This document shows positions 1 through 64,000 of a stretch of 64,000 nt of DNA, in pieces; the stretch's first letter is position 1, and each line of letters opens with the position of its first letter. Source of the stretch: Cafeteria roenbergensis (Eukaryota > Sar > Bigyra > Bicosoecida > Cafeteriaceae); NCBI GenBank assembly GCA_008330645.1, contig VLTN01000097.1:1-64000 (forward strand), read 5' to 3'. The translations under genes and the position numbers were made by a program. Below the pieces are notes generated by a model that was not told the DNA's origin, ran no database searches, and was given only the letters and a program-made list of their open reading frames with translations.

Positions 1-1585
1 TCCTGGGTCCAACTCGTTGCAGGTGTCGGCACGGGAGCGGGTTGGACACGATGGAGAGGACGGGGGAACCTGCTGCAGGGCTGCGAGGCGGGTGTCGAAT
101 ACCCCCAGCCCCGTGAGGGACGCCTCGGCCGAGAACTCCCGGAAGCAGCGCTGAACCACTTGCGCGGTCCACGTCTTCGGCACGCGTGGTAGTTCCACGA
201 GTACTCTGGCGAAAGCGCTCAGGCCAGGCAATAGCCTTGGCGTCGCTTGGACACGAAGATTGGCAGCAGGCCCCAGGGCGCAGCCAACATCCCCTGATCA
301 TCGTGAAGAGGAGCACCGGTCCGTTCAGGTCTGCGCTCTTGTACTGGTTCATCCTTGGCCTTGGACCAGGAGTTGTTACTCGGCCTCGAACTGGTAAGAG
401 CACCGTCCTTGCTGAACGAGTCGAGGAACACAAAGCGGCGACGAAGGGTCGGGTTGGCGAGCGCAAAACTTGTACACACGGCTCGGCCCCCCCGCCCCAG
501 GCGATGAAGATGAACTGGCTTCCCTCGCCCTGCGCGCCCAGGGCGTCAATGAGCTGCCTGTAGTATGTGGACTTTTTCCGGCGTGCTGCCACGAATAGTA
601 GCGGTCCCCGAGTAGCCGAGGCCAGGCGCGTCGTAGGTGCAAATGCGCCGCCCAGCAGCCGTAGGTTTGCGCTGCAGGGGCCAGAAGTCAGCAAGGCCGT
701 GCGAGCCATCCGCATCGGCCAGGTACACCGGGAAGGTTCCGTTCTTTGGGCCCACGCACTCGCTAGTGGATCCTCTGCACGTCGCCCGTGCTCAGCGTGA
801 GGTCGAAAAACGCTCACCTCGCGGCGGGAAGGCGATGGGCGCCGTGGCCTGCACGATGCCGCCGTTCCGAAACAAATGGATGATAAACACTGCAGCGAAA
901 GCAACTTTTGCGAAGAATGGCAGCGTGGGGGGCCGGTGACACGGGAGGCATCGAAAGTCGGGTCAGTCCGTCCGCAAACCAATTCGCGGCGCAACGGGAC
1001 GCCGAGCCAAGCCGGCCACGTGCGCCCGCGCCAGAACTCACGAAGCACGACAACCAACGTTGCAGGTATTCCCAAAGACAGACCCGACCACAAGCTCAGT
1101 GCTGCAGCAGGACGCGCGAAGGCGGGGTCTGCCGCGGCCTCGGCGTCGTGGAAGGCTTCGCGTTGGCCGCCTTGTCAGGATCGACGCCGCTTGCGGAGCT
1201 CGGCAATGGCCGCAGCCCATGTACGTTGCCCCGAACGACAGCAGCAGAACGATGCCCAGCACGACCGACCAGGACTGTCATGTCCGGGCGCCCGTTGATG
1301 GCAAAGCAGACTCCGCGGCGGCCGACAGTGCTGCGGAAACGGCGAAAGAAAGCCGCGCGAGCCCCGAACGGCAAGCAGGCGCAGAACGACTGCGGCGCCG
1401 GCACGACGATGAACACTTGCAGGCTGACATACCCGACCAATGCGCGCAAGCCAGGCCGGGGACGCCTCGTCGATGATCAGCAGGGCGGGGTCACCGTGGT
1501 GAACACCGCGTACAGCACGGACTGCGAGCAGGCATGCAGCCGCAAGCAGCCCGCCGCCGAGGCGAACGGCAAATGGTGCAGGCAT
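1..1585 (-). CDS. Alpha/beta hydrolase with N-terminal membrane segments (partial, frame-slipped)
   Basis: Minus-strand gene running off the left edge. Around 755-560 the protein reads GPKNGTFPVYLADADG, then ICTYDAPGLGYSG, then (one base out of frame) RQLIDALGAQGEGSQFIFIA. This order of strand, Asp/Gly turn and nucleophile-elbow region is that of alpha/beta-hydrolase esterases; the usual GxSxG Ser is not clear (WGGGA is seen). Upstream on the same strand lie hydrophobic segments at about 1585-1500 (LGGGLLAAACLLAVRAV), 1440-1380 (VSLQVFIVVPAP), 1262-1215 (VLGIVLLLSFGATYM) and 915-860 (VAFAAVFIIHLF), suggesting several membrane helices before the hydrolase domain. At least four reading-frame changes occur without clear GT-AG introns (near 1440, 1205, 800 and 565). 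The start at 1585 (MPAPFAVRLGG) is the first ATG before the first hydrophobic stretch and is tentative. The membrane part could instead be a separate gene. Confidence 0.5.
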
Positions 1586-1789
1586 GGCTTCGGATCCGAC
1601 GCCGCGGACGTTGGTGCTGGGCTTCCGATCGAAGCTCCGTTCGCTCGCGCACAAGTGACGCGGTCAATCGTTTTGGCGCCTTTGGGCCTCTGCCATTTTG
1701 TTGTTTGCCAGAGTGAAAATACTTGGCCCGACAGGGACACGACGCGCTGCTGGTGCTGCTGATGCAAGGTGGCGCGGAGGGGCGGTCGC

Positions 1790-3328
1790 TCAGGCGGTCA
1801 CGGGCTTCACCAGCGACTGGAACACGCTGTCCGCGCAAAGGTCCCGGACGCTCGTCGCCGGGGAGCGAAACTCGATGCCGAGGTCCTTGGTCGCCTTGGA
1901 GCAGTCCACGGTGAGGGTGCTCTTCATGTTGTTGTAGCGCCACGGCGCCTCTGCGGCGGGGTCCGCGATCTCCGAGGGGAGCTTGCCCGCGAGCTCCGAA
2001 GGGGGTGCCTTCGCGCATCGACGCTGCGGGGAGGACCAGCAAGCGCAAGGCGAGAGCGGGCGCAGCCAACGTGACCAGGCGCACACAGCATCCCGCTTCG
2101 CAAACCTCACATTGCCACCGCACACGCAGCAGCGCGACACGGAGGCAGGCTCGACCGGCTGCAAGCGCGCTCACCGACGAGGTCGGCCCACTTCGCCACG
2201 CGCCAACGAGAAGATAACCGGCCCGAGGCGGCCTCGCGCTCTGCGGCTGCGATGTGCGCTGCCACGACGTCCCTGACGTCCACGATGGTGATGTAGCCGG
2301 AGGCACGGCGGTCTGCTCGCCGGACAGAAACTGCACGCAAATGGAGGCGGAGGAGGGAGCGGGGGTGGGGGGGGAGGAACAGCTGGCCGATTGGCCATTA
2401 GGCGCGCCGCGGGCCCGGATGCGGCGAGTGCCTAGGCGCGACGTGCCGCGCGGCGGGCGACACTCTCACCCCTGCGATGACGGCCGAGCTGGTGTTCATG
2501 ACCGGCTGAAGCATGCGGCCCCACCACCAGGGTCGGGTTGACGGCCACGATGCGGGCCTCGGGGAACTCCTTTCTCGGCGAAGGCCCACACGGGCGCGCT
2601 CCGCCTTGATCTTGGACACCACGTAGTGCACCTTGTTCTCCGCTGCAAGGTCCTCGTCGGCCCACTGCGCCTCCGTGATGACGTGGCCCGCGGGGTTGCC
2701 TTCGCGGCGGCCGTAGACTGCGGCCGTGGATGACGTCACGACGATGGTGCGAACGCCGTTCTTCTTGCAAGACCCAAGCACGTTGAGGGTGCCCTCCACC
2801 GGCCGGGCGGATGAGCTGCAGCTCGGCATCCGTGACGCCGTCGTTGAAGAAGGGGCTGCGGTGTGGTGGCACTCGGAGCAACCGGCGAGCGCCTCGTCGA
2901 AGGAGCCGGCCTTGAGCAGGTCCGCCTCGAAGAGCTTGAGGCGGTCAGCGGCCCCGGGAGCGCCTTGAGGTGCGCCGTCTTGGCCGGGTTCGCCACCGAG
3001 CGCACGGTGCCGTGCACCTGCGGGGAGCGGGCGGGGAAGCGGCGGAAGCGAGACGTGTTGCAAGCCGGAGGGCCACGCTCCGCACTTGCCGGGGGGGTAT
3101 GTTCACTGCAGAATAGGCACGGCTTGGCACCCAGGAATCGACATCGGCGCGCGCGTGCAGGCCACCAAGCTAGCACGAACAGACGGAGCGCCGGAGCAGA
3201 ACGACGTGGCAGCTCACGGTGCAGCCCTTGGCCAGCAGCGCGGCCACCAGCTGGCTGGCGACGTACCCGGAGGCACCAGTCACGCAGACGACCTTGGAGT
3301 CGGCACTGGATCCGGCAGCAGCAGCCAT
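1790..3328 (-). CDS. NAD(P)-dependent epimerase/reductase, cinnamoyl-CoA/dihydroflavonol reductase type
   Basis: Extended short-chain dehydrogenase. The N-terminus (from ATG 3328) carries the Rossmann motif SKVVCVTGASGYVASQLV (TGxxGxxA) and, after an intron, RSVANPAKTAHLKALPG. The active-site region reads VVTSSTAAVYG (Ser), and KVHYVVSKIKAER supplies the catalytic YxxxK. AVNPTLVVGP and VDVRDVVAAHIAAAE are typical of cinnamoyl-CoA reductase/tetraketide-pyrone reductase relatives; the C-terminus is KSTLTVDCSKATKDLGIEF. The acceptor is probably a small aldehyde or ketone, not predictable. Exons: 3328-3218, 3017-2470, 2312-2175, 2023-1790; introns begin GTGAGC/GTGAGA and end CAG. The second exon needs at least four single-base frame changes (near 2870, 2795, 2570 and 2525) to follow the family, although the residues on both sides are well conserved. 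It is head-to-head with the gene at 3522. Confidence 0.75.
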
Positions 3329-3521
3329 GGCGCCTTGCGAAGCAGCGGGGTGCGCCTCGGCGGGGAGCATCCAGTTGCAGAGCAGTCGGGCCGGCTCCAG
3401 CAGCAATAGCACGCGAGCGCACAGGCCCGTGTCCATGCACCAAGCTGCCCGGTGTTCCCGATAAGGCCAGGCAAGTCTATCCCGTGCGGTGGCCTGGGCT
3501 GGAAGCGCTGGGGCGGCGGCC

Positions 3522-4991
3522 ATGGCAGCCCTTGGGTCGCCAGTGGCGACGGACCACGCGTGCGAGGCCGCAGCCGCGCTTCTCGACGAGTGGCTTGAGG
3601 CCCCCCCCGGAGGTCCGACGGCCCCGGAGACAGCGCCCATGCTCGGCCGGGCGTGTGCCGTGTGCATCCTCAGCGGAGACGACGACGAGGCGCAAGCGGG
3701 TTTGGACGCGGCCGCCCGGTTGATGTTTGCCGGCTGCAGTCGCGAGCTCGCCGAATACGGCGCCCTGGCCGCGGTGGAGGTCTTCCAAGCGCGTCACACG
3801 TCTGCGTATGGTCGCTGTTCCGAGCTCCAGGAGAGCTTCAGCGCGCTCTTGGCAGATGCCACCTCTGTTGCAAAATCGGACTCTGTCGTGGCTGCCTGGC
3901 TTCCGCGAATGCGCACAGGCATGGCCAGCAGGGTCGCCTGTGTTGCCCCTGCGAGCGAGGACCTGAGCTTGGACCTGCTGCCCGTGGTCGTGACGGCGCT
4001 GGACAGCACGGCCTCCAGCCCTGGGGAGGCCTGTCTTGCGGCAGCGGTCGGCGGCCTGGGCGTGCTGGAGGGCTACGCAGACTCGGAAAATCAGAGTGCG
4101 GGTGGCCGCCATTGGCAGCCCAGACTCTGAGTCTGCCGCCGAGGCCGCGGCCAGCGCCTGGGTGCGCGGCTCGCTGGCTGGCTTCGAGGTGCTCCCGTCG
4201 CCCGTGTGGCACTTGGCCGTGGCGGCAACAGCCACCGCAGCCGTGGCTCGGTGGCAGGAGGGTGCCCCTGGGGAGGAAGGGACGCCCTGGCGCTCGTCGG
4301 CCACTGGACCGTCGGCGGACGCAGCCGCCGCTGGGGCCCAGGCAGTCTCGGCCGGCGTAGCCGAGAAGGGTTGGCCAGACGGGAGCCGCGACGCTTCGGG
4401 AGCCGCTGCTGCCGCTGGTTCCTCGCCCCCGCCACTGGAGGTGGCCCTGCTAGGCGCTGGGTTCGGCGGGGCGCTGCCCTGGCTGGCCGCGAGCTCCCCC
4501 GCCCTGCGGCTGTGACGCTCGTTGACACCCTGCAAGCGGCGCTCGACGCCTCCTCGGGGCTCTTGGTCGCACTGGGTGCGTCGTCCGACGCCGGCCCGCC
4601 GCTGACGCTTCGGGCCGCAACCCTCATCGGCGCGTCGCTCTGGCTGGACGAGCGCCTGGCGCCGTCTGGTGGCTGCGACGGCTTCGACGTCGTGGTGGTC
4701 GATCTGTGCACGGCTGGCAAGCCCTGGGGCGGCGCGAGCGATCCGGACTCGATATCCAGGCTGGCCCGGCGCGTGCGGCCACGCGGGGTCCTGGTGGTGA
4801 ACCCGGGCGCCGCCCGCCACGCTCCGGGCGTGATTTCCGCGTGCGAGGCTGCTCTTGGGAGCGACCGCGTTGCTCGGCTTGCGTGCGGCGATGAGGTGTC
4901 GGTCCTGTGCTGGCCCCACCAGCAGCCGCCGCCTCTTGCCGGCGCGGCAATCGAGGCGGCAGCGCGTGTAGCCTTGGAAGGGGCGCGCTAA
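3522..4991 (+). CDS. Spermidine-synthase-like Rossmann (methyltransferase-fold) protein, frame-slipped
   Basis: Plus-strand gene starting at ATG 3522 (MAALGSPVATDHACEAAAAL). The first 200 residues are helical and unrecognised. From about 4432 the protein reads PLEVALLGAGFGGALPWLA, a glycine-rich AdoMet/nucleotide-binding loop, followed by AAVTLVDTLQAALD (acidic residue ending strand 2), then DGFDVVVVDLC (strand 4) and RRVRPRGVLVVNPGA. This order matches spermidine synthase-like and other class I methyltransferase-fold proteins. The substrate and catalytic activity are unknown. The reading frame changes twice, near 4085-4130 and near 4480-4515, with no intron signals, so single-base sequence errors are suspected. 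A 615-codon open frame exists on the other strand (3477-5324), but it is arginine-rich and looks like an antisense shadow. The gene converges with GMP synthase across a 323 bp gap. Confidence 0.6.
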
Positions 4992-5314
4992 GCCGCCGCC
5001 GTCGGGCGCGGGCGCGACGGCGGCGCTGCTTGGTTTGGAGGCGGCTTGCTGGCGCTGCCGTTCCGAGACGCGGAGCATCGAGAGTGGGTGTGCGGGAGGG
5101 CGTGTGGGGCGGATGCGTGTCGGACCGCCGGCACTGGTACTCTCCTGTGTTGTAGCTGGGGGGACGGGGGGGGGGGCGGGGAGGCTCGAGTGATTGCGCT
5201 CCGCGCGCCGCCAGCGGTGCACACAAACGGGGTTCTCGCTGGATCCGGGCGCCAAACACGCACGTTCGTCTGCAAGAGCGGGGCAAGGAGGCAGCGGTGC
5301 GCTCGCCCTCTTGC
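4992..5314. other. Convergent intergenic spacer with G-run
   Basis: This 323 bp spacer lies between two converging 3' ends. It holds a long G-rich run near 5160-5180 and no recognisable gene. Confidence 0.6.
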
Positions 5315-7449
5315 TCACTCCCACTCGATGGTGCCAGGGGGCTTGGAGGTGCAGTCGTACACGACGCGGTTGATGCCGCGCACCTCGTTGATGATGCGGG
5401 TGCTGACGGTCTCGAGGATCTCGTAGGGCATGCGATGGGCCTTGGCGGTCATGAAGTCGCTAGTGGCGGCCGCGCGGAGCGCCAGGACGCGCTCGTAGGT
5501 GCGGCAGTCGCCCATGACGCCAACGCTCTTGCACGGCAGGAGGACGGCGAAGGCCTGGCCGATCTTGTCGTACTCGCCGGTGCGGCGGAGCTCCTCGAGG
5601 TAGATGAAGTCGGCCTCGCGGAGGAGGTCGCAGGCCTCCTTGTCGACGGGGCCGCGGATGCGGATGGCCAGGCCGGGCCCGGGAAGGGGTGGCGGTAGAC
5701 GCTGTCGCGGGGGAGGCCCATGGCCATGCCAAGGTGGCGGACCTCGTCCTTGAAGAGCTCGCGAAGCGGCTCGATGAGGCGAAGCTTCATGACGTCAAGG
5801 AGCCCGCCGACGTTGTGGTGGCTCTTGATGGTTGCCGAGGGGCCGCGGAAGGACACGCTCTCGATGACGTCAGGGTAGAGAGTGCCCTGAAGCAGGAAGT
5901 CGCACTTGCCGATGCGCGCGGCCTCGCGCTCGAACACCTCGATGAAGAGGTTGCCGATGGCCTTGCGCTTCTTCTCGGGGTCGCTCACGCCTGCGAGCCT
6001 GCCGAGGAACTCCTCAGAGGCGTCCACGCAAGTGAGGCTGACGCCGCACTCGTCACGCAGACGCTTGACCACGTTGACGGCCTCGTCCTTGCGAAGTAGG
6101 CCGTTGTCAACGAGAACGGCGTGGAAGCGGTCGCCAATGGCGCGGTTCATGAGCACGGCGGCGACGGTGGAGTCGACTCCGCCGCTGACGGCGCCGATGA
6201 CGCGCCCGGTCTCGCCCACGGTGGCGCGGATGGTGGCCACGGCCTCGTCCACGAAGCCCTTCATGCTCCAGTCGCAAGAGCAGCCGCAGATGTTCTTGAC
6301 GAAGTTGCTGAGCATGGTGACGCCTCCGGGGGTGTGCTGGACCTCGGGGTGGAACTGGAGGCCGAAGATGCGCCGAGCGGAGTGCTCCATGGAGGCGTGC
6401 TCGGAAGAAGTGGTGATGCCTGCGAACAGTGGGGGGGGGGTGCGGAAGCAAATATCCATCGCCCGGCAGCGCTCAGGGGGGGTCACGGATCCGGCTGCGA
6501 GGCGCCCAGCGGTGACACGCTTGGGAGGTGCCGCGGCCGCGGGCTCGCTCACCGGTGGTGACGAAGCCCTCGGGGAGGGCAACGATCTTGTCGCCGTGGC
6601 TCATCCACACGGGGGACGTCTCGCCGAGGCCCTCGAAGAGGGAGGCGTGGCCTGCGCCCTCGGCAACGGCGTGCTTGATCTGGAGGTCAGCGTGTCCGAA
6701 CTCGCGCTTGGGGGCCGCCTCAACCTTGCCGCCCATGCGGTGCACCTGCGAATCCAGCACCCACGGTCGGCCACGACGCAGAGCGGAGGGGAGGAGTTGC
6801 AAGTGAAGCGAATTGCAAGGGCAGCAAGCGGCCGCGGCGCTGGTGGCGACCGGTCCCCAGTCGCAGGTGCCCAACCCCGCAGCGCCGGTCACAGCGGTCG
6901 CGAGTGCTCCCGGCCTCGCAACTGCCCCACTCACAAGCTCCTGGAAGCCGTAGCACACGCCCAGGATGGGGATCTTCGCCGCCTCGGCCGCCTCAAGGAA
7001 GCCGTCAGCAAGGTGCGGCGCGCCGTCCTCGTACACGCTGAACGGGCCGCCAGAGAGGATCAGACCGCGGATGCGCCCCTTGCTCAGGATTGAGGGGGGG
7101 GAGAGGCAGGAATGCAGCTCGCAGTAGACGCCAAGCTCTGAGCGCGGAATTGGACAGAGAAAAGCAACGCAACCATCGTGGGGGCGGGCAGGAAAGCAAC
7201 AGGCCAAGCGGCGCCGAGCCGAAAGGAACGCAATCGGGCGGGGCGCCCCCCTCCCTCGACGCGGACTGTGTGCGAGGCGCCGCTCGGCGAGGTGCCGCGC
7301 TCACCGCGAACGCGGCGCACGATGATGTGCGAATACTGGGAGCCAAAGTCAAGGATGAGGACCATGTCGTGGTCGGGGCTGTGCATGGTGCTGACAATGT
7401 CAGCGGCGCCCGTGGCGGCGCCAGAGGAGGCGGCGGCGTCAGCAGCCAT
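5315..7449 (-). CDS. GMPS: GMP synthase (glutamine-hydrolysing)
   Basis: Converts XMP to GMP with ATP and glutamine, the last step of de novo guanine nucleotide synthesis (cytosolic). The N-terminal class I glutaminase is visible as [32 protein letters not shown], the nucleophile Cys in [11 protein letters not shown], and His/Glu in [12 protein letters not shown]. The ATP-pyrophosphatase P-loop is [13 protein letters not shown], followed by [12 protein letters not shown] and [13 protein letters not shown]. The C-terminal dimerisation part ends [19 protein letters not shown]. Four exons: 7449-7305, 7137-6935, 6745-6553 and 6419-5315; introns of 167, 189 and 133 nt have GTGAGY donors and CAG acceptors and join in phase. 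Total about 548 residues, normal for the eukaryotic enzyme. One G is missing in a G/C run near 5685 (after VYRHPFPGP); without it the last ~120 residues are out of frame. Since the enzyme is essential and both sides are conserved, a sequencing deletion is most likely. Confidence 0.95.
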
Positions 7450-9263
7450 TGTGTCTGGGACTCGGGAGTGCGGCCAGCGTGGCCGCGCGCGACGGGAGCA
7501 GGCCGAGCCGCGGTCGCTTCGGGCGGGAGCAGAGCCGGCAGGGGCGGACGGCGCGATTTCGTTGCTTTCTTGGCGATGTCTCGAGAGCGCCCGGCAGGAC
7601 CCCGCCAAAGCGCCACTCGCTTGGAGCTTCGTGTGCCCTAGGCGCGTGGCCGCTTCGGCCACGGTATGCAATGCGTTCCCCGCTGGCTGATCGGGAAGGT
7701 GCAGGCTTATACGGCAGAGCCAAGTTCGAATGGCTTGTTCCGACCCCAGCTTCGGACCTCTCCTGGCGCAGGTGGCATCTGCGAGCACCACGAAGTGTGC
7801 AGCTAGCGGTGTGGCGCCGGTGAGTGGCTCGGGCTGTACTCACCGGAAATATCAGCTTTGCTGCCGTGCCGCCGTTTCGAAGTTGTTGCTCAAACGTGCA
7901 AGTGCTGTCGCCCGATCTGGGACAGGTTGGCTGCGAAGCTTCGAGGCGAAGATGCTGCCCGCGTGTCAGCAGAGGCGACCATGCCCTCGAGCCTTCGCTT
8001 GACAAATGCAGGCAAAGAAAATAGCTGCAACTGCTCGTCATGCATTGAATACACGCACGCCTGGTTTCGCTCCTGCGTCAGGCACAGCCTTTCCTATCGG
8101 GCAACTTTCTGGCGGTCAAGTTGGATCTCAGAGCAGGAAGGAGTGAGTGAGTGTGGAGGGGAGGATCGGGGCGCTGGCTGGTTTGCTCGATGGCCAAATT
8201 CTTGCCACAGGTTTTGACTGATGTGGGGCGAGGCCTTGCCGCCTCTCAATTTCCCTGTTTCGGCACCCCATCAGCGACGCGGTGCCGTTGCCAGAGAGGC
8301 ACAGAGGCTTGAGCTCGTTGGCATCCATGTTTGAGACGTCAAGCTGACGGTGCTGGCACTCGACGGGCAATGTGCATGATGCGACGATGTCAGTCGTGAG
8401 GAAAGGAATCTGACACACAGCGTCGAGGTCCAAACGGCGAGTTCTGGTACGAGTCGGATTGTGTAGCCCGCCCACACCACCAAGCTATGCAGTCATACGA
8501 ATAGTGACTAGCGCTTTGCCATTGTGGCTGATGCAAAGCAGGAACCAGCACAACATTGTTGGGTGTTGGCTTGACATCCCGTTCGATCGCTGGGGCGGCG
8601 ATGTCGCCAAGGCTATGGCCGCAACGGTTGCCATCTGCACATGCGCCCTTTGTGATGGCAGGCTCGCATGAGGGGATGGGGACCGGTATGAAGCGAGCGG
8701 CACACGCCACGGTGCTGACTGAACTCCGGTGCCGGCGAGAACGGCCAAGGTCACGGTGGCGACCGCAGACCCCCAATGTCCCCCCCCCCCCCCCCATTCT
8801 ATACACGGCCTATCGACCGGATGGTGGACGCGGGCATCCCTGTTGCCTCGCAACTGGACGCCAGCGACCCATTGTTTTGGCTGCCCAGCTCACACGCGAG
8901 GCATTCTCCGACTGATTGCGGCCTCCCCATCCCCTGGCCGACGCAAACAATACGACCCATGGCCCAGGGCGAACGGCTTCGCCCATCTGTTTCCATTGCG
9001 GCGCGAAGGTGCCCACCAAAGCACTGGAAATGCAACTCGCTCTCGTGCTCTGCAACCGGCCAGCAGACCGTGGCGTTGGGAGGGTCGGTGCCCCCCCCGC
9101 CTCCTCACATCGCGTTCACGTGTGCCACAGCTGCGACCCTCCCTGCCTGGACGCCCGGCAGGGCGCCAGGCTCGCGCTGGCCCCGACTTGGGGGGGGGGC
9201 GCAGGTAGCGAGCCTCGACCAGCCTTCCTCTAGCTTGGTCGCGCAGCGGGTTGCGCAAACGCC
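7450..9263. other. Long divergent spacer, no gene recognised
   Basis: About 1.8 kb between the GMP synthase start (minus) and the ankyrin/WW gene start (plus). From roughly 8000 to 8750 the base composition is clearly less GC-rich than the coding regions around it. Open frames here are under 140 codons, overlap on both strands, and show no family motif. A 16-base C run lies at 8780-8795 and another G run near 9188-9200. It may contain 5' untranslated exons, a non-coding RNA or a fast-evolving gene; nothing can be supported. Confidence 0.5.
8780..8795. repeat. Poly-C run (16 nt)
   Basis: Sixteen consecutive C in the 7.45-9.26 kb spacer; its length is likely to be error-prone in sequencing. 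Confidence 0.9.
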
Positions 9264-12200
9264 ATGAACAACCCCTGGGCTGCCGCAGCGCGGCCAGTGA
9301 CGCGAGGGCACATCATCGAGCGGGCGCTGGGGCCTGACGCGCTGGCCCCCGTTGCCGGCAGACGCAAGCCAGCCGCCGGGCGACTTGGCAACCACACGCT
9401 CGGCCGACCCACCGTGGCCCCGGACCGCCCCGTCGGGTCTCTGGGCGAGACGTTGCGCGAGGCGAGGCAAAAATCGGGCCCAAATGCCTACGCGATGGAT
9501 ACGGGGATGGACGGGCTGCTCGGAGGGTTGCTCAGCGGCACGGGCCTCGAGTCGCCCGCTCGCGCCAGCCTCCAGGAGCCAGCTGGTCCGGCCCCGCGCA
9601 GCCGGCTGACCTCCCAAGAGCTACGTCCCTCGATCCAAGCGCAGGAGGAGCCGGCCATGGCGCCGCGTGGCAAGCGGGGCCGCCCGCTGAAGCTCAAGGC
9701 GTTGCGACTCGGGCAGTCGCCTGCGTTTCCCTCGCCCGCCGGCTTCGGCCCCCAGTCAGGAGCGGCTGCAAACGCCACGAGCAACGCCAGCCGGGCTTCG
9801 TTCGGTTTTGGCCCCGAGTCCCCGGCCCTCGCGATGGCCAAGGCCGCTTCGCCGGCCCGGGCGCTTGCCCCGCTGCGGCAGCAAGCCAAGCTCGCCAGCC
9901 GAGCCAAATCGCTCGCCTCATCCATGGCTTCGACTGATGCGTCTATGGCAGACTTTCCGGCGACGCCGAGCCGGCGAGCGGGCCCCGCGGCAGGCCCCGT
10001 AGCCCGCACGCCCAAGGCTGCTGCTGTACCGGGCGCGTCTGGCGCCGGCCCGGCTGGGGGGCAGCACCACTCTCGGGGATGGAGTCAAGGGAGTAGGCCA
10101 AGCGCACACGCAGAAGCCGCGCACAGCGGGTCTGATGACAAAGCCTCCAGCGCCTCGTTCGGCAGACCCGGCCAACTCCACCATCTGCGGCATCGCCCCT
10201 CCATCACGAAGGATATCCCCGCGGAAGATGGCTTCGACCCACCCACGCCGCTAGCGACCCAGCCTTGGGAGCCTCCGTCCATTCTCGAGTCGGCGCCTGG
10301 CCCCGCAGACCCCAGCTGGGCGCCTGCGGCCGCTGGCGCTCGCTTCGCTCGGGTGGCTCCTCCTTCAAGCCGCAGCCCCGGACCGCCCCTGTCGCCGCCG
10401 CCGGCGCTCAAGGCTGGCCGCAAGCCGCCCCATCTCAGCTCGGCCGTGCCGGTGGTTCCCAGCGACGCTTCGGTGCAGAGTGCTGCTCGGCTCGATGCGG
10501 CCGGCAGCAGTCTCGCGGCAGCACCGTCGCCGGCTGGCGCACCCGGGGCACGACCCTTCGCCAGGCGAAGTTCGCCCCGCAGCCACCTCCCGCGGCAAGC
10601 TGCGCTCGCCGAGACCCGCCCCCCTGCTTCGGACAAGCGGCGCGAGCCTGCTCGCCTCGGCAAGGAGCAGCCGGCCGTAGTGACAGAGACGCGCCCGGTA
10701 CTGCTGCCCCCCAGCGCTGCCCCGGTTGCATCGGCGCACCCCCGTGATCCTGCACAGCCCAGGCAGCGCCCCGTGTCTGCGGTTGGCACGCCCGGCCGCC
10801 CGACAAGTCAGGCCAGGCTTCGCGGCTCGGTGGGCACTTCTGGCGCGGTGAACCCTGCCTTGCCGGGCGAGGGCGGCAGGCAGATGGCCACGAGCGCCCC
10901 AACGTCGCCTCGGGATCGCAAGACTGCTGCTTGGCTTGGCGGAGCCAGCAGTCACAGTCCCAACGAGCCGGCTCCAGCAAGCTCGCCGTCGGGCAGCGAG
11001 TCTTCGCCCGAGGACAGGGCGCGACCACAGTTGAGCCGGGCAGGACAGTCAGCTGGCATTGACGGCTCTGTCGCATCGCCAGCGGATGCAGTCGAGCCCG
11101 TTCATCGTCCCATTGGTTCTGAGCCGATGGCCCCTGCTGAGACTGTCTCCCCCGCCTCGGCCTCGCCCGCGATGCCCCAGAAGGCGCTGCCACGCCAAGC
11201 GGCTTCCATGCCCGCCGCTTCGGCAACGAGGCTGGCATCAGCGGCAGCTAGCACTCGGACGGAAGCGGTTTCGGGCACAGGCCAGGCGCAGGGTCCCGGC
11301 GATTCTGTGGCCAGCTCCGCCGCCGGCGACCGTGTCGATGGTTTGCAGCCTCGCACCGAAAAGCAGGACCAGCCCTCATCGCAGTCCGGCGACGCTGAGA
11401 ATCGTCCCCGTGGTGGTGCGATGGCTGGCGAGCCCGCCAAGGCTACCACCACAGGCTCTGCCACCACCGGGCTGGGGTCTCGGCAGCTGGACGCTGTCGC
11501 TCCTGGGAGCGGGGCTCTGCAGGGGGCCACTGCTCTGCTTCGGCCAGGCGGGGTTGCGAGCGCCGTGGTGGCGGCCCCACCCGGCGCAGGCACAGGGGCA
11601 ACAGCGGCGGAAGGGGCGCAGGGGCTTGGAACGCAGCCGCAGCTGTCGGTTGGCACGGCACCGATCAGCGCATGCAGCGCAGCGGACGACCGCTCAGTGT
11701 CGATTGCAGACGGAGCAACTCCGCCCTCAGTCTCGAAGCAAAGGAAAACACTGGATGCGAAGCATGCCGACGGCGGATCGTCCGGGACTGTCGGCGCTGG
11801 TGCCACAGAATCAAACACTGCTGCCACTGGCGCGGAGGGGACAGATGCCGTCGCTGTTGGCGAAGCAACGGCAGACACCGATGCCACTGGAGTGGAAGGT
11901 GCGGACAGCGATGCCACTGGTGCGGAGGGGGCAGATGTCGCTGCCACTGGCGCGGAGGGGGCAGATGTCGCTGCCACTGGCGCGGAGGGGGCAGATGTCG
12001 CTGCCACTGGCGCGGAGGAGGCAGATGTCGTCGCTGTTGGCGAAGCAACGGCAGACACCGATGCCACTGGAATGGAAGGTGCGGACACCGATGCCACTGG
12101 AATGGAAGGTGCGGACAGCGATGCCACTGGTGCGGAGGGGGCAGATGTCGCTGCCACTGGCGCGGAGGGGGCAGATGCCGTCGCTGTTAGCGAAGCAACG

Positions 12201-13934
12201 GCAGACACCGATGCCACTGGAGTGGAAGGTGCGGACACCGATGGCGTAAGGGAGGCCAAGGCAGGAAGTGGCGCCGCGGCAGCCGGGCAAGCAGGGTCAG
12301 CGCAGTGTCGCGAGAACGGCTCCGCTGTTGCTCCTGATGTGGGAGCAACGAGCAGCTCTGCCCAGGGCCCACCACTGGTGTTGCCACGCCTGGTGATCCC
12401 ACCATTGCTCTTTTCAGAGGCTGGCATCGGCGCTGGAGCCCACGAGGCATCCGCCCGAAGCCACGGCCACAGTGACCACAGCTTGTCTTCCGACTTGGAG
12501 GGCGATGCATTTGACGCCGGGTCCCTCGTCAGCAATGCCGCGTTCCGGGTTGAGGGCGTCACGGGCCTTTGGGCAGTCGACCATGACCTACCCGAGCTGA
12601 CCGTGGCCCCGGCAGAAGACGAAGACGAGGCACATGGCGACGACGACGGACCCGTGGACTTGTCCTCGCCGGACCCGCCGTCCACCGGCGATTCGTCGTC
12701 CAAGCCCGGCAAGCGCAGGGACACTGCAGATAGCGGCAACGAGTCAGAGGCAGAGGAGGCCGATGCGGAGCCCCCTCTCGACGAGGACGCTGCTGGCGGC
12801 AACGGGCCCTGGCCATGCGAGGCCTGCAGCGGCGCAGGCCCGCTTGGGTGCCACGCATCTGCGCTGCGGGGGCACTTGCGCTGCCTCACCGCGCTGCTGG
12901 GCACTGATGGCTCGGAATTTGTCGAGTTCGACGCGCGAGGTCGCTCCCCATTGTTCTACGCCGCCTCGGCGGGTATGCGCAAGTGCTGCAGCGCGCTGGT
13001 GGACTACCACTCCGACTGGGTATCGTCGCAGGACTCTGAAGGCAACACTGCGCTCTCGGCCGCGTGCGCGAGCGGCCACACAACTGTGGCGACGGTGCTG
13101 CTAGAAGCAGGCGCAGACCCTTCGGCCGTCTCGTCACGGGGGCTGACCCCCGCACACGTAGCAAAGACGCCTTCCTTGATCCACCTGCTTGCCAGCTACG
13201 GAGCACCGCTGGAGGCCAAGGACAAGGCTGGCCGCACACCCTTGTTCGTCGCTTGCGCCCTTGGCCGGCGCAGCGCAGCGGAGATGCTGCTGGAGCTGGA
13301 CACGACGATGACGCTGATCGAGGACCAAGACGAGCGAGGAGATCGCCCGCTGCTCGCCGCAGCGGCCAACGGTCACAAGCACGTGGTTCGCTTGCTGTTG
13401 GGCCACGGGGCCGAGTGGGGCGGCGCGAACCACCAGTCTCTCATTGCAGAGGATGTGGCCCGGGTAAACGGGCACGAGCGCGTGTTCCGTCTCCTGCGCA
13501 GGGTGCGCCTCGCTGATGAGCGAGCCGCGCGGAGCAACGCCCAGGAGGCCTATGCGGGCTCGCTTCTGACGCCGACGCCTGGAGCAGATGCTCCCAAGGG
13601 CGACCTGTTTACCCCTGCGCGCGTGAGCCGGCTGTCAACCATTGGAGAGCACAAGCAGCACGCGCCAGCGGAAACTGGGCACGCGACTGCAGAGGGCACG
13701 GCGACTGACTCCGATTCGGCTGCGCTGGAGAGCGTTGACTGGCCGACGCTGGTTCTCGCCTCCAGCGGCCCGTGGGCCGCTTTCTGGGACCCGAGCCACA
13801 GCGCTGTGTACTACGTTCACGGGCCAACGGGGCAGTCGCAGTGGGACTCGCCGGCCGACGAGCACGGGCCGGTGCTTGCAGAGATGCTGGCCAGCCAAGA
13901 CGCCGATCAGCAGGCGGTCTCGGTCCAAGGGTAG
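9264..13934 (+). CDS. Ankyrin-repeat protein with C-terminal WW-like domain (1,556 aa)
   Basis: Single uninterrupted frame from ATG 9264. Residues 1-1180 are disordered, rich in Pro, Ala and Ser, and include a decapeptide repeat block at about residues 850-994. Residues ~1185-1402 form an ankyrin domain: units such as GRSPLFYAASAGMRKCCSALV, GNTALSAACASGHTTVATVLL, GRTPLFVACALGRRSAAEMLL and GDRPLLAAAANGHKHVVRLLL follow the G-x-TPL-x-A-A-x-x-G-H consensus. Near residues 1503-1532, WAAFWDPSHSAVYYVHG followed by TGQSQWDSP has the spacing of a WW domain (aromatic, YY, second W in QWDSP), which would bind Pro-rich peptides, possibly including the protein's own N-terminus. The combination suggests a cytosolic scaffold; partners and role are unknown. 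No intron is evident. The C-terminus converges with the SAP30/PHD gene. Confidence 0.85.
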   Translation: MNNPWAAAARPVTRGHIIERALGPDALAPVAGRRKPAAGRLGNHTLGRPTVAPDRPVGSLGETLREARQKSGPNAYAMDTGMDGLLGGLLSGTGLESPARASLQEPAGPAPRSRLTSQELRPSIQAQEEPAMAPRGKRGRPLKLKALRLGQSPAFPSPAGFGPQSGAAANATSNASRASFGFGPESPALAMAKAASPARALAPLRQQAKLASRAKSLASSMASTDASMADFPATPSRRAGPAAGPVARTPKAAAVPGASGAGPAGGQHHSRGWSQGSRPSAHAEAAHSGSDDKASSASFGRPGQLHHLRHRPSITKDIPAEDGFDPPTPLATQPWEPPSILESAPGPADPSWAPAAAGARFARVAPPSSRSPGPPLSPPPALKAGRKPPHLSSAVPVVPSDASVQSAARLDAAGSSLAAAPSPAGAPGARPFARRSSPRSHLPRQAALAETRPPASDKRREPARLGKEQPAVVTETRPVLLPPSAAPVASAHPRDPAQPRQRPVSAVGTPGRPTSQARLRGSVGTSGAVNPALPGEGGRQMATSAPTSPRDRKTAAWLGGASSHSPNEPAPASSPSGSESSPEDRARPQLSRAGQSAGIDGSVASPADAVEPVHRPIGSEPMAPAETVSPASASPAMPQKALPRQAASMPAASATRLASAAASTRTEAVSGTGQAQGPGDSVASSAAGDRVDGLQPRTEKQDQPSSQSGDAENRPRGGAMAGEPAKATTTGSATTGLGSRQLDAVAPGSGALQGATALLRPGGVASAVVAAPPGAGTGATAAEGAQGLGTQPQLSVGTAPISACSAADDRSVSIADGATPPSVSKQRKTLDAKHADGGSSGTVGAGATESNTAATGAEGTDAVAVGEATADTDATGVEGADSDATGAEGADVAATGAEGADVAATGAEGADVAATGAEEADVVAVGEATADTDATGMEGADTDATGMEGADSDATGAEGADVAATGAEGADAVAVSEATADTDATGVEGADTDGVREAKAGSGAAAAGQAGSAQCRENGSAVAPDVGATSSSAQGPPLVLPRLVIPPLLFSEAGIGAGAHEASARSHGHSDHSLSSDLEGDAFDAGSLVSNAAFRVEGVTGLWAVDHDLPELTVAPAEDEDEAHGDDDGPVDLSSPDPPSTGDSSSKPGKRRDTADSGNESEAEEADAEPPLDEDAAGGNGPWPCEACSGAGPLGCHASALRGHLRCLTALLGTDGSEFVEFDARGRSPLFYAASAGMRKCCSALVDYHSDWVSSQDSEGNTALSAACASGHTTVATVLLEAGADPSAVSSRGLTPAHVAKTPSLIHLLASYGAPLEAKDKAGRTPLFVACALGRRSAAEMLLELDTTMTLIEDQDERGDRPLLAAAANGHKHVVRLLLGHGAEWGGANHQSLIAEDVARVNGHERVFRLLRRVRLADERAARSNAQEAYAGSLLTPTPGADAPKGDLFTPARVSRLSTIGEHKQHAPAETGHATAEGTATDSDSAALESVDWPTLVLASSGPWAAFWDPSHSAVYYVHGPTGQSQWDSPADEHGPVLAEMLASQDADQQAVSVQG
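11815..12245 (+). repeat. Coding minisatellite, 30-bp unit (decapeptide repeat)
   Basis: About 14 tandem 30-bp units inside the ankyrin/WW gene. The core unit encodes ATGAEGADVA; variants encode DTDATGVEGA and VAVGEATADT. Several neighbouring units are identical at the DNA level (11938-12015), which indicates recent unequal exchange or slippage. The frame is kept because the unit is 10 codons. Confidence 0.9.
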
Positions 13935-14303
13935 CGCTGGTGGTTGTTGCTCTTTGCAGCAGCACTTCTCGAGAGGGGCGTTCCTATCGGGCAGCGCGGA
14001 GTGGCTGCCCAGGCCCTGCGAGGGGTCGTGCGCGGGGTGGGGCCGGTCTGGCAGCGGCGAGGCAATGTCCCCGCTCGTGCGCGCACTGGTGTGTGTGCGT
14101 GTGGATTGGAAGTGCCTGGATTTAATGGGCAGTTGCCGTTGGCGCAAAAGCACAAAGCAAGACACAGCGGCAGAATAAAGCAGCCATGCATGGGGTGGGG
14201 AGAGTTGCATGCCCTTGAGCGAATCGCCCGGGCGCTGGGGCTCAGAGCGCCGGCCCACAGAGAGGCGCGGCGCCGCAGAACACGCTCGCGTGCCGCCCTG
14301 AGC
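13935..14303. other. Convergent spacer
   Basis: This 369 bp spacer lies between two 3' ends. Nothing is recognised in it; it presumably carries both 3' untranslated regions. Confidence 0.5.
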
Positions 14304-15678
14304 TCACCGCCTGCGCGCGCGCTTTCCGGGCTTGGGCTTCCCGCGCGGCCCCTTGCGATGCCGCGGGCGCGAGTAGTCGTCCTCGGTCTCCCGGCAAGCC
14401 GGGCAGTACCAGTCACCCGAGGGCACAGTGGCCGGCGTGAGGCCGACATCGCTGATGTTGTACCACTGCTTGACGCACTCGGGGTGGTCGCAGCCAATCA
14501 TCTGCTGCTCGCTCGCGGCAGGGGCGGCCGCCTCCGCCTGAAGCTGCTCGGGCACGCCTCCGTCGTAAGGGTGCATGTACCCCGGGTGGGCCACAACTTG
14601 CTGCTGGTACACCGCCGGGTGAGCCACCATGTGGCCGGCCATGGGGCTTTGCATTCCGTGGCGGCTGGCCATCTGCTCGTGGGCGGGCGGGTAGCCAGCG
14701 GCAGCGGCTGGGTACTCGGGGTGCTGGTACGGATCGCCGAGTGCCGCAGCGGTGCTGGCATACTTGGCTTGGCGCTCTTGCGCGGCGTGGCGAGCCGATC
14801 CAACGTCACTGGCGCTCACAGGCGCGCGGCGAACCTGCGAGGCGGGCATTGCGGCCAAAGCGCGGCGCGCGGGTGCGTGCGGGGGGAGGGAGGGAATGGC
14901 ATCGCCGCTCGCCAAGGCGTCCGCCCGCGCTGCAGGTAACGCCGCGCGCACCACGGCCAGGGAGCTGGAGCGCTCTCGCTTGCCGCCGTCCCGGCTGTCT
15001 CGCGGGGCTCGCGACTCACGGAGCTCAGGAAGCGAGTGATGCATTCATCTTCTTCGACGTCCAGAGTGGTCTCAAAGTGGCGGGCCACGGTGACGGCCAG
15101 CCCTGGGTCGTCGTGCTTGACGGGGAGGTCGAACTCCTTGCAGTACTTGACCAGAGCCGGAGCCTGCGGTGAGAGCAGTCGGGAGAGGGATTGCGCCGCG
15201 CGATTCGGCTGCAGCGCCGGCCAACCAGCTCATACAACCCCCTCGAGCCGCCCCATCCCGGACGCTGCAACGCCTTGACTTGCACCACCGCATGCGCGTT
15301 GGCTGGGAAGCCCGCTGCGCAGCCGCGGCTTCGAGCGGCACCCCACGGAGGGCGGCACTCTGCGGCCGCCTCAACTGCACGGGCCCAGCTGCAAGCGAGG
15401 CGCCCGCCTCTCGGGCCGCGGCGGGGGAGCCGGCCCCGTGCCTTGCGCCTTCGCGCAGCCACCGGGCGAGCGCACGCGCTGCTCGGCGCGCGCCGGGCCC
15501 GCTCCGCACCGCTGGCTGGGCTCAGCGGACGCAGGCGTTGCGCGGGTCGGCTGGAAGCTCGGATGCCGCCGCGCCGGCCATCGCGGAGCCTGCTCACCCT
15601 CAGTTTCCTGAAGTCCACCGCCATGTGCTCTGGGTATTCGTCGCTTTCCTCGTGGTACGGGTAGAAGCGCGAGTACAT
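14304..15678 (-). CDS. SAP30-like Sin3-binding protein with PHD finger
   Basis: Likely subunit of a Sin3/HDAC-type chromatin complex in the nucleus. Residues ~19-75 read AVDFRKLR, then (across an intron) APALVKYCKEFDLPVKHDD and LAVTVARHFETTLDVEEDE, which follows the SAP30 Sin3-binding domain pattern (L..Y...F.L, then V.RHF). The C-terminal ~40 residues before a basic tail are a C4HC3 PHD finger: IGCDHPECVKQWYNISDVGL followed by GDWYCPACRE, closest in style to ING-type PHD fingers that read histone H3K4me3. The tail is basic (GKPKPGKRARRR). Exons: 15678-15598, 15163-15020 and 14834-14304; introns of 434 and 185 nt with GTGAGC/GTGAGT donors join in phase to give 251 residues. SAP30 homologues known to me carry no PHD, so the fusion is unusual. 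The start ATG is 164 bp from the divergent CFAP97 gene. Confidence 0.75.
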
Positions 15679-15842
15679 GGCGCCCGGTTCGTGGCCGAGT
15701 GGCTCCAGCGCCGGTGCCAGCGCGAGAAGTCTTCGTCGGGCGACAGATCTGGGCCTCAAATAGGGCAGAGTCCGAGCGCATCGAACAGCGGGGAGGGCAA
15801 ACGCCCGCTGCTGGAGCACTCCCGCGCCGCCGCGCCCCCGTC
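15679..15842. promoter_or_regulatory. Short shared 5' region of a divergent gene pair
   Basis: Only 164 bp separate the start codons of the SAP30/PHD gene (minus) and the CFAP97 gene (plus), so both promoters must lie here or reach into the neighbouring gene. No TATA box is obvious. Confidence 0.5.
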
Positions 15843-17171
15843 ATGTACTACGCTCGCAAGGCCGAGCCCCGCTCGAGCAAGCTGCTCTACGAGAGGGAGC
15901 TGGCGGAGCGCCACAAGCGCCACAAGGACCGCCTGCGGAGGATGAAGCCGTCCGTGGACAACAAGCCGCCAAAGCGGTTCGTGCACCTGGAGCGCAACCT
16001 GAAGAAAGAGCAAATGCAAGAAGGTGAGACGGTGCCGAGCCCCCCCCCCAGCTCGCGCGGCTCCACTCGTGGCCCTGCGGCCGCGGCGGGCTGCTGTGGA
16101 AGCCGACACGAGACGTCCCTGAGGCCTTCGCCGAACCGACCCTCGCCGCGGGGTCGCAAAATTGCATTGCCGCGCCCAGCGCGCGCGCCTTCGGCCGGGC
16201 AATGCCTCGAGAGTGTGGGATCGCGCCCAGGAGCGCTGCTGCGGCGGCCGGTGGGCTAGCCTGGACGCCCGGTGCGGGCGAGGGGCGTGGAGGGAGTGCA
16301 CGCGGGAGCGCTTCTGACGGTTGGCGGGCTCGCCATCCAACATTCTCGGCGGTAGCTCGCAGCCACAGGCGTGCCTCCCCGGAGCGGCCGCCCCCTGTTG
16401 GGCCGCCGCGCCAGTTTGCCTCCCTGCTGCGCCCGTCTGCCGGGCGCTTCGGAGTGGGGCGCTGCCCTTAGGCGTGCGCCTCGGAGCCGGCACGTTTTCT
16501 GCCTGAACCAATGGCCATCCGAGTCGCGTGCACGTGACTGCCCCCTGCTCTCGCTCCTCCTTGCCCGTCGCACGCGCGCAGACCGGTTCGCGCAGATTGA
16601 GCACGAGAACCGCCTCTTGCTGCACCGGATGAGCGAGATCATGAACCGCCGCACCCTCGACAACACAAGCTCGGAAGCCAAGTTCGGCCGCTCTCTGAAC
16701 CGCGACGCGCGCAAGAAGGAGCTGCACCGCATCACGGCCGAAAACCAGGCAATTTTGCGTCGGATCCAGGGGGCCGAGCCGGTGTACAACCACTGGAAAT
16801 GGGAGGAGGAAGGCATCAAGCACGCCAAGCTGGTCGACTCAATTTGCGAGTTTCCCGCCGCTCGCCGGAGCCGGACCTCCAGGCCGCACGCTGCTGCGGC
16901 CGCGGCGTCGATGAGCACGGGGATGCTCCCCCCTGTGCGTGGCTCTCGGGCTGGCGGCTCAGCGAGCGAAGCTGCGTTGCCGATGCGCCACGACTATGGA
17001 GGAGCCCGGGGAGGGAGTGCGTCCGCTGCAGATTTGGGCATGGGAGCCTACCCGTCTGGGTCTCTTGGTGGTTCTGCAGCTGGGGCAGACGCTGGCGCAG
17101 CCGCTGCCGGTGCGGGGGCGTACGGTGACGCCGATTACGGGGCCGACTTCGGCGCCGGAGACGACTATTGA
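15843..17171 (+). CDS. CFAP97-domain (hemingway-like) protein
   Basis: Predicted ciliary/flagellar protein of 256 residues. Exon 1 (15843-16023) encodes MYYARKAEPRSSKLLYEREL and a basic stretch KPPKRFVHLERNLKKEQ. A 558-nt intron (GTGAGA to GCGCAG) leads to exon 2 (16582-17171). Exon 2 carries the domain core: FAQIEHENRLLLHRMSEIM, FGRSLNRDARKKELHRI and TAENQAILRRIQG, matching the CFAP97 signature (I..eN..Ll.kM..I, then SLN...R..el.rI..eNq.il.R.q). The C-terminus is Gly/Ala-rich and low complexity. CFAP97 proteins are found in organisms with cilia, so this supports a flagellated host. An in-frame upstream ATG at 15699 is possible, but 15843 gives the compact family N-terminus. Confidence 0.8.
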
Positions 17172-17634
17172 GACGGTCGTGCCTTCCTTGCACGTGGGCT
17201 TGTTCATGCGTCCTCTGCATTCGTTGTGTGACGGCCGTGTGGCCGTGTCGGTCTCCCGAGTACATCGCGCTCGGTTTCGTCGAGATGTGACCAATCAGAG
17301 TGCCCGATGCTCACCCTGAGCTTGTCAAGCTATGCATTGAGCCACACGTTTCGACTCTTCGTCCATGAACGCCCAGGCACGGGAGCTGCGGCACAAGAGA
17401 CGCCGAGAGCCAGTTCAGCCGGTCGTCAGAATGCTAGCGAGTCGAAGCAGACACACCCAGGGAGTGCACAAGTGCAGCCCGGCGTGATAGATGACAGAAG
17501 GCGCACACGCCGAACCGGGCGGGGTATCGTCTTGCGCAAATGCATGAGGCAAAACAAGGCAGCGAGGGCTGAGCGGAAGCAGGGATGTGTTATTTAAAAT
17601 TAATAATACAAAAATCGGGCCGGATATCAGCGTA
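17172..17634. other. Spacer upstream of tRNA-like cluster
   Basis: 463 bp after the CFAP97 stop. It is less GC-rich than the genes and ends in the AT-rich element listed separately. No protein gene is seen. Confidence 0.5.
17590..17614 (+). promoter_or_regulatory. AT-rich upstream element of tRNA-like copy 1
   Basis: A 25-bp almost pure A/T stretch (TATTTAAAATTAATAATACA and following) ends 20 bp before the first tRNA-like gene. Similar short AT blocks sit at the same distance before copies 2 (18012-18018, TAATTTT) and 3 (18329-18337, ACAAAATTT). In this GC-rich DNA they stand out and resemble TATA-like positioning elements seen upstream of some eukaryotic Pol III genes. Confidence 0.5.
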
Positions 17635-17705
17635 GGGGCCTTAAGCTAGTGGCAGACGGTAAGATTCCAGTCCTTGCAGCACCGGTTCGATTCCGGTAGG
17701 CCTCA
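17635..17705 (+). tRNA. tRNA-like gene, anticodon reads CCA (Trp?), copy 1
   Basis: 71 nt. The 7-bp acceptor stem pairs GGGGCCT with AGGCCTC (one G-T), followed by discriminator A. The T arm is perfect (ACCGG / TTCGATT / CCGGT) and supplies a canonical B box GGTTCGATTCC. The anticodon arm pairs GTAAG with CTTGC around ATTCCAGTC, placing CCA (17667-17669) in the centre after a T and before a purine, as in tRNA-Trp. The D arm is poor: the A-box-like TAAGCTAGTGG is present but the D stem pairs weakly. There is no encoded CCA tail, as usual in eukaryotes. T5 follows at 17708-17712. It could be a genuine unusual tRNA-Trp or a tRNA-derived element. Confidence 0.65.
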
Positions 17706-17707
17706 CC

Positions 17708-17712
17708 TTTTT
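17708..17712 (+). terminator. Pol III T-run after tRNA-like copy 1
   Basis: TTTTT two bases after the discriminator base; the same spacing is found after all three copies. Confidence 0.7.
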
Positions 17713-18038
17713 GTCTCGGTTTGGGTCGCCCCATCCAACTGCCAACCGATGCCAGTCCAGCCCTGCCACGACAGGTGCGGGCCGAACTGCCAGTGCGCTC
17801 CATAGAGCGGAAGGCAAGCCGTTGTTCGGCGGCCCAAAGGTGTAAAAGCGTTGAGAGGCGGGAACGGTGGCTGCAAGGACCCCCCACCTTTTCTGTTCCC
17901 CGCCTCCCACCTTGCAAACATGCCGGACTAGCGTATAGCGCCCCGGGGCAACGCCAGGGCCGCAGCGCGGCCGCAACGGGCACATCCGCAATGGGGTTGG
18001 TACAGCTATGGTAATTTTGGCGCTGCCCAGCTAACGTA
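17713..18038. other. Spacer between tRNA-like copies 1 and 2
   Basis: This 326 bp spacer has no sequence in common with the other inter-copy spacer apart from the AT block and CGTA just before the tRNA. No gene is seen. Confidence 0.5.
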
Positions 18039-18109
18039 GGGGCCTTAAGCTAGTGGCAGACGGTAAGATTCCAGTCCTTGCAGCACCGGTTCGATTCCGG
18101 TAGGCCTCA
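18039..18109 (+). tRNA. tRNA-like gene, anticodon reads CCA (Trp?), copy 2
   Basis: Identical to copy 1 over all 71 nt; CCA lies at 18071-18073. It is preceded by CGTA and, about 20 bp further up, TAATTTT (18012-18018). T5 lies at 18112-18116. Beyond the T run copies 2 and 3 share TTTTTGCGCGATGTGT. Confidence 0.65.
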
Positions 18110-18111
18110 CC

Positions 18112-18116
18112 TTTTT
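18112..18116 (+). terminator. Pol III T-run after tRNA-like copy 2
   Basis: TTTTT two bases after the discriminator base. Confidence 0.7.
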
Positions 18117-18355
18117 GCGCGATGTGTCCAGAGATGCGAGCTTTTATGCCTCCTCTGCGTGCTGGGTTCTGGCCGAAGCGAGGTGCACGAGAGCCATCGG
18201 GAAGCAGTGTCGGCCAGTGTCGGGAAGTGAAGAAGGGACCGTGCGTCGAATCATGACGTAAACACACCGCGGGCGCCAGGACCGAGGCGTTGGACGAAGG
18301 CACCCGCAGGCTTGTCTCATCTAGAGATACAAAATTTGGCGTCTTTTGCAGCGTA

Positions 18356-18426
18356 GGGGCCTTAAGCTAGTGGCAGACGGTAAGATTCCAGTCCTTGCAG
18401 CACCGGTTCGATTCCGGTAGGCCTCA
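18356..18426 (+). tRNA. tRNA-like gene, anticodon reads CCA (Trp?), copy 3
   Basis: Identical to copies 1 and 2 over all 71 nt; CCA lies at 18388-18390. It is preceded by GCGTA and an ACAAAATTT block at 18329-18337. The T run at 18429-18433 abuts the region upstream of the next protein gene. Three identical copies 404 and 317 bp apart with different spacers suggest selection or gene conversion on the tRNA unit itself. Confidence 0.65.
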
Positions 18427-18428
18427 CC

Positions 18429-18433
18429 TTTTT
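18429..18433 (+). terminator. Pol III T-run after tRNA-like copy 3
   Basis: TTTTT two bases after the discriminator base. Confidence 0.7.
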
Positions 18434-18671
18434 GCGCGATGTGTGTGCCAGCCTCATAACCCTGGCCGAGAGTTGGGCTGCTCTGCCTGCCTGCGCATTC
18501 ACGCCGCAGGCCCGATCACTGGCACTTTTGACATCCCACCCCAGTGCAACACCGCCAGAACAAGCGCCGGGCTGCCTGGCGGTGGCACCATTAGCTGTCG
18601 AGCCGCAGGAGCAGAGCTGGAACTCGCCACGGTGCGAGATTTCCCGGCAAAAGCTGGCTTCCTGCGACTGG

Positions 18672-20858
18672 ATGGCAAGGACGCGCCGGCGAGCAGCAGG
18701 GACTGGTCGAAGCTTGGGAAGCGCTGCGGATAATGCGCGGGCGGCGGTGCGGGCCGTTGCCCGCGCGCTCGGGTGTGTTGCAGACATGCAATCAATTGTC
18801 GGAGCCACGCGCGTCCAGCTCGCATCAAGCTCGACCGCGGAGGCGACGACGCCCACGATGCCGGGGTGGAGTCAGGCAGGCCTCGGTGGGGCTGCCAGGG
18901 CCGCGGGGTGGGATGCGATGGCCTCCTTGGTGCTCCCGCAGCTGGCCGAGCTGCTGCGGGCAGAGTTCGGCACGGGCGGCCCGCTCCATGAAGCGATTAG
19001 CGCCGTTGTCAGAGAGGACCCCGAAGCGGCCAGGGCGGGGGGGGGCGTTGAGGACGACCCCGTGCGCGCCGTGCGCGCCGCGCGGGCGTGCGCCGCTGTC
19101 AGAGGGCAGCTTGTGCCGCCTCTGGGCACGGCCCTCACCACCTTGGACGCGCTCTCCTCGGCACTGGAGCTCGCCGTGAAAGGGCGGCAACGAGCGCGGA
19201 GCAGCCTGCTCGCTAGTGTGGCCGACAATGTCGAGAACGCGGCGATTGCCATCTGCCTGGTCGGCGTGGCCGTGGTGTGTTCCAGGAGTTGGATATGGAG
19301 CTCGCCGCTTGAGTCGCCCAGGGACGTCCCACGCGGAGCGATGCGGTTTTTGCTGCGCGCGGTGATCGATGCCGACGAGTGGCGCAGCGCGTGGGGGCAG
19401 GCTGTGGACGACGCTTCGGCGCTCGTGGACTTGTCCCAATGGATGTCGCTCCCAGAGCGAGCAGCGGGGTGGATCGCTGAGACGTGGGAGACAGCGTGTC
19501 GGCTAGGCCGGTCGCCGTCCGTTGCCCATGCTCTTGTCGAGTGGGTCAGCGAGTCGACAGCGGAGGCGCGCGCCGAGCTGGAGGATGCTGTGCGTTTCTC
19601 TGTGCAGCTGTGGGTGGAGGTTGTCGGCGTTGGAGCGGCCATTGGAAGCGCTGGCTTTGCGATTGCGACCCTCGGAAACCTTGGGGAGGACCAGCTTGCG
19701 TCGCCCCAGCACCGCCTTGCCGCCGCGCTCTTCGGCCGCTGGGCAGGCACAGTCGTGGGTCCGCCAGCACTATGGAGCGAGGCCCCGGCCCCGTGGACAG
19801 AGCCTGCCCCCGGTGAAGGCGACGAGTCGGAGCGCACACTGTGCATGGCCCCTAGCGGCCTGACGGTGTCCGCGGAGGCGTGGAAGCGCAGCATGAGCGC
19901 CACCCTCGCGGCAAACTCCACCGGCGTGCGGCACGGCTTCTCGCCCTGCCTGGATGCGTGGCTCGCCCCGGTTGGCGACGCGGGAGACGGCTTGGCGCAG
20001 TGGCTGGAAGCAGTCAGGTTGCGCGGAAGGGACGCTCTCGACTCCCTGTTCCACGCGCCAGAGGTCGCGTGGCTGCTTGGGCCAATAGAGGCCCCGCCGC
20101 CGCCCCCGGGGCTGTCCGCCTGCGCGGCTGCTTTGACAGGCGTGTCTGCAGCGCTTTCGGTCGCAGACCACGACCCGCATGCGGCTGTTGAGCTTGCGAT
20201 GGAGAGGTGGTCGCGGCGGCACGAGACAGTGACGGCCCGTTGCGCTGAGTCGGCAGCGGCGCGGGATGCCGCCGCAGCCGCTGCCGCACGCGATGGAACG
20301 CTTGGCGTCGCAGCAGCAGCATCCCAGCTCTTCTGTTCGGGGCTGCGGCGTCGATCGGCATGGTGGCGGCGGTTTCATGAATCTCCAGTTTCCCGGGCAG
20401 CGTCGCTCGCGCGAGATGCCGGGCCCCTGAGCTCAAGCTGGAAGGTTGTGTTGTGGTGGTGGCGCGCCTGGCTTGGGCACAAAGGCGCGCTCTGGCTCTG
20501 GCCGTCTTTGGGAGACACAGGCGAGAGCGACGCGTGTGCCTTCGCTGCGGATGCGTGCTTGGCTGTGGCAGACGAGAGGTCGCTCCTCCGTCACGATGAC
20601 ATCGCCGCTGACTGCGAAGCGCAAGTCGCCGCTGGGCTGGGCGGCGGCGCCCTGGCGCAAGAGTGCGCCGTCCTTCTCGGCCGGGGCATTGTGCCGTCCC
20701 CAGTCGTGTACGGGGCGCTGCAGTGGACCTGCACCGGCCTGCGCGTCGCCAAGGAGACCGCTTCGTTCGTTTCCACGAGCGCTGGAATCCTCCCTGACCT
20801 GCTCGCCGGGGCGGCGGCGCTATTCGGAGCGCTCGACCAGGTGAGCAGGGCAGATTGA
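18672..20858 (+). CDS. Hypothetical helical protein (about 728 aa)
   Basis: Not recognised. The frame is open from 18432 to 20858. The first ATG is at 18672 (MARTRRRAAGTG); ATGs at 18786 (MQSIVGATRV) and 18858 (MPGWSQAGLGG) are alternatives, and coding quality is clearest from about 18850. The protein is rich in Ala, Leu, Trp and Glu with many amphipathic helices. Two stretches could be membrane helices: AAIAICLVGVAVVC near 19250 and VGAAIGSAGFAIATLG near 19640. It has no Cys/His clusters and no nucleotide-binding loop. The overall look (long alpha-helical, scattered Trp) would fit an alpha-solenoid or vesicle-tether protein, but no family motif supports this. It converges with the acyl-CoA dehydrogenase gene 139 bp away. 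Confidence 0.65.
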   Translation: MARTRRRAAGTGRSLGSAADNARAAVRAVARALGCVADMQSIVGATRVQLASSSTAEATTPTMPGWSQAGLGGAARAAGWDAMASLVLPQLAELLRAEFGTGGPLHEAISAVVREDPEAARAGGGVEDDPVRAVRAARACAAVRGQLVPPLGTALTTLDALSSALELAVKGRQRARSSLLASVADNVENAAIAICLVGVAVVCSRSWIWSSPLESPRDVPRGAMRFLLRAVIDADEWRSAWGQAVDDASALVDLSQWMSLPERAAGWIAETWETACRLGRSPSVAHALVEWVSESTAEARAELEDAVRFSVQLWVEVVGVGAAIGSAGFAIATLGNLGEDQLASPQHRLAAALFGRWAGTVVGPPALWSEAPAPWTEPAPGEGDESERTLCMAPSGLTVSAEAWKRSMSATLAANSTGVRHGFSPCLDAWLAPVGDAGDGLAQWLEAVRLRGRDALDSLFHAPEVAWLLGPIEAPPPPPGLSACAAALTGVSAALSVADHDPHAAVELAMERWSRRHETVTARCAESAAARDAAAAAAARDGTLGVAAAASQLFCSGLRRRSAWWRRFHESPVSRAASLARDAGPLSSSWKVVLWWWRAWLGHKGALWLWPSLGDTGESDACAFAADACLAVADERSLLRHDDIAADCEAQVAAGLGGGALAQECAVLLGRGIVPSPVVYGALQWTCTGLRVAKETASFVSTSAGILPDLLAGAAALFGALDQVSRAD

Positions 20859-20997
20859 CCAAGGCGTCGGAAGAGCGCGCTGCAGCAAGGCACAGGCGTG
20901 GCGAACTTGGTTTCCAGGGCCGCCACCGCAAGCAGCTCACACACTGTCACACGCGCTCAGCACATGCCGCACAAGCACCCCTCCGTCCGTCATTTTC

Positions 20998-23336
20998 TCA
21001 GAGGGTCAGGGGGTGCGCGGGCACGTAGCCGCCGTGCTTGAGCATGCCGTCGGCAATGGCGATGGTGTCCGCGTCGGACGCGGGCTTGGACATGATGTCG
21101 CCAGCGCGTGCGCGGATGCGCGTGGCCGCCTTGGCCGCGAAGGAGCGCGCGATGAGAATCTCGTGCTCTGCCGTGGAGGACTTGTTGGCGTGGGCAGTGG
21201 ACGCGCGCGAGAGCACCGCAGCGGAGGCAAAGAGGTCGATTGCGTTGTTGGCCAGGCGCTCGAGCTGCTGCTGCTCCTCGATGATGTTCTTGCCGTGGCG
21301 CGTGAGGGCGCTGCGCACCGTGGTGCCGTGTGCGCTGACCAGGGCGGCCAGCTCCTGAGCGGCTCCCTTGAGCGCCGGGGCAGCGCTCGACGTGGCGACG
21401 CTCGCGCCCGGGCCAGACCCGGCGAGCGAGGCGGCGACGGACTCAAGGCCAAGGCCGTAAAGGCGGTCCGCGACGAGGGCGGGCAGCTCGGAGGTGTGCC
21501 CGAGGGGGTTCTTGGCCACCGCGCTGAGGCTGGCGCCAGGGCCGCGGACGCCCTGGAGGGCGATGAGGAGGCGGAGGACGCGGTTCTCACCCTCGAAGAT
21601 TGAGAGGATACGACTGTCCCGCATCATGCGCGAGAAGGGGGGCGCGTCCGGCCCGTCAGCGAAGCCGAGCCCTCCCATGAGGCTGATGCACCGGTTCACG
21701 ACGTCCCACATCGCTTCCGAGCCAAAGACCTTGCAAGCAGCAGCCTCGAGCGAGGCGTCGGGGTGGCCGTTGTCGATGAGGGCAGTGGTGGTGTAGGCCA
21801 TGGCCTCCGCCGCGTAGGCCGACTCGGCCATGAACGCCAGGTCCGCCTTGACGAGCCCGAAGGACGCAAGCGGGCGGCCGAACTGCTTGCGTGTTGCGCA
21901 GTGCTCCAGGATGGCCGTAGCCATCCAGCGCATGCCGGCGCCGGTCCCGGCGCCGAGGCCAAACCGGCCGTTGTTGAGGATGCCCATGGCGACCTTGAAG
22001 CCGCCGCCCACCTCGCCGAGCACGTTGGCGGCCGGCACGCGCGTCTCGTCGAAGTTGAGGGTCACGGTGTTGCTGGCCTTGATGCCAAGCTTCTCCTCAG
22101 GCTTGCCCGGGGTGATGCCGCCGAAGGCCTTCTCCACGACGAAGGCGGTCATCTTGTCCTTGCCGTCCGGCTGCGGGGTCTGCGCGAACACGGTGAACAC
22201 GTCGGCCCACCCGCCGTTGCTGATCCACACTGCGATGCCGGGCGAGGCGACACGGGCACGGACACGGGCATGGGCACACAAATGCAAACGCGCACGCAGA
22301 GGCCGGGGGGGGGGGGGAGGCTGGCTGGCGGCTTGGCAGGCGCGGCGGGGCGTCGCAGCAAGCCAGGGCCGGCGCCACAGCGACCCGCAGGCAACAGGGC
22401 TGGCGCGCCCCGGGGGCGGCCACGACTCCTGCAGACTCTGCTCTCACTCTTGCCGCCGCTCAGCAGCCAGTCGCCGCTGCCGTCGTCGGCCGGCACGGCA
22501 CGCGTGGTGATGCCCGCAGCGTCGGATCCGGCGCCAGGCTCGGTGAGGCAGAACGAGGCCATGTGCTCGCCGGACGCGAGCTTGGGGAGGTACTTGGCCT
22601 TCTGCTCCTCCGTGCCGAACATGAGGATGCCCTTGAGGCCGATGCTCTGGTGGGCCATGAGGGTCACTGCGATGCTGGGGTCCGTGACGAGCTCCTCGAC
22701 GATGCGGGCGTACTCTGTGTTGGAGAGCCCGAGACCGCCGTGGCGCTCCTCGATCTGCAGGCCGAACAGGCCCAGGTCCCGCAGGCCCTGCATCACCTCC
22801 TCGGGGATCTTGTGGTCCCAGTCGATCTGGGCGCTGTTCACCTTGTCCGCAAAGAACTTGCCCACGGGCTCCGCAAGCGCAGTGGCGGCCTCGCGCTCGT
22901 CCGCGGAGAGCGCGCTGGGGAACGGGAAGAGGGCGGGGCCATCCAGGCGGCCGTAGAAGAACTGCTTCAGAGGCGAGAGGTCGGCCGGGTTCGCCAGCGG
23001 CGCCTTGGCGGCGAGCCCGGGCGCTGCGGAGGAGCGGAATGCCCGAGTGCCGGACTGTGTGGGGAAAACGCAAAAAGGGAGCTCGAAAGGCGCACGCGAA
23101 CAGCTGGAGCACCGCACGATTCCTCCTGGTGCCGCGTGCCGGGAGGTGCTGCCCACGGTCTGGAGCCCCGCAGTGGCGCCCTTTCCTGGGTGCTTGCTTG
23201 GCCCGCGCGCAGGGCCTCGCGAGGTCGCTTGCAGCAGTTCAACCTCGGCGCTCCCCCAACGGGACGGCCGCGACACCCGCCCGCTCACCACCGAGGCGCG
23301 CACGCGGCTTGCCGCAGACGAGGCCCGTGCCAGCAT
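20998..23336 (-). CDS. Very-long-chain acyl-CoA dehydrogenase (VLCAD/ACAD9 type), mitochondrial
   Basis: FAD enzyme for the first step of mitochondrial beta-oxidation. Exons: 23336-23289, 23054-22448 and 22229-20998; introns of 234 and 218 nt join in phase to give 628 residues, close to mammalian VLCAD. The N-terminus MLARASSAASRVRASV followed by SGTRAFRSSAAPG is a typical mitochondrial presequence. Family motifs are FGLQIEERHGGLGLSNTEYA, the FAD/substrate motif ASFCLTEPGAGSDAAG, WISNGGWADVF, GGGFKVAMGILNNGRFG and TRKQFGRPLASFGLVKADLA. The segment SIFEGENRVLRLLIALQG holds the catalytic Glu at the position used by VLCAD/ACAD9. A ~180-residue C-terminal extension, as in VLCAD, follows and probably mediates inner-membrane binding. 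Intron 2 contains a 13-base G run (22305-22317). The gene starts 143 bp from the divergent EH-domain gene. Confidence 0.93.
22305..22317. repeat. Poly-G run (13 nt) in an intron
   Basis: Thirteen G in intron 2 of the acyl-CoA dehydrogenase gene; on the transcript strand this is a C tract about 75-90 nt before the acceptor. Confidence 0.9.
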
Positions 23337-23479
23337 GGCTGAGGCTCGACGACTCGAGTCGTTGGGGTGCGGGTCCGGGGCACACGCGCGCGCGGCGTTG
23401 GCCCGGCAGAGCCCCGGTCCTGGACGCTGCAGCGCAATGTACGGGCCGGAGCACGCTCCCGCTCGAGAGGTCACGGGCC
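23337..23479. promoter_or_regulatory. Short shared 5' region of a divergent gene pair
   Basis: 143 bp between the start codons of the acyl-CoA dehydrogenase (minus) and the EH-domain gene (plus). No clear TATA or CAAT element is seen. Confidence 0.5.
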
Positions 23480-26400
23480 ATGAGCGCGTTCGCTTCCGCG
23501 CCGGGGACGAGCGCCGACATGGCCGGCGCTCGCCTGGACAGTGAGCCCGGGCGCGCCTGCGGCGGTCCGCTACTTGGGCTCCGCTTGGTGGGCTGCCAGT
23601 GCGGGCCGATCCAGCAGCTGCTGCCCCGCCGCGACTGCGCCTGGCACGAACGTGGAGAGCGTGGCGCCTCACCGGGCACGCGCGCGCATGGTTCCACAAG
23701 GACTTGGCCGCGCGGCTTCGGCTCCTCTGGCCCGCTGCGGTTGTGCGCGCCCTCTCGCGGGCGGCCCATCATCCCCGGACTGGACTCGCCGCGAGGCTGA
23801 CGCGTTTCTTTCTGCCCCCCGCTGCGACGTGCTCGTGCGAACCGGCTCGCAGGCTGGACTCCAGGACCGCAGACACCGGCCTACGAGTACATTTTCCGCG
23901 CTGGCAGCCCTGACAGCCACGGCGAGCTCAGCGGAGCGGCCACTGTGGCGCTCCTGCAGCGAAGCCAGCTTCCGAAGGCCATGCTCCGCGAGGTGAGGGG
24001 ACGCCGCCCGTGCTGTGCGACCGCAGCGAGCACCCCGCGCCAAGCTTGTGCGCGCAGCTGCGAGGCGTGCCGCCCACCGACCAGACACGTCATAGGCTGT
24101 TGCTCGAAGCGCCCGAATCGTGGGATTGGAGCGTTTCTCCCCCGCGCGGCCGGCAAAATTGGCCTCCCCGCGCCCGCGCCAAGCTTGCTGGCTGCGACAC
24201 ATGCAGGTCTGGTCCATCGCAAACCGGCGGGGTCCCTCCAGCCTGTCGCTGCGCCGCCAGGACTTTTTCGTCGCGCTTCGCCTCGTCGCCATGGCGCAAG
24301 CAGGCGTTCCGCCGTCGAGGGAAGCGCTGCTTGCCACGCTGGACAGGCCCTTCCCCCTTCCGAAGCTGACCGGGATTGAGCCCCCCGGCGCGGCTGGCGC
24401 CCCTGCGGCTGCGGCGTCGGCCTGGGCCGTGACCCCGGACGTGCTCAAGAAGCACCAGCTGCTGTTCGCAAACACCAAATCAGCAGGCGAGGAGCACGTG
24501 AGCCCGGCCCAGGCCCACGCCCTGTTCACCAAGGCGGCCATGTCGGCCGAGGCCATCTCCGCCATCCTGCGCATGTGCGATGTGGACCGCGACGGCCGCC
24601 TCTCCGAGCCCGAGTTCTGCGTGGCATCGCACATGGTGGTGTGCGTGGGCCGCAAGGGCATGACCATGCCCGCTTCGGTGCCCCCGGCGCTGGCCTCGTC
24701 AGTGCCGGGATTCTCCGCGCCTGGGCCCGCGGCCGCCGGGGCCTCATCTCTCGCGCGACCCGTGTCGGCCTCGCCCACCCCGTCGTCCCAAGGGCACCAT
24801 TCCACCACATCGGTGACGGACGCATTCAGCTCCCCGGATCTCTTCCCGCCGCGGCCCGCTGCTGACGATGGAGCGAGCTCCATGTCATCCGGGCCCGACG
24901 CCGCCGCACCCGCTGCCCAGCCCGCCACGTCCACGGCCGGCGCCCCCGCTGCCACGCCCGCCCCGGCGCCTCCAGCGCCCCCGCTCGGGACGCGCAGCAG
25001 CAGCGGCACGTTCAGCGGCCGCCCCTCAATACCTCGCCCGGGCTCCTTCTCAGGAGGCGGCATCGGCATGGCTGGGTCGCCCGGCCAGCTGCCACCGTCA
25101 CCCGGCCACATGGCAGGGTCGCCTGCCGGCAACAGGGGCTCCCGCCCCCCCCGCCCCGCCAACGCCGGCGCCTCCCCCGGGACCGGCAGGGGCCGCACGC
25201 ACTCCTTCGGCAGCGACAGCTCGGCCAAGGGCTTGGAGCAGGGCTCCCGCTCGGCGGCTGAGGCCGTCGCGACGGCCATCACGGGCGTGTCAGCCATGGC
25301 TACGGCAGCCGCGGAGGCTGGGGACAGCGTTGCTCTCTCCGCCTCGTCGCTGGACTCTGAGCTCCGAGCCCACCTGGCTCGGGCCAACGCCCAGCTGGAG
25401 AGCCAGCGTGAGCTCACCGCGCGCGTGGCCGCCGACGTCCGCAGGCTCGCGGACGAGCGCTCTGCTCTCGAGACGCAGCTCACCTCCGTCCGCACCGAGC
25501 TCTCGGACGAGGCCGCGGAGGCGGAGCGCCTGGCCGGCCAGCGGCGGGACAAGGAGCGGGAGGTCGCCGAGCTCCGGGGCCAGCTCAAGGCCGCCGAGGC
25601 GTCGCTCGTGCGGCAGCGCACGCAGCGAGTGGTGGCTGCGGGCCAGACCTCCGCGCTGGCCGCCACCGTGGCTGGCCTCGTCGAGCGGCTCGCGGACCTC
25701 GCCGACGCAGTCGCAGGGGCGGAGGAGGCGTCGTCCCGGGCGTCGGAGGCGCGAGGGCTGCTCTCCGGGGAGGCTTCCAATGTGCAAGCCCTCACGTCGG
25801 CCCACGACTCTGGCGCCGCCGCCGCAGCTCGCGACGAACGCTCCCTCCGCGCCGCCGCCGCCGAGGCCCGGGACCGCATTGAGGAGCTCGAGGGCCGCAA
25901 GGCGGCGTCGGAGCGCCGCCTTGGGGCGGCCGCAGCGTCCCTGCGGGAGGAGCTCGCCGCCATCGAGCTGGCTGAATCGGCGGCCCGTGAGGCGGCCAGC
26001 CGCCACGTCGCCGCACTCCGCGCCAAGCTCGACGCCCAGGCCGCCTTGGCCCCCATCCAGGCCCGGAAGGACGCCCTCGAGGCGGCCAACCGCGCCCTTC
26101 GTGCCGCAGAGGCCGCCGCCGACGGCCTGCGCTCCGAGGCAGCCCACCGCGCAGGCGGGAGCAGCGGCTCTGCCCACGCCGGCTACGAACAGCACGACGA
26201 CCTGGACGACGGCCCGCCAGCCGCTGCCTCCGCCCTTTCGTCGTCGTCGTTGGCGGAGCCTTCGTCGTCTTCCACCTCCCGCCCGGCGCCCGCCGCTGCC
26301 GCTGCCGCTGCCGCTGCCGCTGCTGCGCCGGCGTCTGGGTCCGGACGGGCAGAGGCCAGCAGCCCCTTTGACGAGCTGCTCGACCAGCCGGAGCGAGCCT

Positions 26401-27569
26401 CCGCCGGCGCCTCGTCCAAGGCCCAGCGCGGTCCAGAGGAGGACTCCGTGGTAAGCGGCTCCGCCAGCGTCGCGGACATGTCGTCAGTGGACCATTTTGC
26501 CGATGTGGCCGGCGTGGGCACCTCGCCGCCGCGAGACGCCGCGCCGCCCCTCGAGCCCGCCAAGAAGCAGTCATACGCCTCTGCCGCGGGCGCGAGCGCA
26601 GCTCCCGCCGCGGCGGATGACTCTGAGGGCTTCGGCGACTTTGGAGCTGGCGCTGGGCACAGCGCAGCTGGGGGCCCGCACAGCGACGACGGCTTTGGCG
26701 ACGATGGTTTCGGCGACGACGATGCCGCCCCGGGCGCGGGCGCAGCTCCTGCGGCGGCTGTGTCGGGCGGCAGCAGCGACGACGGCTTTGGCGACGACGG
26801 CTTTGGCGACGCTGCTGGCGCTGTCGGTGAGCTCTCGAGCAAGCCGGCCGCGGCGTCTTCGCCCGAGCCAGCCAGCAGCGGCGTCAGTCCCGACCACGCC
26901 AGCGACGATGACGGCTTTGGCGACGGCGGGTTTGGCGGCGACTCTGCGGCCGGCGCTGCGGACCACGGCGACGATGACGGATTCGGAGGATTCGGCGACG
27001 ACGCTCACGAGACCCACACTGCCGCCGGGACTGGCGGCTTTGGCGACGACGGCTTTGGCGACGACGGTTTCGGCGACGATGGCAACGCCACAGGCACCAG
27101 CCCGGCTCCCGCCCCAGCTGCTGCTGAGCCAAGCGCCGACGGCGACGACGGCTTCGGCGCGGACGATTTCGGTGAACCGACGCCCGATGCTGCCGAGGGC
27201 GCGCAGGCCGCGGGCTCGACAGCGTCAGCCAGCCCGCCCGCGCCGGCCGACGAGGCGGGGGATGGCTTCGGTGACGACGGCTTTGGCAGCGACAGTGCGC
27301 CGGCCGCTGCCGCCGCAGAGGCGGGTGACGCCGACGGCTTCGGCGATGACGGCTTTGGGGACGACGGCTTTGGGGAGGAATCCACGGCCGCCGCGACAGG
27401 CGGGGGAGACGGCCACTCGGACGGGTTTGGCGACGCAGGGTTTGGCGATGATGCCGGCGCAGCGGAAGCCACCGACGGGTTTGGGGACGACGGGTTCGGC
27501 GAGAGCCATGCCGATGCGGCCGGCGGGGCCGCGGCCGAGGCCGGTGCCTCCGACGACTGGGGCTTTTGA
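23480..27569 (+). CDS. EPS15/EH-domain endocytic adaptor (1,187 aa)
   Basis: Likely clathrin-adaptor scaffold. Exons: 23480-23540, 23853-23992 and 24207-27569 (introns 312 and 214 nt, in phase). EH1 (residues ~25-100) reads YEYIFRAGSPDSHGELSG, ALLQRSQLPKAMLRE|VWSIANRRG (crossing intron 2) and DFFVALRLVAMAQ. EH2 (~139-226) reads LKKHQLLFANTKSAGEEHVS and ILRMCDVDRDGRLSEPEFC, with a good EF-hand loop DVDRDGRLSEPE. EH domains bind NPF peptides. A Pro/Ser linker is followed by a coiled coil (~446-719: repeated Glu/Arg/Leu heptads), then an acidic tail (~870-1185) with about 20 copies of GFGDDGFGD-like motifs and the ending DDWGF. Eps15 has EH domains, coiled coil and DPF repeats in the same order, so the FGDDGF tail is the probable AP-2 appendage-binding counterpart. 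The start ATG at 23480 is inferred from the phase of the first intron. Confidence 0.87.
26620..27566 (+). repeat. FGDDGF-motif repeat region in the EH protein
   Basis: Imperfect repeats of GGC-TTT-GGC-GAC-GAC encoding GFGDD, spaced by 10-50 residues of Ala/Pro/Ser linker. Tandem pairs (GFGDDGFGD) occur at about 26690, 26785, 27050, 27350 and 27480. Confidence 0.85.
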
Positions 27570-28204
27570 ATGAACAAGGAGAGCGCGTTTACCCGCCGCG
27601 CAGCGTCCCGTGTTTGTGTGAGTGAGCGCTTGGTTCGAGGCGGGGCGAGCAGGGGAACGCGCACGAAAACGCAAGGATTCCTTGACACACCTGCCGGCGC
27701 AATCACGCGGCAGCAAGAACACATTCACGCCAGCGGGGCAAATGGCACAGGGAAACAGAGATCAAAGGGGCGGCGGGAGGGTGCCTTCCGCGCCCCGATG
27801 CCGGGGCCCAGCTGCTCTTCAGGGTCGCGAGCCGACGTCTCCAGCTCGGCGCAGACTCCCTTGCACCCCCGGCGCGAAGGGGCAGGGCAGGACGGGGGGA
27901 AGCCACCGCCCGCCTCTCCCACTCTCGACGACAGCGAGGCAGCCCCCACCCAGCAAACTCGCGTCCACCGATCCTTCCGAGGCAGCGCCTCCAAAGGCAT
28001 TCACCGCTGGTCGCCTGCCAACGCAGCGGCGCGCCGCAGAATGGCAGAACGGGCGCTGGGCGCAGGCCAACCGCAAACGCGCCACCGGGCAGGGGCTGGG
28101 GAGCGAGGCCGGCCAAGGCCCCTCACGGGCGGCTTCCGCCAGCCGCGGGCTTGCCCGCCTGCTGCGCTCAACCCCCTGCGGCTCGCAGGCCACCACCGAG
28201 ACGC
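27570..28204. other. Convergent spacer
   Basis: 635 bp between the 3' ends of the EH gene and the DEAD-box gene. Short open frames run on both strands without family motifs. Probably 3' untranslated regions. Confidence 0.5.
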
Positions 28205-30890
28205 TCAGTAGCGCCCGCCACCGCGGCCGCGACCACGGCCTCCGCCGCGGCCACGGCTGAAGCTGCGGCCGCCACCACGGCCGCCGAATCCGCCACGGCC
28301 GCCGCCACGGCCTCCGAAGCCACCACGGCCGCCGCGGCCACCGCCACGGCCGGCGTCGGGGCGCTCCCGGAACTCGGGCAGCTTGGTCGCGATGCTGAAG
28401 GACGGCGCGCCGCCCTCGATGAGGGCCTTGACCTCGGGCATGTTGGCCTCGGGCACGTCGAAGACCGCGGCCATGCCGTCAGCCGTGATGCGCAGGCCGC
28501 GGACGGCGTTGCAAGTCTCGTCGCTGAGGTCCCGGCGCAGGCCGCTCCACACGTAGCCCGGGGAGTGGATCTCGGTTCCGTTGGAGGACCAGAGGATGGT
28601 GGTGAAGCCCTCGGACGAGGACAGCAGGGAGCGGTTCGGCAGAGCGGAGGTGTAGCCGGCCATGACCGCCAGCGCGCGGCGGAGAGCGCCATCAGCGCCA
28701 TACTTGGAGGCGGCGGCGAGCGCGGGCTTCTTGAAGAGGTCGGCGGCCTCCTCGTCGACGTCGTCGAGGCGGGCAGCCTGCTCCTCGGCGGAGGCGCGGG
28801 CGAGGTCAGCGGGCTGGGGGGCGCCGATGCGGGTGAAGGTGTTGCCGAGGGTAGCCTCGATCTCCTTGATGGTTCCCTCCTGGGAGCGGGTGTAGAGGGT
28901 GATGCAGGTCCCAGCGCGGCCGGCGCGGCCGGTACGGCCGGAGCGATGCACGTAGGCCTCGATGTCGGGACGGCCGCTCATCTTGGCGGGGGGGCGCTCC
29001 ATGATGACGAGGTCGACGCCCTTGATGTCCAGGCCGCGGGCTGCCACGTCCGTGGCGACGATGCACCGGATGCGGCCAGTCTTGAAGGCCTCCAGGGTGG
29101 TCTCGCGCTGGGACTGGGCGACGTCGCCGTGGAGGGGCTTGCACTCCAGGCGGATTCCGGGGTCAACGCAGAGGTCGTTGACGTCGCGCTTGGTCTCGCA
29201 GAAGATGATGACACGGCCGCCGGGGCCGCTGTAGGCGGTGATGACGTCGCCGATGGTGGCGGCCTTGGTCTGCCACGGGCACTGAAGCACCAGGTGCTCG
29301 ACGTGCTTGGAGGCGGTCATCCTGGCGTCGGTGTCGCCGACGAGGTCGGCGCTCTCGGGGTTGATCATGTACTTGGCGGCAACCTCCTTGACCCAGTTGG
29401 GCAGCGTTGCGCTGAACAGCAGCACCTGCACGGAGCTCGGGTCCGCACCGGCAGCGTCAGCGGCGGCAGCGGAAGAGGCACCGGCGTGCACGTCCTCGGC
29501 CTCGCCGGCCTGCCCGCTGGCGTCGAAGCGCATGCGCTTCGCGGAGCGGCCAGAGTTCTTGTCGTTGCTCAGGCGGCGCGCGAGCAGGGCGGGGCAGGCG
29601 TCGAGGATGGCGCTGACCTCGTCAGCGAAGCCCATGTCGAGCATGCGGTCCGCCTCGTCGAGGATGGCGTGGGTCAGGCTGTCGAGGCGCAGGCATCCCT
29701 GCTCCATGAGGTCCTTGATGCGGCCCGGGGTGCCCACAACGACATCCACACCGCGCTGGAGGGCAGCGCGCTGGGGGTGCATCGGGGTGCCGCCGTACAC
29801 AGTGAGGGTCTCGAGGCCCGGGGAGCAGGACTCGAAGTCCTCGGCCACCTGCTTGGCGAGCTCGCGAGTCGGGGCCATGGCCAGCACAGCCGGGGCGCGG
29901 CCGCGGGCGGGCCGGCCGCTGCGCGCGGCGCACACGCGCTCGATGGTCGGGAGCGCGAATGCCAGGGTCTTGCCCATACCAGTGAGGGCGCGACCGATGA
30001 GGTCCTTGCCGTCGTAAATGGGGTCGAAGGTCATGGCCTGCGACGCATCGGCAGAGGCAGGGAGGGCGGCAGCCACAGCGCGAGCGAGGCGGTGGAAGAC
30101 ATGGCCACGCACTGGACCGGGCGGGGGGCATAACTAGTGGGGTGCAGCCCGACCGTGCTCCAGGCCCGAGCCCGGGGGCGGCAGGGAGGGAGGGGCGGCC
30201 TTGCAGTCGCAAGCCACAACAACCAGCAGTTAAACTAGCCGGAACATTGGCCGCGTTTGGGCGAGCAGAGGCAGCAAAGTGTGCCGACTGGCAGCCTGGT
30301 ACCAGGCCGCCCCCAGGGCAATCCCGCCGCGCGGCTTCGCCAACAGCGCGCACACGCTCCCGGGGGGCGCTGGCTAGCAGGCCGGGGCGGAAGGGGCCGC
30401 GGCGCGATGCCAAACCACGGCCGGTTTCTGTTTGGCGCGCGGCAATCGGCAGTCTCACCTGGATGGGGAACAGCCCCGTGATGCCACGCTTGGTAAGGGC
30501 GGCAACCGTTGAGGCGGAGAGCCTGAAGTCGGAGAGCGGCTTGCTCTTGATGGCCATGGGGTTGGCGGCTTCGGCCTCGGCCGCAGCCTTGGCCTTGGAT
30601 GCGCCGGCAGAGGAGCTCGAGCTGCTCTTCTTCGAGGCGTCGTCTCCCCACGCCGAGGCGTCGAAAGACCGGGTGCGGGCGCGGCCAGTCGACAGCGTGG
30701 CGGCCTTCTTGCCTGCGGCCACCGCGTCGGCGGCGCTGCCGGCGGCGGCCTCGAGCTTGTCAACCTCGGAGAGACGGCGCTTGCGCCGGGGGGCACTGCT
30801 GTCCTCGGACGGCGAGCGCTTCTCCTTCTTCTCCTTCTTCTCCTTCTTCTCCTTCTTCTCCTTCTTCATCTTGCGCGGGGAGGCCTCCAT
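28205..30890 (-). CDS. DEAD-box RNA helicase, DDX21/DDX50 (GUCT) type
   Basis: ATP-dependent RNA helicase, probably nucleolar. Exons 30890-30459 and 30037-28205 (421-nt intron, in phase), 754 residues. The N-terminus is a Lys/Glu run (KKEKKEKKEK) plus a Ser-rich linker. The Q-motif region reads RGITGLFPIQAMTFDPI. Core motifs are I (RALTGMGKT, Met where Thr is usual), Ia (APTRELAKQ), Ib (GTPGRI), II (LDEADRMLDMGF), III (LFSATLP), IV (VIIFCETKRD), V (VATDVAARGLDIKGVDLVI) and VI (HRSGRTGRAGRAG). A GUCT-like domain follows, ending MAAVFDVPEANMPEVKALIE. The tail is RGG/FGG-rich (GGRGGFGGRGGGRGGFGGRG). DDX21/DDX50 have this same order. The N-terminal Lys/Glu tract probably acts as a nucleolar signal. 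The promoter is shared with the divergent ABHD11-like gene (245 bp). Confidence 0.93.
30827..30866. repeat. CTT/CTC simple repeat encoding the Lys/Glu run
   Basis: (TTCTCC/TTCTTC)n tract in the first exon of the DEAD-box helicase, encoding KKEKKEKKEKKEK on the minus strand. Confidence 0.85.
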
Positions 30891-31135
30891 CCTGAACAAA
30901 GTTGGGAGAGAAGGTGCGGGTTTGCTCTGCTGCCCGTCAAACTCCCCTTCGCGCCAGCCCTCGTGCGGCTCTGCATTGGCCCGGCGGTTGCCAGTCGCGA
31001 GTCGAGCGCGACGCGTTGCACCCGCGGGCCCGCCCCCACTGCGAGGGACGAGCACCGCCTGCCGCCACCGTTTTTCCTTCTTCTCCCTTCTGCTTCCGTC
31101 GCCGCGTCTCGACCACCCCACGGCTGCGGTGCTCC

Positions 31136-32023
31136 ATGGCACACTCCCGCCTGGCAAGCGAGGTGGTGACTGCGGGATCGGGCAAGCGCGCACTGTTCCT
31201 CCACGGGGCCATGGGGCGCGGGAGCAACTGGCAAGCCGTTGCGCGCCGGTTCTGCCGAGAGAACAAGCCCTGGGGTGCCCGGGTTGCCGACTTGCGCAAC
31301 CACGGCGAAAGCATGGGCGTCGCCGGGCCACACACTCTGGCCGCGGCCGGCCAAGACGTGATCGCGCTGGCGAGCGCTCTGGGGCGTGAGGGCGAGCGGA
31401 TCGACGCGCTCGTGGGGCACTCGCTGGGCGGGAGGGTCGCGCTCGAGGCTGTCCTCCATGCCGCGGACCAGGGATGGGAGTCACTGGCGCCCGATTCCGC
31501 CAACCCGCTCTCGCTGGTGCTCATGGACACCTCGCCTGGGGCGCTCCCTGCCACCGCCGACGTGCACAATGTTCTGGACTTTATCGAGACGCTGCCAAGT
31601 CCCATTCCGGGCGACTGGAGGGGCGTAAAGCAGCGGTTTTTGGACGCCGGCTTCTCGGAGATGCTGGCCAGCTGGATGACCACAAACGTGAAGCAGGCTG
31701 AGGGCGAGGAGGGCTTGCAGCTAACCTTCGACACCGCCACCATCAGGTCGCTTCTCGACGAGTACGCCCTTCCGGAAGCATCCACGTGGCATCGCCTTCG
31801 CGAGTTGCCGCCGTGGGTCTCGCTGACGCTGGTGGTGGGGAACAAGGGCGCCAGGTGGCACTCCGCCGAGGCCAAGGAGGAGTTGGCAAAGCTGGCAACG
31901 GTGCGAGATGGCGCGGGAACGGTGCGAGTGCATCGTGTGCCAACAGGGCACTGGCTTCACGTCGAGGACCCCAAGGCGACGCAGCGCGCGCTTCAGCTGG
32001 CCCTGCTAGGCGAGCAACGCTAG
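31136..32023 (+). CDS. ABHD11-like alpha/beta hydrolase (295 aa)
   Basis: Single exon from ATG 31136. The family marks in order are LFLHGAMGRGSNWQAVARRF (oxyanion-hole HG), ARVADLRNHGES (the D-x-R-N-H-G motif shared by ABHD11 and bacterial YbfF), LVGHSLGGRVALEAV (nucleophile Ser in GHSLGG), LVLMDTSPG and VPTGHWLHVEDP (catalytic His). Length matches ABHD11 (about 300). Human ABHD11 is mitochondrial and protects the 2-oxoglutarate dehydrogenase lipoyl group. Here the N-terminus MAHSRLASEVVTAG has only a weak presequence character, and the frame stays open upstream without another good ATG, so the location is unsure. Confidence 0.9.
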   Translation: MAHSRLASEVVTAGSGKRALFLHGAMGRGSNWQAVARRFCRENKPWGARVADLRNHGESMGVAGPHTLAAAGQDVIALASALGREGERIDALVGHSLGGRVALEAVLHAADQGWESLAPDSANPLSLVLMDTSPGALPATADVHNVLDFIETLPSPIPGDWRGVKQRFLDAGFSEMLASWMTTNVKQAEGEEGLQLTFDTATIRSLLDEYALPEASTWHRLRELPPWVSLTLVVGNKGARWHSAEAKEELAKLATVRDGAGTVRVHRVPTGHWLHVEDPKATQRALQLALLGEQR

Positions 32024-32255
32024 GAAACCCGGCCAGGGATTTGCAACAGCACACGCGTGTGGTGTGGGCGGCTAGGTTGGTTGCGAATCGGCCAGCAAAC
32101 TCTGACAGGCGCGCGCCGAGGCAGCACGATTCACAGGGAGCGCAGGGAACGGGTTGGCGACACGCGCACCCGAAACGCCGACACCGCCCAGGTCCGCACC
32201 CTGCAGCAGTCGCGAGACGAATGGTCGCGCTCCCCCCTTCGCCCGTTCGCTCGCA

Positions 32256-35200
32256 TCAAGAAACCACGTGGGCCCGCACCACTCGCCGCGACAGCACCTT
32301 GAGAGCCTTGTCGCCTTGCCGCGCCGAGGCCGTCTTCACGCCCTTGCGTTGGCTCGCTGATGCCCCTGGCTCACGACGGATGCGAGGGGGACCAGCAGCA
32401 GGCTCTCCATCGTCATAGTGTCCAGCCGACAAGGACTTCTGTTGTTCCTGCTCCCTGCCAGAGCGGGCGTGGATGGAGTACTCGGCACTGCCGCGCGCAT
32501 GCGACGGCGGAGCTGGCCCCGGGTCGCCTCCAAGCGACCCGCTGCTTTCCGAATCGCGACTGGAAGCAAACGTCACCCGCGTGCGCCCTGAGGTGTAGAC
32601 TGCCTGGGGCCTTGTGCCATCAGATCGGAGGGAGACCGAGTGCGGCGCCAGGAGCTTGGACCTGCCGGTCGAGAGCGTCCTTCCCGAGGCGCCTAGCGGT
32701 CCGAGGCGGCGTGAGCTGAGGACGTTGCTTTGCACGTCGGGGCGGGGTGACAGGAACCTGGCGCTCCTCGACCCGGATCCTGCCCCACCCAGCGCGCGGC
32801 GCATGACGGGAATCAGGAGCTGCTGCGCGTCTCGGTATGCTGCCGTGGACGTGAGCGCATAGAAGTGGGCATCGCGATCAGCCAGAGACTGCCAGGTCAT
32901 CATCGGATCGCCAGCGGTCGCGCCGCCTGCAATGTCCGGTGCATCTGTTGGCCACACGCGGCAGATGAACCTCGATTCTGATTCCGGCATTGAGGCAGGT
33001 TCGCCAAGCTTCCCAGCAGACGCCCCCTGGCTTCCAGGGCGAAGGCCAGGGGGGCTTTCCGAGCCAGCGGACTCAGTCGGCTTCTCCAGCCTCCACCCGG
33101 CCCGTGTGTGTCCTGGCGGGAGGGCCGAGCACAGTGCTGGGTCCACGGCCCTGACCAGCTCGAAGCGGGCGCGCTCCGTGAACGGCGGCCTCTGTATGGC
33201 AAAAGCAGCGTCGAAACCTGGCGCTCTCCGACTGTACGAGTGCCTGGTAAGGCACCGGGGCGACAGCAGCCAACTGACTCGGCTGCACCAATCGGGTGCC
33301 ACCCGGGACGCGCCCCAGGCCAAACAGAGAGCTGTGGCCACACTGGCCATCAGGATCCCCTCCGGTTTCGCCGCTCTGACGGCCAAGGCAGTGCCTGGCG
33401 CCTTGTCCGAGGCATCCGAGGGGAACTGGTCGCCATTTGTTAGCAGCATGAACGCCCATGCAACATGGAGAGCTACTGCGAACGGAAGAGTCCAGCCTGT
33501 GGCGCACGCTGCCAGCTGCACTCCATCGACTGGGCTCGGGCCCCGGAACCCACGGGTGAGAGCGACTCGCTCGGCAAGCAGCAAGAGCCAAAGCCCGCCA
33601 GCTCCCACAAACGGAAGCACCGGAAACGAGGCCGCGAACCCAAAGCAGGTCACGAAGATGCTGAGGGCGAACGCGAGGCGGGCGTCGATTTCAAACTGGG
33701 GCGGCATCATCGAGTCTTCCAGGTCCTGTTGTGTCGCCGGCTCGCTCGTCCTCCACTGGCGAAGAAAGACGGGGCGCAAGTGTGCCTCCGCAGCGAGCAA
33801 GACCGGCGCCATAACGCACTGGATCACGATTGTCTGGTGGATGACAACTCCGCTCGCCGCGTGCCAGTCAAGAACTGGACTGCCCGGCCCGCCGCCTGCC
33901 CACTCTCGCCTGGCCAGAACCAGCCCGCCCCACGTCGCCAACAAACGCCCAGTCACTGCAAGGGCCATTGCTACTCGGCGCCAGGTGTGCCGGGATACGA
34001 ATGCCGGCTGAAGCAGGGCACCCGCAAGCCTCGCGACGCCTGACCAAATCGCCCCCAGTCCGGCCAGCATCGCTGCCACGAGCCATGTCGACGCGTGGAG
34101 CCACCACAGCTCCTCCGCGTCAGGTTTGCAGCGAGCGGGCGCAAACAGCTCGCTGGCCTCCAAGTCCATGGTGGGGAAGTCTGTAGCTCGTTTGAAGGCC
34201 GCAATGCCCTCCACCGTGCCGAAGATTGCGATTCGCTCGCTGAGCTGCGACTGGCAGAAGCAGCGAAGCAGTGCGGTGTGCGGCACGAGCGCACCCAAGC
34301 CTGCTATGGAGCAGCACTGCTGCTCCGCGGGTGCGACCAGGTCCATGCAAAAGCCTGTGCAAGGGTGAGCAAATACGAGGCGCTGGCTGGCGGACGCGTC
34401 TTGCGGCAAGGCCGGTTCCACGACGCGCACGCTGGCTTGCATCTCCTCTTGCAGCGTCGACCCTGCTGGCGCTGGCGTTGGTGTGGGCCTCGGGTCCCTG
34501 TCCTTGCGAAGTGGCAGCAAAAACGCGTCGGGCCCGGCGAGGGCGGCAGGGAGGGCACCACTTCGTGGAGCACTCGGCCTCACGAGGCAGCCGTCCTGCC
34601 GGCGTGCCGGCTCAAGCACTTGCGATGCGTTCGTCGGGTGCCTTCCCAGCCACCCGAGCGCAGGCGAAACCTCCGCCTCAAGCTGCACAAATGTCAGTCC
34701 GCCACCGAACGCCTTGCTGCACGTTGCTGCCGCGACGCTGGTATTTCCCCTGTAGCGCACTGCCCCTGGCAGGTCGAACGGGTCTGCAAGGGCTGCCGCA
34801 GGAATGCGGACCTGGCAGGTGTCCAGGTCATGGGTCAGCGTCCCAGCAGACCTGGCGGCGGTCAAGGGCAGCATGGTCACCTCCTGCACAAGGCTGAACA
34901 GCGCCACAAGGCAGCCAAGCACCAACAGGAATCGAGCGCAAGCTCTGGGCTTCGACCCGCCGACGTGCTCCCAGAGCAAGTCCGAGGGCGCCGGAGCTTC
35001 CACGACCACAAGTGGCCAGCGCCGGGCGGCCCAGGGGCAAGGCCCGCCGCAAAGCATGCCGTCGCAGCCCTCCGCATGCATGCGACGGTGGAGTGTGTCC
35101 CCGGCCTGCCGAGCAATGTCTGGTGCCTGCATTCGCAGTCTGTGCCCCTGGCCAGCGAGACAGCACGGAATGAAGCTATTTGCGTACGCCTGAAGCACTT

Positions 35201-36962
35201 GCTGTCGAGATTCCTGGTGGTTGAACGTGACAACCGCGCAACGAGGAACGCCAGTGAAGTGCGGCTCTTCGGTCTTCCACTGCTCAATCACCGAGTCAAG
35301 AAAGTGGCCCTCCGAGACCATGGCATGGAATTTGTCCACTTGGTGCCACGGCGAAGACGGAGAGTACTTGGCAAGCTGGGACTCCACAAAGCGGCGACGC
35401 TGGAGCGTGGAGGCCATCTTCCTGCTTCGCCGGATGGCGTCGGCGACGTCGTAGCCAATCACCACGTCAGCCACCCAGCCGCCTCTCAGCCATTCTCGCC
35501 CACTGCTGGCGGTGCAGCTGACCGGCTGCAGCTGCTTTGCTGGGCTTGGCGAGCCGCCGCAGGAGCTGGAGCCGAAAGCAGCGCCGACAGCCCCGGGGAG
35601 CTGGGATGGCCGCACAGTTGCGGCCGATCTGGAGCCGCACGGCTCGGACTTGCGCTCCAGGCCCCCCAGCTCATTGAAGTGTTCGGCAACCGACACTTCT
35701 GTGGCAGAGGGCGGCAGGTTTGAAACCAAGATGCTCCAGTCACCGCTGGTGCTCATCGAAGCCGCGTGGCGAAGCGCCTGGCGCTGCTGGGCAACGAACA
35801 CCTGGTGCATGATCACCACGGCCAGCAGCACGGCCAGGGCATCAAGCGTGGCCACCGCAACAGAAAGGTTTCGCGCACCCACAGCAACAGAGCTGCCAAG
35901 GAGCGCCTCGGGCGGAGCCGCGGCCGGAGATGCGAGCTTCCACGTCCGGAGCAGGGCAAACGGCGGCCCCAGGTTCACCAGCGACGCACCCAAGAAGCCC
36001 GCCGAGTCGCGAAGCAGAGGCGGGACTCCGGAGCCAAGCAGCGACATCACAGTCGCTGGGAGGAGCACAGCGCCCAGAGCTGCCAAGGCGCCGCCCATAA
36101 TGAGAAGCACATTGAGGTAGAGAGCCACGGCAGGGCCAAAGTGAGCCCCCAGCTGGTCAGTCGTCGACGAAATGGGGGAGCCGGCCCCTTGCCGAAACAG
36201 TTGAGCCTTGGCCCGAACCCTTGCCCCAGACGTATTGGGAGGAAGCCACGGCATTGCTGCCATTGACGTGGCCATGGCGCGTCTGCCTGCAAACGCGGCA
36301 GGAGCCGAGGCTCGCTCGCCACTCGAGGTCTGAGGCTCCGCGTCGTGCCACGGCGAGACGCCCCGCCCAGCTTGCGTGTCCGACACGGAGATGACACCCT
36401 CCACTGACTGCGATCCCGCTGCCAAGCCATCGACCCGGACCTCGCGCCGAGGGCGTGATGCGGCGCTGGCGCTGCGGGGCCTTGCAGACGCAGCCGGTGC
36501 AGACGCAGCCGGTGCAGACGCAGCCGGTGCAGACGCCCTTGACGCAATCGACGCCGCAGACCCAACTGCACCAGCTCCGTACGCTGCGGCCGAACTTGGC
36601 CGCTCGCCGGTTTGCTGCTCGCTGGCAACAGCAAAAAATTCGTCGGCAGTCAGAAACATTGGCGGTGCGGGCGCCGCATAGCCCGCCCCCAGCGGCTCTG
36701 GAGCTTTGATGGTGCCTTTCTGGGCTTGGGCCAGCCTCTTTCTTCGGGATGGGGCCTGTGGTGGCCCAGCGCCGTCGCTTGTCAGCTTTGACATTGCCGA
36801 GGCTGGCCTGCGGTTTCCAGGACCGCGCAGCCCAGCCGGCCGCCCGCTCGCCGACCTGCCTCCGCGCCAGCCCGCAGGAGGCGTAGCATTTCTCCCGGGC
36901 CGCATGGGAGCGGGGCTTGGGTGCACCAGCGTACAAAAAGCAATCGTCCGGTTGCGTCCCAT
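32256..36962 (-). CDS. OSCA/TMEM63-type (DUF221) membrane channel, 1,568 aa
   Basis: Predicted mechanosensitive, hyperosmolality-gated cation channel of the plasma or an internal membrane. Single exon. Residues 1-270 are low complexity (ASAPAASAPA repeats). Membrane helices begin near residue 284 (AVALYLNVLLIMGGALAALG) and 380 (LDALAVLLAVVIMHQVFVA). The cytosolic RRM-like loop follows: WSILVSNLPPSATEVSVAEH (~416), then VPRCAVVTFNHQESRQQVL. The family hallmark PAPSDLLWEHVGG stands at ~654, just before the main transmembrane block. The later part includes PPQFEIDARLAFALSIFVTC and further helices to ~1190. A disordered tail of nearly 380 residues contains Arg/Ser-rich segments. The protein is about twice the usual family length, mostly from the two tails and an extracellular loop of ~230 residues (700-930). 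Start ATG at 36962; Met20 (MRPGRNATPP) is an alternative. Confidence 0.8.
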   Translation of the reverse strand: MGRNRTIAFCTLVHPSPAPMRPGRNATPPAGWRGGRSASGRPAGLRGPGNRRPASAMSKLTSDGAGPPQAPSRRKRLAQAQKGTIKAPEPLGAGYAAPAPPMFLTADEFFAVASEQQTGERPSSAAAYGAGAVGSAASIASRASAPAASAPAASAPAASARPRSASAASRPRREVRVDGLAAGSQSVEGVISVSDTQAGRGVSPWHDAEPQTSSGERASAPAAFAGRRAMATSMAAMPWLPPNTSGARVRAKAQLFRQGAGSPISSTTDQLGAHFGPAVALYLNVLLIMGGALAALGAVLLPATVMSLLGSGVPPLLRDSAGFLGASLVNLGPPFALLRTWKLASPAAAPPEALLGSSVAVGARNLSVAVATLDALAVLLAVVIMHQVFVAQQRQALRHAASMSTSGDWSILVSNLPPSATEVSVAEHFNELGGLERKSEPCGSRSAATVRPSQLPGAVGAAFGSSSCGGSPSPAKQLQPVSCTASSGREWLRGGWVADVVIGYDVADAIRRSRKMASTLQRRRFVESQLAKYSPSSPWHQVDKFHAMVSEGHFLDSVIEQWKTEEPHFTGVPRCAVVTFNHQESRQQVLQAYANSFIPCCLAGQGHRLRMQAPDIARQAGDTLHRRMHAEGCDGMLCGGPCPWAARRWPLVVVEAPAPSDLLWEHVGGSKPRACARFLLVLGCLVALFSLVQEVTMLPLTAARSAGTLTHDLDTCQVRIPAAALADPFDLPGAVRYRGNTSVAAATCSKAFGGGLTFVQLEAEVSPALGWLGRHPTNASQVLEPARRQDGCLVRPSAPRSGALPAALAGPDAFLLPLRKDRDPRPTPTPAPAGSTLQEEMQASVRVVEPALPQDASASQRLVFAHPCTGFCMDLVAPAEQQCCSIAGLGALVPHTALLRCFCQSQLSERIAIFGTVEGIAAFKRATDFPTMDLEASELFAPARCKPDAEELWWLHASTWLVAAMLAGLGAIWSGVARLAGALLQPAFVSRHTWRRVAMALAVTGRLLATWGGLVLARREWAGGGPGSPVLDWHAASGVVIHQTIVIQCVMAPVLLAAEAHLRPVFLRQWRTSEPATQQDLEDSMMPPQFEIDARLAFALSIFVTCFGFAASFPVLPFVGAGGLWLLLLAERVALTRGFRGPSPVDGVQLAACATGWTLPFAVALHVAWAFMLLTNGDQFPSDASDKAPGTALAVRAAKPEGILMASVATALCLAWGASRVAPDWCSRVSWLLSPRCLTRHSYSRRAPGFDAAFAIQRPPFTERARFELVRAVDPALCSALPPGHTRAGWRLEKPTESAGSESPPGLRPGSQGASAGKLGEPASMPESESRFICRVWPTDAPDIAGGATAGDPMMTWQSLADRDAHFYALTSTAAYRDAQQLLIPVMRRALGGAGSGSRSARFLSPRPDVQSNVLSSRRLGPLGASGRTLSTGRSKLLAPHSVSLRSDGTRPQAVYTSGRTRVTFASSRDSESSGSLGGDPGPAPPSHARGSAEYSIHARSGREQEQQKSLSAGHYDDGEPAAGPPRIRREPGASASQRKGVKTASARQGDKALKVLSRRVVRAHVVS
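36487..36535. repeat. 15-bp tandem repeat (ASAPA codons)
   Basis: Three near-identical copies of GCAGACGCAGCCGGT in the N-terminal linker of the OSCA-type gene. Confidence 0.85.
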
Positions 36963-37187
36963 CGCGAAGGGGTAGAGCAGCCGGCTCGCGTGCTGTCAAG
37001 GGCACCACCACAAGCGACGAGCAGAACAGCAGTATGGTCAGGGCACAGGGGCTCTCACGCAATCTTGGGTATGCGCTTCTGGCAGCGACGGCTACCCCGC
37101 GAGCAGCCCACCAAACAGCCACAGATCGCCACAGCCTCCTTGAGCCGAACTCTTGTGGGGCACAAGCTCCGAGCCGATTGCACGGCA

Positions 37188-40100
37188 TCATGCCTTGTTC
37201 AGTGCCTTGACCTGGGCTGCGTATTGGAGCCGGCGCTGCTGGGTTGTCTGGCGACGGGTTCTTTCCAATGCCTCGTGGCGCTGCCGGCCCCCGACCCCGC
37301 GAGGTCCCGCTTGCGCCACTGCTGCATCAGCAGACGACACGACAGCCTTGTTGCGAGGCTGGAAGCCGGACACTCCCCGTTCCCGAGACGGGGCTCCACG
37401 CTTCACAGACGGGGTCCCTGCAGGGCTCTGGTGGCTGCCGGCCGAGAAGTTGGATGCTTGCGACGGCACTCGCGCATACGCCGCAGCGTCAGGAACAAGA
37501 CCAACTGCTCGGGTGGACAGCCGCCTGGTCCGTGCCGAACCGGAGCGGTCTGCTGGCGCAACGCTCGAGGACGAGTGCCGGACCGTCGGCCCAGCGAGTG
37601 CAATGTTTCCTGCGGGGGCCATGCACGGCGGGATCCACATGGCCAGACGACGGGCGGCCGTGCAGACCCTCCCGGCGGTCGAGTGCGAGGGGTCACGTCG
37701 GGAGCCGAACACGCCAGCACCTGCCTCACTGGCGCCTGGCGGAAACGGCGCCAGGGAGGGTCCTTCGGAGCCGGTTCGATTGGTAGACACCGCGGCGGAA
37801 AGCCCCTGAGCTGATGGTTGCCCGGCCGCCCCGATGGCGCTGTGGGCCGTGTCTTGCGTCCCGTCTTGGGGCACGGGAGCCGCTGCGGCTGTTGCCATAG
37901 TCGCGGCCACAGTTGAGACCCCCAACGCGCGCACGAGGCGAGACTGAAGCTGGCGCAGCTCGCCGTGCAAGCGCCGCGACTCGGCGAGCAGGCGCGCGGC
38001 CTCGGCAGACTTGCCGGCCACAGAGCCGGTGACAAGGGCAAGCTGGTACGCAACAGCAGACGCTGCTCCTGGCATGACAGCCTGTGCTCCTGGCTCAGAG
38101 GCCCGGCTGCCAGACGCACCCCCCCCTGCATCAGCTCCAGTTCCGGCCGCTGCCGCCGTACCCGCAGCAGTCGCAGTCGAAGCCTGCGCGGCTCCAACCG
38201 CCGGGTCGATGCTGCTGCGGGCGTCGCCCGCTCGGGACCCTCCCCGCGACAGAGGTCCCGGACTGAAACCGACCCTGTAGGTGTCGAGGGCTTCGGCGAG
38301 ACAGCGCCTTGCCATGCGAACGTCGCCCTGGTCGCTGCTGTGTAGGCCCATCGCCACCAGCACGCTGGCCGCAGCAGCCGCGTGCCTGGAGCCGGAGTGC
38401 GCTGCATTGAAGAGCATGCGCGCGCCCATCAGCTGCTGCCTGGCACGGGCCACCTGGCCGGTGGCTGCGAGCGCAAGCCCAGCAGCCTTGCGCGAACAGG
38501 CAAGGGCAAGGTTCAGACGCAAAACGTCGGCCACCCTCCAAACGGAGCGGTGCCTGCCCCTGCGCAACTCAAGGGCCGCCTCCGGGTGCCAATCCACGCG
38601 CACTCCGAAGAGCCGCAGGCTCGCTGTGGCCACGTCCAGGGCCTGGCCGGGGTCCATTCCCAGCTCGAGCATGGCCGACGAAAGCGTCGCGCCCGCCAGC
38701 GCGGCGTGGTGAAGCCCCTCTCGGCAGCAGGCGATGAAGCGCTCGTCCAGCATGGGCAGGTGCCGTTCCGCGCGAGCACCGCTGCTGGAGCCAAGAGGGG
38801 CGGGGCCATCGGCGGCCGCCTCGCTGTCGGCAGGCGCGCCGCCCTTGGCGCCGTTGCCCGTTCGCCGCAAGAGAGCCGCGCGCTGGTCCTCCGCAGTGAC
38901 GCAAAGCTCCGTGAGCGCAGCCGCCATGTCGAGCACGCACAGCACGTGGTGCACCGTGGCTCGCGTGAGCGTGGCAGCGTGGCGCCTTGAGGCCGCAGTG
39001 TCCACAGCCAAGCAGGCTTGAACAAACTCGGCCGAGGCGTGAAAGTGGACGCAGGCGCGGAGAAGCAGCTCCAGCCGCAGCGCGCGGGTCCGGGGGTACG
39101 CGCTGGGGATGCAGGCGGGGTTGAGCTGCGCAGCGGCAAGGCAGCGCGCAAGCTGCCGCGCGGACGTCTGCCTGTCGAGCCGCAGCGACACGTACGCAGC
39201 TGTAGGAGGCAGGTGGCCGTGTCCGTGCCCGTAGGCAGGCCCGCTCGGCAGGGCAGAGCCTGCAGCCTCCGCGGTGCTCCTCCCCGGCGCAGGGGGCAGG
39301 CCCGTGGCTCCGGCGAAGGCGTCGAGGGTTCCGGCCTCCAGATAGGGCAGGCCGTCCGACAGAGAAGCCACGTCGGCGCGGGACGCCAGGAGCCACATGA
39401 GCGGGAGGGAGGGGGGAGTCGTATTGTACGGCAGCTGCGGCGGAGCCACGTGGCGGTGCAGCACGGACGAGGACACAGACGAAGGGCTTGGCGTGCGCCC
39501 GCGCCTGCTGCTGCTGCTGCTGCCTGCAGGGACGACGCTGGTGGAAGGCTCCCTGCTCCCCGGCGCGGTGTTGCCGGCGCCGGCGCCGCTGCGCGTCGGG
39601 CCGGAGCGCTGGCGCGCTGAGACGCGACTGTTGCGGGCAGATGCCACGGACGATGTCTTCTGCGCTGCAGCGTGGGCCGTGGCACGATTGCGAGACTGGC
39701 GGCCGCCTCGGTCCGCACCGCCGCCGAAGCCTGGCAGCGTGCCGGCGCCAGCCACCCGCACGGGTGAGCCACCAGGTCCGGCGTTGCCGCTCGCCTGCTT
39801 GGACGATCGCAAGCGGGTGCTGCGCCTGGCATCAGCGCTCCGCGCGCTCAGAGGCGCGGCCAACAGGCTCCCCTGCGCTCTGCTGGCGAGCGACGTCGCG
39901 CCCCCAGAGGCCTTGCTGAGAGAGGGAGAGTCGGTGCCGGCCTGCGACGCTCCGCCGAGGACACCGGGCTGCTTGGAGAGGCGCCGAGGACGGGGCAGAA
40001 GCGACCCGGCGGCCGATGCGTCCGAAACCGTGTGCCGGCGACCCCCGGACGCCGACAGCCTCCCTGGCGAAGGTGGGGGTTGCGGGGCTTGGCCCTGGCG

Positions 40101-43100
40101 CATCCACTTGCCGGCCGCGCCAGTCGCGCGGGCAGGGGAGCGCCCGGCAGAGGACCGGCTTCCGGTCGGGCTACCGTGTGACGCGGGGGCGCTGGGCGGC
40201 GAGGCCGTCGCTGGCATGCTGTTTGAGGCGCGCAGCCGAAGGGAGTCGCTTGCGCGGAGCGTGGAGCTGCTCAGCGCCGAGGAGACGGCGTGGCCGGCGA
40301 CCGGAGTGCGCTGCGCATCTTGCCGCTGGCCAGCGCTGCGAGACAGAGTCAGCGCCGCTGGCACGGCCGCAGGAGGACTACCTCGAGCCGGCGAGTCGAC
40401 GGGAACCGCGGCCACGCGGCTGCCACACGGGCTGGGCGGCCCGGTCTCAGACCCCTCAGCAGCTTGCAGCTCGGCTGGCTGCGCCGCCCCGTCGCTGCCG
40501 GAGCTGCGAGGCTCGAGGGAGCCTGCCTCACTCTCTGACGCCTCGTCGATGGGAGGGCTGTCCCCAAGGCTGCGCCGGGAGGGGCTGCTGCCGCCCGCAG
40601 CACCGTTGGCGCTTTGTTCGACTGCCCAGCGCTCCTGGTGCCCGTCAATCGCAAGCTCGACGAGGGGCTTTCCGCCGCCAGGGCAGGCCAGCGGCGACCT
40701 CGGCGCCAGCGTGCTGCACTCCTCCGTGTGGGCCGTCGCCTGAGTTTCGGCGTCGTCAGTGCAGCTCCCCGCCGACGCCTCCCGGCCGAGTGACAGCGCG
40801 CCGAGGTCCGCGAACCCGGCCTCGTGAGCCGTCTCGACCTCTCGAAGAATGGCCTCAAGCGCGTTGCCAAAGAGGGGGAACGTGTCCACAACAAGCCGGA
40901 CAGACGAAAGCCCCTGCTTCCGGGAGAGGAGCCGAGCAATGCCGCCGCGAGCCGAGCCGGAGGCCTCGTGAGCGCCGCCCGCACCTCTGTCCCCGCCGCC
41001 CGTGCCACGAGTCTGGATGCTGCCTTCGTCGAACTGGCCGAGCGCGATGTCCTGAGGCCCGGCCCCGCCGGCGGGCCCCCGGGTGCCATGCGGGGCGTTG
41101 CGCCTGGCCTCCGCCCCGAGCCTCTCGCGAACCCGCCGCTGTGCCGTGCGCCGCGCTCGGGCGGCAGCCGCCTCAGCCTCAGCGGCCGCCAGTCGGGCCG
41201 CTGCCTCCTGCTCGGCGTGCGCCCCTCCGACGTGGTCAACGGCGCCCTCTTGCCAAGAGCGCCCTGTGGCTGCGGCAGGGGCTGTCCCTCCACCCAGGCT
41301 GGTGCACCCGGCAGCGAGTCCAAGCCCGAAGCCCGGAACCCCGCCCGCGCCCGCTGCCCCGCAACCGGCTGCACCCGTGCCAGCGCCGGAGCCACTCACG
41401 AGCTTCAAGCGAGTGAGCGACTCCTCAACAGCCTCGGAGCCAACCACCCACAGGGCCCAGCAGTCGAGCGCAGCTGCCAACGGAGAACGCCCTGACACGG
41501 TCCGGCGACGCACAGCCGACGCGTCGACCAGGGCGCGCAGTCTGCCCGACCAGTCCTTCCGGGCAGCCGTGCGGCCCAGCACGCTCGCGAACACGCCCTC
41601 CCGCGTCACGGCCCACCTGGCGCTGATGGCCACGCTGGTGGCGTCGAGCGAGGCCGCAGACCCGGCAACTGCCGAGGCGTTGGCGGGGAAGCGCCCCCAG
41701 CTTGTGTCCATCAAGGAGGAGATCGCCGTGCCGCCGTCGAGCGACGCTACCACGGACCCATGCATCGCCGATGACCCGCCCGGCTGCCCGGTGTGCGAGC
41801 CCCCCATGCTGGGGGTGGGGCGTCGCGCCCGCACTGAGCGGTGGCGGTGGTGGGGAAGCGGCGGAGGCGACAGGCCAGAGGCGAACGCCGCGCCGGGACG
41901 GCAGTAGCTGTTGAGCGACATGCGATCCGCGGCGTCGCATGCGCTCGCGCCGTCCTCCCAGGCCGTGGCGTTGCTGTCCGCGCCGCTGAAGCCGGCATCT
42001 GTCCCGCCCTCCAGGTCGTCGTCGCCATCGGAGCGCTGGCCCTCGGTGGCGGTCAGCTCGTCCTTGTCCGTGATGCCGTGGCCGGCCGTTCCCCGCCCTC
42101 CAACGGGGATGCCCGCCGCCCGAAGTGCGTCCGCGTTGCGATCGGCCATCTCCTGGACCGCGTCGGCGGGGGCCGAGGCAAACACGGGCCCGTGTGCGCC
42201 CCAGATTATGTCCAGGTCCGTGTGTGACAGGCCGGCCGGAAACATTGAAATCAGCGTCAGCAAGGCAAGAGCGCGGCCGTCGGTCGCTGCAACAGAGGCC
42301 ACCAGCAGCTCCATCGACAGGAGGGCGGCTCGCCCGGCGGGGGCCATCTCGGCAACGCGGCGATCCGCTGCTCCTGTGTCGCCAGCTGAGCCGCTGGCGG
42401 CGGCGCCGCCTCCTCCAGCGCCCGTGCCCAACGCCGCCTCGGCGCCTCGCCCCCCGGGAGGCGGGTGGCTGAGCAGGACCGGCAACGAGGCCCTGGTAGG
42501 GTCATCGCCGCCCGCCGTCAGCAGCGCCGGCGCGTGGCCGCTAGCCATGGCAAGGCTCACCAGCGTCGCGTCCGGAACGGGGGGCTCGTCGTCGCTGTCG
42601 CTTGGGCAGGCACGGTGGCCGTCGCTCCGCACCGCACCTGGTTGGTGCTCGCCGCCTGCTCCGCTGCTGGCATGCGTGGAGCCGGCAGCTGCGGCAGCGT
42701 GGCCGAGGCGCCCAGCCGAGGACCCACCATCCCGTGGGGCCGCCGCGTGGGCGCTGGACTCACCAGGGCCCTCTCCCTCGCCCCCCCCGGCTGCGCCCCA
42801 CACGTCGAGGCTTGCAGCTGGCCAGAGGTGGGAGCGAGCTCCGGCTCTGCCGCTTCCCGAGTGCCTCGCCGGGGCCGTGAGAGCCTGGAGCTCGTCGAGC
42901 GACTGCTGGCCCGATCCGACCATCCGCGCGGCGAGGCACACCGCCTGCGGGTGGCCGCACAGCTGCCGTAGCACGGGATGCAGCGCGAGCGCTGCAAGGC
43001 GCGCTGCCCTGGCTGCCGACGCAGGCGTCTGGAAGGCCGTGACCGCAGGGGAAGGGGCCCCCTTCGCCGCAGCTGCCTGCAGCGCCAGCCTGGCCTTGTG

Positions 43101-46100
43101 CACCCTCTGCGCGGGGATGCTGCGGAGGACACGCTCGCCCGCAGGGCTCGCCTGCACAAGGAGCTCTGCCGCATGGACGTCTGGAAGCGGCGGCAGCACG
43201 TAGTCCTTCTCCGGGCCGCAGACGCTGCCGCCCAGGCCGAGAGGGGAGCGGGACGTTGCAAGGACGGAAACCCCTGGTGCGCGTTCCAACAGGCGCGAGA
43301 GCAGCGCCCTCAGGCGGCGGGGGAGGTACATGAGGGGCTCGTCGACGTCGTCGAGCACAAGTAGGACCTGCCGCTGGTAGAGCGCGGCGACGATGCGGCG
43401 GCGGAGCACGCGGCTGAGGTCACGAGCGCCACGGGTGCGCTCTGCCTCGGCGTCGCTCCCGCTGGCAAGCGGGCCTGTGGCCAGGCCGGCGCCCAGCCCA
43501 TGGGGCAGGCCGGGCCGGCGCCGGGGCACGCTGGGCGTCGCCATGGAAACGGAGGACCCCATGCTCACCACGCTGCCCTCGAGGGGGGCCAAGAAGGCGG
43601 ACGAGCCGCCGCAGAGCGAGCGGATGTCCATGTCAGACTGCCTCGCTGCGGCGGCAGCAGCTGCAGCGGAGGAAGCGCCCGCGCCGAAAAGAGCGCGCTC
43701 TGCGCCCGGAGCAGCCATCGCTGCCGCAGCGCCCGGGGAGCTGGGGCGGACTCCTCGCGTTGGCCATCCTGGGGCCGCGGCCGCCAGCTCCGGCGAACAG
43801 GCTGAGAAGCCGAAGCCGCTGCCTTGGCCGCCGCCGCCGCCGCCACCTCCAGCCGGGTGGCCCCGAGCGGCTTGCCTTGCTGCCGCCTCGGTGCGATGAC
43901 GGGTGCGCGGGCTGGGCCGGGACGGAGCGGTGTCGGCGCGCTCGAGCCGCGGAGGGGTGGCTGTGAAGTGCGCCATGCCCGAGGGAGACGCAGAACGGTC
44001 TGGGGCTCCCGGGGAAGGCGGGGTGCGTGGCTGAGCGTCCCTGTCGTCGGCGCCGGCCGCCGCTTCCTCCTCCTCTTCCTCCTCCCCCTCCCCCTCACTC
44101 GCCAAGCCCCGCGCCGTGGCCGACTTCCCCGCCCGGCGATTCGATTGAATGTCGCGCCCCAGGCCTGGCGAGCCTCCGGTGTGCAGCGCAAACGTGTCTC
44201 CCGCCGAAGGGGACGGCGAGTGCGTTGCAGCAAACTCCAGCGCGGTGGTCGCGGGCGTGGCACCGCTGGCAGTGCCGGGCGAGGGCGCAGGCAGCACGAG
44301 GCAGCCTCTCAGCTCGCCGGGGCCCGATGCTGACAGGGACGGCGGGCGGCCACGGCTGAGCATGGAGCTGCTGATGCCCCTCTGCAAGCTGGGCACGCCG
44401 GCCCCCCCGTCGGCGTCGGAGGTGCCAGTGCCTGCGCCCGCGTGGTGTGGACCAGCGCCGGGGCCAGCGCCAGCGCCGGGGCCTGAGGAGTGACCCACAC
44501 CGCTGCCGCTGCCGCCGCTGCTACTGCTCTGCGCTGCGTGGACGGCAAGCGTTGCACTGCCAGCGCTGCCTGCGCTGGCCCCTGCCGTGCCCGCCATCGA
44601 GCCGCCCCGCCGGCGCCGGGGCCTGCGCAACACCTCCGACTCTCCGCCCCCTGCCGCAACGATGCCTGCCCACAGCGCCTCCTGCAGCCCCAGCCACGAG
44701 CGCACGCTCCGCAGCTTCACCATGATCACCCCGTCTCGGAAATTTCCGGGAACTGCATGCCTCGGGATGAGGAACTGCGACACTGCCAGCGCGACGGCCG
44801 ATTTGCCAACCCCGGGCGAGCCTCGCAAGCAGGTGACCCGGGCCTTGCGAACTGTTCCAACCACCGCAAAGATGTCGGAGACGCGCCCGACAAGGCCCCA
44901 CGGAGGGCGGGGCAGGCGCCGAAACTTGGCCAGCAGCGTCACGTCCAGGCTGCCTGCAACAGGGGCGAGCCGACGACTGCGGGCGAGGAACGAATGCGAG
45001 GGGTCTGCGCTGGCCCCCGCAAAGCCAAAGCCTGGGGCGCAGCCCGTCGTCTCGCTGCCGCTGCGATCGGTGCTGGGGGCGGCGTGGAAGGCCCCAGCTC
45101 TGGGCAAGTCGCCGACAATGGCGCCCCGCGCTCGGAGCACCTGGTTGGTGCGCAGGAACCCCTCCTCACCGCCAGGCGGCCCCGACAGCGAAGGGACGCC
45201 CGACAGCGGCGCCGGCGGCGATCCAAAGCCGCCGCCGCTGCTGCTCGGCGCGAACCACGAGTCCCGAGTGCGCAGCTTGCCTGGCACCGCGCCCCCAGCC
45301 GTGTCAGGGGAGTCAGGGACAGAGGGCGCCTCCGGCGACAGGAAGAACACGGGGCTGTGCGCCCCGGCAGGGGCCTGCTCCATCAGGTGCGAGTCAAGCG
45401 CCGTCGCAACGACCACGCTCCCAGACGGTGCCCCCCTGTGTGCGCCGGTGCCGCTGCTGCTGCCGCTGGCGCCGGCCGGCCACATCATGATGTAGTCCTC
45501 CGCAGCGGGGGCGGGGTCCGCCCCTGGCCGAACCGACGCGCCCAGCTGCTGCTGCCCCGAGGCCGCAGCTGCGTGCACGAGCGCGTGCTTCTCCGCGTCG
45601 GCCCGCGCCCGGGCACTCGCACGGGTGAAGGATGCCGCCGCGGTTTCGCCCGCGGTGAGGGCCTCGTAAAGGGTGCGAACGAACCTGATGGCAACGCGAT
45701 CGGCAATGCGCGCGCTCTGCCGAACAGCGATGACCAGCGGGGCCACGCCGGCCGCCACCAGGGCGCGGCCCACCGCCTCGGAGCTGCATGACGCCACCAC
45801 CGCCAGGTCGCAGGAGAAGGATCGGGTCCCGGCAGCGGGCCTGCCTGTTGAGTCGGAGCCGCTGCCGGCAGCGCCACCCCTGCACGTCCGGGGCAACGGG
45901 AGCATTGCCGCCAGCGTGTCCGCGAAGACGGTGTGGCCCTCGCCCGTGGGGCCCTCGAGGAGCAAGAAGCCGCGGCGGGCCCCACCGCGGGAGTGGGCGA
46001 CCTCCCCGCCGTGGCCCGTGATGTGCAGCACCCGGGCCCCGAAGCCGCGGCGGAGTCCCCCGGCCCTCCCTGCGGCCATGCTGTGCGGGCGAGACGACGA

Positions 46101-46646
46101 GTCTGAAGGGCCGCGGGACGCGTGCCGCGGGGCGGGCAGCAGCGCGGCCACCATGCCGTCGAGCGTGCCCGGCAGAGCCTTGAGCACGATGGGGCGGCCG
46201 ACGCTGTCGGCGGCAGCCACGATGGCAGCGCGCTCCTCTGCCTGCTCCAGCCTGTCCACAGGCAGCAGCTGGACGGAGGAGGTGCCTGGGATGGGCTTGC
46301 GCACAACCAGCGGGGCGGCCTCCACAAAGAGCACGTCGACCTCTCGCGGCTGTGGCGGCTCCGGAAGCGCCGCCGAGGCATGCGGCCGCTCCGGCGGGGG
46401 CGACGCCCCCACGGTGTGGGGCTCTGCGGGCTCAGTGGTGTCCCCTGTCCCAGGGGACTTCTCGTCGTTCGACGCCAGCCGCCTCGGCGGTGGCGGCGGC
46501 TGCAATGGGATGGGCTTTTCTTCGCCTGGGGCAGGGGCTGGGGCAGCCTTGGACGCCCTCATAAGCGCCTGCAACTCCTTGATCCGCGACACATCTGCAG
46601 GGTTGGCCGGGTCAAGGGTGAGGAACTCGGCCAGCAAGGAGTCCAT
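37188..46646 (-). CDS. Giant CHAT - NB-ARC - TPR protein (NLR-like STAND ATPase with caspase-like protease), 3,152 aa
   Basis: One uninterrupted frame of 9.46 kb from ATG 46646 (MDSLLAEFLTLDPANPADV). CHAT domain, residues ~105-365: catalytic His212 in VLHITGHGGEVA and Cys287 in LAVVASCSSEAVGRAL, followed by VIAVRQSARIADRVAIRF, typical of the separase/caspase-like CHAT family. NB-ARC: Walker A at 609-616 (LRGSPGVGKSAVALAV), Walker B/kinase-2 near 1095 (RQVLLVLDDVDEP), RNBS-B-like VSVLATSRSPLG, and the GLPL-type LCGHPQAVCLAARMV near 1227. A ~400-residue Gly/Ser/Pro-rich insert (~675-1075) lies between Walker A and B. A winged-helix-like stretch follows (~1440-1480, LALLTLISMFPAGLSHTDLD). After a long disordered middle, helical TPR-like repeats lie at ~2510-2790, e.g. 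ALACSRKAAGLALAATGQVA, ARQQLMGARMLFNAAHSGSR and ARRCLAEALDTYRVG. By analogy with NLR/STAND proteins the TPR part would sense, NB-ARC oligomerise and CHAT cleave a target. The function is inferred only from domain order. Confidence 0.85.
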   Translation of the reverse strand: MDSLLAEFLTLDPANPADVSRIKELQALMRASKAAPAPAPGEEKPIPLQPPPPPRRLASNDEKSPGTGDTTEPAEPHTVGASPPPERPHASAALPEPPQPREVDVLFVEAAPLVVRKPIPGTSSVQLLPVDRLEQAEERAAIVAAADSVGRPIVLKALPGTLDGMVAALLPAPRHASRGPSDSSSRPHSMAAGRAGGLRRGFGARVLHITGHGGEVAHSRGGARRGFLLLEGPTGEGHTVFADTLAAMLPLPRTCRGGAAGSGSDSTGRPAAGTRSFSCDLAVVASCSSEAVGRALVAAGVAPLVIAVRQSARIADRVAIRFVRTLYEALTAGETAAASFTRASARARADAEKHALVHAAAASGQQQLGASVRPGADPAPAAEDYIMMWPAGASGSSSGTGAHRGAPSGSVVVATALDSHLMEQAPAGAHSPVFFLSPEAPSVPDSPDTAGGAVPGKLRTRDSWFAPSSSGGGFGSPPAPLSGVPSLSGPPGGEEGFLRTNQVLRARGAIVGDLPRAGAFHAAPSTDRSGSETTGCAPGFGFAGASADPSHSFLARSRRLAPVAGSLDVTLLAKFRRLPRPPWGLVGRVSDIFAVVGTVRKARVTCLRGSPGVGKSAVALAVSQFLIPRHAVPGNFRDGVIMVKLRSVRSWLGLQEALWAGIVAAGGGESEVLRRPRRRRGGSMAGTAGASAGSAGSATLAVHAAQSSSSGGSGSGVGHSSGPGAGAGPGAGPHHAGAGTGTSDADGGAGVPSLQRGISSSMLSRGRPPSLSASGPGELRGCLVLPAPSPGTASGATPATTALEFAATHSPSPSAGDTFALHTGGSPGLGRDIQSNRRAGKSATARGLASEGEGEEEEEEEAAAGADDRDAQPRTPPSPGAPDRSASPSGMAHFTATPPRLERADTAPSRPSPRTRHRTEAAARQAARGHPAGGGGGGGGQGSGFGFSACSPELAAAAPGWPTRGVRPSSPGAAAAMAAPGAERALFGAGASSAAAAAAAARQSDMDIRSLCGGSSAFLAPLEGSVVSMGSSVSMATPSVPRRRPGLPHGLGAGLATGPLASGSDAEAERTRGARDLSRVLRRRIVAALYQRQVLLVLDDVDEPLMYLPRRLRALLSRLLERAPGVSVLATSRSPLGLGGSVCGPEKDYVLPPLPDVHAAELLVQASPAGERVLRSIPAQRVHKARLALQAAAAKGAPSPAVTAFQTPASAARAARLAALALHPVLRQLCGHPQAVCLAARMVGSGQQSLDELQALTAPARHSGSGRAGARSHLWPAASLDVWGAAGGGEGEGPGESSAHAAAPRDGGSSAGRLGHAAAAAGSTHASSGAGGEHQPGAVRSDGHRACPSDSDDEPPVPDATLVSLAMASGHAPALLTAGGDDPTRASLPVLLSHPPPGGRGAEAALGTGAGGGGAAASGSAGDTGAADRRVAEMAPAGRAALLSMELLVASVAATDGRALALLTLISMFPAGLSHTDLDIIWGAHGPVFASAPADAVQEMADRNADALRAAGIPVGGRGTAGHGITDKDELTATEGQRSDGDDDLEGGTDAGFSGADSNATAWEDGASACDAADRMSLNSYCRPGAAFASGLSPPPLPHHRHRSVRARRPTPSMGGSHTGQPGGSSAMHGSVVASLDGGTAISSLMDTSWGRFPANASAVAGSAASLDATSVAISARWAVTREGVFASVLGRTAARKDWSGRLRALVDASAVRRRTVSGRSPLAAALDCWALWVVGSEAVEESLTRLKLVSGSGAGTGAAGCGAAGAGGVPGFGLGLAAGCTSLGGGTAPAAATGRSWQEGAVDHVGGAHAEQEAAARLAAAEAEAAAARARRTAQRRVRERLGAEARRNAPHGTRGPAGGAGPQDIALGQFDEGSIQTRGTGGGDRGAGGAHEASGSARGGIARLLSRKQGLSSVRLVVDTFPLFGNALEAILREVETAHEAGFADLGALSLGREASAGSCTDDAETQATAHTEECSTLAPRSPLACPGGGKPLVELAIDGHQERWAVEQSANGAAGGSSPSRRSLGDSPPIDEASESEAGSLEPRSSGSDGAAQPAELQAAEGSETGPPSPCGSRVAAVPVDSPARGSPPAAVPAALTLSRSAGQRQDAQRTPVAGHAVSSALSSSTLRASDSLRLRASNSMPATASPPSAPASHGSPTGSRSSAGRSPARATGAAGKWMRQGQAPQPPPSPGRLSASGGRRHTVSDASAAGSLLPRPRRLSKQPGVLGGASQAGTDSPSLSKASGGATSLASRAQGSLLAAPLSARSADARRSTRLRSSKQASGNAGPGGSPVRVAGAGTLPGFGGGADRGGRQSRNRATAHAAAQKTSSVASARNSRVSARQRSGPTRSGAGAGNTAPGSREPSTSVVPAGSSSSSRRGRTPSPSSVSSSVLHRHVAPPQLPYNTTPPSLPLMWLLASRADVASLSDGLPYLEAGTLDAFAGATGLPPAPGRSTAEAAGSALPSGPAYGHGHGHLPPTAAYVSLRLDRQTSARQLARCLAAAQLNPACIPSAYPRTRALRLELLLRACVHFHASAEFVQACLAVDTAASRRHAATLTRATVHHVLCVLDMAAALTELCVTAEDQRAALLRRTGNGAKGGAPADSEAAADGPAPLGSSSGARAERHLPMLDERFIACCREGLHHAALAGATLSSAMLELGMDPGQALDVATASLRLFGVRVDWHPEAALELRRGRHRSVWRVADVLRLNLALACSRKAAGLALAATGQVARARQQLMGARMLFNAAHSGSRHAAAAASVLVAMGLHSSDQGDVRMARRCLAEALDTYRVGFSPGPLSRGGSRAGDARSSIDPAVGAAQASTATAAGTAAAAGTGADAGGGASGSRASEPGAQAVMPGAASAVAYQLALVTGSVAGKSAEAARLLAESRRLHGELRQLQSRLVRALGVSTVAATMATAAAAPVPQDGTQDTAHSAIGAAGQPSAQGLSAAVSTNRTGSEGPSLAPFPPGASEAGAGVFGSRRDPSHSTAGRVCTAARRLAMWIPPCMAPAGNIALAGPTVRHSSSSVAPADRSGSARTRRLSTRAVGLVPDAAAYARVPSQASNFSAGSHQSPAGTPSVKRGAPSRERGVSGFQPRNKAVVSSADAAVAQAGPRGVGGRQRHEALERTRRQTTQQRRLQYAAQVKALNKA

Positions 46647-47348
46647 GGTAGCGGCTGCTCGCGCTGCGTCGCTGGCGGGCGAGTCCTCGGTCCCTCGCCG
46701 CGAAGGCCTCGCCGCAGTCCTGGGAGAACGAGACGAATGCCACCGCCCTTCGGCGGGGAAGTAGGCCGCCTCCTGTGACGGGGCGGCCGTGCTGGGCAAG
46801 TTTCGAAATCTCTGGCGTGGTTGGGGCAACCGGCTGCAGAGCCAAAACTCGAGCTCGGTGTGCACGCAGCGGCGCGAGCACACAAGCGCAGTTCGCGTGG
46901 GGCGACTGGGGTCCGCACTTGTTCAACGTTGAAACGCTGCAGAAGCGAGTGGCGCAGTGGCGGCGGCAAGCTCGGCTGGACCACGGTTGCTCCCGGCTGC
47001 CAACGGCGACAGACATGGCCGCAGACATGCCGCGTGGCACAGTCATCGGCGCCATGATCGACCGGTTTCGGTGAGGTTTTGATGGGCCATCGTCGCTTTC
47101 GTTGCCGAGCGCGGCGGGGCTGCCGTGAGCTGGGCAGCGACAGAGGGCGTGTTCAAAACTTGTGGCCCGAGCCTCTTGCGCGCGAACCGCCTTGTGCATG
47201 CCCTTCCCGCACACGCAGCAATGCCCCTGCCCGGAGCCCAAGCCAAAGGCGAGCCTTGCGTTCAGGCGAAGGGCGCGGGGGGGCGTCCAAGTCGTTCTGG
47301 TGGGCCGCGCGCGGTGCTGAGGCCCGGCTGCGCGTGGACGGCACAGCC
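46647..47348. promoter_or_regulatory. Divergent 5' region between the CHAT/NB-ARC gene and the RS/acidic gene
   Basis: 702 bp. Both flanking frames stay open into it (minus to 46883, plus from 47079), so either start could lie further out. GC is a little lower around 46900-47100. No core promoter motif is recognised. Confidence 0.4.
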
Positions 47349-50300
47349 ATGCACCGGCCAGCCACCCAAGCTGTGCCGCGCACCCAGAACAAGCCCCCTC
47401 CGAGCGAGAACCCAGAGCCTAAGCGGTCAGCCCGCCGCGGAGTCCGGGGCCTCGTGGCGGCCCCACGTGATGGGGGCGGCAGCCGAGCGGCGGCCGAGGC
47501 GCGTCACGGCAGCGTCCGGCAACAGGCGGGCCCGATTGCCCGCTCAAGCAGCCCCGGCCACTCGAGCGTCCGGGATTCGGGCCCGCACGGTGCTCAGAGG
47601 GACCGCTCCGGCCGTGCCGTCGGCGTCCTGGCTCGCGTGTTGGCGGAGACCACTGCACATGGTGGCGGCGCCAGCGATGGTGGCGGCGCCAGCGATGGTG
47701 GCGGCGCCAGCGACGGTGGGGGAGCCTTCCGCCGTCCCACGGCTGGACCAGACGCTGAAGGCAGCGCTGCTCACCGCCCAGGTCGGCATCGGCCGCGGTC
47801 AGAGGCGGTCGGCAGGGTCGCGACTTCGCCGCTGCCAGCCGCAGCCTCGTCGCGAGGCGCCCAGTCCAGCCACACCACCCCGGACAACGGCTGGCGCACC
47901 GGCGCCGACCTTGACGGCAGGCACGCCAGCCAGCAGCAGGAAGAGGAAGAGGAAGAGGCCGATCCTGTCGCGTCGGCGGCGGAGTGGGGGGTGCAGGAGG
48001 CGGAGGAGGACGGGTGGCGGCGGGCCCGGAAGCAAGCCGGCGCCTGGCAGCCCGGTCCGACGGAGCGGCCTCATCATGACACGTGGGCAGAGCTAGGCCC
48101 GCCGGGGGACCTCAGCGGGGACATGGACTCCACTGCGGACACGGCGGCGCTGCTAGCTGCGCTGGAAGGCGCTGCGGCCGCGGCGGAGATGCGGCAAGAG
48201 CGCGGGGAGCAGGGCAGGCGGCCGAGCCGCGCGCGAGCGGGCCGGTCTGACAGGGCATCCAAGGGCGTGGCGTGGGGCAACGGCGAGCCAGCCTATGACA
48301 GCCACGACGAGGACGCCGGTGGCGGCGCAGCGAGCATCGTGGCCGGACCGGTGTCCCTCGTGTATGACGACGTCCTCGGCTGTTACGTGCCCGCAGAGGA
48401 GGGACCCCGGCAATGGCCAGCCCACGGAAGCCGTAGCCGGAGGGCGCCTGCCGGGCACGATGACATCGCTGGTGGCGGTGCCGGCTGGGCGCGTGCCTCG
48501 GCGACAGAAGGCAGCCCCAGCGGCAGCACTGCCGGCAGAAGGGGGCGCAGATCAGCCGCGGCGGGCCAGGGCCCGGACAGCGCAGCCCAGCTGCCTGCTC
48601 AGACCGACGGGGAGGGCGCGGAGTTCGGCGGAATGCCATCCTCACCTGCTCCGCAGTTGCGATCCAGCGAAGCGTCACGGGCGCTCGGCTCGCCGCCTGG
48701 ACGTGCCCCCTCTCAGCACGGACCTTCGTCGCCGGCGCCACGGCCGGCACCTGCAGCAGCGTTTGAGGGGAGTGCCGCGGAGCGTGAGGCGCCCCGGCCT
48801 CGCTCCTCCAGCCAAAGCCTGAGCCCCGCCGCAGACACGCGGCTGCTGCCAGCAGACGTCACCCCGCCTTCGCCAACGCCATCGGCCGCCTCCCCGGCGC
48901 GGCCGCATCACCAACGCCACCAGGGGCAACGGACGGAGCAAGCCGACCCCGTTCCCGTGTCTCCGACCGACCGGCTGGCGCGCTGGCGAGAGGCCCAGCG
49001 TCCGGCCCACGCTGCGACTCAGCAGGCAGAGCTCTCCCTGGCCCAGGTTACCTCGGTTCAGCCCGTGGCGCCGCCCTCTCCGCCCCGCCTGGGCACGGGG
49101 GAGGGACCGCCCTCGCGGTCGGGGGCGCCAGGGGAGGGGGTGGTGGGGGGGTCACCATCTCGGGACGGGCCGACGCCAGCGGAGCGCGACACCCACCCAA
49201 GTGGCGGGGGCTTCGCGGCAGATCGCCAAGAGGGCCCGGTGAAGCATTGGTCGGCTGCGGACCGCGGCACGTTGGCAAGGCCCGCTGCGCCAAGATCCGG
49301 CGGCCGGCCGCGCGAGCAGGCGAGCCCTGCCGGCGGCGAGCGCGTGGCGCCTCTGTCTGCCAGGCGGGCCATCGCGAAGCGGGCTGCTCGCCATGCGCTG
49401 GCTGTCGATGCGACGGACTATCTTTGGGCCGGTCCACTGACCGCAAGCCGCAGGGACGACGGCCAAATCCGTCCCCGCCATGCCGGCCAGGGTCCTCACG
49501 GCCCCTCTCTGACGCCCGGCGCCGCCTCCCTCTACGCGCTGGCGGCAGACATCGCGATGGAGGATCCGCAGGCGACTTTGGCTCGACTGAGGCGCCGTCT
49601 CGGACTCACCGAACCCCGAGGCCAGCACAGGCTCTCGCCAAACAGGGCACCGCGCCGGGTGCCAGCGGCCAGTGGCGAGGGGAGGCGGCCCAGGCTCAGC
49701 CGACACGACGCCGAGCACCGATTGCAGGGCGGCAGTGACAGCTGCCCCAGCGAGGGCAGCGAGCCAAGCGATGACCACGGCAGTCGTCGCCGGACCACCA
49801 GGCGCCACCGTCGCGCCAGAAACGGAGGGGCATGGGCTCGTGGGGCGCGCGGCGCGTCGCCGGGGCGCCGAGACGGGCCAGAGTATGCTCGCTCTGACGG
49901 GCGCTCGGGCGACGAGTCGTCGCCCCGGAGCGACTCCGGTGGCAGCCGGCGGCATTCGGCGATTTCCCGCGGGGGCCCTGGCGAGGCCGCTGCAACTCGG
50001 GCTGAACGCAGCCGCAGCCGCAGCCGCAGCCGCAGCCGCAGCCGCAGCCGCAACAAGCAGGGCGGCACTATCGCAGCGGAGAGGAGCGACGCACTGGAGC
50101 AGTGGCGGTCGGGCAGGCGCCCAGCGCACAGCGATATCTCGTCCCCCACGCAGAGGCGCCAGCCGGCTGAAGGTGTCGACGACCAGGGAAGCCCCCTGCC
50201 AGCGGGAGGATCGGTCTCGTCGCCAAGGCGCGATGCCACTGCTGCAAAGGCCGCCCCCGTCTGCAGCAGCAGCAGCAGCAGCAGTGGCAGCAGCAGCAGG

Positions 50301-53027
50301 GGCGGCGGCGGCGACGACATTGAAGACGAGTATGCCGACGATTTCGAGGAAGACGGGTCGACCGCTGGCCGCCACGGGCGTCTGGACAAGCCGTCGCCCT
50401 TGCAGGGTGCTGCTGCCGACGCGGCTCCAGCTGCTGTGGTGGGGGGCGGGGAGGAGAGACGACGCGCGGCCAGCGAGGCACACCCTGGCCAAAGTCTCGC
50501 GACCGAACGGGGTCTCGCCACGAAGCGTGCCCGGCCCGGCGCAGCCGCAGAGGGCGGCGCAGTCGATGTCGGGGCCGCTGCTGGCGGGGGGGTCAGGGCA
50601 GCGGCACAGCTTGCAAGGCCGCGCTTGGTGGCAGAGGGCAGCCCTTCGCCGCGCAGCAACGGTGACGGAAGCGGAGGTCGCCGTGCGGAGGCCGACGCCG
50701 CGGGCTCCAGCAGCCCGGCGCGACAGCAAGACAAGCCGGTTGGCAGCCCGGAAGTGCCGTCGCCGCAGCCCTGGCGATCCCCGGCGGCGGGCCGGCGCGG
50801 GGTTCAGCCGTCCGACGGTGCCGACGACGTGGACGGTGCCGAAGGGTTCTCAGCCGACGGGCAGTCCCCTGTGCGGTCGATCGGGTCCATGCGCGATGGC
50901 ACGGAGTCCGATGCCGGCACTGTCACGGCCGCTGGCTTGGCGCTCCCCGAGGGGAGTGAAGCGTTGCCGGAGACGTCGCTCTCGGGGCGCGCCGAGAAGA
51001 AGTTTGGGCCTGTCGCCCGCCCCAGCGTCGCACCGTGCACGCCTGAGCGTGGGCCGCAGCGGGGGCGCGACGGCTTTGCCCACCTGGATTCCCCCGCCGG
51101 GGAGCGGCTGGTGGCTGGGTCCCCTGCCTCGTACTCGCTGTCGCCTGGCACGTTGGCCCCCACGCCTTCGCGCGAGCCAGACTGCCGACCGGCGAGCGCT
51201 GAGGCCCGGGCGAGCGGCCGAAGGCCGTACTGGGCGGGCGCGGCGGATGCGAGCGACTCGGCCTCCGCCACTTCTCGGGCCAGCCTCGACTCAGGCACGG
51301 GAGCGCGTGGTGCCGGCCGCCCCACCCTCCCAAGGGCTTTGGCAGGGCCGCCAATGCTTGGATTTGGGCGGGTGTCTGCCGACACCGCGTTGACTTTGAG
51401 CTCTGCAACGGACGGGAGCCACGGCGAGGCTCCATCCAACACCCTCTGGCGGCCCGTTCCGCGCGGGGAGACAGCGGGGACCGACGACCAAAAGCCGCCC
51501 GCGCCAGTGGCGTCTGCAGTACCCGTTCAGCGGGACCCTGACGAGCCAAGGGCCGCTCCCGCTCGAGCCGGCGCGGAGGCGCAGCCACCGAGCCTGGGGA
51601 CTGGACTGCAAGGCGAGGCAGGCAATTGCGCCCCCTCGTCCCAGGCCGCAAGGGGAGCCCACACTCCCGCGTCCTCTTCAGAGGAGCACGACGAGGACAG
51701 TGACGACGAGGACAGTGACGACGAGGGCGGTGAGGACGACGCTGCTGCCGATGGCGGTGATGCTGCCAAAGGCGGTGATGCTGACGATTATGCTGGCGAT
51801 GCTGCTGCCGGATTCGAAGAGGCGCAGCAGCAGCAGCAGCAGCAGCTGGAGAAGGGTGCAACTGAGCCTCGCCATGGGGTCTCGGAGAGCGAGGGTGACG
51901 CGATCCTGCTGGCAGAGCGGGGGCAGTCGCAGCAGGCGCGGGAGGAGGTGGGTGACGGCGAAGCAGAGGGCGACTCTGGCGAGTCTACGGACGACGAGTC
52001 TGGCGACGAGGCGGAGGGGCAGGTCAGCGGCTCTCTCAACCCTGCCGATGCCCAGACGCTGCCGACGGCACCTTTGGTTCCGGGCTCACGTGAGCACGCG
52101 TCGCCGCCTGGCGCGCGTCGCCCCCCGCCGAGGCCGAGCGTGGATTCGGTGCTGGGCGCTCCCGGCGACGCGACTGAGGCGTTGCTCTCTCCGCCTCCGC
52201 TGCCTGAGCTCCGCACCAGCACAGGCCGCCTCATCGTCAGCCCGGGTCAGGCGTCTCGGGGGCCTGCAACGCCCGACGTGCCTGGCTCGTGGGCGCCCCA
52301 CTACCGCGACTCGCCTCCTCCTTCTCGATGCGCGAGCTCCTCCGCAAACGCCAGTCCGGCGGGGATTGCGTTCACGCCCGGGTCTCGGCCAACTCCGCCC
52401 GCACGGGCCAGGGCGTCGGTTGGTGCGGCCGCTGCTCCTCCCGAGGCGCCGCGATCGCCTGCCGCACGTACCCGCATGCCACGTGTCAGCGAATTACCGC
52501 AGGCCGCGCCCCAGTGCGACATGCAAGGCGCGCTGGAGCAGCTGCTTCGGGTGGCCGGTCCGGCTTCGAGCCGGCGACTGTGGGGCATCGGAGCCAGCGG
52601 GCCCGAAGCGCAGGAATTCGCCGCGCCGCTGGACGAGGCTGGCAGCGTTCGGTCGGCTCCCGTTCCCACTCGACCCGACCCGTTTGCGCTCCTGCAGGGG
52701 ACGCACGGCCCTCGTGAGTTCGCGACGCCGCAGCGACCTCTGATGCGGGGTTGGGCCGCGCCCCCTGGCGCGGCGGCTCGGCCGCGCACGCCCACAAGCA
52801 GTGCGGCAGGCGGCTACTGGGAGACAGGAAGCGTCGCGTTGACGGCGCCGTGGTCCGACACGGCCAGCGCGAGCGGACAGCCCTTTCCTCCTGTCGGGGT
52901 GCAGGTGCCTGCGCTGCCCTCGTCCGCCTTGCCGCACGACCCGGACGGCATCAGCGCGCGAATCGCTTCGCTTCGGGCGGCGTTGAGCGTGGTGGGCGAG
53001 CTTGAGCGGCGCGAGCATGTTCGTTAA
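47349..53027 (+). CDS. Very large disordered protein with RS and acidic repeats (about 1,892 aa)
   Basis: Open frame of 5.7 kb without family motifs. The first ATG before continuous coding-like composition is 47349 (MHRPATQAVPRTQN); the frame is open from 47079. Visible parts: a (GGASDG)n block near 47660-47715; a helical stretch at 48124 (MDSTADTAALLAALEGAAAA); an Arg/Ser dipeptide run at ~50007-50052; a Ser run at ~50265-50290; acidic DSDDEDSDDEGGEDD near 51690-51740; and Gln7 at ~51822-51845. A possible short helical module ends the protein (RIASLRAALSVVGELERRE). RS runs suggest a nuclear, RNA-associated protein, but no RRM or zinc finger is present. Long frames on the other strand (e.g. 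49532-50734) are GC shadows. It is head-to-head with the CHAT/NB-ARC gene; a functional link is possible but unsupported. Confidence 0.6.
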   Translation: MHRPATQAVPRTQNKPPPSENPEPKRSARRGVRGLVAAPRDGGGSRAAAEARHGSVRQQAGPIARSSSPGHSSVRDSGPHGAQRDRSGRAVGVLARVLAETTAHGGGASDGGGASDGGGASDGGGAFRRPTAGPDAEGSAAHRPGRHRPRSEAVGRVATSPLPAAASSRGAQSSHTTPDNGWRTGADLDGRHASQQQEEEEEEADPVASAAEWGVQEAEEDGWRRARKQAGAWQPGPTERPHHDTWAELGPPGDLSGDMDSTADTAALLAALEGAAAAAEMRQERGEQGRRPSRARAGRSDRASKGVAWGNGEPAYDSHDEDAGGGAASIVAGPVSLVYDDVLGCYVPAEEGPRQWPAHGSRSRRAPAGHDDIAGGGAGWARASATEGSPSGSTAGRRGRRSAAAGQGPDSAAQLPAQTDGEGAEFGGMPSSPAPQLRSSEASRALGSPPGRAPSQHGPSSPAPRPAPAAAFEGSAAEREAPRPRSSSQSLSPAADTRLLPADVTPPSPTPSAASPARPHHQRHQGQRTEQADPVPVSPTDRLARWREAQRPAHAATQQAELSLAQVTSVQPVAPPSPPRLGTGEGPPSRSGAPGEGVVGGSPSRDGPTPAERDTHPSGGGFAADRQEGPVKHWSAADRGTLARPAAPRSGGRPREQASPAGGERVAPLSARRAIAKRAARHALAVDATDYLWAGPLTASRRDDGQIRPRHAGQGPHGPSLTPGAASLYALAADIAMEDPQATLARLRRRLGLTEPRGQHRLSPNRAPRRVPAASGEGRRPRLSRHDAEHRLQGGSDSCPSEGSEPSDDHGSRRRTTRRHRRARNGGAWARGARGASPGRRDGPEYARSDGRSGDESSPRSDSGGSRRHSAISRGGPGEAAATRAERSRSRSRSRSRSRSRNKQGGTIAAERSDALEQWRSGRRPAHSDISSPTQRRQPAEGVDDQGSPLPAGGSVSSPRRDATAAKAAPVCSSSSSSSGSSSRGGGGDDIEDEYADDFEEDGSTAGRHGRLDKPSPLQGAAADAAPAAVVGGGEERRRAASEAHPGQSLATERGLATKRARPGAAAEGGAVDVGAAAGGGVRAAAQLARPRLVAEGSPSPRSNGDGSGGRRAEADAAGSSSPARQQDKPVGSPEVPSPQPWRSPAAGRRGVQPSDGADDVDGAEGFSADGQSPVRSIGSMRDGTESDAGTVTAAGLALPEGSEALPETSLSGRAEKKFGPVARPSVAPCTPERGPQRGRDGFAHLDSPAGERLVAGSPASYSLSPGTLAPTPSREPDCRPASAEARASGRRPYWAGAADASDSASATSRASLDSGTGARGAGRPTLPRALAGPPMLGFGRVSADTALTLSSATDGSHGEAPSNTLWRPVPRGETAGTDDQKPPAPVASAVPVQRDPDEPRAAPARAGAEAQPPSLGTGLQGEAGNCAPSSQAARGAHTPASSSEEHDEDSDDEDSDDEGGEDDAAADGGDAAKGGDADDYAGDAAAGFEEAQQQQQQQLEKGATEPRHGVSESEGDAILLAERGQSQQAREEVGDGEAEGDSGESTDDESGDEAEGQVSGSLNPADAQTLPTAPLVPGSREHASPPGARRPPPRPSVDSVLGAPGDATEALLSPPPLPELRTSTGRLIVSPGQASRGPATPDVPGSWAPHYRDSPPPSRCASSSANASPAGIAFTPGSRPTPPARARASVGAAAAPPEAPRSPAARTRMPRVSELPQAAPQCDMQGALEQLLRVAGPASSRRLWGIGASGPEAQEFAAPLDEAGSVRSAPVPTRPDPFALLQGTHGPREFATPQRPLMRGWAAPPGAAARPRTPTSSAAGGYWETGSVALTAPWSDTASASGQPFPPVGVQVPALPSSALPHDPDGISARIASLRAALSVVGELERREHVR
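47660..47715 (+). repeat. 18-bp tandem repeat (GGASDG codons)
   Basis: Three to four copies of GGTGGCGGCGCCAGCGAT, nearly perfect, within the disordered protein gene. Confidence 0.9.
50007..50052 (+). repeat. (CAGCCG)n microsatellite encoding RS dipeptides
   Basis: At least seven tandem hexamers of AGCCGC inside the disordered protein gene, giving SRSRSRSRSRSR. Confidence 0.9.
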
Positions 53028-53179
53028 GTCTCGAACTGTGACCCGGCGAGCTGTGACTTTGGATTTACTGTGCTTGCCAGCGCACGACCGCTCAGCAACA
53101 ACAGGTCCCCTGCCTCATAGCTTGCTGCACACAATCCACCCACGGTGCACAGCGTGCCACCGGACGAAAAGGCCAGGTG

Positions 53180-56100
53180 TCAGGCGCGAAGCTCCCTCTC
53201 AAGCGCCGCGAGCTTCGCTTGCTCGCTCGAACGCGAGGGTGCCTGCCGGCGGCGCGGACTGGCTTGCTCTCGACCCGAGCGAGGCACAGAACCCGCAAGC
53301 CTGTCTGTCAGCGAGTCGTCGAGCAGTTGGGCGGCTGCGCGGCGGTCCTTGCGCGTGAGGCGCTTGCCGCGCTGGAGGCGACGCGAGAGTCGAGCAAGGA
53401 CCTTGGCCTCGCTCTGTAGCTGCCTCCACTGGTGCTTGTCTAGCCCCGTTGCGCCAAGGGCGTCGCGATTCGACCCTGCCTGTCCAAGCACGCCGTCGGA
53501 CACGGCCCGGAGGCGCCGCACTTCGGCCCGAAGCATGCTGCTGATCTCGGCGTCCTCCCCGGCGTCCGCCTCGCCGAATCGCTCGCGCTCGGCAAGGAAG
53601 CGGTCATCGTGCGGAGTTCTTGCCGCTTGGACCGCGCGCATGCTTCGCTGCTCTTCAAACGCCTGCCTCCTCGCCTCCGCCGCGCCCTGCATCCCCAGGC
53701 GCTCGAGGCCGTCGGCAATCATAGCCTCTGTGGCCTCAAGGCGGCGCTCACAGTCCTCGGCGTCCGCGAACCGGGACGGCCAGCGGCGCGCAAGCCAGAG
53801 GTAGGCGTCGAACACCTTGTGCGCGTCCTCAACCGCGCCCAGCTCCGAGGCAGTCGTCGGAGCGTGGGACGGCACTCGCAGGCCCACCCGAACGCGCTTC
53901 GAACGGCTGACGGCCACTGCCCACCGCACGAACGCATGCTTGGCAAGCGGCGACTTGGAGTCCAGCGGCGCGCAGCACAGGGCGTGCCGGTCCCTGAGCG
54001 AAATGGGGTGAACAGAGTCGATTGCGGTTGCGAGTGCAACCACGTCGGTCTGGTCGCACACGAAGAAACTCTCGTCGTCGACAGTCGCGTGCTCCTCGAA
54101 CAAGCGCAGCAGCTTGCTGAACGCCAGCTCCGGCTGGGCGCCGCTGCCCGCCGGGGCGTGGACCGAGCCGGGGAGGCTGGCGGAATCGCTTGGCATCGCC
54201 GTCTCGGCCGCAGCAAGCCAAGCTTCCATCTGGTCCGTGGGTGCGGCAGAGTCGCCTGGCGACGCTGCCGCCCTGGTCGGGATGTCGGCTGACCAGTGAG
54301 AAGGGATCCCGCCTTGCTGTGGGAGGCTCGAGACTGCCTTTGCAGCGCTGTCCCGCGCCGATGCTGCCTCTGGCTTCGAGCCAACAAGCTTGCTGACTTC
54401 CGAGGTTTCGTCGTCTTCCCTGTCGAAGCTGAACAGATCGTCCCACGTCTCAGAGTCCCTCGCTCCTTCGGCCCGCGCGGGGGTTCCGAGCGCGCTCGTG
54501 TCATCAGCGTCGTCGACGGCTGACGCCCACGGCGACGCTCCCGTAACTTCATCGAGCAGATTGGCAAACAGCGCGGGGTCGGAGGCTGAGAGACCAGGCG
54601 AGGCTGCGGGCCCGCTGGCGGCCGCGCCGTCCATGCCGATGAGCTCGTCGAGCTCCTCGCTGGTGATGGTCTCAGCGTCGTCGTCAAGCTCCTCGAGCTC
54701 CAGCACCGGGCCGCCGTCTCGCCCGTCAGCCCTGGCGTCCGCACCAGCGAGTGCCGGGTCCCAGCCGTCCGCGTCGCTGTCCGTGTCATCGTCATCGGCA
54801 TCGCCATCCTCCTCGTCAGTGGAGGAGTCGGACTCGAACGCGAGCGCAATGCTGCTGCCGGGGCCCGCCGTGCCAGCGCCAGCCCTTGCACCGGATGCTC
54901 TGAGCAGGCTTGCTACATGTCGACGGCGGATACGCGCCAGCGCCGCCTGGCGCTGGTCCGACGGCAGCAGTGCCGCCGCAAACACCTCCAGCTGCTCCGT
55001 CGCAGGCAGCAGCCCCGCTGCCTGAATGCGCGGCAGTCTGGCTCCCATGCTCTTGGCCACCAGGCCAATGTCTCCGCCAGGCAGGCAAGTGACGAGGCCG
55101 GATCCCGAGTGGTCGCCGCTGTACCGGCCCGCCCTTCCGCCAATCTGCTTCACTTCTGTCGGCAGCAAGCTGCGCCGCTGCTTGCCGTCGTACTTTTCCG
55201 TCGCGGAGAACACGACCCGCCTGATGGCCAGGTTCAGACCCATGCCGACGGCGTCAGTTGCTGCGCCCAACACGCGCGTAAACACACAGAGGCATCAGCG
55301 GGACGCGCGAGAGCTGGCGGGGGCGAACGGTCGAGCTTGCCGGCTCCGCCCCAGCGGCCGATGCGACGCGGGCTTGCAGCGGCGGACGGCCAGCGACTCA
55401 CCGACCAGCACATCCAGTCCGCCCTCCCGACTGTTGAAGGCCTTGGCTTGCTGGCGCCGCACTGCGGGCGGGAGGGAGCCGTAGATGACCCCGCAGGTGA
55501 GGCCTGTTGACCGCTCAATCTGCTCTTTCAGCGAATACAGCGCCTTGCGCCCAAAGGCAACAACGCAATCTCCAGGCTCAATGTCCCGAACGCCCCGCAA
55601 CGGGGCTGTTGCCACTCGCAACGGAGCAAGCCGGTCATAGCGCATCACCTCGACGGTGTCTCCAGTCACCGCGGCAAGGCGGTTCACGAGCTCCACGGAC
55701 GAGGGGTCGCCGCACAGATGGATCTCCGGCGCCTGCAGGGACAGCAGCGCTCTTGTCCACGCCCAGCCTCTGCGGGGGCGCAAGCGCAGGCCGCCTCGAG
55801 GAAGCTTCACAATCGGCGCAAAGCGCCAGGGCAGCTGAGCGCGCGACGGCTGTTGGGCGCCAAAGCCGCACCACACAGCCCTACCAGACCCCGCGCCGCG
55901 ATTCAGGCTCACCTGTCGGAGTCAGCGATCATTTGGGCCTCATCGATCACCGCCACCTCCACGCTGCTTGTGGAGTCCGCCATCTCCACCGTGCAGGCTA
56001 CGTGCCTGGCCCCCTCGCGCAACTCACGCTCCTGCCCCGTCAGCAGGTCACACGGCACGCCTTCGTCGGACAGGCGCTCGGAAACCTCCCATGCAAGCAG

Positions 56101-56676
56101 TCGAAGCGGGGCCAAGTACACTCCAGACTTGGCCTGACGCAACCGCTCAAGGGCGCGAAACGTCTTCCCGCTGTTCGTGGGGCCCACGTGCATCACAATC
56201 CGCCGGGGTGACATCGCACGGGCAGCAGGGTACCACTTGTGGGGGGAGCGCATGTCTGCCATCCGGAGAAGAGCGTCATGGTCGACTTGCTCGGGCGAGC
56301 GCTCGAAGAGCTCGTTTCGGGCGCGCCTCGAGGCCTTGGGGCGCCGGTACGCAGTCCCGACCCCGTGGACGTCTTCTAGCATCATGATAGCGTCGAGTGG
56401 GTCCGCGAATGCCCTCCCGCCGCCAGAGGGCGGGTCGAACCGGGCTGACGTTCGCCCAGAGCGCGGCTGGCTCCGAGCGTCCCCCCTGTGAGCCCTCCCC
56501 ATCCGGCTGGCGAGCAACCTCTCTCCGTAGCCAGCACGCAGACGGCTTGTGCGGATGGCCGACACTCCTAGGCCCTGGCACACGGCGTCAAGCGGCGCGA
56601 GTAGCTGCCGCGACTTCACTCTGCCTCTGGTGCGCTGCCGCCCGCGCAGGGAAGCTACAGCTGCCCTGGATGCCAT
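53180..56676 (-). CDS. SUPV3L1: SUV3-type mitochondrial ATP-dependent RNA helicase
   Basis: Mitochondrial RNA degradosome helicase. Exons: 56676-55913, 55769-55399 and 55260-53180; introns of 143 and 138 nt (GTGAGC/GTGAGT to GCAG) rebuild conserved motifs exactly across the joins (DR|GWAWTRALL and VLV|ATDAVGMGLNLAI). Motifs: Walker A HVGPTNSGKT (~164-171), VYLAPLRLLAWEV, LLTGQERE, DEAQMI (~246), EIHLCGDPS, VAFGRKALYSLK, VIYGSLPP, ATDAVGMGLNLAI and the SUV3 hallmark VKQIGGRAGRYSG (~418). The N-terminus MASRAAVASLRGRQRTRGR is basic and Ala/Ser-rich, a plausible presequence. At 1,071 residues it is longer than the usual 600-800. The extra part is an acidic Ser/Asp-rich insert (~518-805, e.g. FESDSSTDEEDGDADDDDTD) between the helicase core/SUV3_C region and a basic coiled C-terminus. 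The first ATG in frame after the upstream stop is used as start. Confidence 0.92.
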
Positions 56677-57167
56677 CAGCTCGATCACGTCTGCAATGGG
56701 CCCTTGATGGGCTGCCCGCCTCGCCGCTGTGCGCCGTCAACTCCGGTTGCTGCTGATGCGTACCCCGGCAGAGCCCGCAGTGCGTTCACAGACCGCGAGG
56801 GTCCAACCACGAGCCCGGCAGGCAACAGAACCGGTGCTCTTGGCCCGGACGGTGCGGGGGGTGCGCATGCAACCCACACAGCAGGGCAAGGGCCGTTTTG
56901 GACTGCACACGCAGGCCTGTCGCGATCGACTGCAGGGCGTTGCCGCCACTGACGCAAGCATCCCCCCCCCCACACACACAGAACAGCGCTGGCTTGGGCC
57001 GGCTCACAAGCGGAATAGAGACGTCACAGTGTGGCTGCGCATCGTGCGAAAGAATTGTAGCGGTGTTGTCGCGAGCAGGGCGAGGCCGCCGCGGCGAGGC
57101 CGATGTTCGGCTCTGGCGGCCGATCGTCCAGCAGCAGCCGCACTCTTGCAACCGCTCAGAAAAGGCT
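56677..57167. promoter_or_regulatory. Divergent 5' region between SUV3 and the ankyrin gene
   Basis: 491 bp with lower GC in 56990-57060. No motif is recognised. It must contain both promoters. Confidence 0.4.
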
Positions 57168-58623
57168 ATGGCGGCCGAGGGCGCGCGTGCTGACACTCAA
57201 GCCAACGCCTTGTGCGCAGCTGCCGGTTGTGGTGATGCAGGGGCGGTGGCCAAGCTGCTGGAGCAAGGCGCTCCACTGGATAGAGAGGACACGGTGCGCG
57301 CCGGCCCTTGGCGAGCACGCACGCGAGCCTGGCGACCCAGGCTTGGAGCGCGCCGACCGCAATGGCGCGCTGCGCGCTACGCTTGCCGTGTGTCCGACCA
57401 CTGTGGCGCAGCATGGCAACACTGCGCTGAGCTGCGCCGCCAGGCAAGGTCATGCCGACGTGGCGCGCCTGCTGCTGAGTAGAGGCGCCAGTGTCACGGA
57501 CGAGACCAAGGTGGGTTGCTGCTTACGCCAGGCCAGCGCAGTGAGTGGCCTGCCGACGCTTGCCTGCGGCGGCATTCACTGCCCGTGGCCTGTCAGCCGG
57601 ACCGGTCTGCCACCTCGCTCCGCAGCAATACAGCCCCGCGATGAGGAAGGCTGTTCTCTGTGACCGCATTGAGACAGTGCGCGTCTTGCTTGAGCATGGC
57701 GCTGACTTGGAGGCCAGGGATCGCGTGAGTGCGGGGCGATGCCCGCCCGGCAACCGCCTGGCATTCGCCCGCTTGACAAGCTTGGACACGTTCGCTCGGG
57801 TGGGACAAGGGGAAGAGCGTACCTGCCCAGTCGGGCAGCCCAAATGCCAGCAGGCGCAGCTGATGTCACGGACAGTCAACCACGGGAGCGCTTCGTGGTC
57901 GCAGGCGGGCGAGACCTTGCTGATGCGAGCTTCCCGGCTTCACCGTCCCGATGTTGCGCGGCTGCTGCTGGACGCTGGTGCGGACGTGGACGCCAAGGAC
58001 CGCGTGAGTCTCAGCCGGCGGCGCTTGCCTGGACTCGTGGTCGGCTGGTTGTCCTGGAGCCTCGGCGGCAGGCCGTTCACACCTCCGTCAAGCTGCAGCG
58101 TCGGGGGGCACAAGCCCTTCATCTAGGGCTTGTATCTGCGCTGCTTTGTCGGCATCACGGTGCGTGGACCCAATGCAGGTTGGGCGCGATGCGGTGATCT
58201 GTGCGCTCATGGCTGGTCGCCCGGAGGTGCTGAGGGTACTTCTGGAACGCGGAGCAAGCACGGTCGAAGTGAACTATGTGGGTCAGCGTGTGGCAGTTGC
58301 ATTGACCAAACCCCTACAGCAGCAGCATGAAGCGTACTGGGCCAGCCTGGCCAACCCATTGCGCTTCTGGCATCGCGGCGGTTGTTCTCCTGCGCAAGGG
58401 CAATTCCAACAAATTCTCGACCGGCTCTGGCTGATTGCTGACGCAGTTTGGTGGCGACTCCAGTGGCTCCTTGTCACGCTCGAAGTGCCTGTCGGTGCTT
58501 CAGAACGCTGAGCGCATTCAGCGCTGGTATCGACGTAGATGCCTTGTCCGCTGGCGTCGTTGTGCACCACGGTTCCTGGATCGCGCTTGCGCAACCAATG
58601 CTACTGTTACCCGACCATCGTGA
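57168..58623 (+). CDS. Small ankyrin-repeat protein, one 33-residue repeat per exon
   Basis: Six exons: 57168-57293, 57412-57510, 57626-57724, 57905-58003, 58179-58277 and 58447-58623, giving 232 residues. Exons 2-5 are each exactly 99 nt and all introns are phase 0, so each encodes one complete ankyrin unit: HGNTALSCAARQGHADVARL, QYSPAMRKAVLCDRIETVRV, AGETLLMRASRLHRPDVARL and VGRDAVICALMAGRPEVLRV, each ending in a LL-G(A) turn. Exon 1 supplies a capping repeat (NALCAAAGCGDAGAVAKLL). The last exon is not ankyrin; it contains AERIQRWYRRRCLVRW, a near-IQ calmodulin-binding motif, and a basic tail. Introns are 118-180 nt with GTGxG donors and GCAG acceptors. Role unknown; presumably a protein-binding adaptor. 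It converges with the kinase gene. Confidence 0.85.
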
Positions 58624-58872
58624 GCGCGTGTGCTTGCTGTTCAGGTTTGTGCATGTGTGGTGCACCCTCGTCGTGAACGAGCGAAGCATCTCTCTGGGCA
58701 GTTGGGGCCTGGTGCCACTCAAAAACCACCCATAAGCACAGCCCCGAGAGGCAGTGAAGGAACTCTCTGGCAGTCCAGCTGTGACCAATCGGCGCCGCCT
58801 TGGCTCGAGAGACCCTCGGCCAGCTCAAGCTTCGAGGCAAACAGCCTGGCGGCACTCGCCGACAATAGAGGC
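58624..58872. other. Convergent spacer
   Basis: 249 bp between two 3' ends, nothing recognised. Confidence 0.5.
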
Positions 58873-61800
58873 TCATGTGACCCGAGTCACAAACGTGGGC
58901 TTGTCCGACGTTGGCGACGGCGCCACCATGGCCAGCCGCATGCGCGAGGACTGGGAACGTAGGCCAGAGCGATAGGTGGCCACCGACCCGCCGCAGTCGC
59001 TCACGCCGTCCACAGAGCCCGCGCTAGCATCGGAGGGGCTCGAGGGCGACGAAGACGGCAGACGGTTGCCATTCCCGCTCTCACTCGCGACGGCGCCAAG
59101 GTGCGAAGGACCTTCCCGGCGGCGCGATGACGACAGGCCGCGCACGCCTGACCACACCGCAATGTCGGCAGCTGCCGAGGCTGCCCCTGACCGGTCCGCA
59201 CTTCGCACGGGCGTCCGTGCCTGGGATCGGTTGTCCTGCGCAGTCCAGGACGCTGCAGCCACCAGCGTCGGCCCGGCGTGGGCCTGCGCTCCGCCCGCCC
59301 CTGCAACGCCAGCAGCCGCACGGCCTACCGATGGGCTGTCTGGCACAGGGGTTCGCCAAGCCGTGTGTGCCTTGGGGGGGTCGAACCGCCCGTAGTGGAG
59401 CGCGACTGCGTCGTGGGCGCTCTCGCCCGCCTCCTCCACTGCAGCCCGGGCGCCGACAGATCGCGCCTCGAGCGACGTCTGGCCCGCTTCCCAGCGAAGG
59501 CTCCTTGGGCTGCGGCCGACTGACCTGTGCGGCGAAAGCGAGTCGCGCGAGCCCGGGCCCGCGATGTGCCGGCTCTTGAACGACTCGCTCTCCGGGCTCG
59601 AAGCGCCTGCGGCCCGGCCGGGGCCGAAGTTCGCGGCGCTGCCCGCGGCAGCAGCACCTGCGACCGGTCGCGCCCGACCCCTCTGACTGGTGATGAGGAT
59701 CTTCGGGGTCGAGGGGGACAGGCAGTCGCAGGCGCCAAGGTCTGCGGGATTCAACGTGGCGTCGATATTCGAGGACACCTTCCCCATTGCGCTGACGTCG
59801 CTGCCGCTTGGCGTCAAGGAGTCGAGCTGCGGCTGACCCGGCGCCGGCGGGGCAGAGGTCGCCCCCTCACCAGCGCCAGCGGCCAGCATCGCAGCCGTAG
59901 GTGTTGGACGGATCGTCTCGCTGCGGCCTGCGGGCATCACCGGCCCCGCAGCGCCGGAAACGGCAAGCTGAGCGGAGTCCGACCGCCTGTGCCTGCCACC
60001 AGCCGCACCCGCCCCGGACACGACGGATGCGTTCGACCGTGCCGGCTGCCTGCTCGCTGCCCTCACGCGCTCGCCGAAGGAGAACGCGGGGTCGTCCCCT
60101 GGCCCCTCGGGCAGGTCAATAGGGCGGACGTCCTGCATCGCAGCCTCGACGGGGTCCAGGGCGATGGACCCCTGGCCCGCCAGCGCCAGAGGGAGGTTTG
60201 CGTGGGAGCGAGACCCGGCCGCAACGCCAGGGCCCGGGCTGCCCACGCTCCCTGCCTGGGCCCGCCTCTGGTCGCCCGAAGTGACGTCTCTGGCTGCATC
60301 ACACCCCTCGCCCAGGCGCCCTTCGACGCTCACGTCGCGCCCACGTGACAGCTGCGCCCCGCTACCGACGCCTCCGCCTGCGCCTGCGCCGCCCCGCCTC
60401 GTGAGCGGGAACGGGGACAGATCAGCGAATCCCCTCCCGGCTGCGGCAGAAGGCGACGCGGCGTTGCTCCCGGTGCCCCCGCTGGCGGAGCGGAACACGA
60501 TCGCCATCGAGGGCGAAGAGGTGCTGAGCGTGGCGGCGTGGCTCTGCCGAGAGAGAACCAGTGTGGCCTCCCCGTTCGAGCTGCCCGTCAGCCCGCGGGT
60601 CGAAGCCGTGGTGTGATACTCAACAGCGGGGAGGCGCTCTGTGTTGGCCTGCAGCGACTCCGCGTCCGCGTCGGTGTCGCCGTCCACGTGGCGAGGAGAC
60701 GGAAGGGCCAAACCGGCCCCCGCGGCAGCCGCCGCCGCTGCCGCCGCTGTGGCAGGGGTCGCGGAAACCACAGCGACGTGCGGCACCGCGACAGGTGGCC
60801 TTCCGCCGGAACGAGGAGGAGCGCGGGGGGCAGTCACAACGGCGGACGCCCGCACAGCGGTCGCCTCTGGCTCGTGCCGCAGGCCCGCGCCGGAGCCAGC
60901 AGCCGACACGGGGGAAGTTGCGTCGTCTGTGAAGAGCCCGCCAGAGGACCGGCGAGGTCGCCTGGAGGCGATGGGGCCCGCCTGGGCCTGCCTGGTGACC
61001 GGGAAATGCGAAGGTGCCGGTCCGGGGTTCGTACTTTCGCCGGCACCACCGGTCTTGCGCTGCCTCCAAACGGGCGATGGAGTCGTGACAGATATGCCTG
61101 GAGCGACGCCACCGCTCGCGCCCGCAATGAAGGTGGCAGTGGCGGGGCGGCAGCCCGACTGGCAACCGAACGAGTCGGAGCCTGACGTGGCCACCTCCCT
61201 CATCCTGATGTTGGCGGGCGTCTCTGGCGCGTCGTCGTTGGCCGATTCCGACACCGCAGTGACCTGCGCTGCGCGGGCGAGCGAGCGCCGAGCGGCGCCG
61301 CCACGGGAGCCGGCTGGGCGGGCAGCCCCGGCTGCTGGGCGGGAGTCAAGAGCAGCGGATACAACCTCTGCAGGATCCTCGTCAGACAAGGGCGAGCTTG
61401 CCGCCGCTGCCGCTCTCGCGGGGGCTGGAACGGCTGCAGCCGCTGCTGCGGCAGGCTTGCCAGCGGGAGGGGAAAGGGCACCGCCCCCAGGCAGCGAGTC
61501 TCGGGGAGTGGGGTCCTCCACGCTGTGGCTGCGAATCGTGGCGCTGAAGGCAGCGGGACCATAGGAGCGGTCGGTGTCGCCGGCTGAGAAGCCGAGGTCG
61601 TTGGCGTGGTCCGCCGGCAGCGCTTCCATCTCTGGCCGCTGCAGGGCGGCCTCGCGAGGGCCGTGGCGGTGCGCTCCCTCTGGTTCCAACGCCGCGGCAT
61701 CGTCCATTGTGCTGAGGGCGACGGACCCGTCGTCGTCGCCCGTGAAGTCGACCCCGGCGCTGCGCCCCCCCATGTCCAGCACGCTCGCGGCTTCGGCTGC

Positions 61801-63766
61801 AGCTCTCGAGGACAGAGCAGCCGCAACGTCCCTGCGGCTGTCTCGCGGCGCTGGGTCCCCAAGCACTGCGGCCCCAGATGCCGCGGCTTCCCCGAGGCCT
61901 GTCCGGCACTGTGCGCCAGACCTCGCTGCAGCAACGGTCGCTGCCGGTGCTGCGTCGCGGCCCGCCTCCTGGACCCCGTGCTCGAGGGGACTGCGCACCA
62001 GTTCCGTTGTGGCCGCAACCTGCACCGAGCGCGGGTGGTGCCGCGACGACTTGGAGCCGAAGGGACAGTGCGCCCTGATCCATCGGTGCGCCAAGACGCC
62101 TTCCGCGGAGATTCGGTCTCGCTCGTACGACAAGCAGCGCCGAACCAAGTCGCGCGCGGCATCCGACACCAAGTCCCAGTTCTCGTCGTCAAAGTCAAAG
62201 TTCAGGTGGCGGACGTTTTCGGACACCTCGTCGTCGGGCGCGTCGCCGCTGGGGTCAAATGGGTGGTAGCCGGCGAGCAGGATGTACAGGATGACGCCAA
62301 AGGACCAAACGTCGCACGCGCGGGTATACGGGATGCGGATCGTCCGGACCTCGGGAGCGGTGTACGCCCAAGTGCCGCTGCGAAGGGGAGGAGCCGCACA
62401 CCGCAAGCGAAAGGAGGCGGCAAGTGGCGGTTGGCCAGTGAAGAAAAAGCAACGGAAGTGGCGACTGAGGCTTCGCTGTCACAACGCGGCTCCCCAGGCG
62501 CGCAAGCAAGCTAGGCTCACCAGACGGTGCGCATGGTCTCGGATTCGCTCCTCAGGCATGCGAGCCCAAAGTCGGCGATCCGAATTTCGGAGCTGTCCTG
62601 CGACTTGAGCAGGATGTTTTCGGGTTTGAGATCCCGGTGGGCAACGCCGTGGGTGTGGCAGTGGATGATCCCCTCGATCAGCTGCGTTGCAACGTAGGCA
62701 GCCTCCGACTCCTCATAGCACCCCTGGTTGACGATCCGCTCGAAAAGCTCTCCCCCGGTGCAAATCTCAAACACGAGTTGCAGCGATTCGGGGTCGTCAA
62801 ACACGTCCAAGAGCGAGATGATCGCCGGGTGGTCGTACAGTCGCTTCAGCACCTTGACCTGAGCGCGGGGCGGGAGGGCAGGCCACGGCGCAAAGTCTGA
62901 AGGCGTTGAAGCGGTGCATGCGCCGCGGGCTGCCGACGGGGGCGGGTGGGCGCCGGCGACCCGCACGCTGGAGCGGCGAGCGTTTCGGCTGGACGCTGAC
63001 GAGCGCACGCGTGCTCCCGTCAGGCCGGCCACGGTCGCGTGCCGCGTCGCCACGTCGCTCACCTCAAGGTCAAGTCGGTGCGCCTTGGACCGCCGCTTGT
63101 CGAGGAGCTTGATCGCGACGCGCGCATGGGTCTGGCGGTCGGTGCCCGAGTACACCAGGCCGTAGTGTCCTTTCCCAATCTGCGAGCACGCAAGGGGCGC
63201 GGTTCGGCCGGCGAGCGGAGGGGAAGCGTCGCATCCCCGAAAAAGGGGCTGGGGAGCATGCGCCAAGGGTGCGGGGAAGCGAGGCTGGGGGCAAAGGGGC
63301 CACGGGGAGTCGCGCAGTCGCCTCGGGCGCGGCCGTCATCGCCACCAGCCTGCTCGATGGGACCTTGGGCAGCTCTGGCTGTCGGGCTCGCGGTCCTGGT
63401 CTGGCAGCTGCGCAGCAGAGCGCGTCCGAGCATGCGCCGGGGGTGCCACACGGCAGAACGTGCCCGTCTCGGCGCGCGGCGACCGATGGCCTCGCGCCGC
63501 AGGGGCTGGCCGCCGCTCACCTGAGGTCCGACTGAATAGTGGGCCAGCAGGCCTGGAGCAACCGCCAGCTCCGAGAAGCCCCGCGCGTGACGGGACTTGA
63601 CGCGGCCCCGCCTCCCGTGGCCAGAGCCGCGGGCGGCTTGGGCCTGGGGGGCGGCCGCTGGGTCCTGAGTCGGGGCTGCGGCGGCTGGCGGATGAGCAGC
63701 GTGGGAGTCTGCAGACTCGGGCGCCTGAGTCGCCGCAGGCCCGGCCCGTGCGAGGCACAGACCCAT
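58873..63766 (-). CDS. CaMK/CDPK-like Ser/Thr protein kinase with long disordered tail (1,401 aa)
   Basis: Exons: 63766-63521, 63179-63063, 62858-62521 and 62377-58873; introns of 341, 204 and 143 nt join in phase. Kinase domain ~83-345: Gly loop IGKGHYGLVYSG, Lys in VAIKLL, LVFEICTGGELFERIV, catalytic HRDLKPENILLKS, IADFGLACL, then TVC|GTWAYTAPEV (the intron splits the Cys codon; GTxxYxAPE) and CDVWSFGVILYILLAGYHPF. The pattern fits the CAMK group. No EF hands follow, so it is not a true CDPK. The first ATG gives MGLCLARAG, which could be N-myristoylated and palmitoylated (Gly2, Cys4), as in many CDPKs. The ~1,050-residue tail is Ser/Ala/Gly/Pro-rich with no domain seen and ends TSDKPTFVTRVT. 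Substrates are unknown. Confidence 0.9.
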
Positions 63767-64000
63767 GTTCGCCGCCGGTCCACCAGGGGACAACGGCGGC
63801 TGGAAGGCGGTCCCAGACCCCAGGCGCGCTCCTGATTGCCCACGAGAGCAAGTGCTGATGAGCGCAGCACGCGGGGGTGCGAGAGACAGGCAGAAGGTGG
63901 CTCTGCGGGTCAGAAACGCTTGTCGGCCTCGATCCCGAGGGCGCCGCCCCCAGGCTCGCAGAGGGTGAAAACGCGCAAAGGAGCAGCACGGCGCAGCACC
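63767..64000. other. Upstream region of the kinase gene
   Basis: 234 bp to the window edge; somewhat lower GC after 63860. It probably holds the kinase promoter. No gene is seen. Confidence 0.4.

What the first reader, a model, noticed from the sequence alone, without database searches (positions are those of the whole stretch)
37188..46646. CHAT - NB-ARC - TPR giant: an NLR-like sensor with a caspase-like protease in a unicellular eukaryote
Seen: a single 3,152-codon frame with a CHAT domain (His212 in HITGHGG, Cys287 in VASCSSE), NB-ARC Walker A (GSPGVGKS), kinase-2 (LLVLDDVDE), a GLPL-type motif (LCGHPQAV) and C-terminal TPR-like helices. Known: CHAT proteases and STAND NTPases with repeat sensors form immune and cell-death systems in bacteria, and NB-ARC proteins do so in plants and animals. 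Inference: this is a regulated protease, possibly for antiviral defence or programmed cell death in a protist. Gene composition matches its neighbours, so it is not a recent transfer.
Basis: partly seen in the sequence, partly recalled or inferred. Interest (0 to 1): 0.9.

Follow-up and report, generated by a model that had tools for sequence, protein, structure and literature searches.

The report
Caspase-like immune-receptor-type protein in a flagellate
A marine single-celled flagellate, most likely Cafeteria, carries a giant protein that joins a caspase-like protease to an ATP-driven switch, built like proteins tied to defensive cell death in fungi and bacteria; what it senses and cuts is still unknown.

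Summary
The frame is real: minus strand, 46646 to 37188, 3,152 codons; the longest open run in 100 simulated windows was 1,051. It contains a CHAT (caspase-clan) protease domain with both catalytic residues (32.6 bits, cut-off 24) and a STAND switch domain (P-loop, Walker B, sensor, GxP) split by a roughly 390-residue low-complexity insert. NACHT passes its cut-off by 0.8 bits; NB-ARC fails. The C-terminus looks helical, but TPRs stay below cut-off.

Assembly size, contig number and window GC match Cafeteria burkhardae BVI, a giant-virus and virophage host. Five CHAT loci were found; four pair CHAT with a STAND domain, one of them degenerate. Bacteria carry collinear CHAT-NB-ARC-TPR proteins and fungal NLRs with CHAT are published, so this is a new variant of a known kind.

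Most likely mechanism: a ligand- and ATP-gated, oligomerising protease that starts a defence or death response by cleaving an unknown substrate. Architecture is well supported; function is inferred. No gasdermin or Peptidase_C14 match was found in the genome, so substrate and pathway remain open.

The parts
37188..46646 (-). whole reading frame, 3,152 codons from ATG (open upstream to GTG at 46883)
   Evidence: length against simulation
45591..46313 (-). CHAT protease domain (P0001 residues 191-431)
   Evidence: PF12770 32.6 bits, cut-off 24; hhalign to bacterial CHATs 96.7%; profile of the five paralogues to solved CHAT 8tl0_A E 9e-12
46011..46013 (-). catalytic His codon (GHG motif, P0001 His291)
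   Evidence: (G/A)HG motif found at 5 of 5 CHAT loci
45786..45788 (-). catalytic Cys codon (P0001 Cys366)
   Evidence: invariant in 5 of 5 paralogues and in all 11 rows of A5
44697..44912 (-). N-terminal half of STAND nucleotide-binding domain (from PRPPWGLVGR on)
   Evidence: hhalign to bacterial STAND domains 96.7%, E 4e-10; shuffles at most 1.3%
44799..44822 (-). P-loop / Walker A GSPGVGKS
   Evidence: modelled strand-loop-helix, block pLDDT 90-91
43464..44633 (-). about 390-residue low-complexity insert splitting the nucleotide-binding domain
   Evidence: composition; nearly all pLDDT below 50; low-complexity inserts between Walker A and Walker B also in C32 and C69
42891..43397 (-). C-terminal half of nucleotide-binding domain: Walker B LLVLDDVDE (43338-43364), sensor LATSRSPL (43239-43262), GxP-like LCGHPQAV (42939-42962)
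   Evidence: NACHT 27.5 bits, cut-off 26.7; hhalign 92.1%, E 6e-7
42174..42353 (-). winged-helix/ARC2-like motif (LISMFPAGLSH)
   Evidence: BLASTP to the same place in bacterial L030, 13 of 33 columns identical, E 7e-4 for this one comparison
38229..39206 (-). C-terminal helical region, putative sensor; TPR_2-like stretch at 38283-38366
   Evidence: TPR_2 16.6 bits, below cut-off 27; all-helical low-confidence model

Best explanation
A CHAT-STAND receptor-protease: sensor, ATP switch and caspase-like effector in one chain. Shown by sequence: CHAT domain with both catalytic residues, STAND nucleotide-binding domain with Walker A, Walker B, sensor and GxP motifs, in the order found in bacterial CHAT-NB-ARC-TPR proteins, and a paralogue family in the same genome. 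Inferred: at rest the C-terminal helical region holds the switch closed with ADP. A ligand (perhaps of a virus, a bacterial prey or parasite, or a damage signal) opens it, ATP binding drives oligomerisation, the clustered CHAT domains become active and cleave a partner, and that cleavage starts a defence or cell-death response. The long disordered linkers and the insert inside the switch would be flexible tethers or regulatory (phosphorylation or cleavage) segments.
For: CHAT over its cut-off on the excised domain. (G/A)HG and (S/A)C motifs at 5 of 5 CHAT loci found. The paralogue profile finds solved CHAT 8tl0 at E 9e-12 with the His and Cys motifs aligned; PMC11417357 names it SAVED-CHAT (passages). 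Three stretches (CHAT, P-loop half, Walker B-GxP half) align to bacterial CHAT-STANDs far above shuffles. Collinear bacterial proteins: L030, L031 and L034 pass the Pfam cut-offs for CHAT and NB-ARC (3 of 3) and L030 and L034 for TPR_12; L018 passes CHAT. Model: alpha/beta CHAT domain with His111 and Cys186 (model numbers) right after strands 104-110 and 180-185; the 10-residue blocks holding His, Cys, Walker A and Walker B average 74, 91, 90-91 and 90. Published parallels: fungal NLRs with CHAT, and a TPR-bearing CHAT protease that activates a gasdermin (PMC10197012, PMC12881547, passages); a CHAT-encoding allele of a fungal incompatibility gene (PMC11138114, passages).
Against: No result here tests function, expression or activity. 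TPR and NB-ARC models stay below cut-off for the window protein. The whole-protein scan does not list CHAT. No gasdermin (PF04598) match in the genome. No PADLOC match at E <= 0.01 to the protein nor to its two nearest large frames. The composite model has no Foldseek match at E <= 0.001.
Confidence: 0.55

Rival explanations
1. A regulated protease with a housekeeping job (cell cycle, feeding or developmental control), not a defence receptor; CHAT and STAND modules also serve non-immune regulation in bacteria (recalled).
For: Only five CHAT loci found, the other four 24-30% identical to the window copy; window genes with a nameable Pfam family are ordinary cellular ones; no partner executor found.
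Against: In the passages read, CHAT with NLR or STAND modules in fungi and bacteria is discussed as conflict or cell-death machinery; the genome has a separate separase (C24, 87.5 bits), so this is not the cell-cycle caspase-clan protease.
Confidence: 0.22
2. A self/non-self recognition (allorecognition or mating) device, as some fungal NLRs and the CHAT-encoding hetB allele are.
For: A CHAT-encoding allele is an incompatibility gene in Aspergillus fumigatus (passages).
Against: Allorecognition by cell fusion is not known to me in Cafeteria (recalled, not searched).
Confidence: 0.08
3. A pseudo-protease scaffold: CHAT fold and switch kept, but signalling by assembly rather than by cleavage.
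For: The CHAT domain of the window protein is divergent (23-29% identity to the ten other rows) and carries its own inserts; one paralogue (C19) has lost the P-loop lysine, so decay occurs in the family.
Against: Both catalytic residues are kept at 5 of 5 loci.
Confidence: 0.1
4. A gene-model artefact: the frame runs through introns, so the insert and other low-complexity stretches, or even the CHAT-to-switch link, are not in the mature protein.
For: Average 1.67-1.89 introns per gene in this species (passage); the insert has weak codon periodicity (GC by position 0.73/0.76/0.78); two other paralogues seem to have an intron inside the CHAT domain (inferred).
Against: The frame is open throughout; the CHAT-then-switch order recurs in 4 of 5 paralogues and in bacteria without introns; the domain stretches keep stronger coding periodicity.
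Confidence: 0.05

Closest known systems
Bacterial CHAT-NB-ARC-TPR proteins (L030, L031, L034; also L018, Anaerolinea MAG contig JACSRL010000595.1)
   Same: Same order: CHAT, linker, GR-type box (VGR, SGR in L034), P-loop, Walker B, sensor, GxP; winged-helix-like motif in L030; L030, L031 and L034 pass CHAT and NB-ARC cut-offs, L030 and L034 TPR_12
   Different: Bacterial frames are 698-1,300 codons (some cut by the end of the DNA) and compact; the window protein is 3,152 aa with a split nucleotide-binding domain, NB-ARC below cut-off and no confirmed repeats
Fungal NLRs with a CHAT protease (PMC10197012, PMC12881547, passages)
   Same: CHAT effector on an NLR-type switch in a eukaryote
   Different: Some fungal ones sit beside a gasdermin gene; no gasdermin match here. 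No fungal sequence was compared directly
SAVED-CHAT (PDB 8tl0; named in PMC11417357, passages)
   Same: CHAT domain; paralogue-profile match E 9e-12
   Different: Gated through a SAVED domain by a nucleotide messenger (partly recalled), not through a STAND switch
Craspase TPR-CHAT (Csx29)
   Same: Caspase-like CHAT protease switched on by a sensing event (PMC9729208, PMC10028731: abstract openings in the listing)
   Different: Sensing is done by a CRISPR RNA effector; no nucleotide switch in the chain (recalled)
Animal and plant NLRs (NACHT or NB-ARC)
   Same: STAND switch motifs; weak Foldseek similarity to a plant NLR resistosome, 6j5t, E 0.033
   Different: The caspase, where there is one, is a separate protein (recalled); NB-ARC model below cut-off here

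Membership tests
CHAT (PF12770) | Profile match over the curated cut-off | tested here: met
   32.6 bits on the excised domain, cut-off 24; 32.8 in genome search. Not listed in the whole-protein scan
CHAT (PF12770) | Catalytic His (GHG) and Cys (SAC-type) at the right places | tested here: met
   Aligned in A1 and A5 and to solved 8tl0 through the paralogue profile
CHAT (PF12770) | Caspase-like fold with His and Cys side by side | tested here: inconclusive
   alpha/beta order and residue positions fit; distance not measured; the one caspase-clan entry among the 50 Foldseek rows shown is metacaspase 9, E 0.17
CHAT (PF12770) | Proteolytic activity | not testable with these tools
   needs a bench assay
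STAND NTPases (broad) | P-loop, Walker B, sensor and GxP motifs in order, aligning to STAND domains | tested here: met
   NACHT 27.5 bits, cut-off 26.7
NB-ARC (PF00931) | Profile match over the curated cut-off | tested here: not met
   14.8 bits, cut-off 23.5; no match in the genome at E <= 0.001. Its bacterial relatives L030, L031 and L034 do pass
NLR (STAND switch plus repeat sensor) | C-terminal repeats (TPR, LRR, WD40, ANK) | tested here: inconclusive
   TPR_2 16.6 bits, cut-off 27; low-confidence helical model. Paralogue C69 has LRRs over cut-off, but N-terminal to CHAT
Fungal-type CHAT-gasdermin pair | Gasdermin gene in the genome | tested here: not met
   PF04598: 0 matches at E <= 1 in the genome; divergent or intron-split gasdermins could be missed
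Separase (PF03568) | Peptidase_C50 match | tested here: not met
   only match in the genome at E <= 0.1 is elsewhere, C24, 87.5 bits

The most novel reading that the evidence does not exclude
In this giant-virus host, whose genome shows no Peptidase_C14 (metacaspase/caspase) match, a small family of CHAT-STAND proteins with differing flanking modules (helical/TPR-like, LRR, perhaps SH2 and kelch) is the organism's caspase-type immune and suicide system: one-chain inflammasomes that stop infection by viruses such as CroV. The switch domain split by a disordered insert would be a lineage-specific regulatory device.
Probability: 0.2. Interest if true: 0.9.

Novelty: new variant of a known kind. 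Interest (0 to 1): 0.6.

Why it matters
The antiviral defence systems of single-celled eukaryotes are called unknown, with virophages one possible mechanism (PMC10945749, significance statement, seen in the listing and passages). [quoted passage not shown] its many virophage copies may explain that on their own. A caspase-like protease wired to an NLR-type switch in this very host would be a concrete, testable candidate for cell-autonomous defence or suicide, and would link the bacterial and fungal CHAT pathways to a third, distant lineage.

Tried and rejected
Separase: rejected, a separate Peptidase_C50 gene exists at C24. The three other NACHT matches in the genome are, by reading the frames, a dynein-like frame (C68), an AAA frame (C48) and an NPHP3/TEP1-like giant (C2); none is among the five CHAT loci. 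Viral origin: no relative in IMG/VR with the C32 CHAT or with L018 CHAT-STAND as single-protein queries; the window protein itself was not used as a query there. More paralogues: searches with C32 CHAT and with L018 gave no locus beyond the five, except a weak one in C31 at E 0.078 that I dropped. Phylogeny: 11 sequences, two of them partial, 191 columns kept (columns with fewer than 8 letters dropped); two supports of 96, the other six 48-79; the Cafeteria copies do not come out as one clade and the origin of the family is not resolved. TPR by a home-made motif and HMM: only three training units, no hit, no information. Fold comparison: 592 matches at E <= 10, none at E <= 0.001; the 50 rows shown are mostly AAA+/ORC/RFC-type ATPases, with a plant NLR resistosome at rank 4 and Arabidopsis metacaspase 9 at rank 44; inconclusive, most of the model being disordered. 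I did not search with the C-terminal model because of its low confidence. Neighbours against PADLOC: 5 of the 13 window frames scanned by Pfam were tried; only the DEAD-box helicase matches (24 families, its generic helicase part) and one frame weakly (E 0.009); I read neither as defence.

Full report
WHAT IS THERE. The finding lies on the minus strand: ATG at 46646, stop ending at 37188, 3,152 codons, open upstream to GTG at 46883 (3,231 aa, P0001). In 100 simulated 64-kb sequences with the base-to-base frequencies of window 36-48 kb, the longest stop-free run averaged 697 codons and never passed 1,051.

WHOSE GENOME. The window lies in a 36,303,456-base, 167-contig assembly; window GC is 0.65-0.74 per 2 kb (genome-wide GC was not measured). 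The published Cafeteria roenbergensis (now burkhardae) strain BVI assembly has 36,327,047 bases, 170 contigs and 70.1% GC (PMC6972860, passages). I take the organism to be C. burkhardae BVI; this is a match of statistics, not of sequence. [quoted passage not shown]

THE PROTEASE DOMAIN. On the excised domain PF12770 scores 32.6 bits (cut-off 24). A whole-protein scan did not list it, nor did it for paralogue C32, although the genome search scores C32 at 38.6 bits. Very biased composition is the likely reason (inference). The genome search scored 5 of 5 candidates as CHAT, on contigs C32, C69, C97 (the window), C19 and C10 (a lower bound). The catalytic (G/A)HG and (S/A)C motifs are present at 5 of 5 loci; at C19 and C10 the His motif is in a different frame just upstream, which I read as a preceding exon. 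A profile of the five finds one convincing solved CHAT, PDB 8tl0, at E 9e-12, which PMC11417357 names as SAVED-CHAT.

THE SWITCH DOMAIN. GSPGVGKS, LLVLDDVDE, LATSRSPL and LCGHPQAV stand in STAND order, but about 390 low-complexity residues lie between the first two. NACHT reaches 27.5 bits (cut-off 26.7); NB-ARC only 14.8 (cut-off 23.5). Against six bacterial STAND domains the P-loop half gives hhalign 96.7% (E 4e-10) and the Walker B-GxP half 92.1% (E 6e-7); 40 shuffles of each never passed 1.3%, and a scan of the whole protein in 150-residue windows passed 90% only over these places. A winged-helix-like motif with FPAGL follows at residue 1544. C32 and C69 have intact P-loops and low-complexity inserts between Walker A and Walker B; C19 aligns but has lost the P-loop lysine; no switch was seen in the C10 frame.

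THE C-TERMINUS. Residues 2560-2885 are hydrophobic enough to fold and modelled as helices, but the best TPR model scores 16.6 bits against a cut-off of 27, and the single-sequence AlphaFold2 model is poor (pLDDT 44). The sensor is therefore unproven.

STRUCTURE. AlphaFold2 on residues 181-1345 with 11 aligned sequences gives mean pLDDT 52.5, because 642 of 1,165 residues, mostly linker and insert, are below 50. CHAT strands 104-110 and 180-185 end right before His111 and Cys186 (model numbers), and Walker A and Walker B sit at their strands; the 10-residue blocks holding them average 74, 91, 90-91 and 90. The CHAT model is broken by weak stretches (blocks of 34-46 at residues 71-100 and 42-43 at 151-170). 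Foldseek against PDB found no match at E <= 0.001 among 592; the 50 rows shown are mainly AAA+-type ATPases, with a plant NLR resistosome (6j5t) at rank 4 and metacaspase 9 at rank 44. This is compatible with the assignment but does not prove it.

RELATIVES. Its frame has CHAT at 47 bits and STAND-type ATPase matches; TPR-like helices after them are by eye only, Pfam listed none and the frame runs off the contig. A sample of 301 genomes from the phylum of L018's genome (Chloroflexota, the name recalled) gave 8 with a match at E <= 1e-10 (at most 5 candidates scored a genome), three of them, one being L018's own genome, over nearly the whole CHAT-STAND query. Of the bacterial frames L030, L031 and L034, 3 of 3 pass the Pfam cut-offs for CHAT and NB-ARC and 2 of 3 for TPR_12 (L031 is cut off by the end of the locus). 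The window protein aligns collinearly with them. So its switch descends from, or shares ancestry with, NB-ARC-type switches even though it fails that model itself (inference). No relative turned up in IMG/VR with two related queries. A small tree does not resolve whether the Cafeteria genes are one clade.

FAMILY IN THE GENOME. C69 is a 6,890-codon open frame with LRRs over cut-off, then CHAT, then the switch. C19 ends in an SH2-like stretch and C10 in a kelch-like one, both below cut-off. The genome shows no Peptidase_C14 match at E <= 0.01 (the C32 frame gives a sub-cut-off 11.9 bits through its CHAT domain) and no gasdermin match; the same kind of search did find separase, so it can find a caspase-clan gene here, though divergent or intron-split genes can be missed.

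SURROUNDINGS. Of 13 other window frames scanned, picked by length from the list, six pass a Pfam cut-off: DEAD-box helicase, SUV3 C-terminus, acyl-CoA dehydrogenase, protein kinase, EH-domain and ankyrin proteins. The frame 226 bp downstream on the same strand looks like a multi-helix membrane protein, without a Pfam family over cut-off. PADLOC, tried on five frames, gives only generic helicase matches and one weak hit. Nothing marks a defence cluster.

WHAT IT DOES. By architecture it is a STAND-gated CHAT protease. In fungi, dozens of NLR or NLR-like proteins carry CHAT, some gasdermin genes sit near CHAT genes, and a TPR-bearing CHAT protease activates a gasdermin (PMC10197012, PMC12881547, passages). 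In Aspergillus a CHAT-encoding allele controls incompatibility (PMC11138114, passages). By analogy the Cafeteria protein would be activated by oligomerisation and cleave a partner to trigger defence or death. Every functional step is inference.

NOVELTY. CHAT on a STAND switch is found in bacteria and published for fungi, so this is not categorically new. In the listings and passages I saw no paper reported it in Cafeteria or another stramenopile; these show only the top of each result list. A survey of 67 protist species for cell-death genes has no mention of CHAT or Cafeteria in its main text (PMC7539657). The split switch domain, the very long disordered linkers and the paralogue set make it a new variant of a known kind.

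Noticed in passing
G000 contig C69:92651-113320 (L008, L012, L013): A 6,890-codon open frame with leucine-rich repeats, then CHAT, then a STAND switch at its C-terminal end: a second, larger CHAT-STAND protein.
   Followed up: partly
whole genome G000: No Peptidase_C14 (caspase/metacaspase) match at E <= 0.01, although separase is found; if real, unusual for a protist (recalled expectation).
   Followed up: partly
L009 (C19), P0003: CHAT-STAND paralogue whose P-loop lacks the lysine, with an SH2-like C-terminus (11.9 bits, below cut-off): a possible non-hydrolysing partner.
   Followed up: partly
window 32256-36962, minus strand: Apparent multi-helix membrane protein with a weak RRM-like stretch, 226 bp downstream of the CHAT gene on the same strand; reminds me of OSCA/TMEM63 channels by eye only.
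   Followed up: partly
window 17635-18428, plus strand: Three tRNA-Trp (CCA) genes within 800 bases.
   Followed up: no
G000:C2:1115110-1115631 (L014): NACHT domain at 42.5 bits in a 4,658-codon frame resembling NPHP3/TEP1-type proteins by eye: another STAND giant of this genome.
   Followed up: no
G001 (Anaerolinea MAG holding L018): 15 CHAT matches in one bacterial genome, in several architectures among the five loci read.
   Followed up: no
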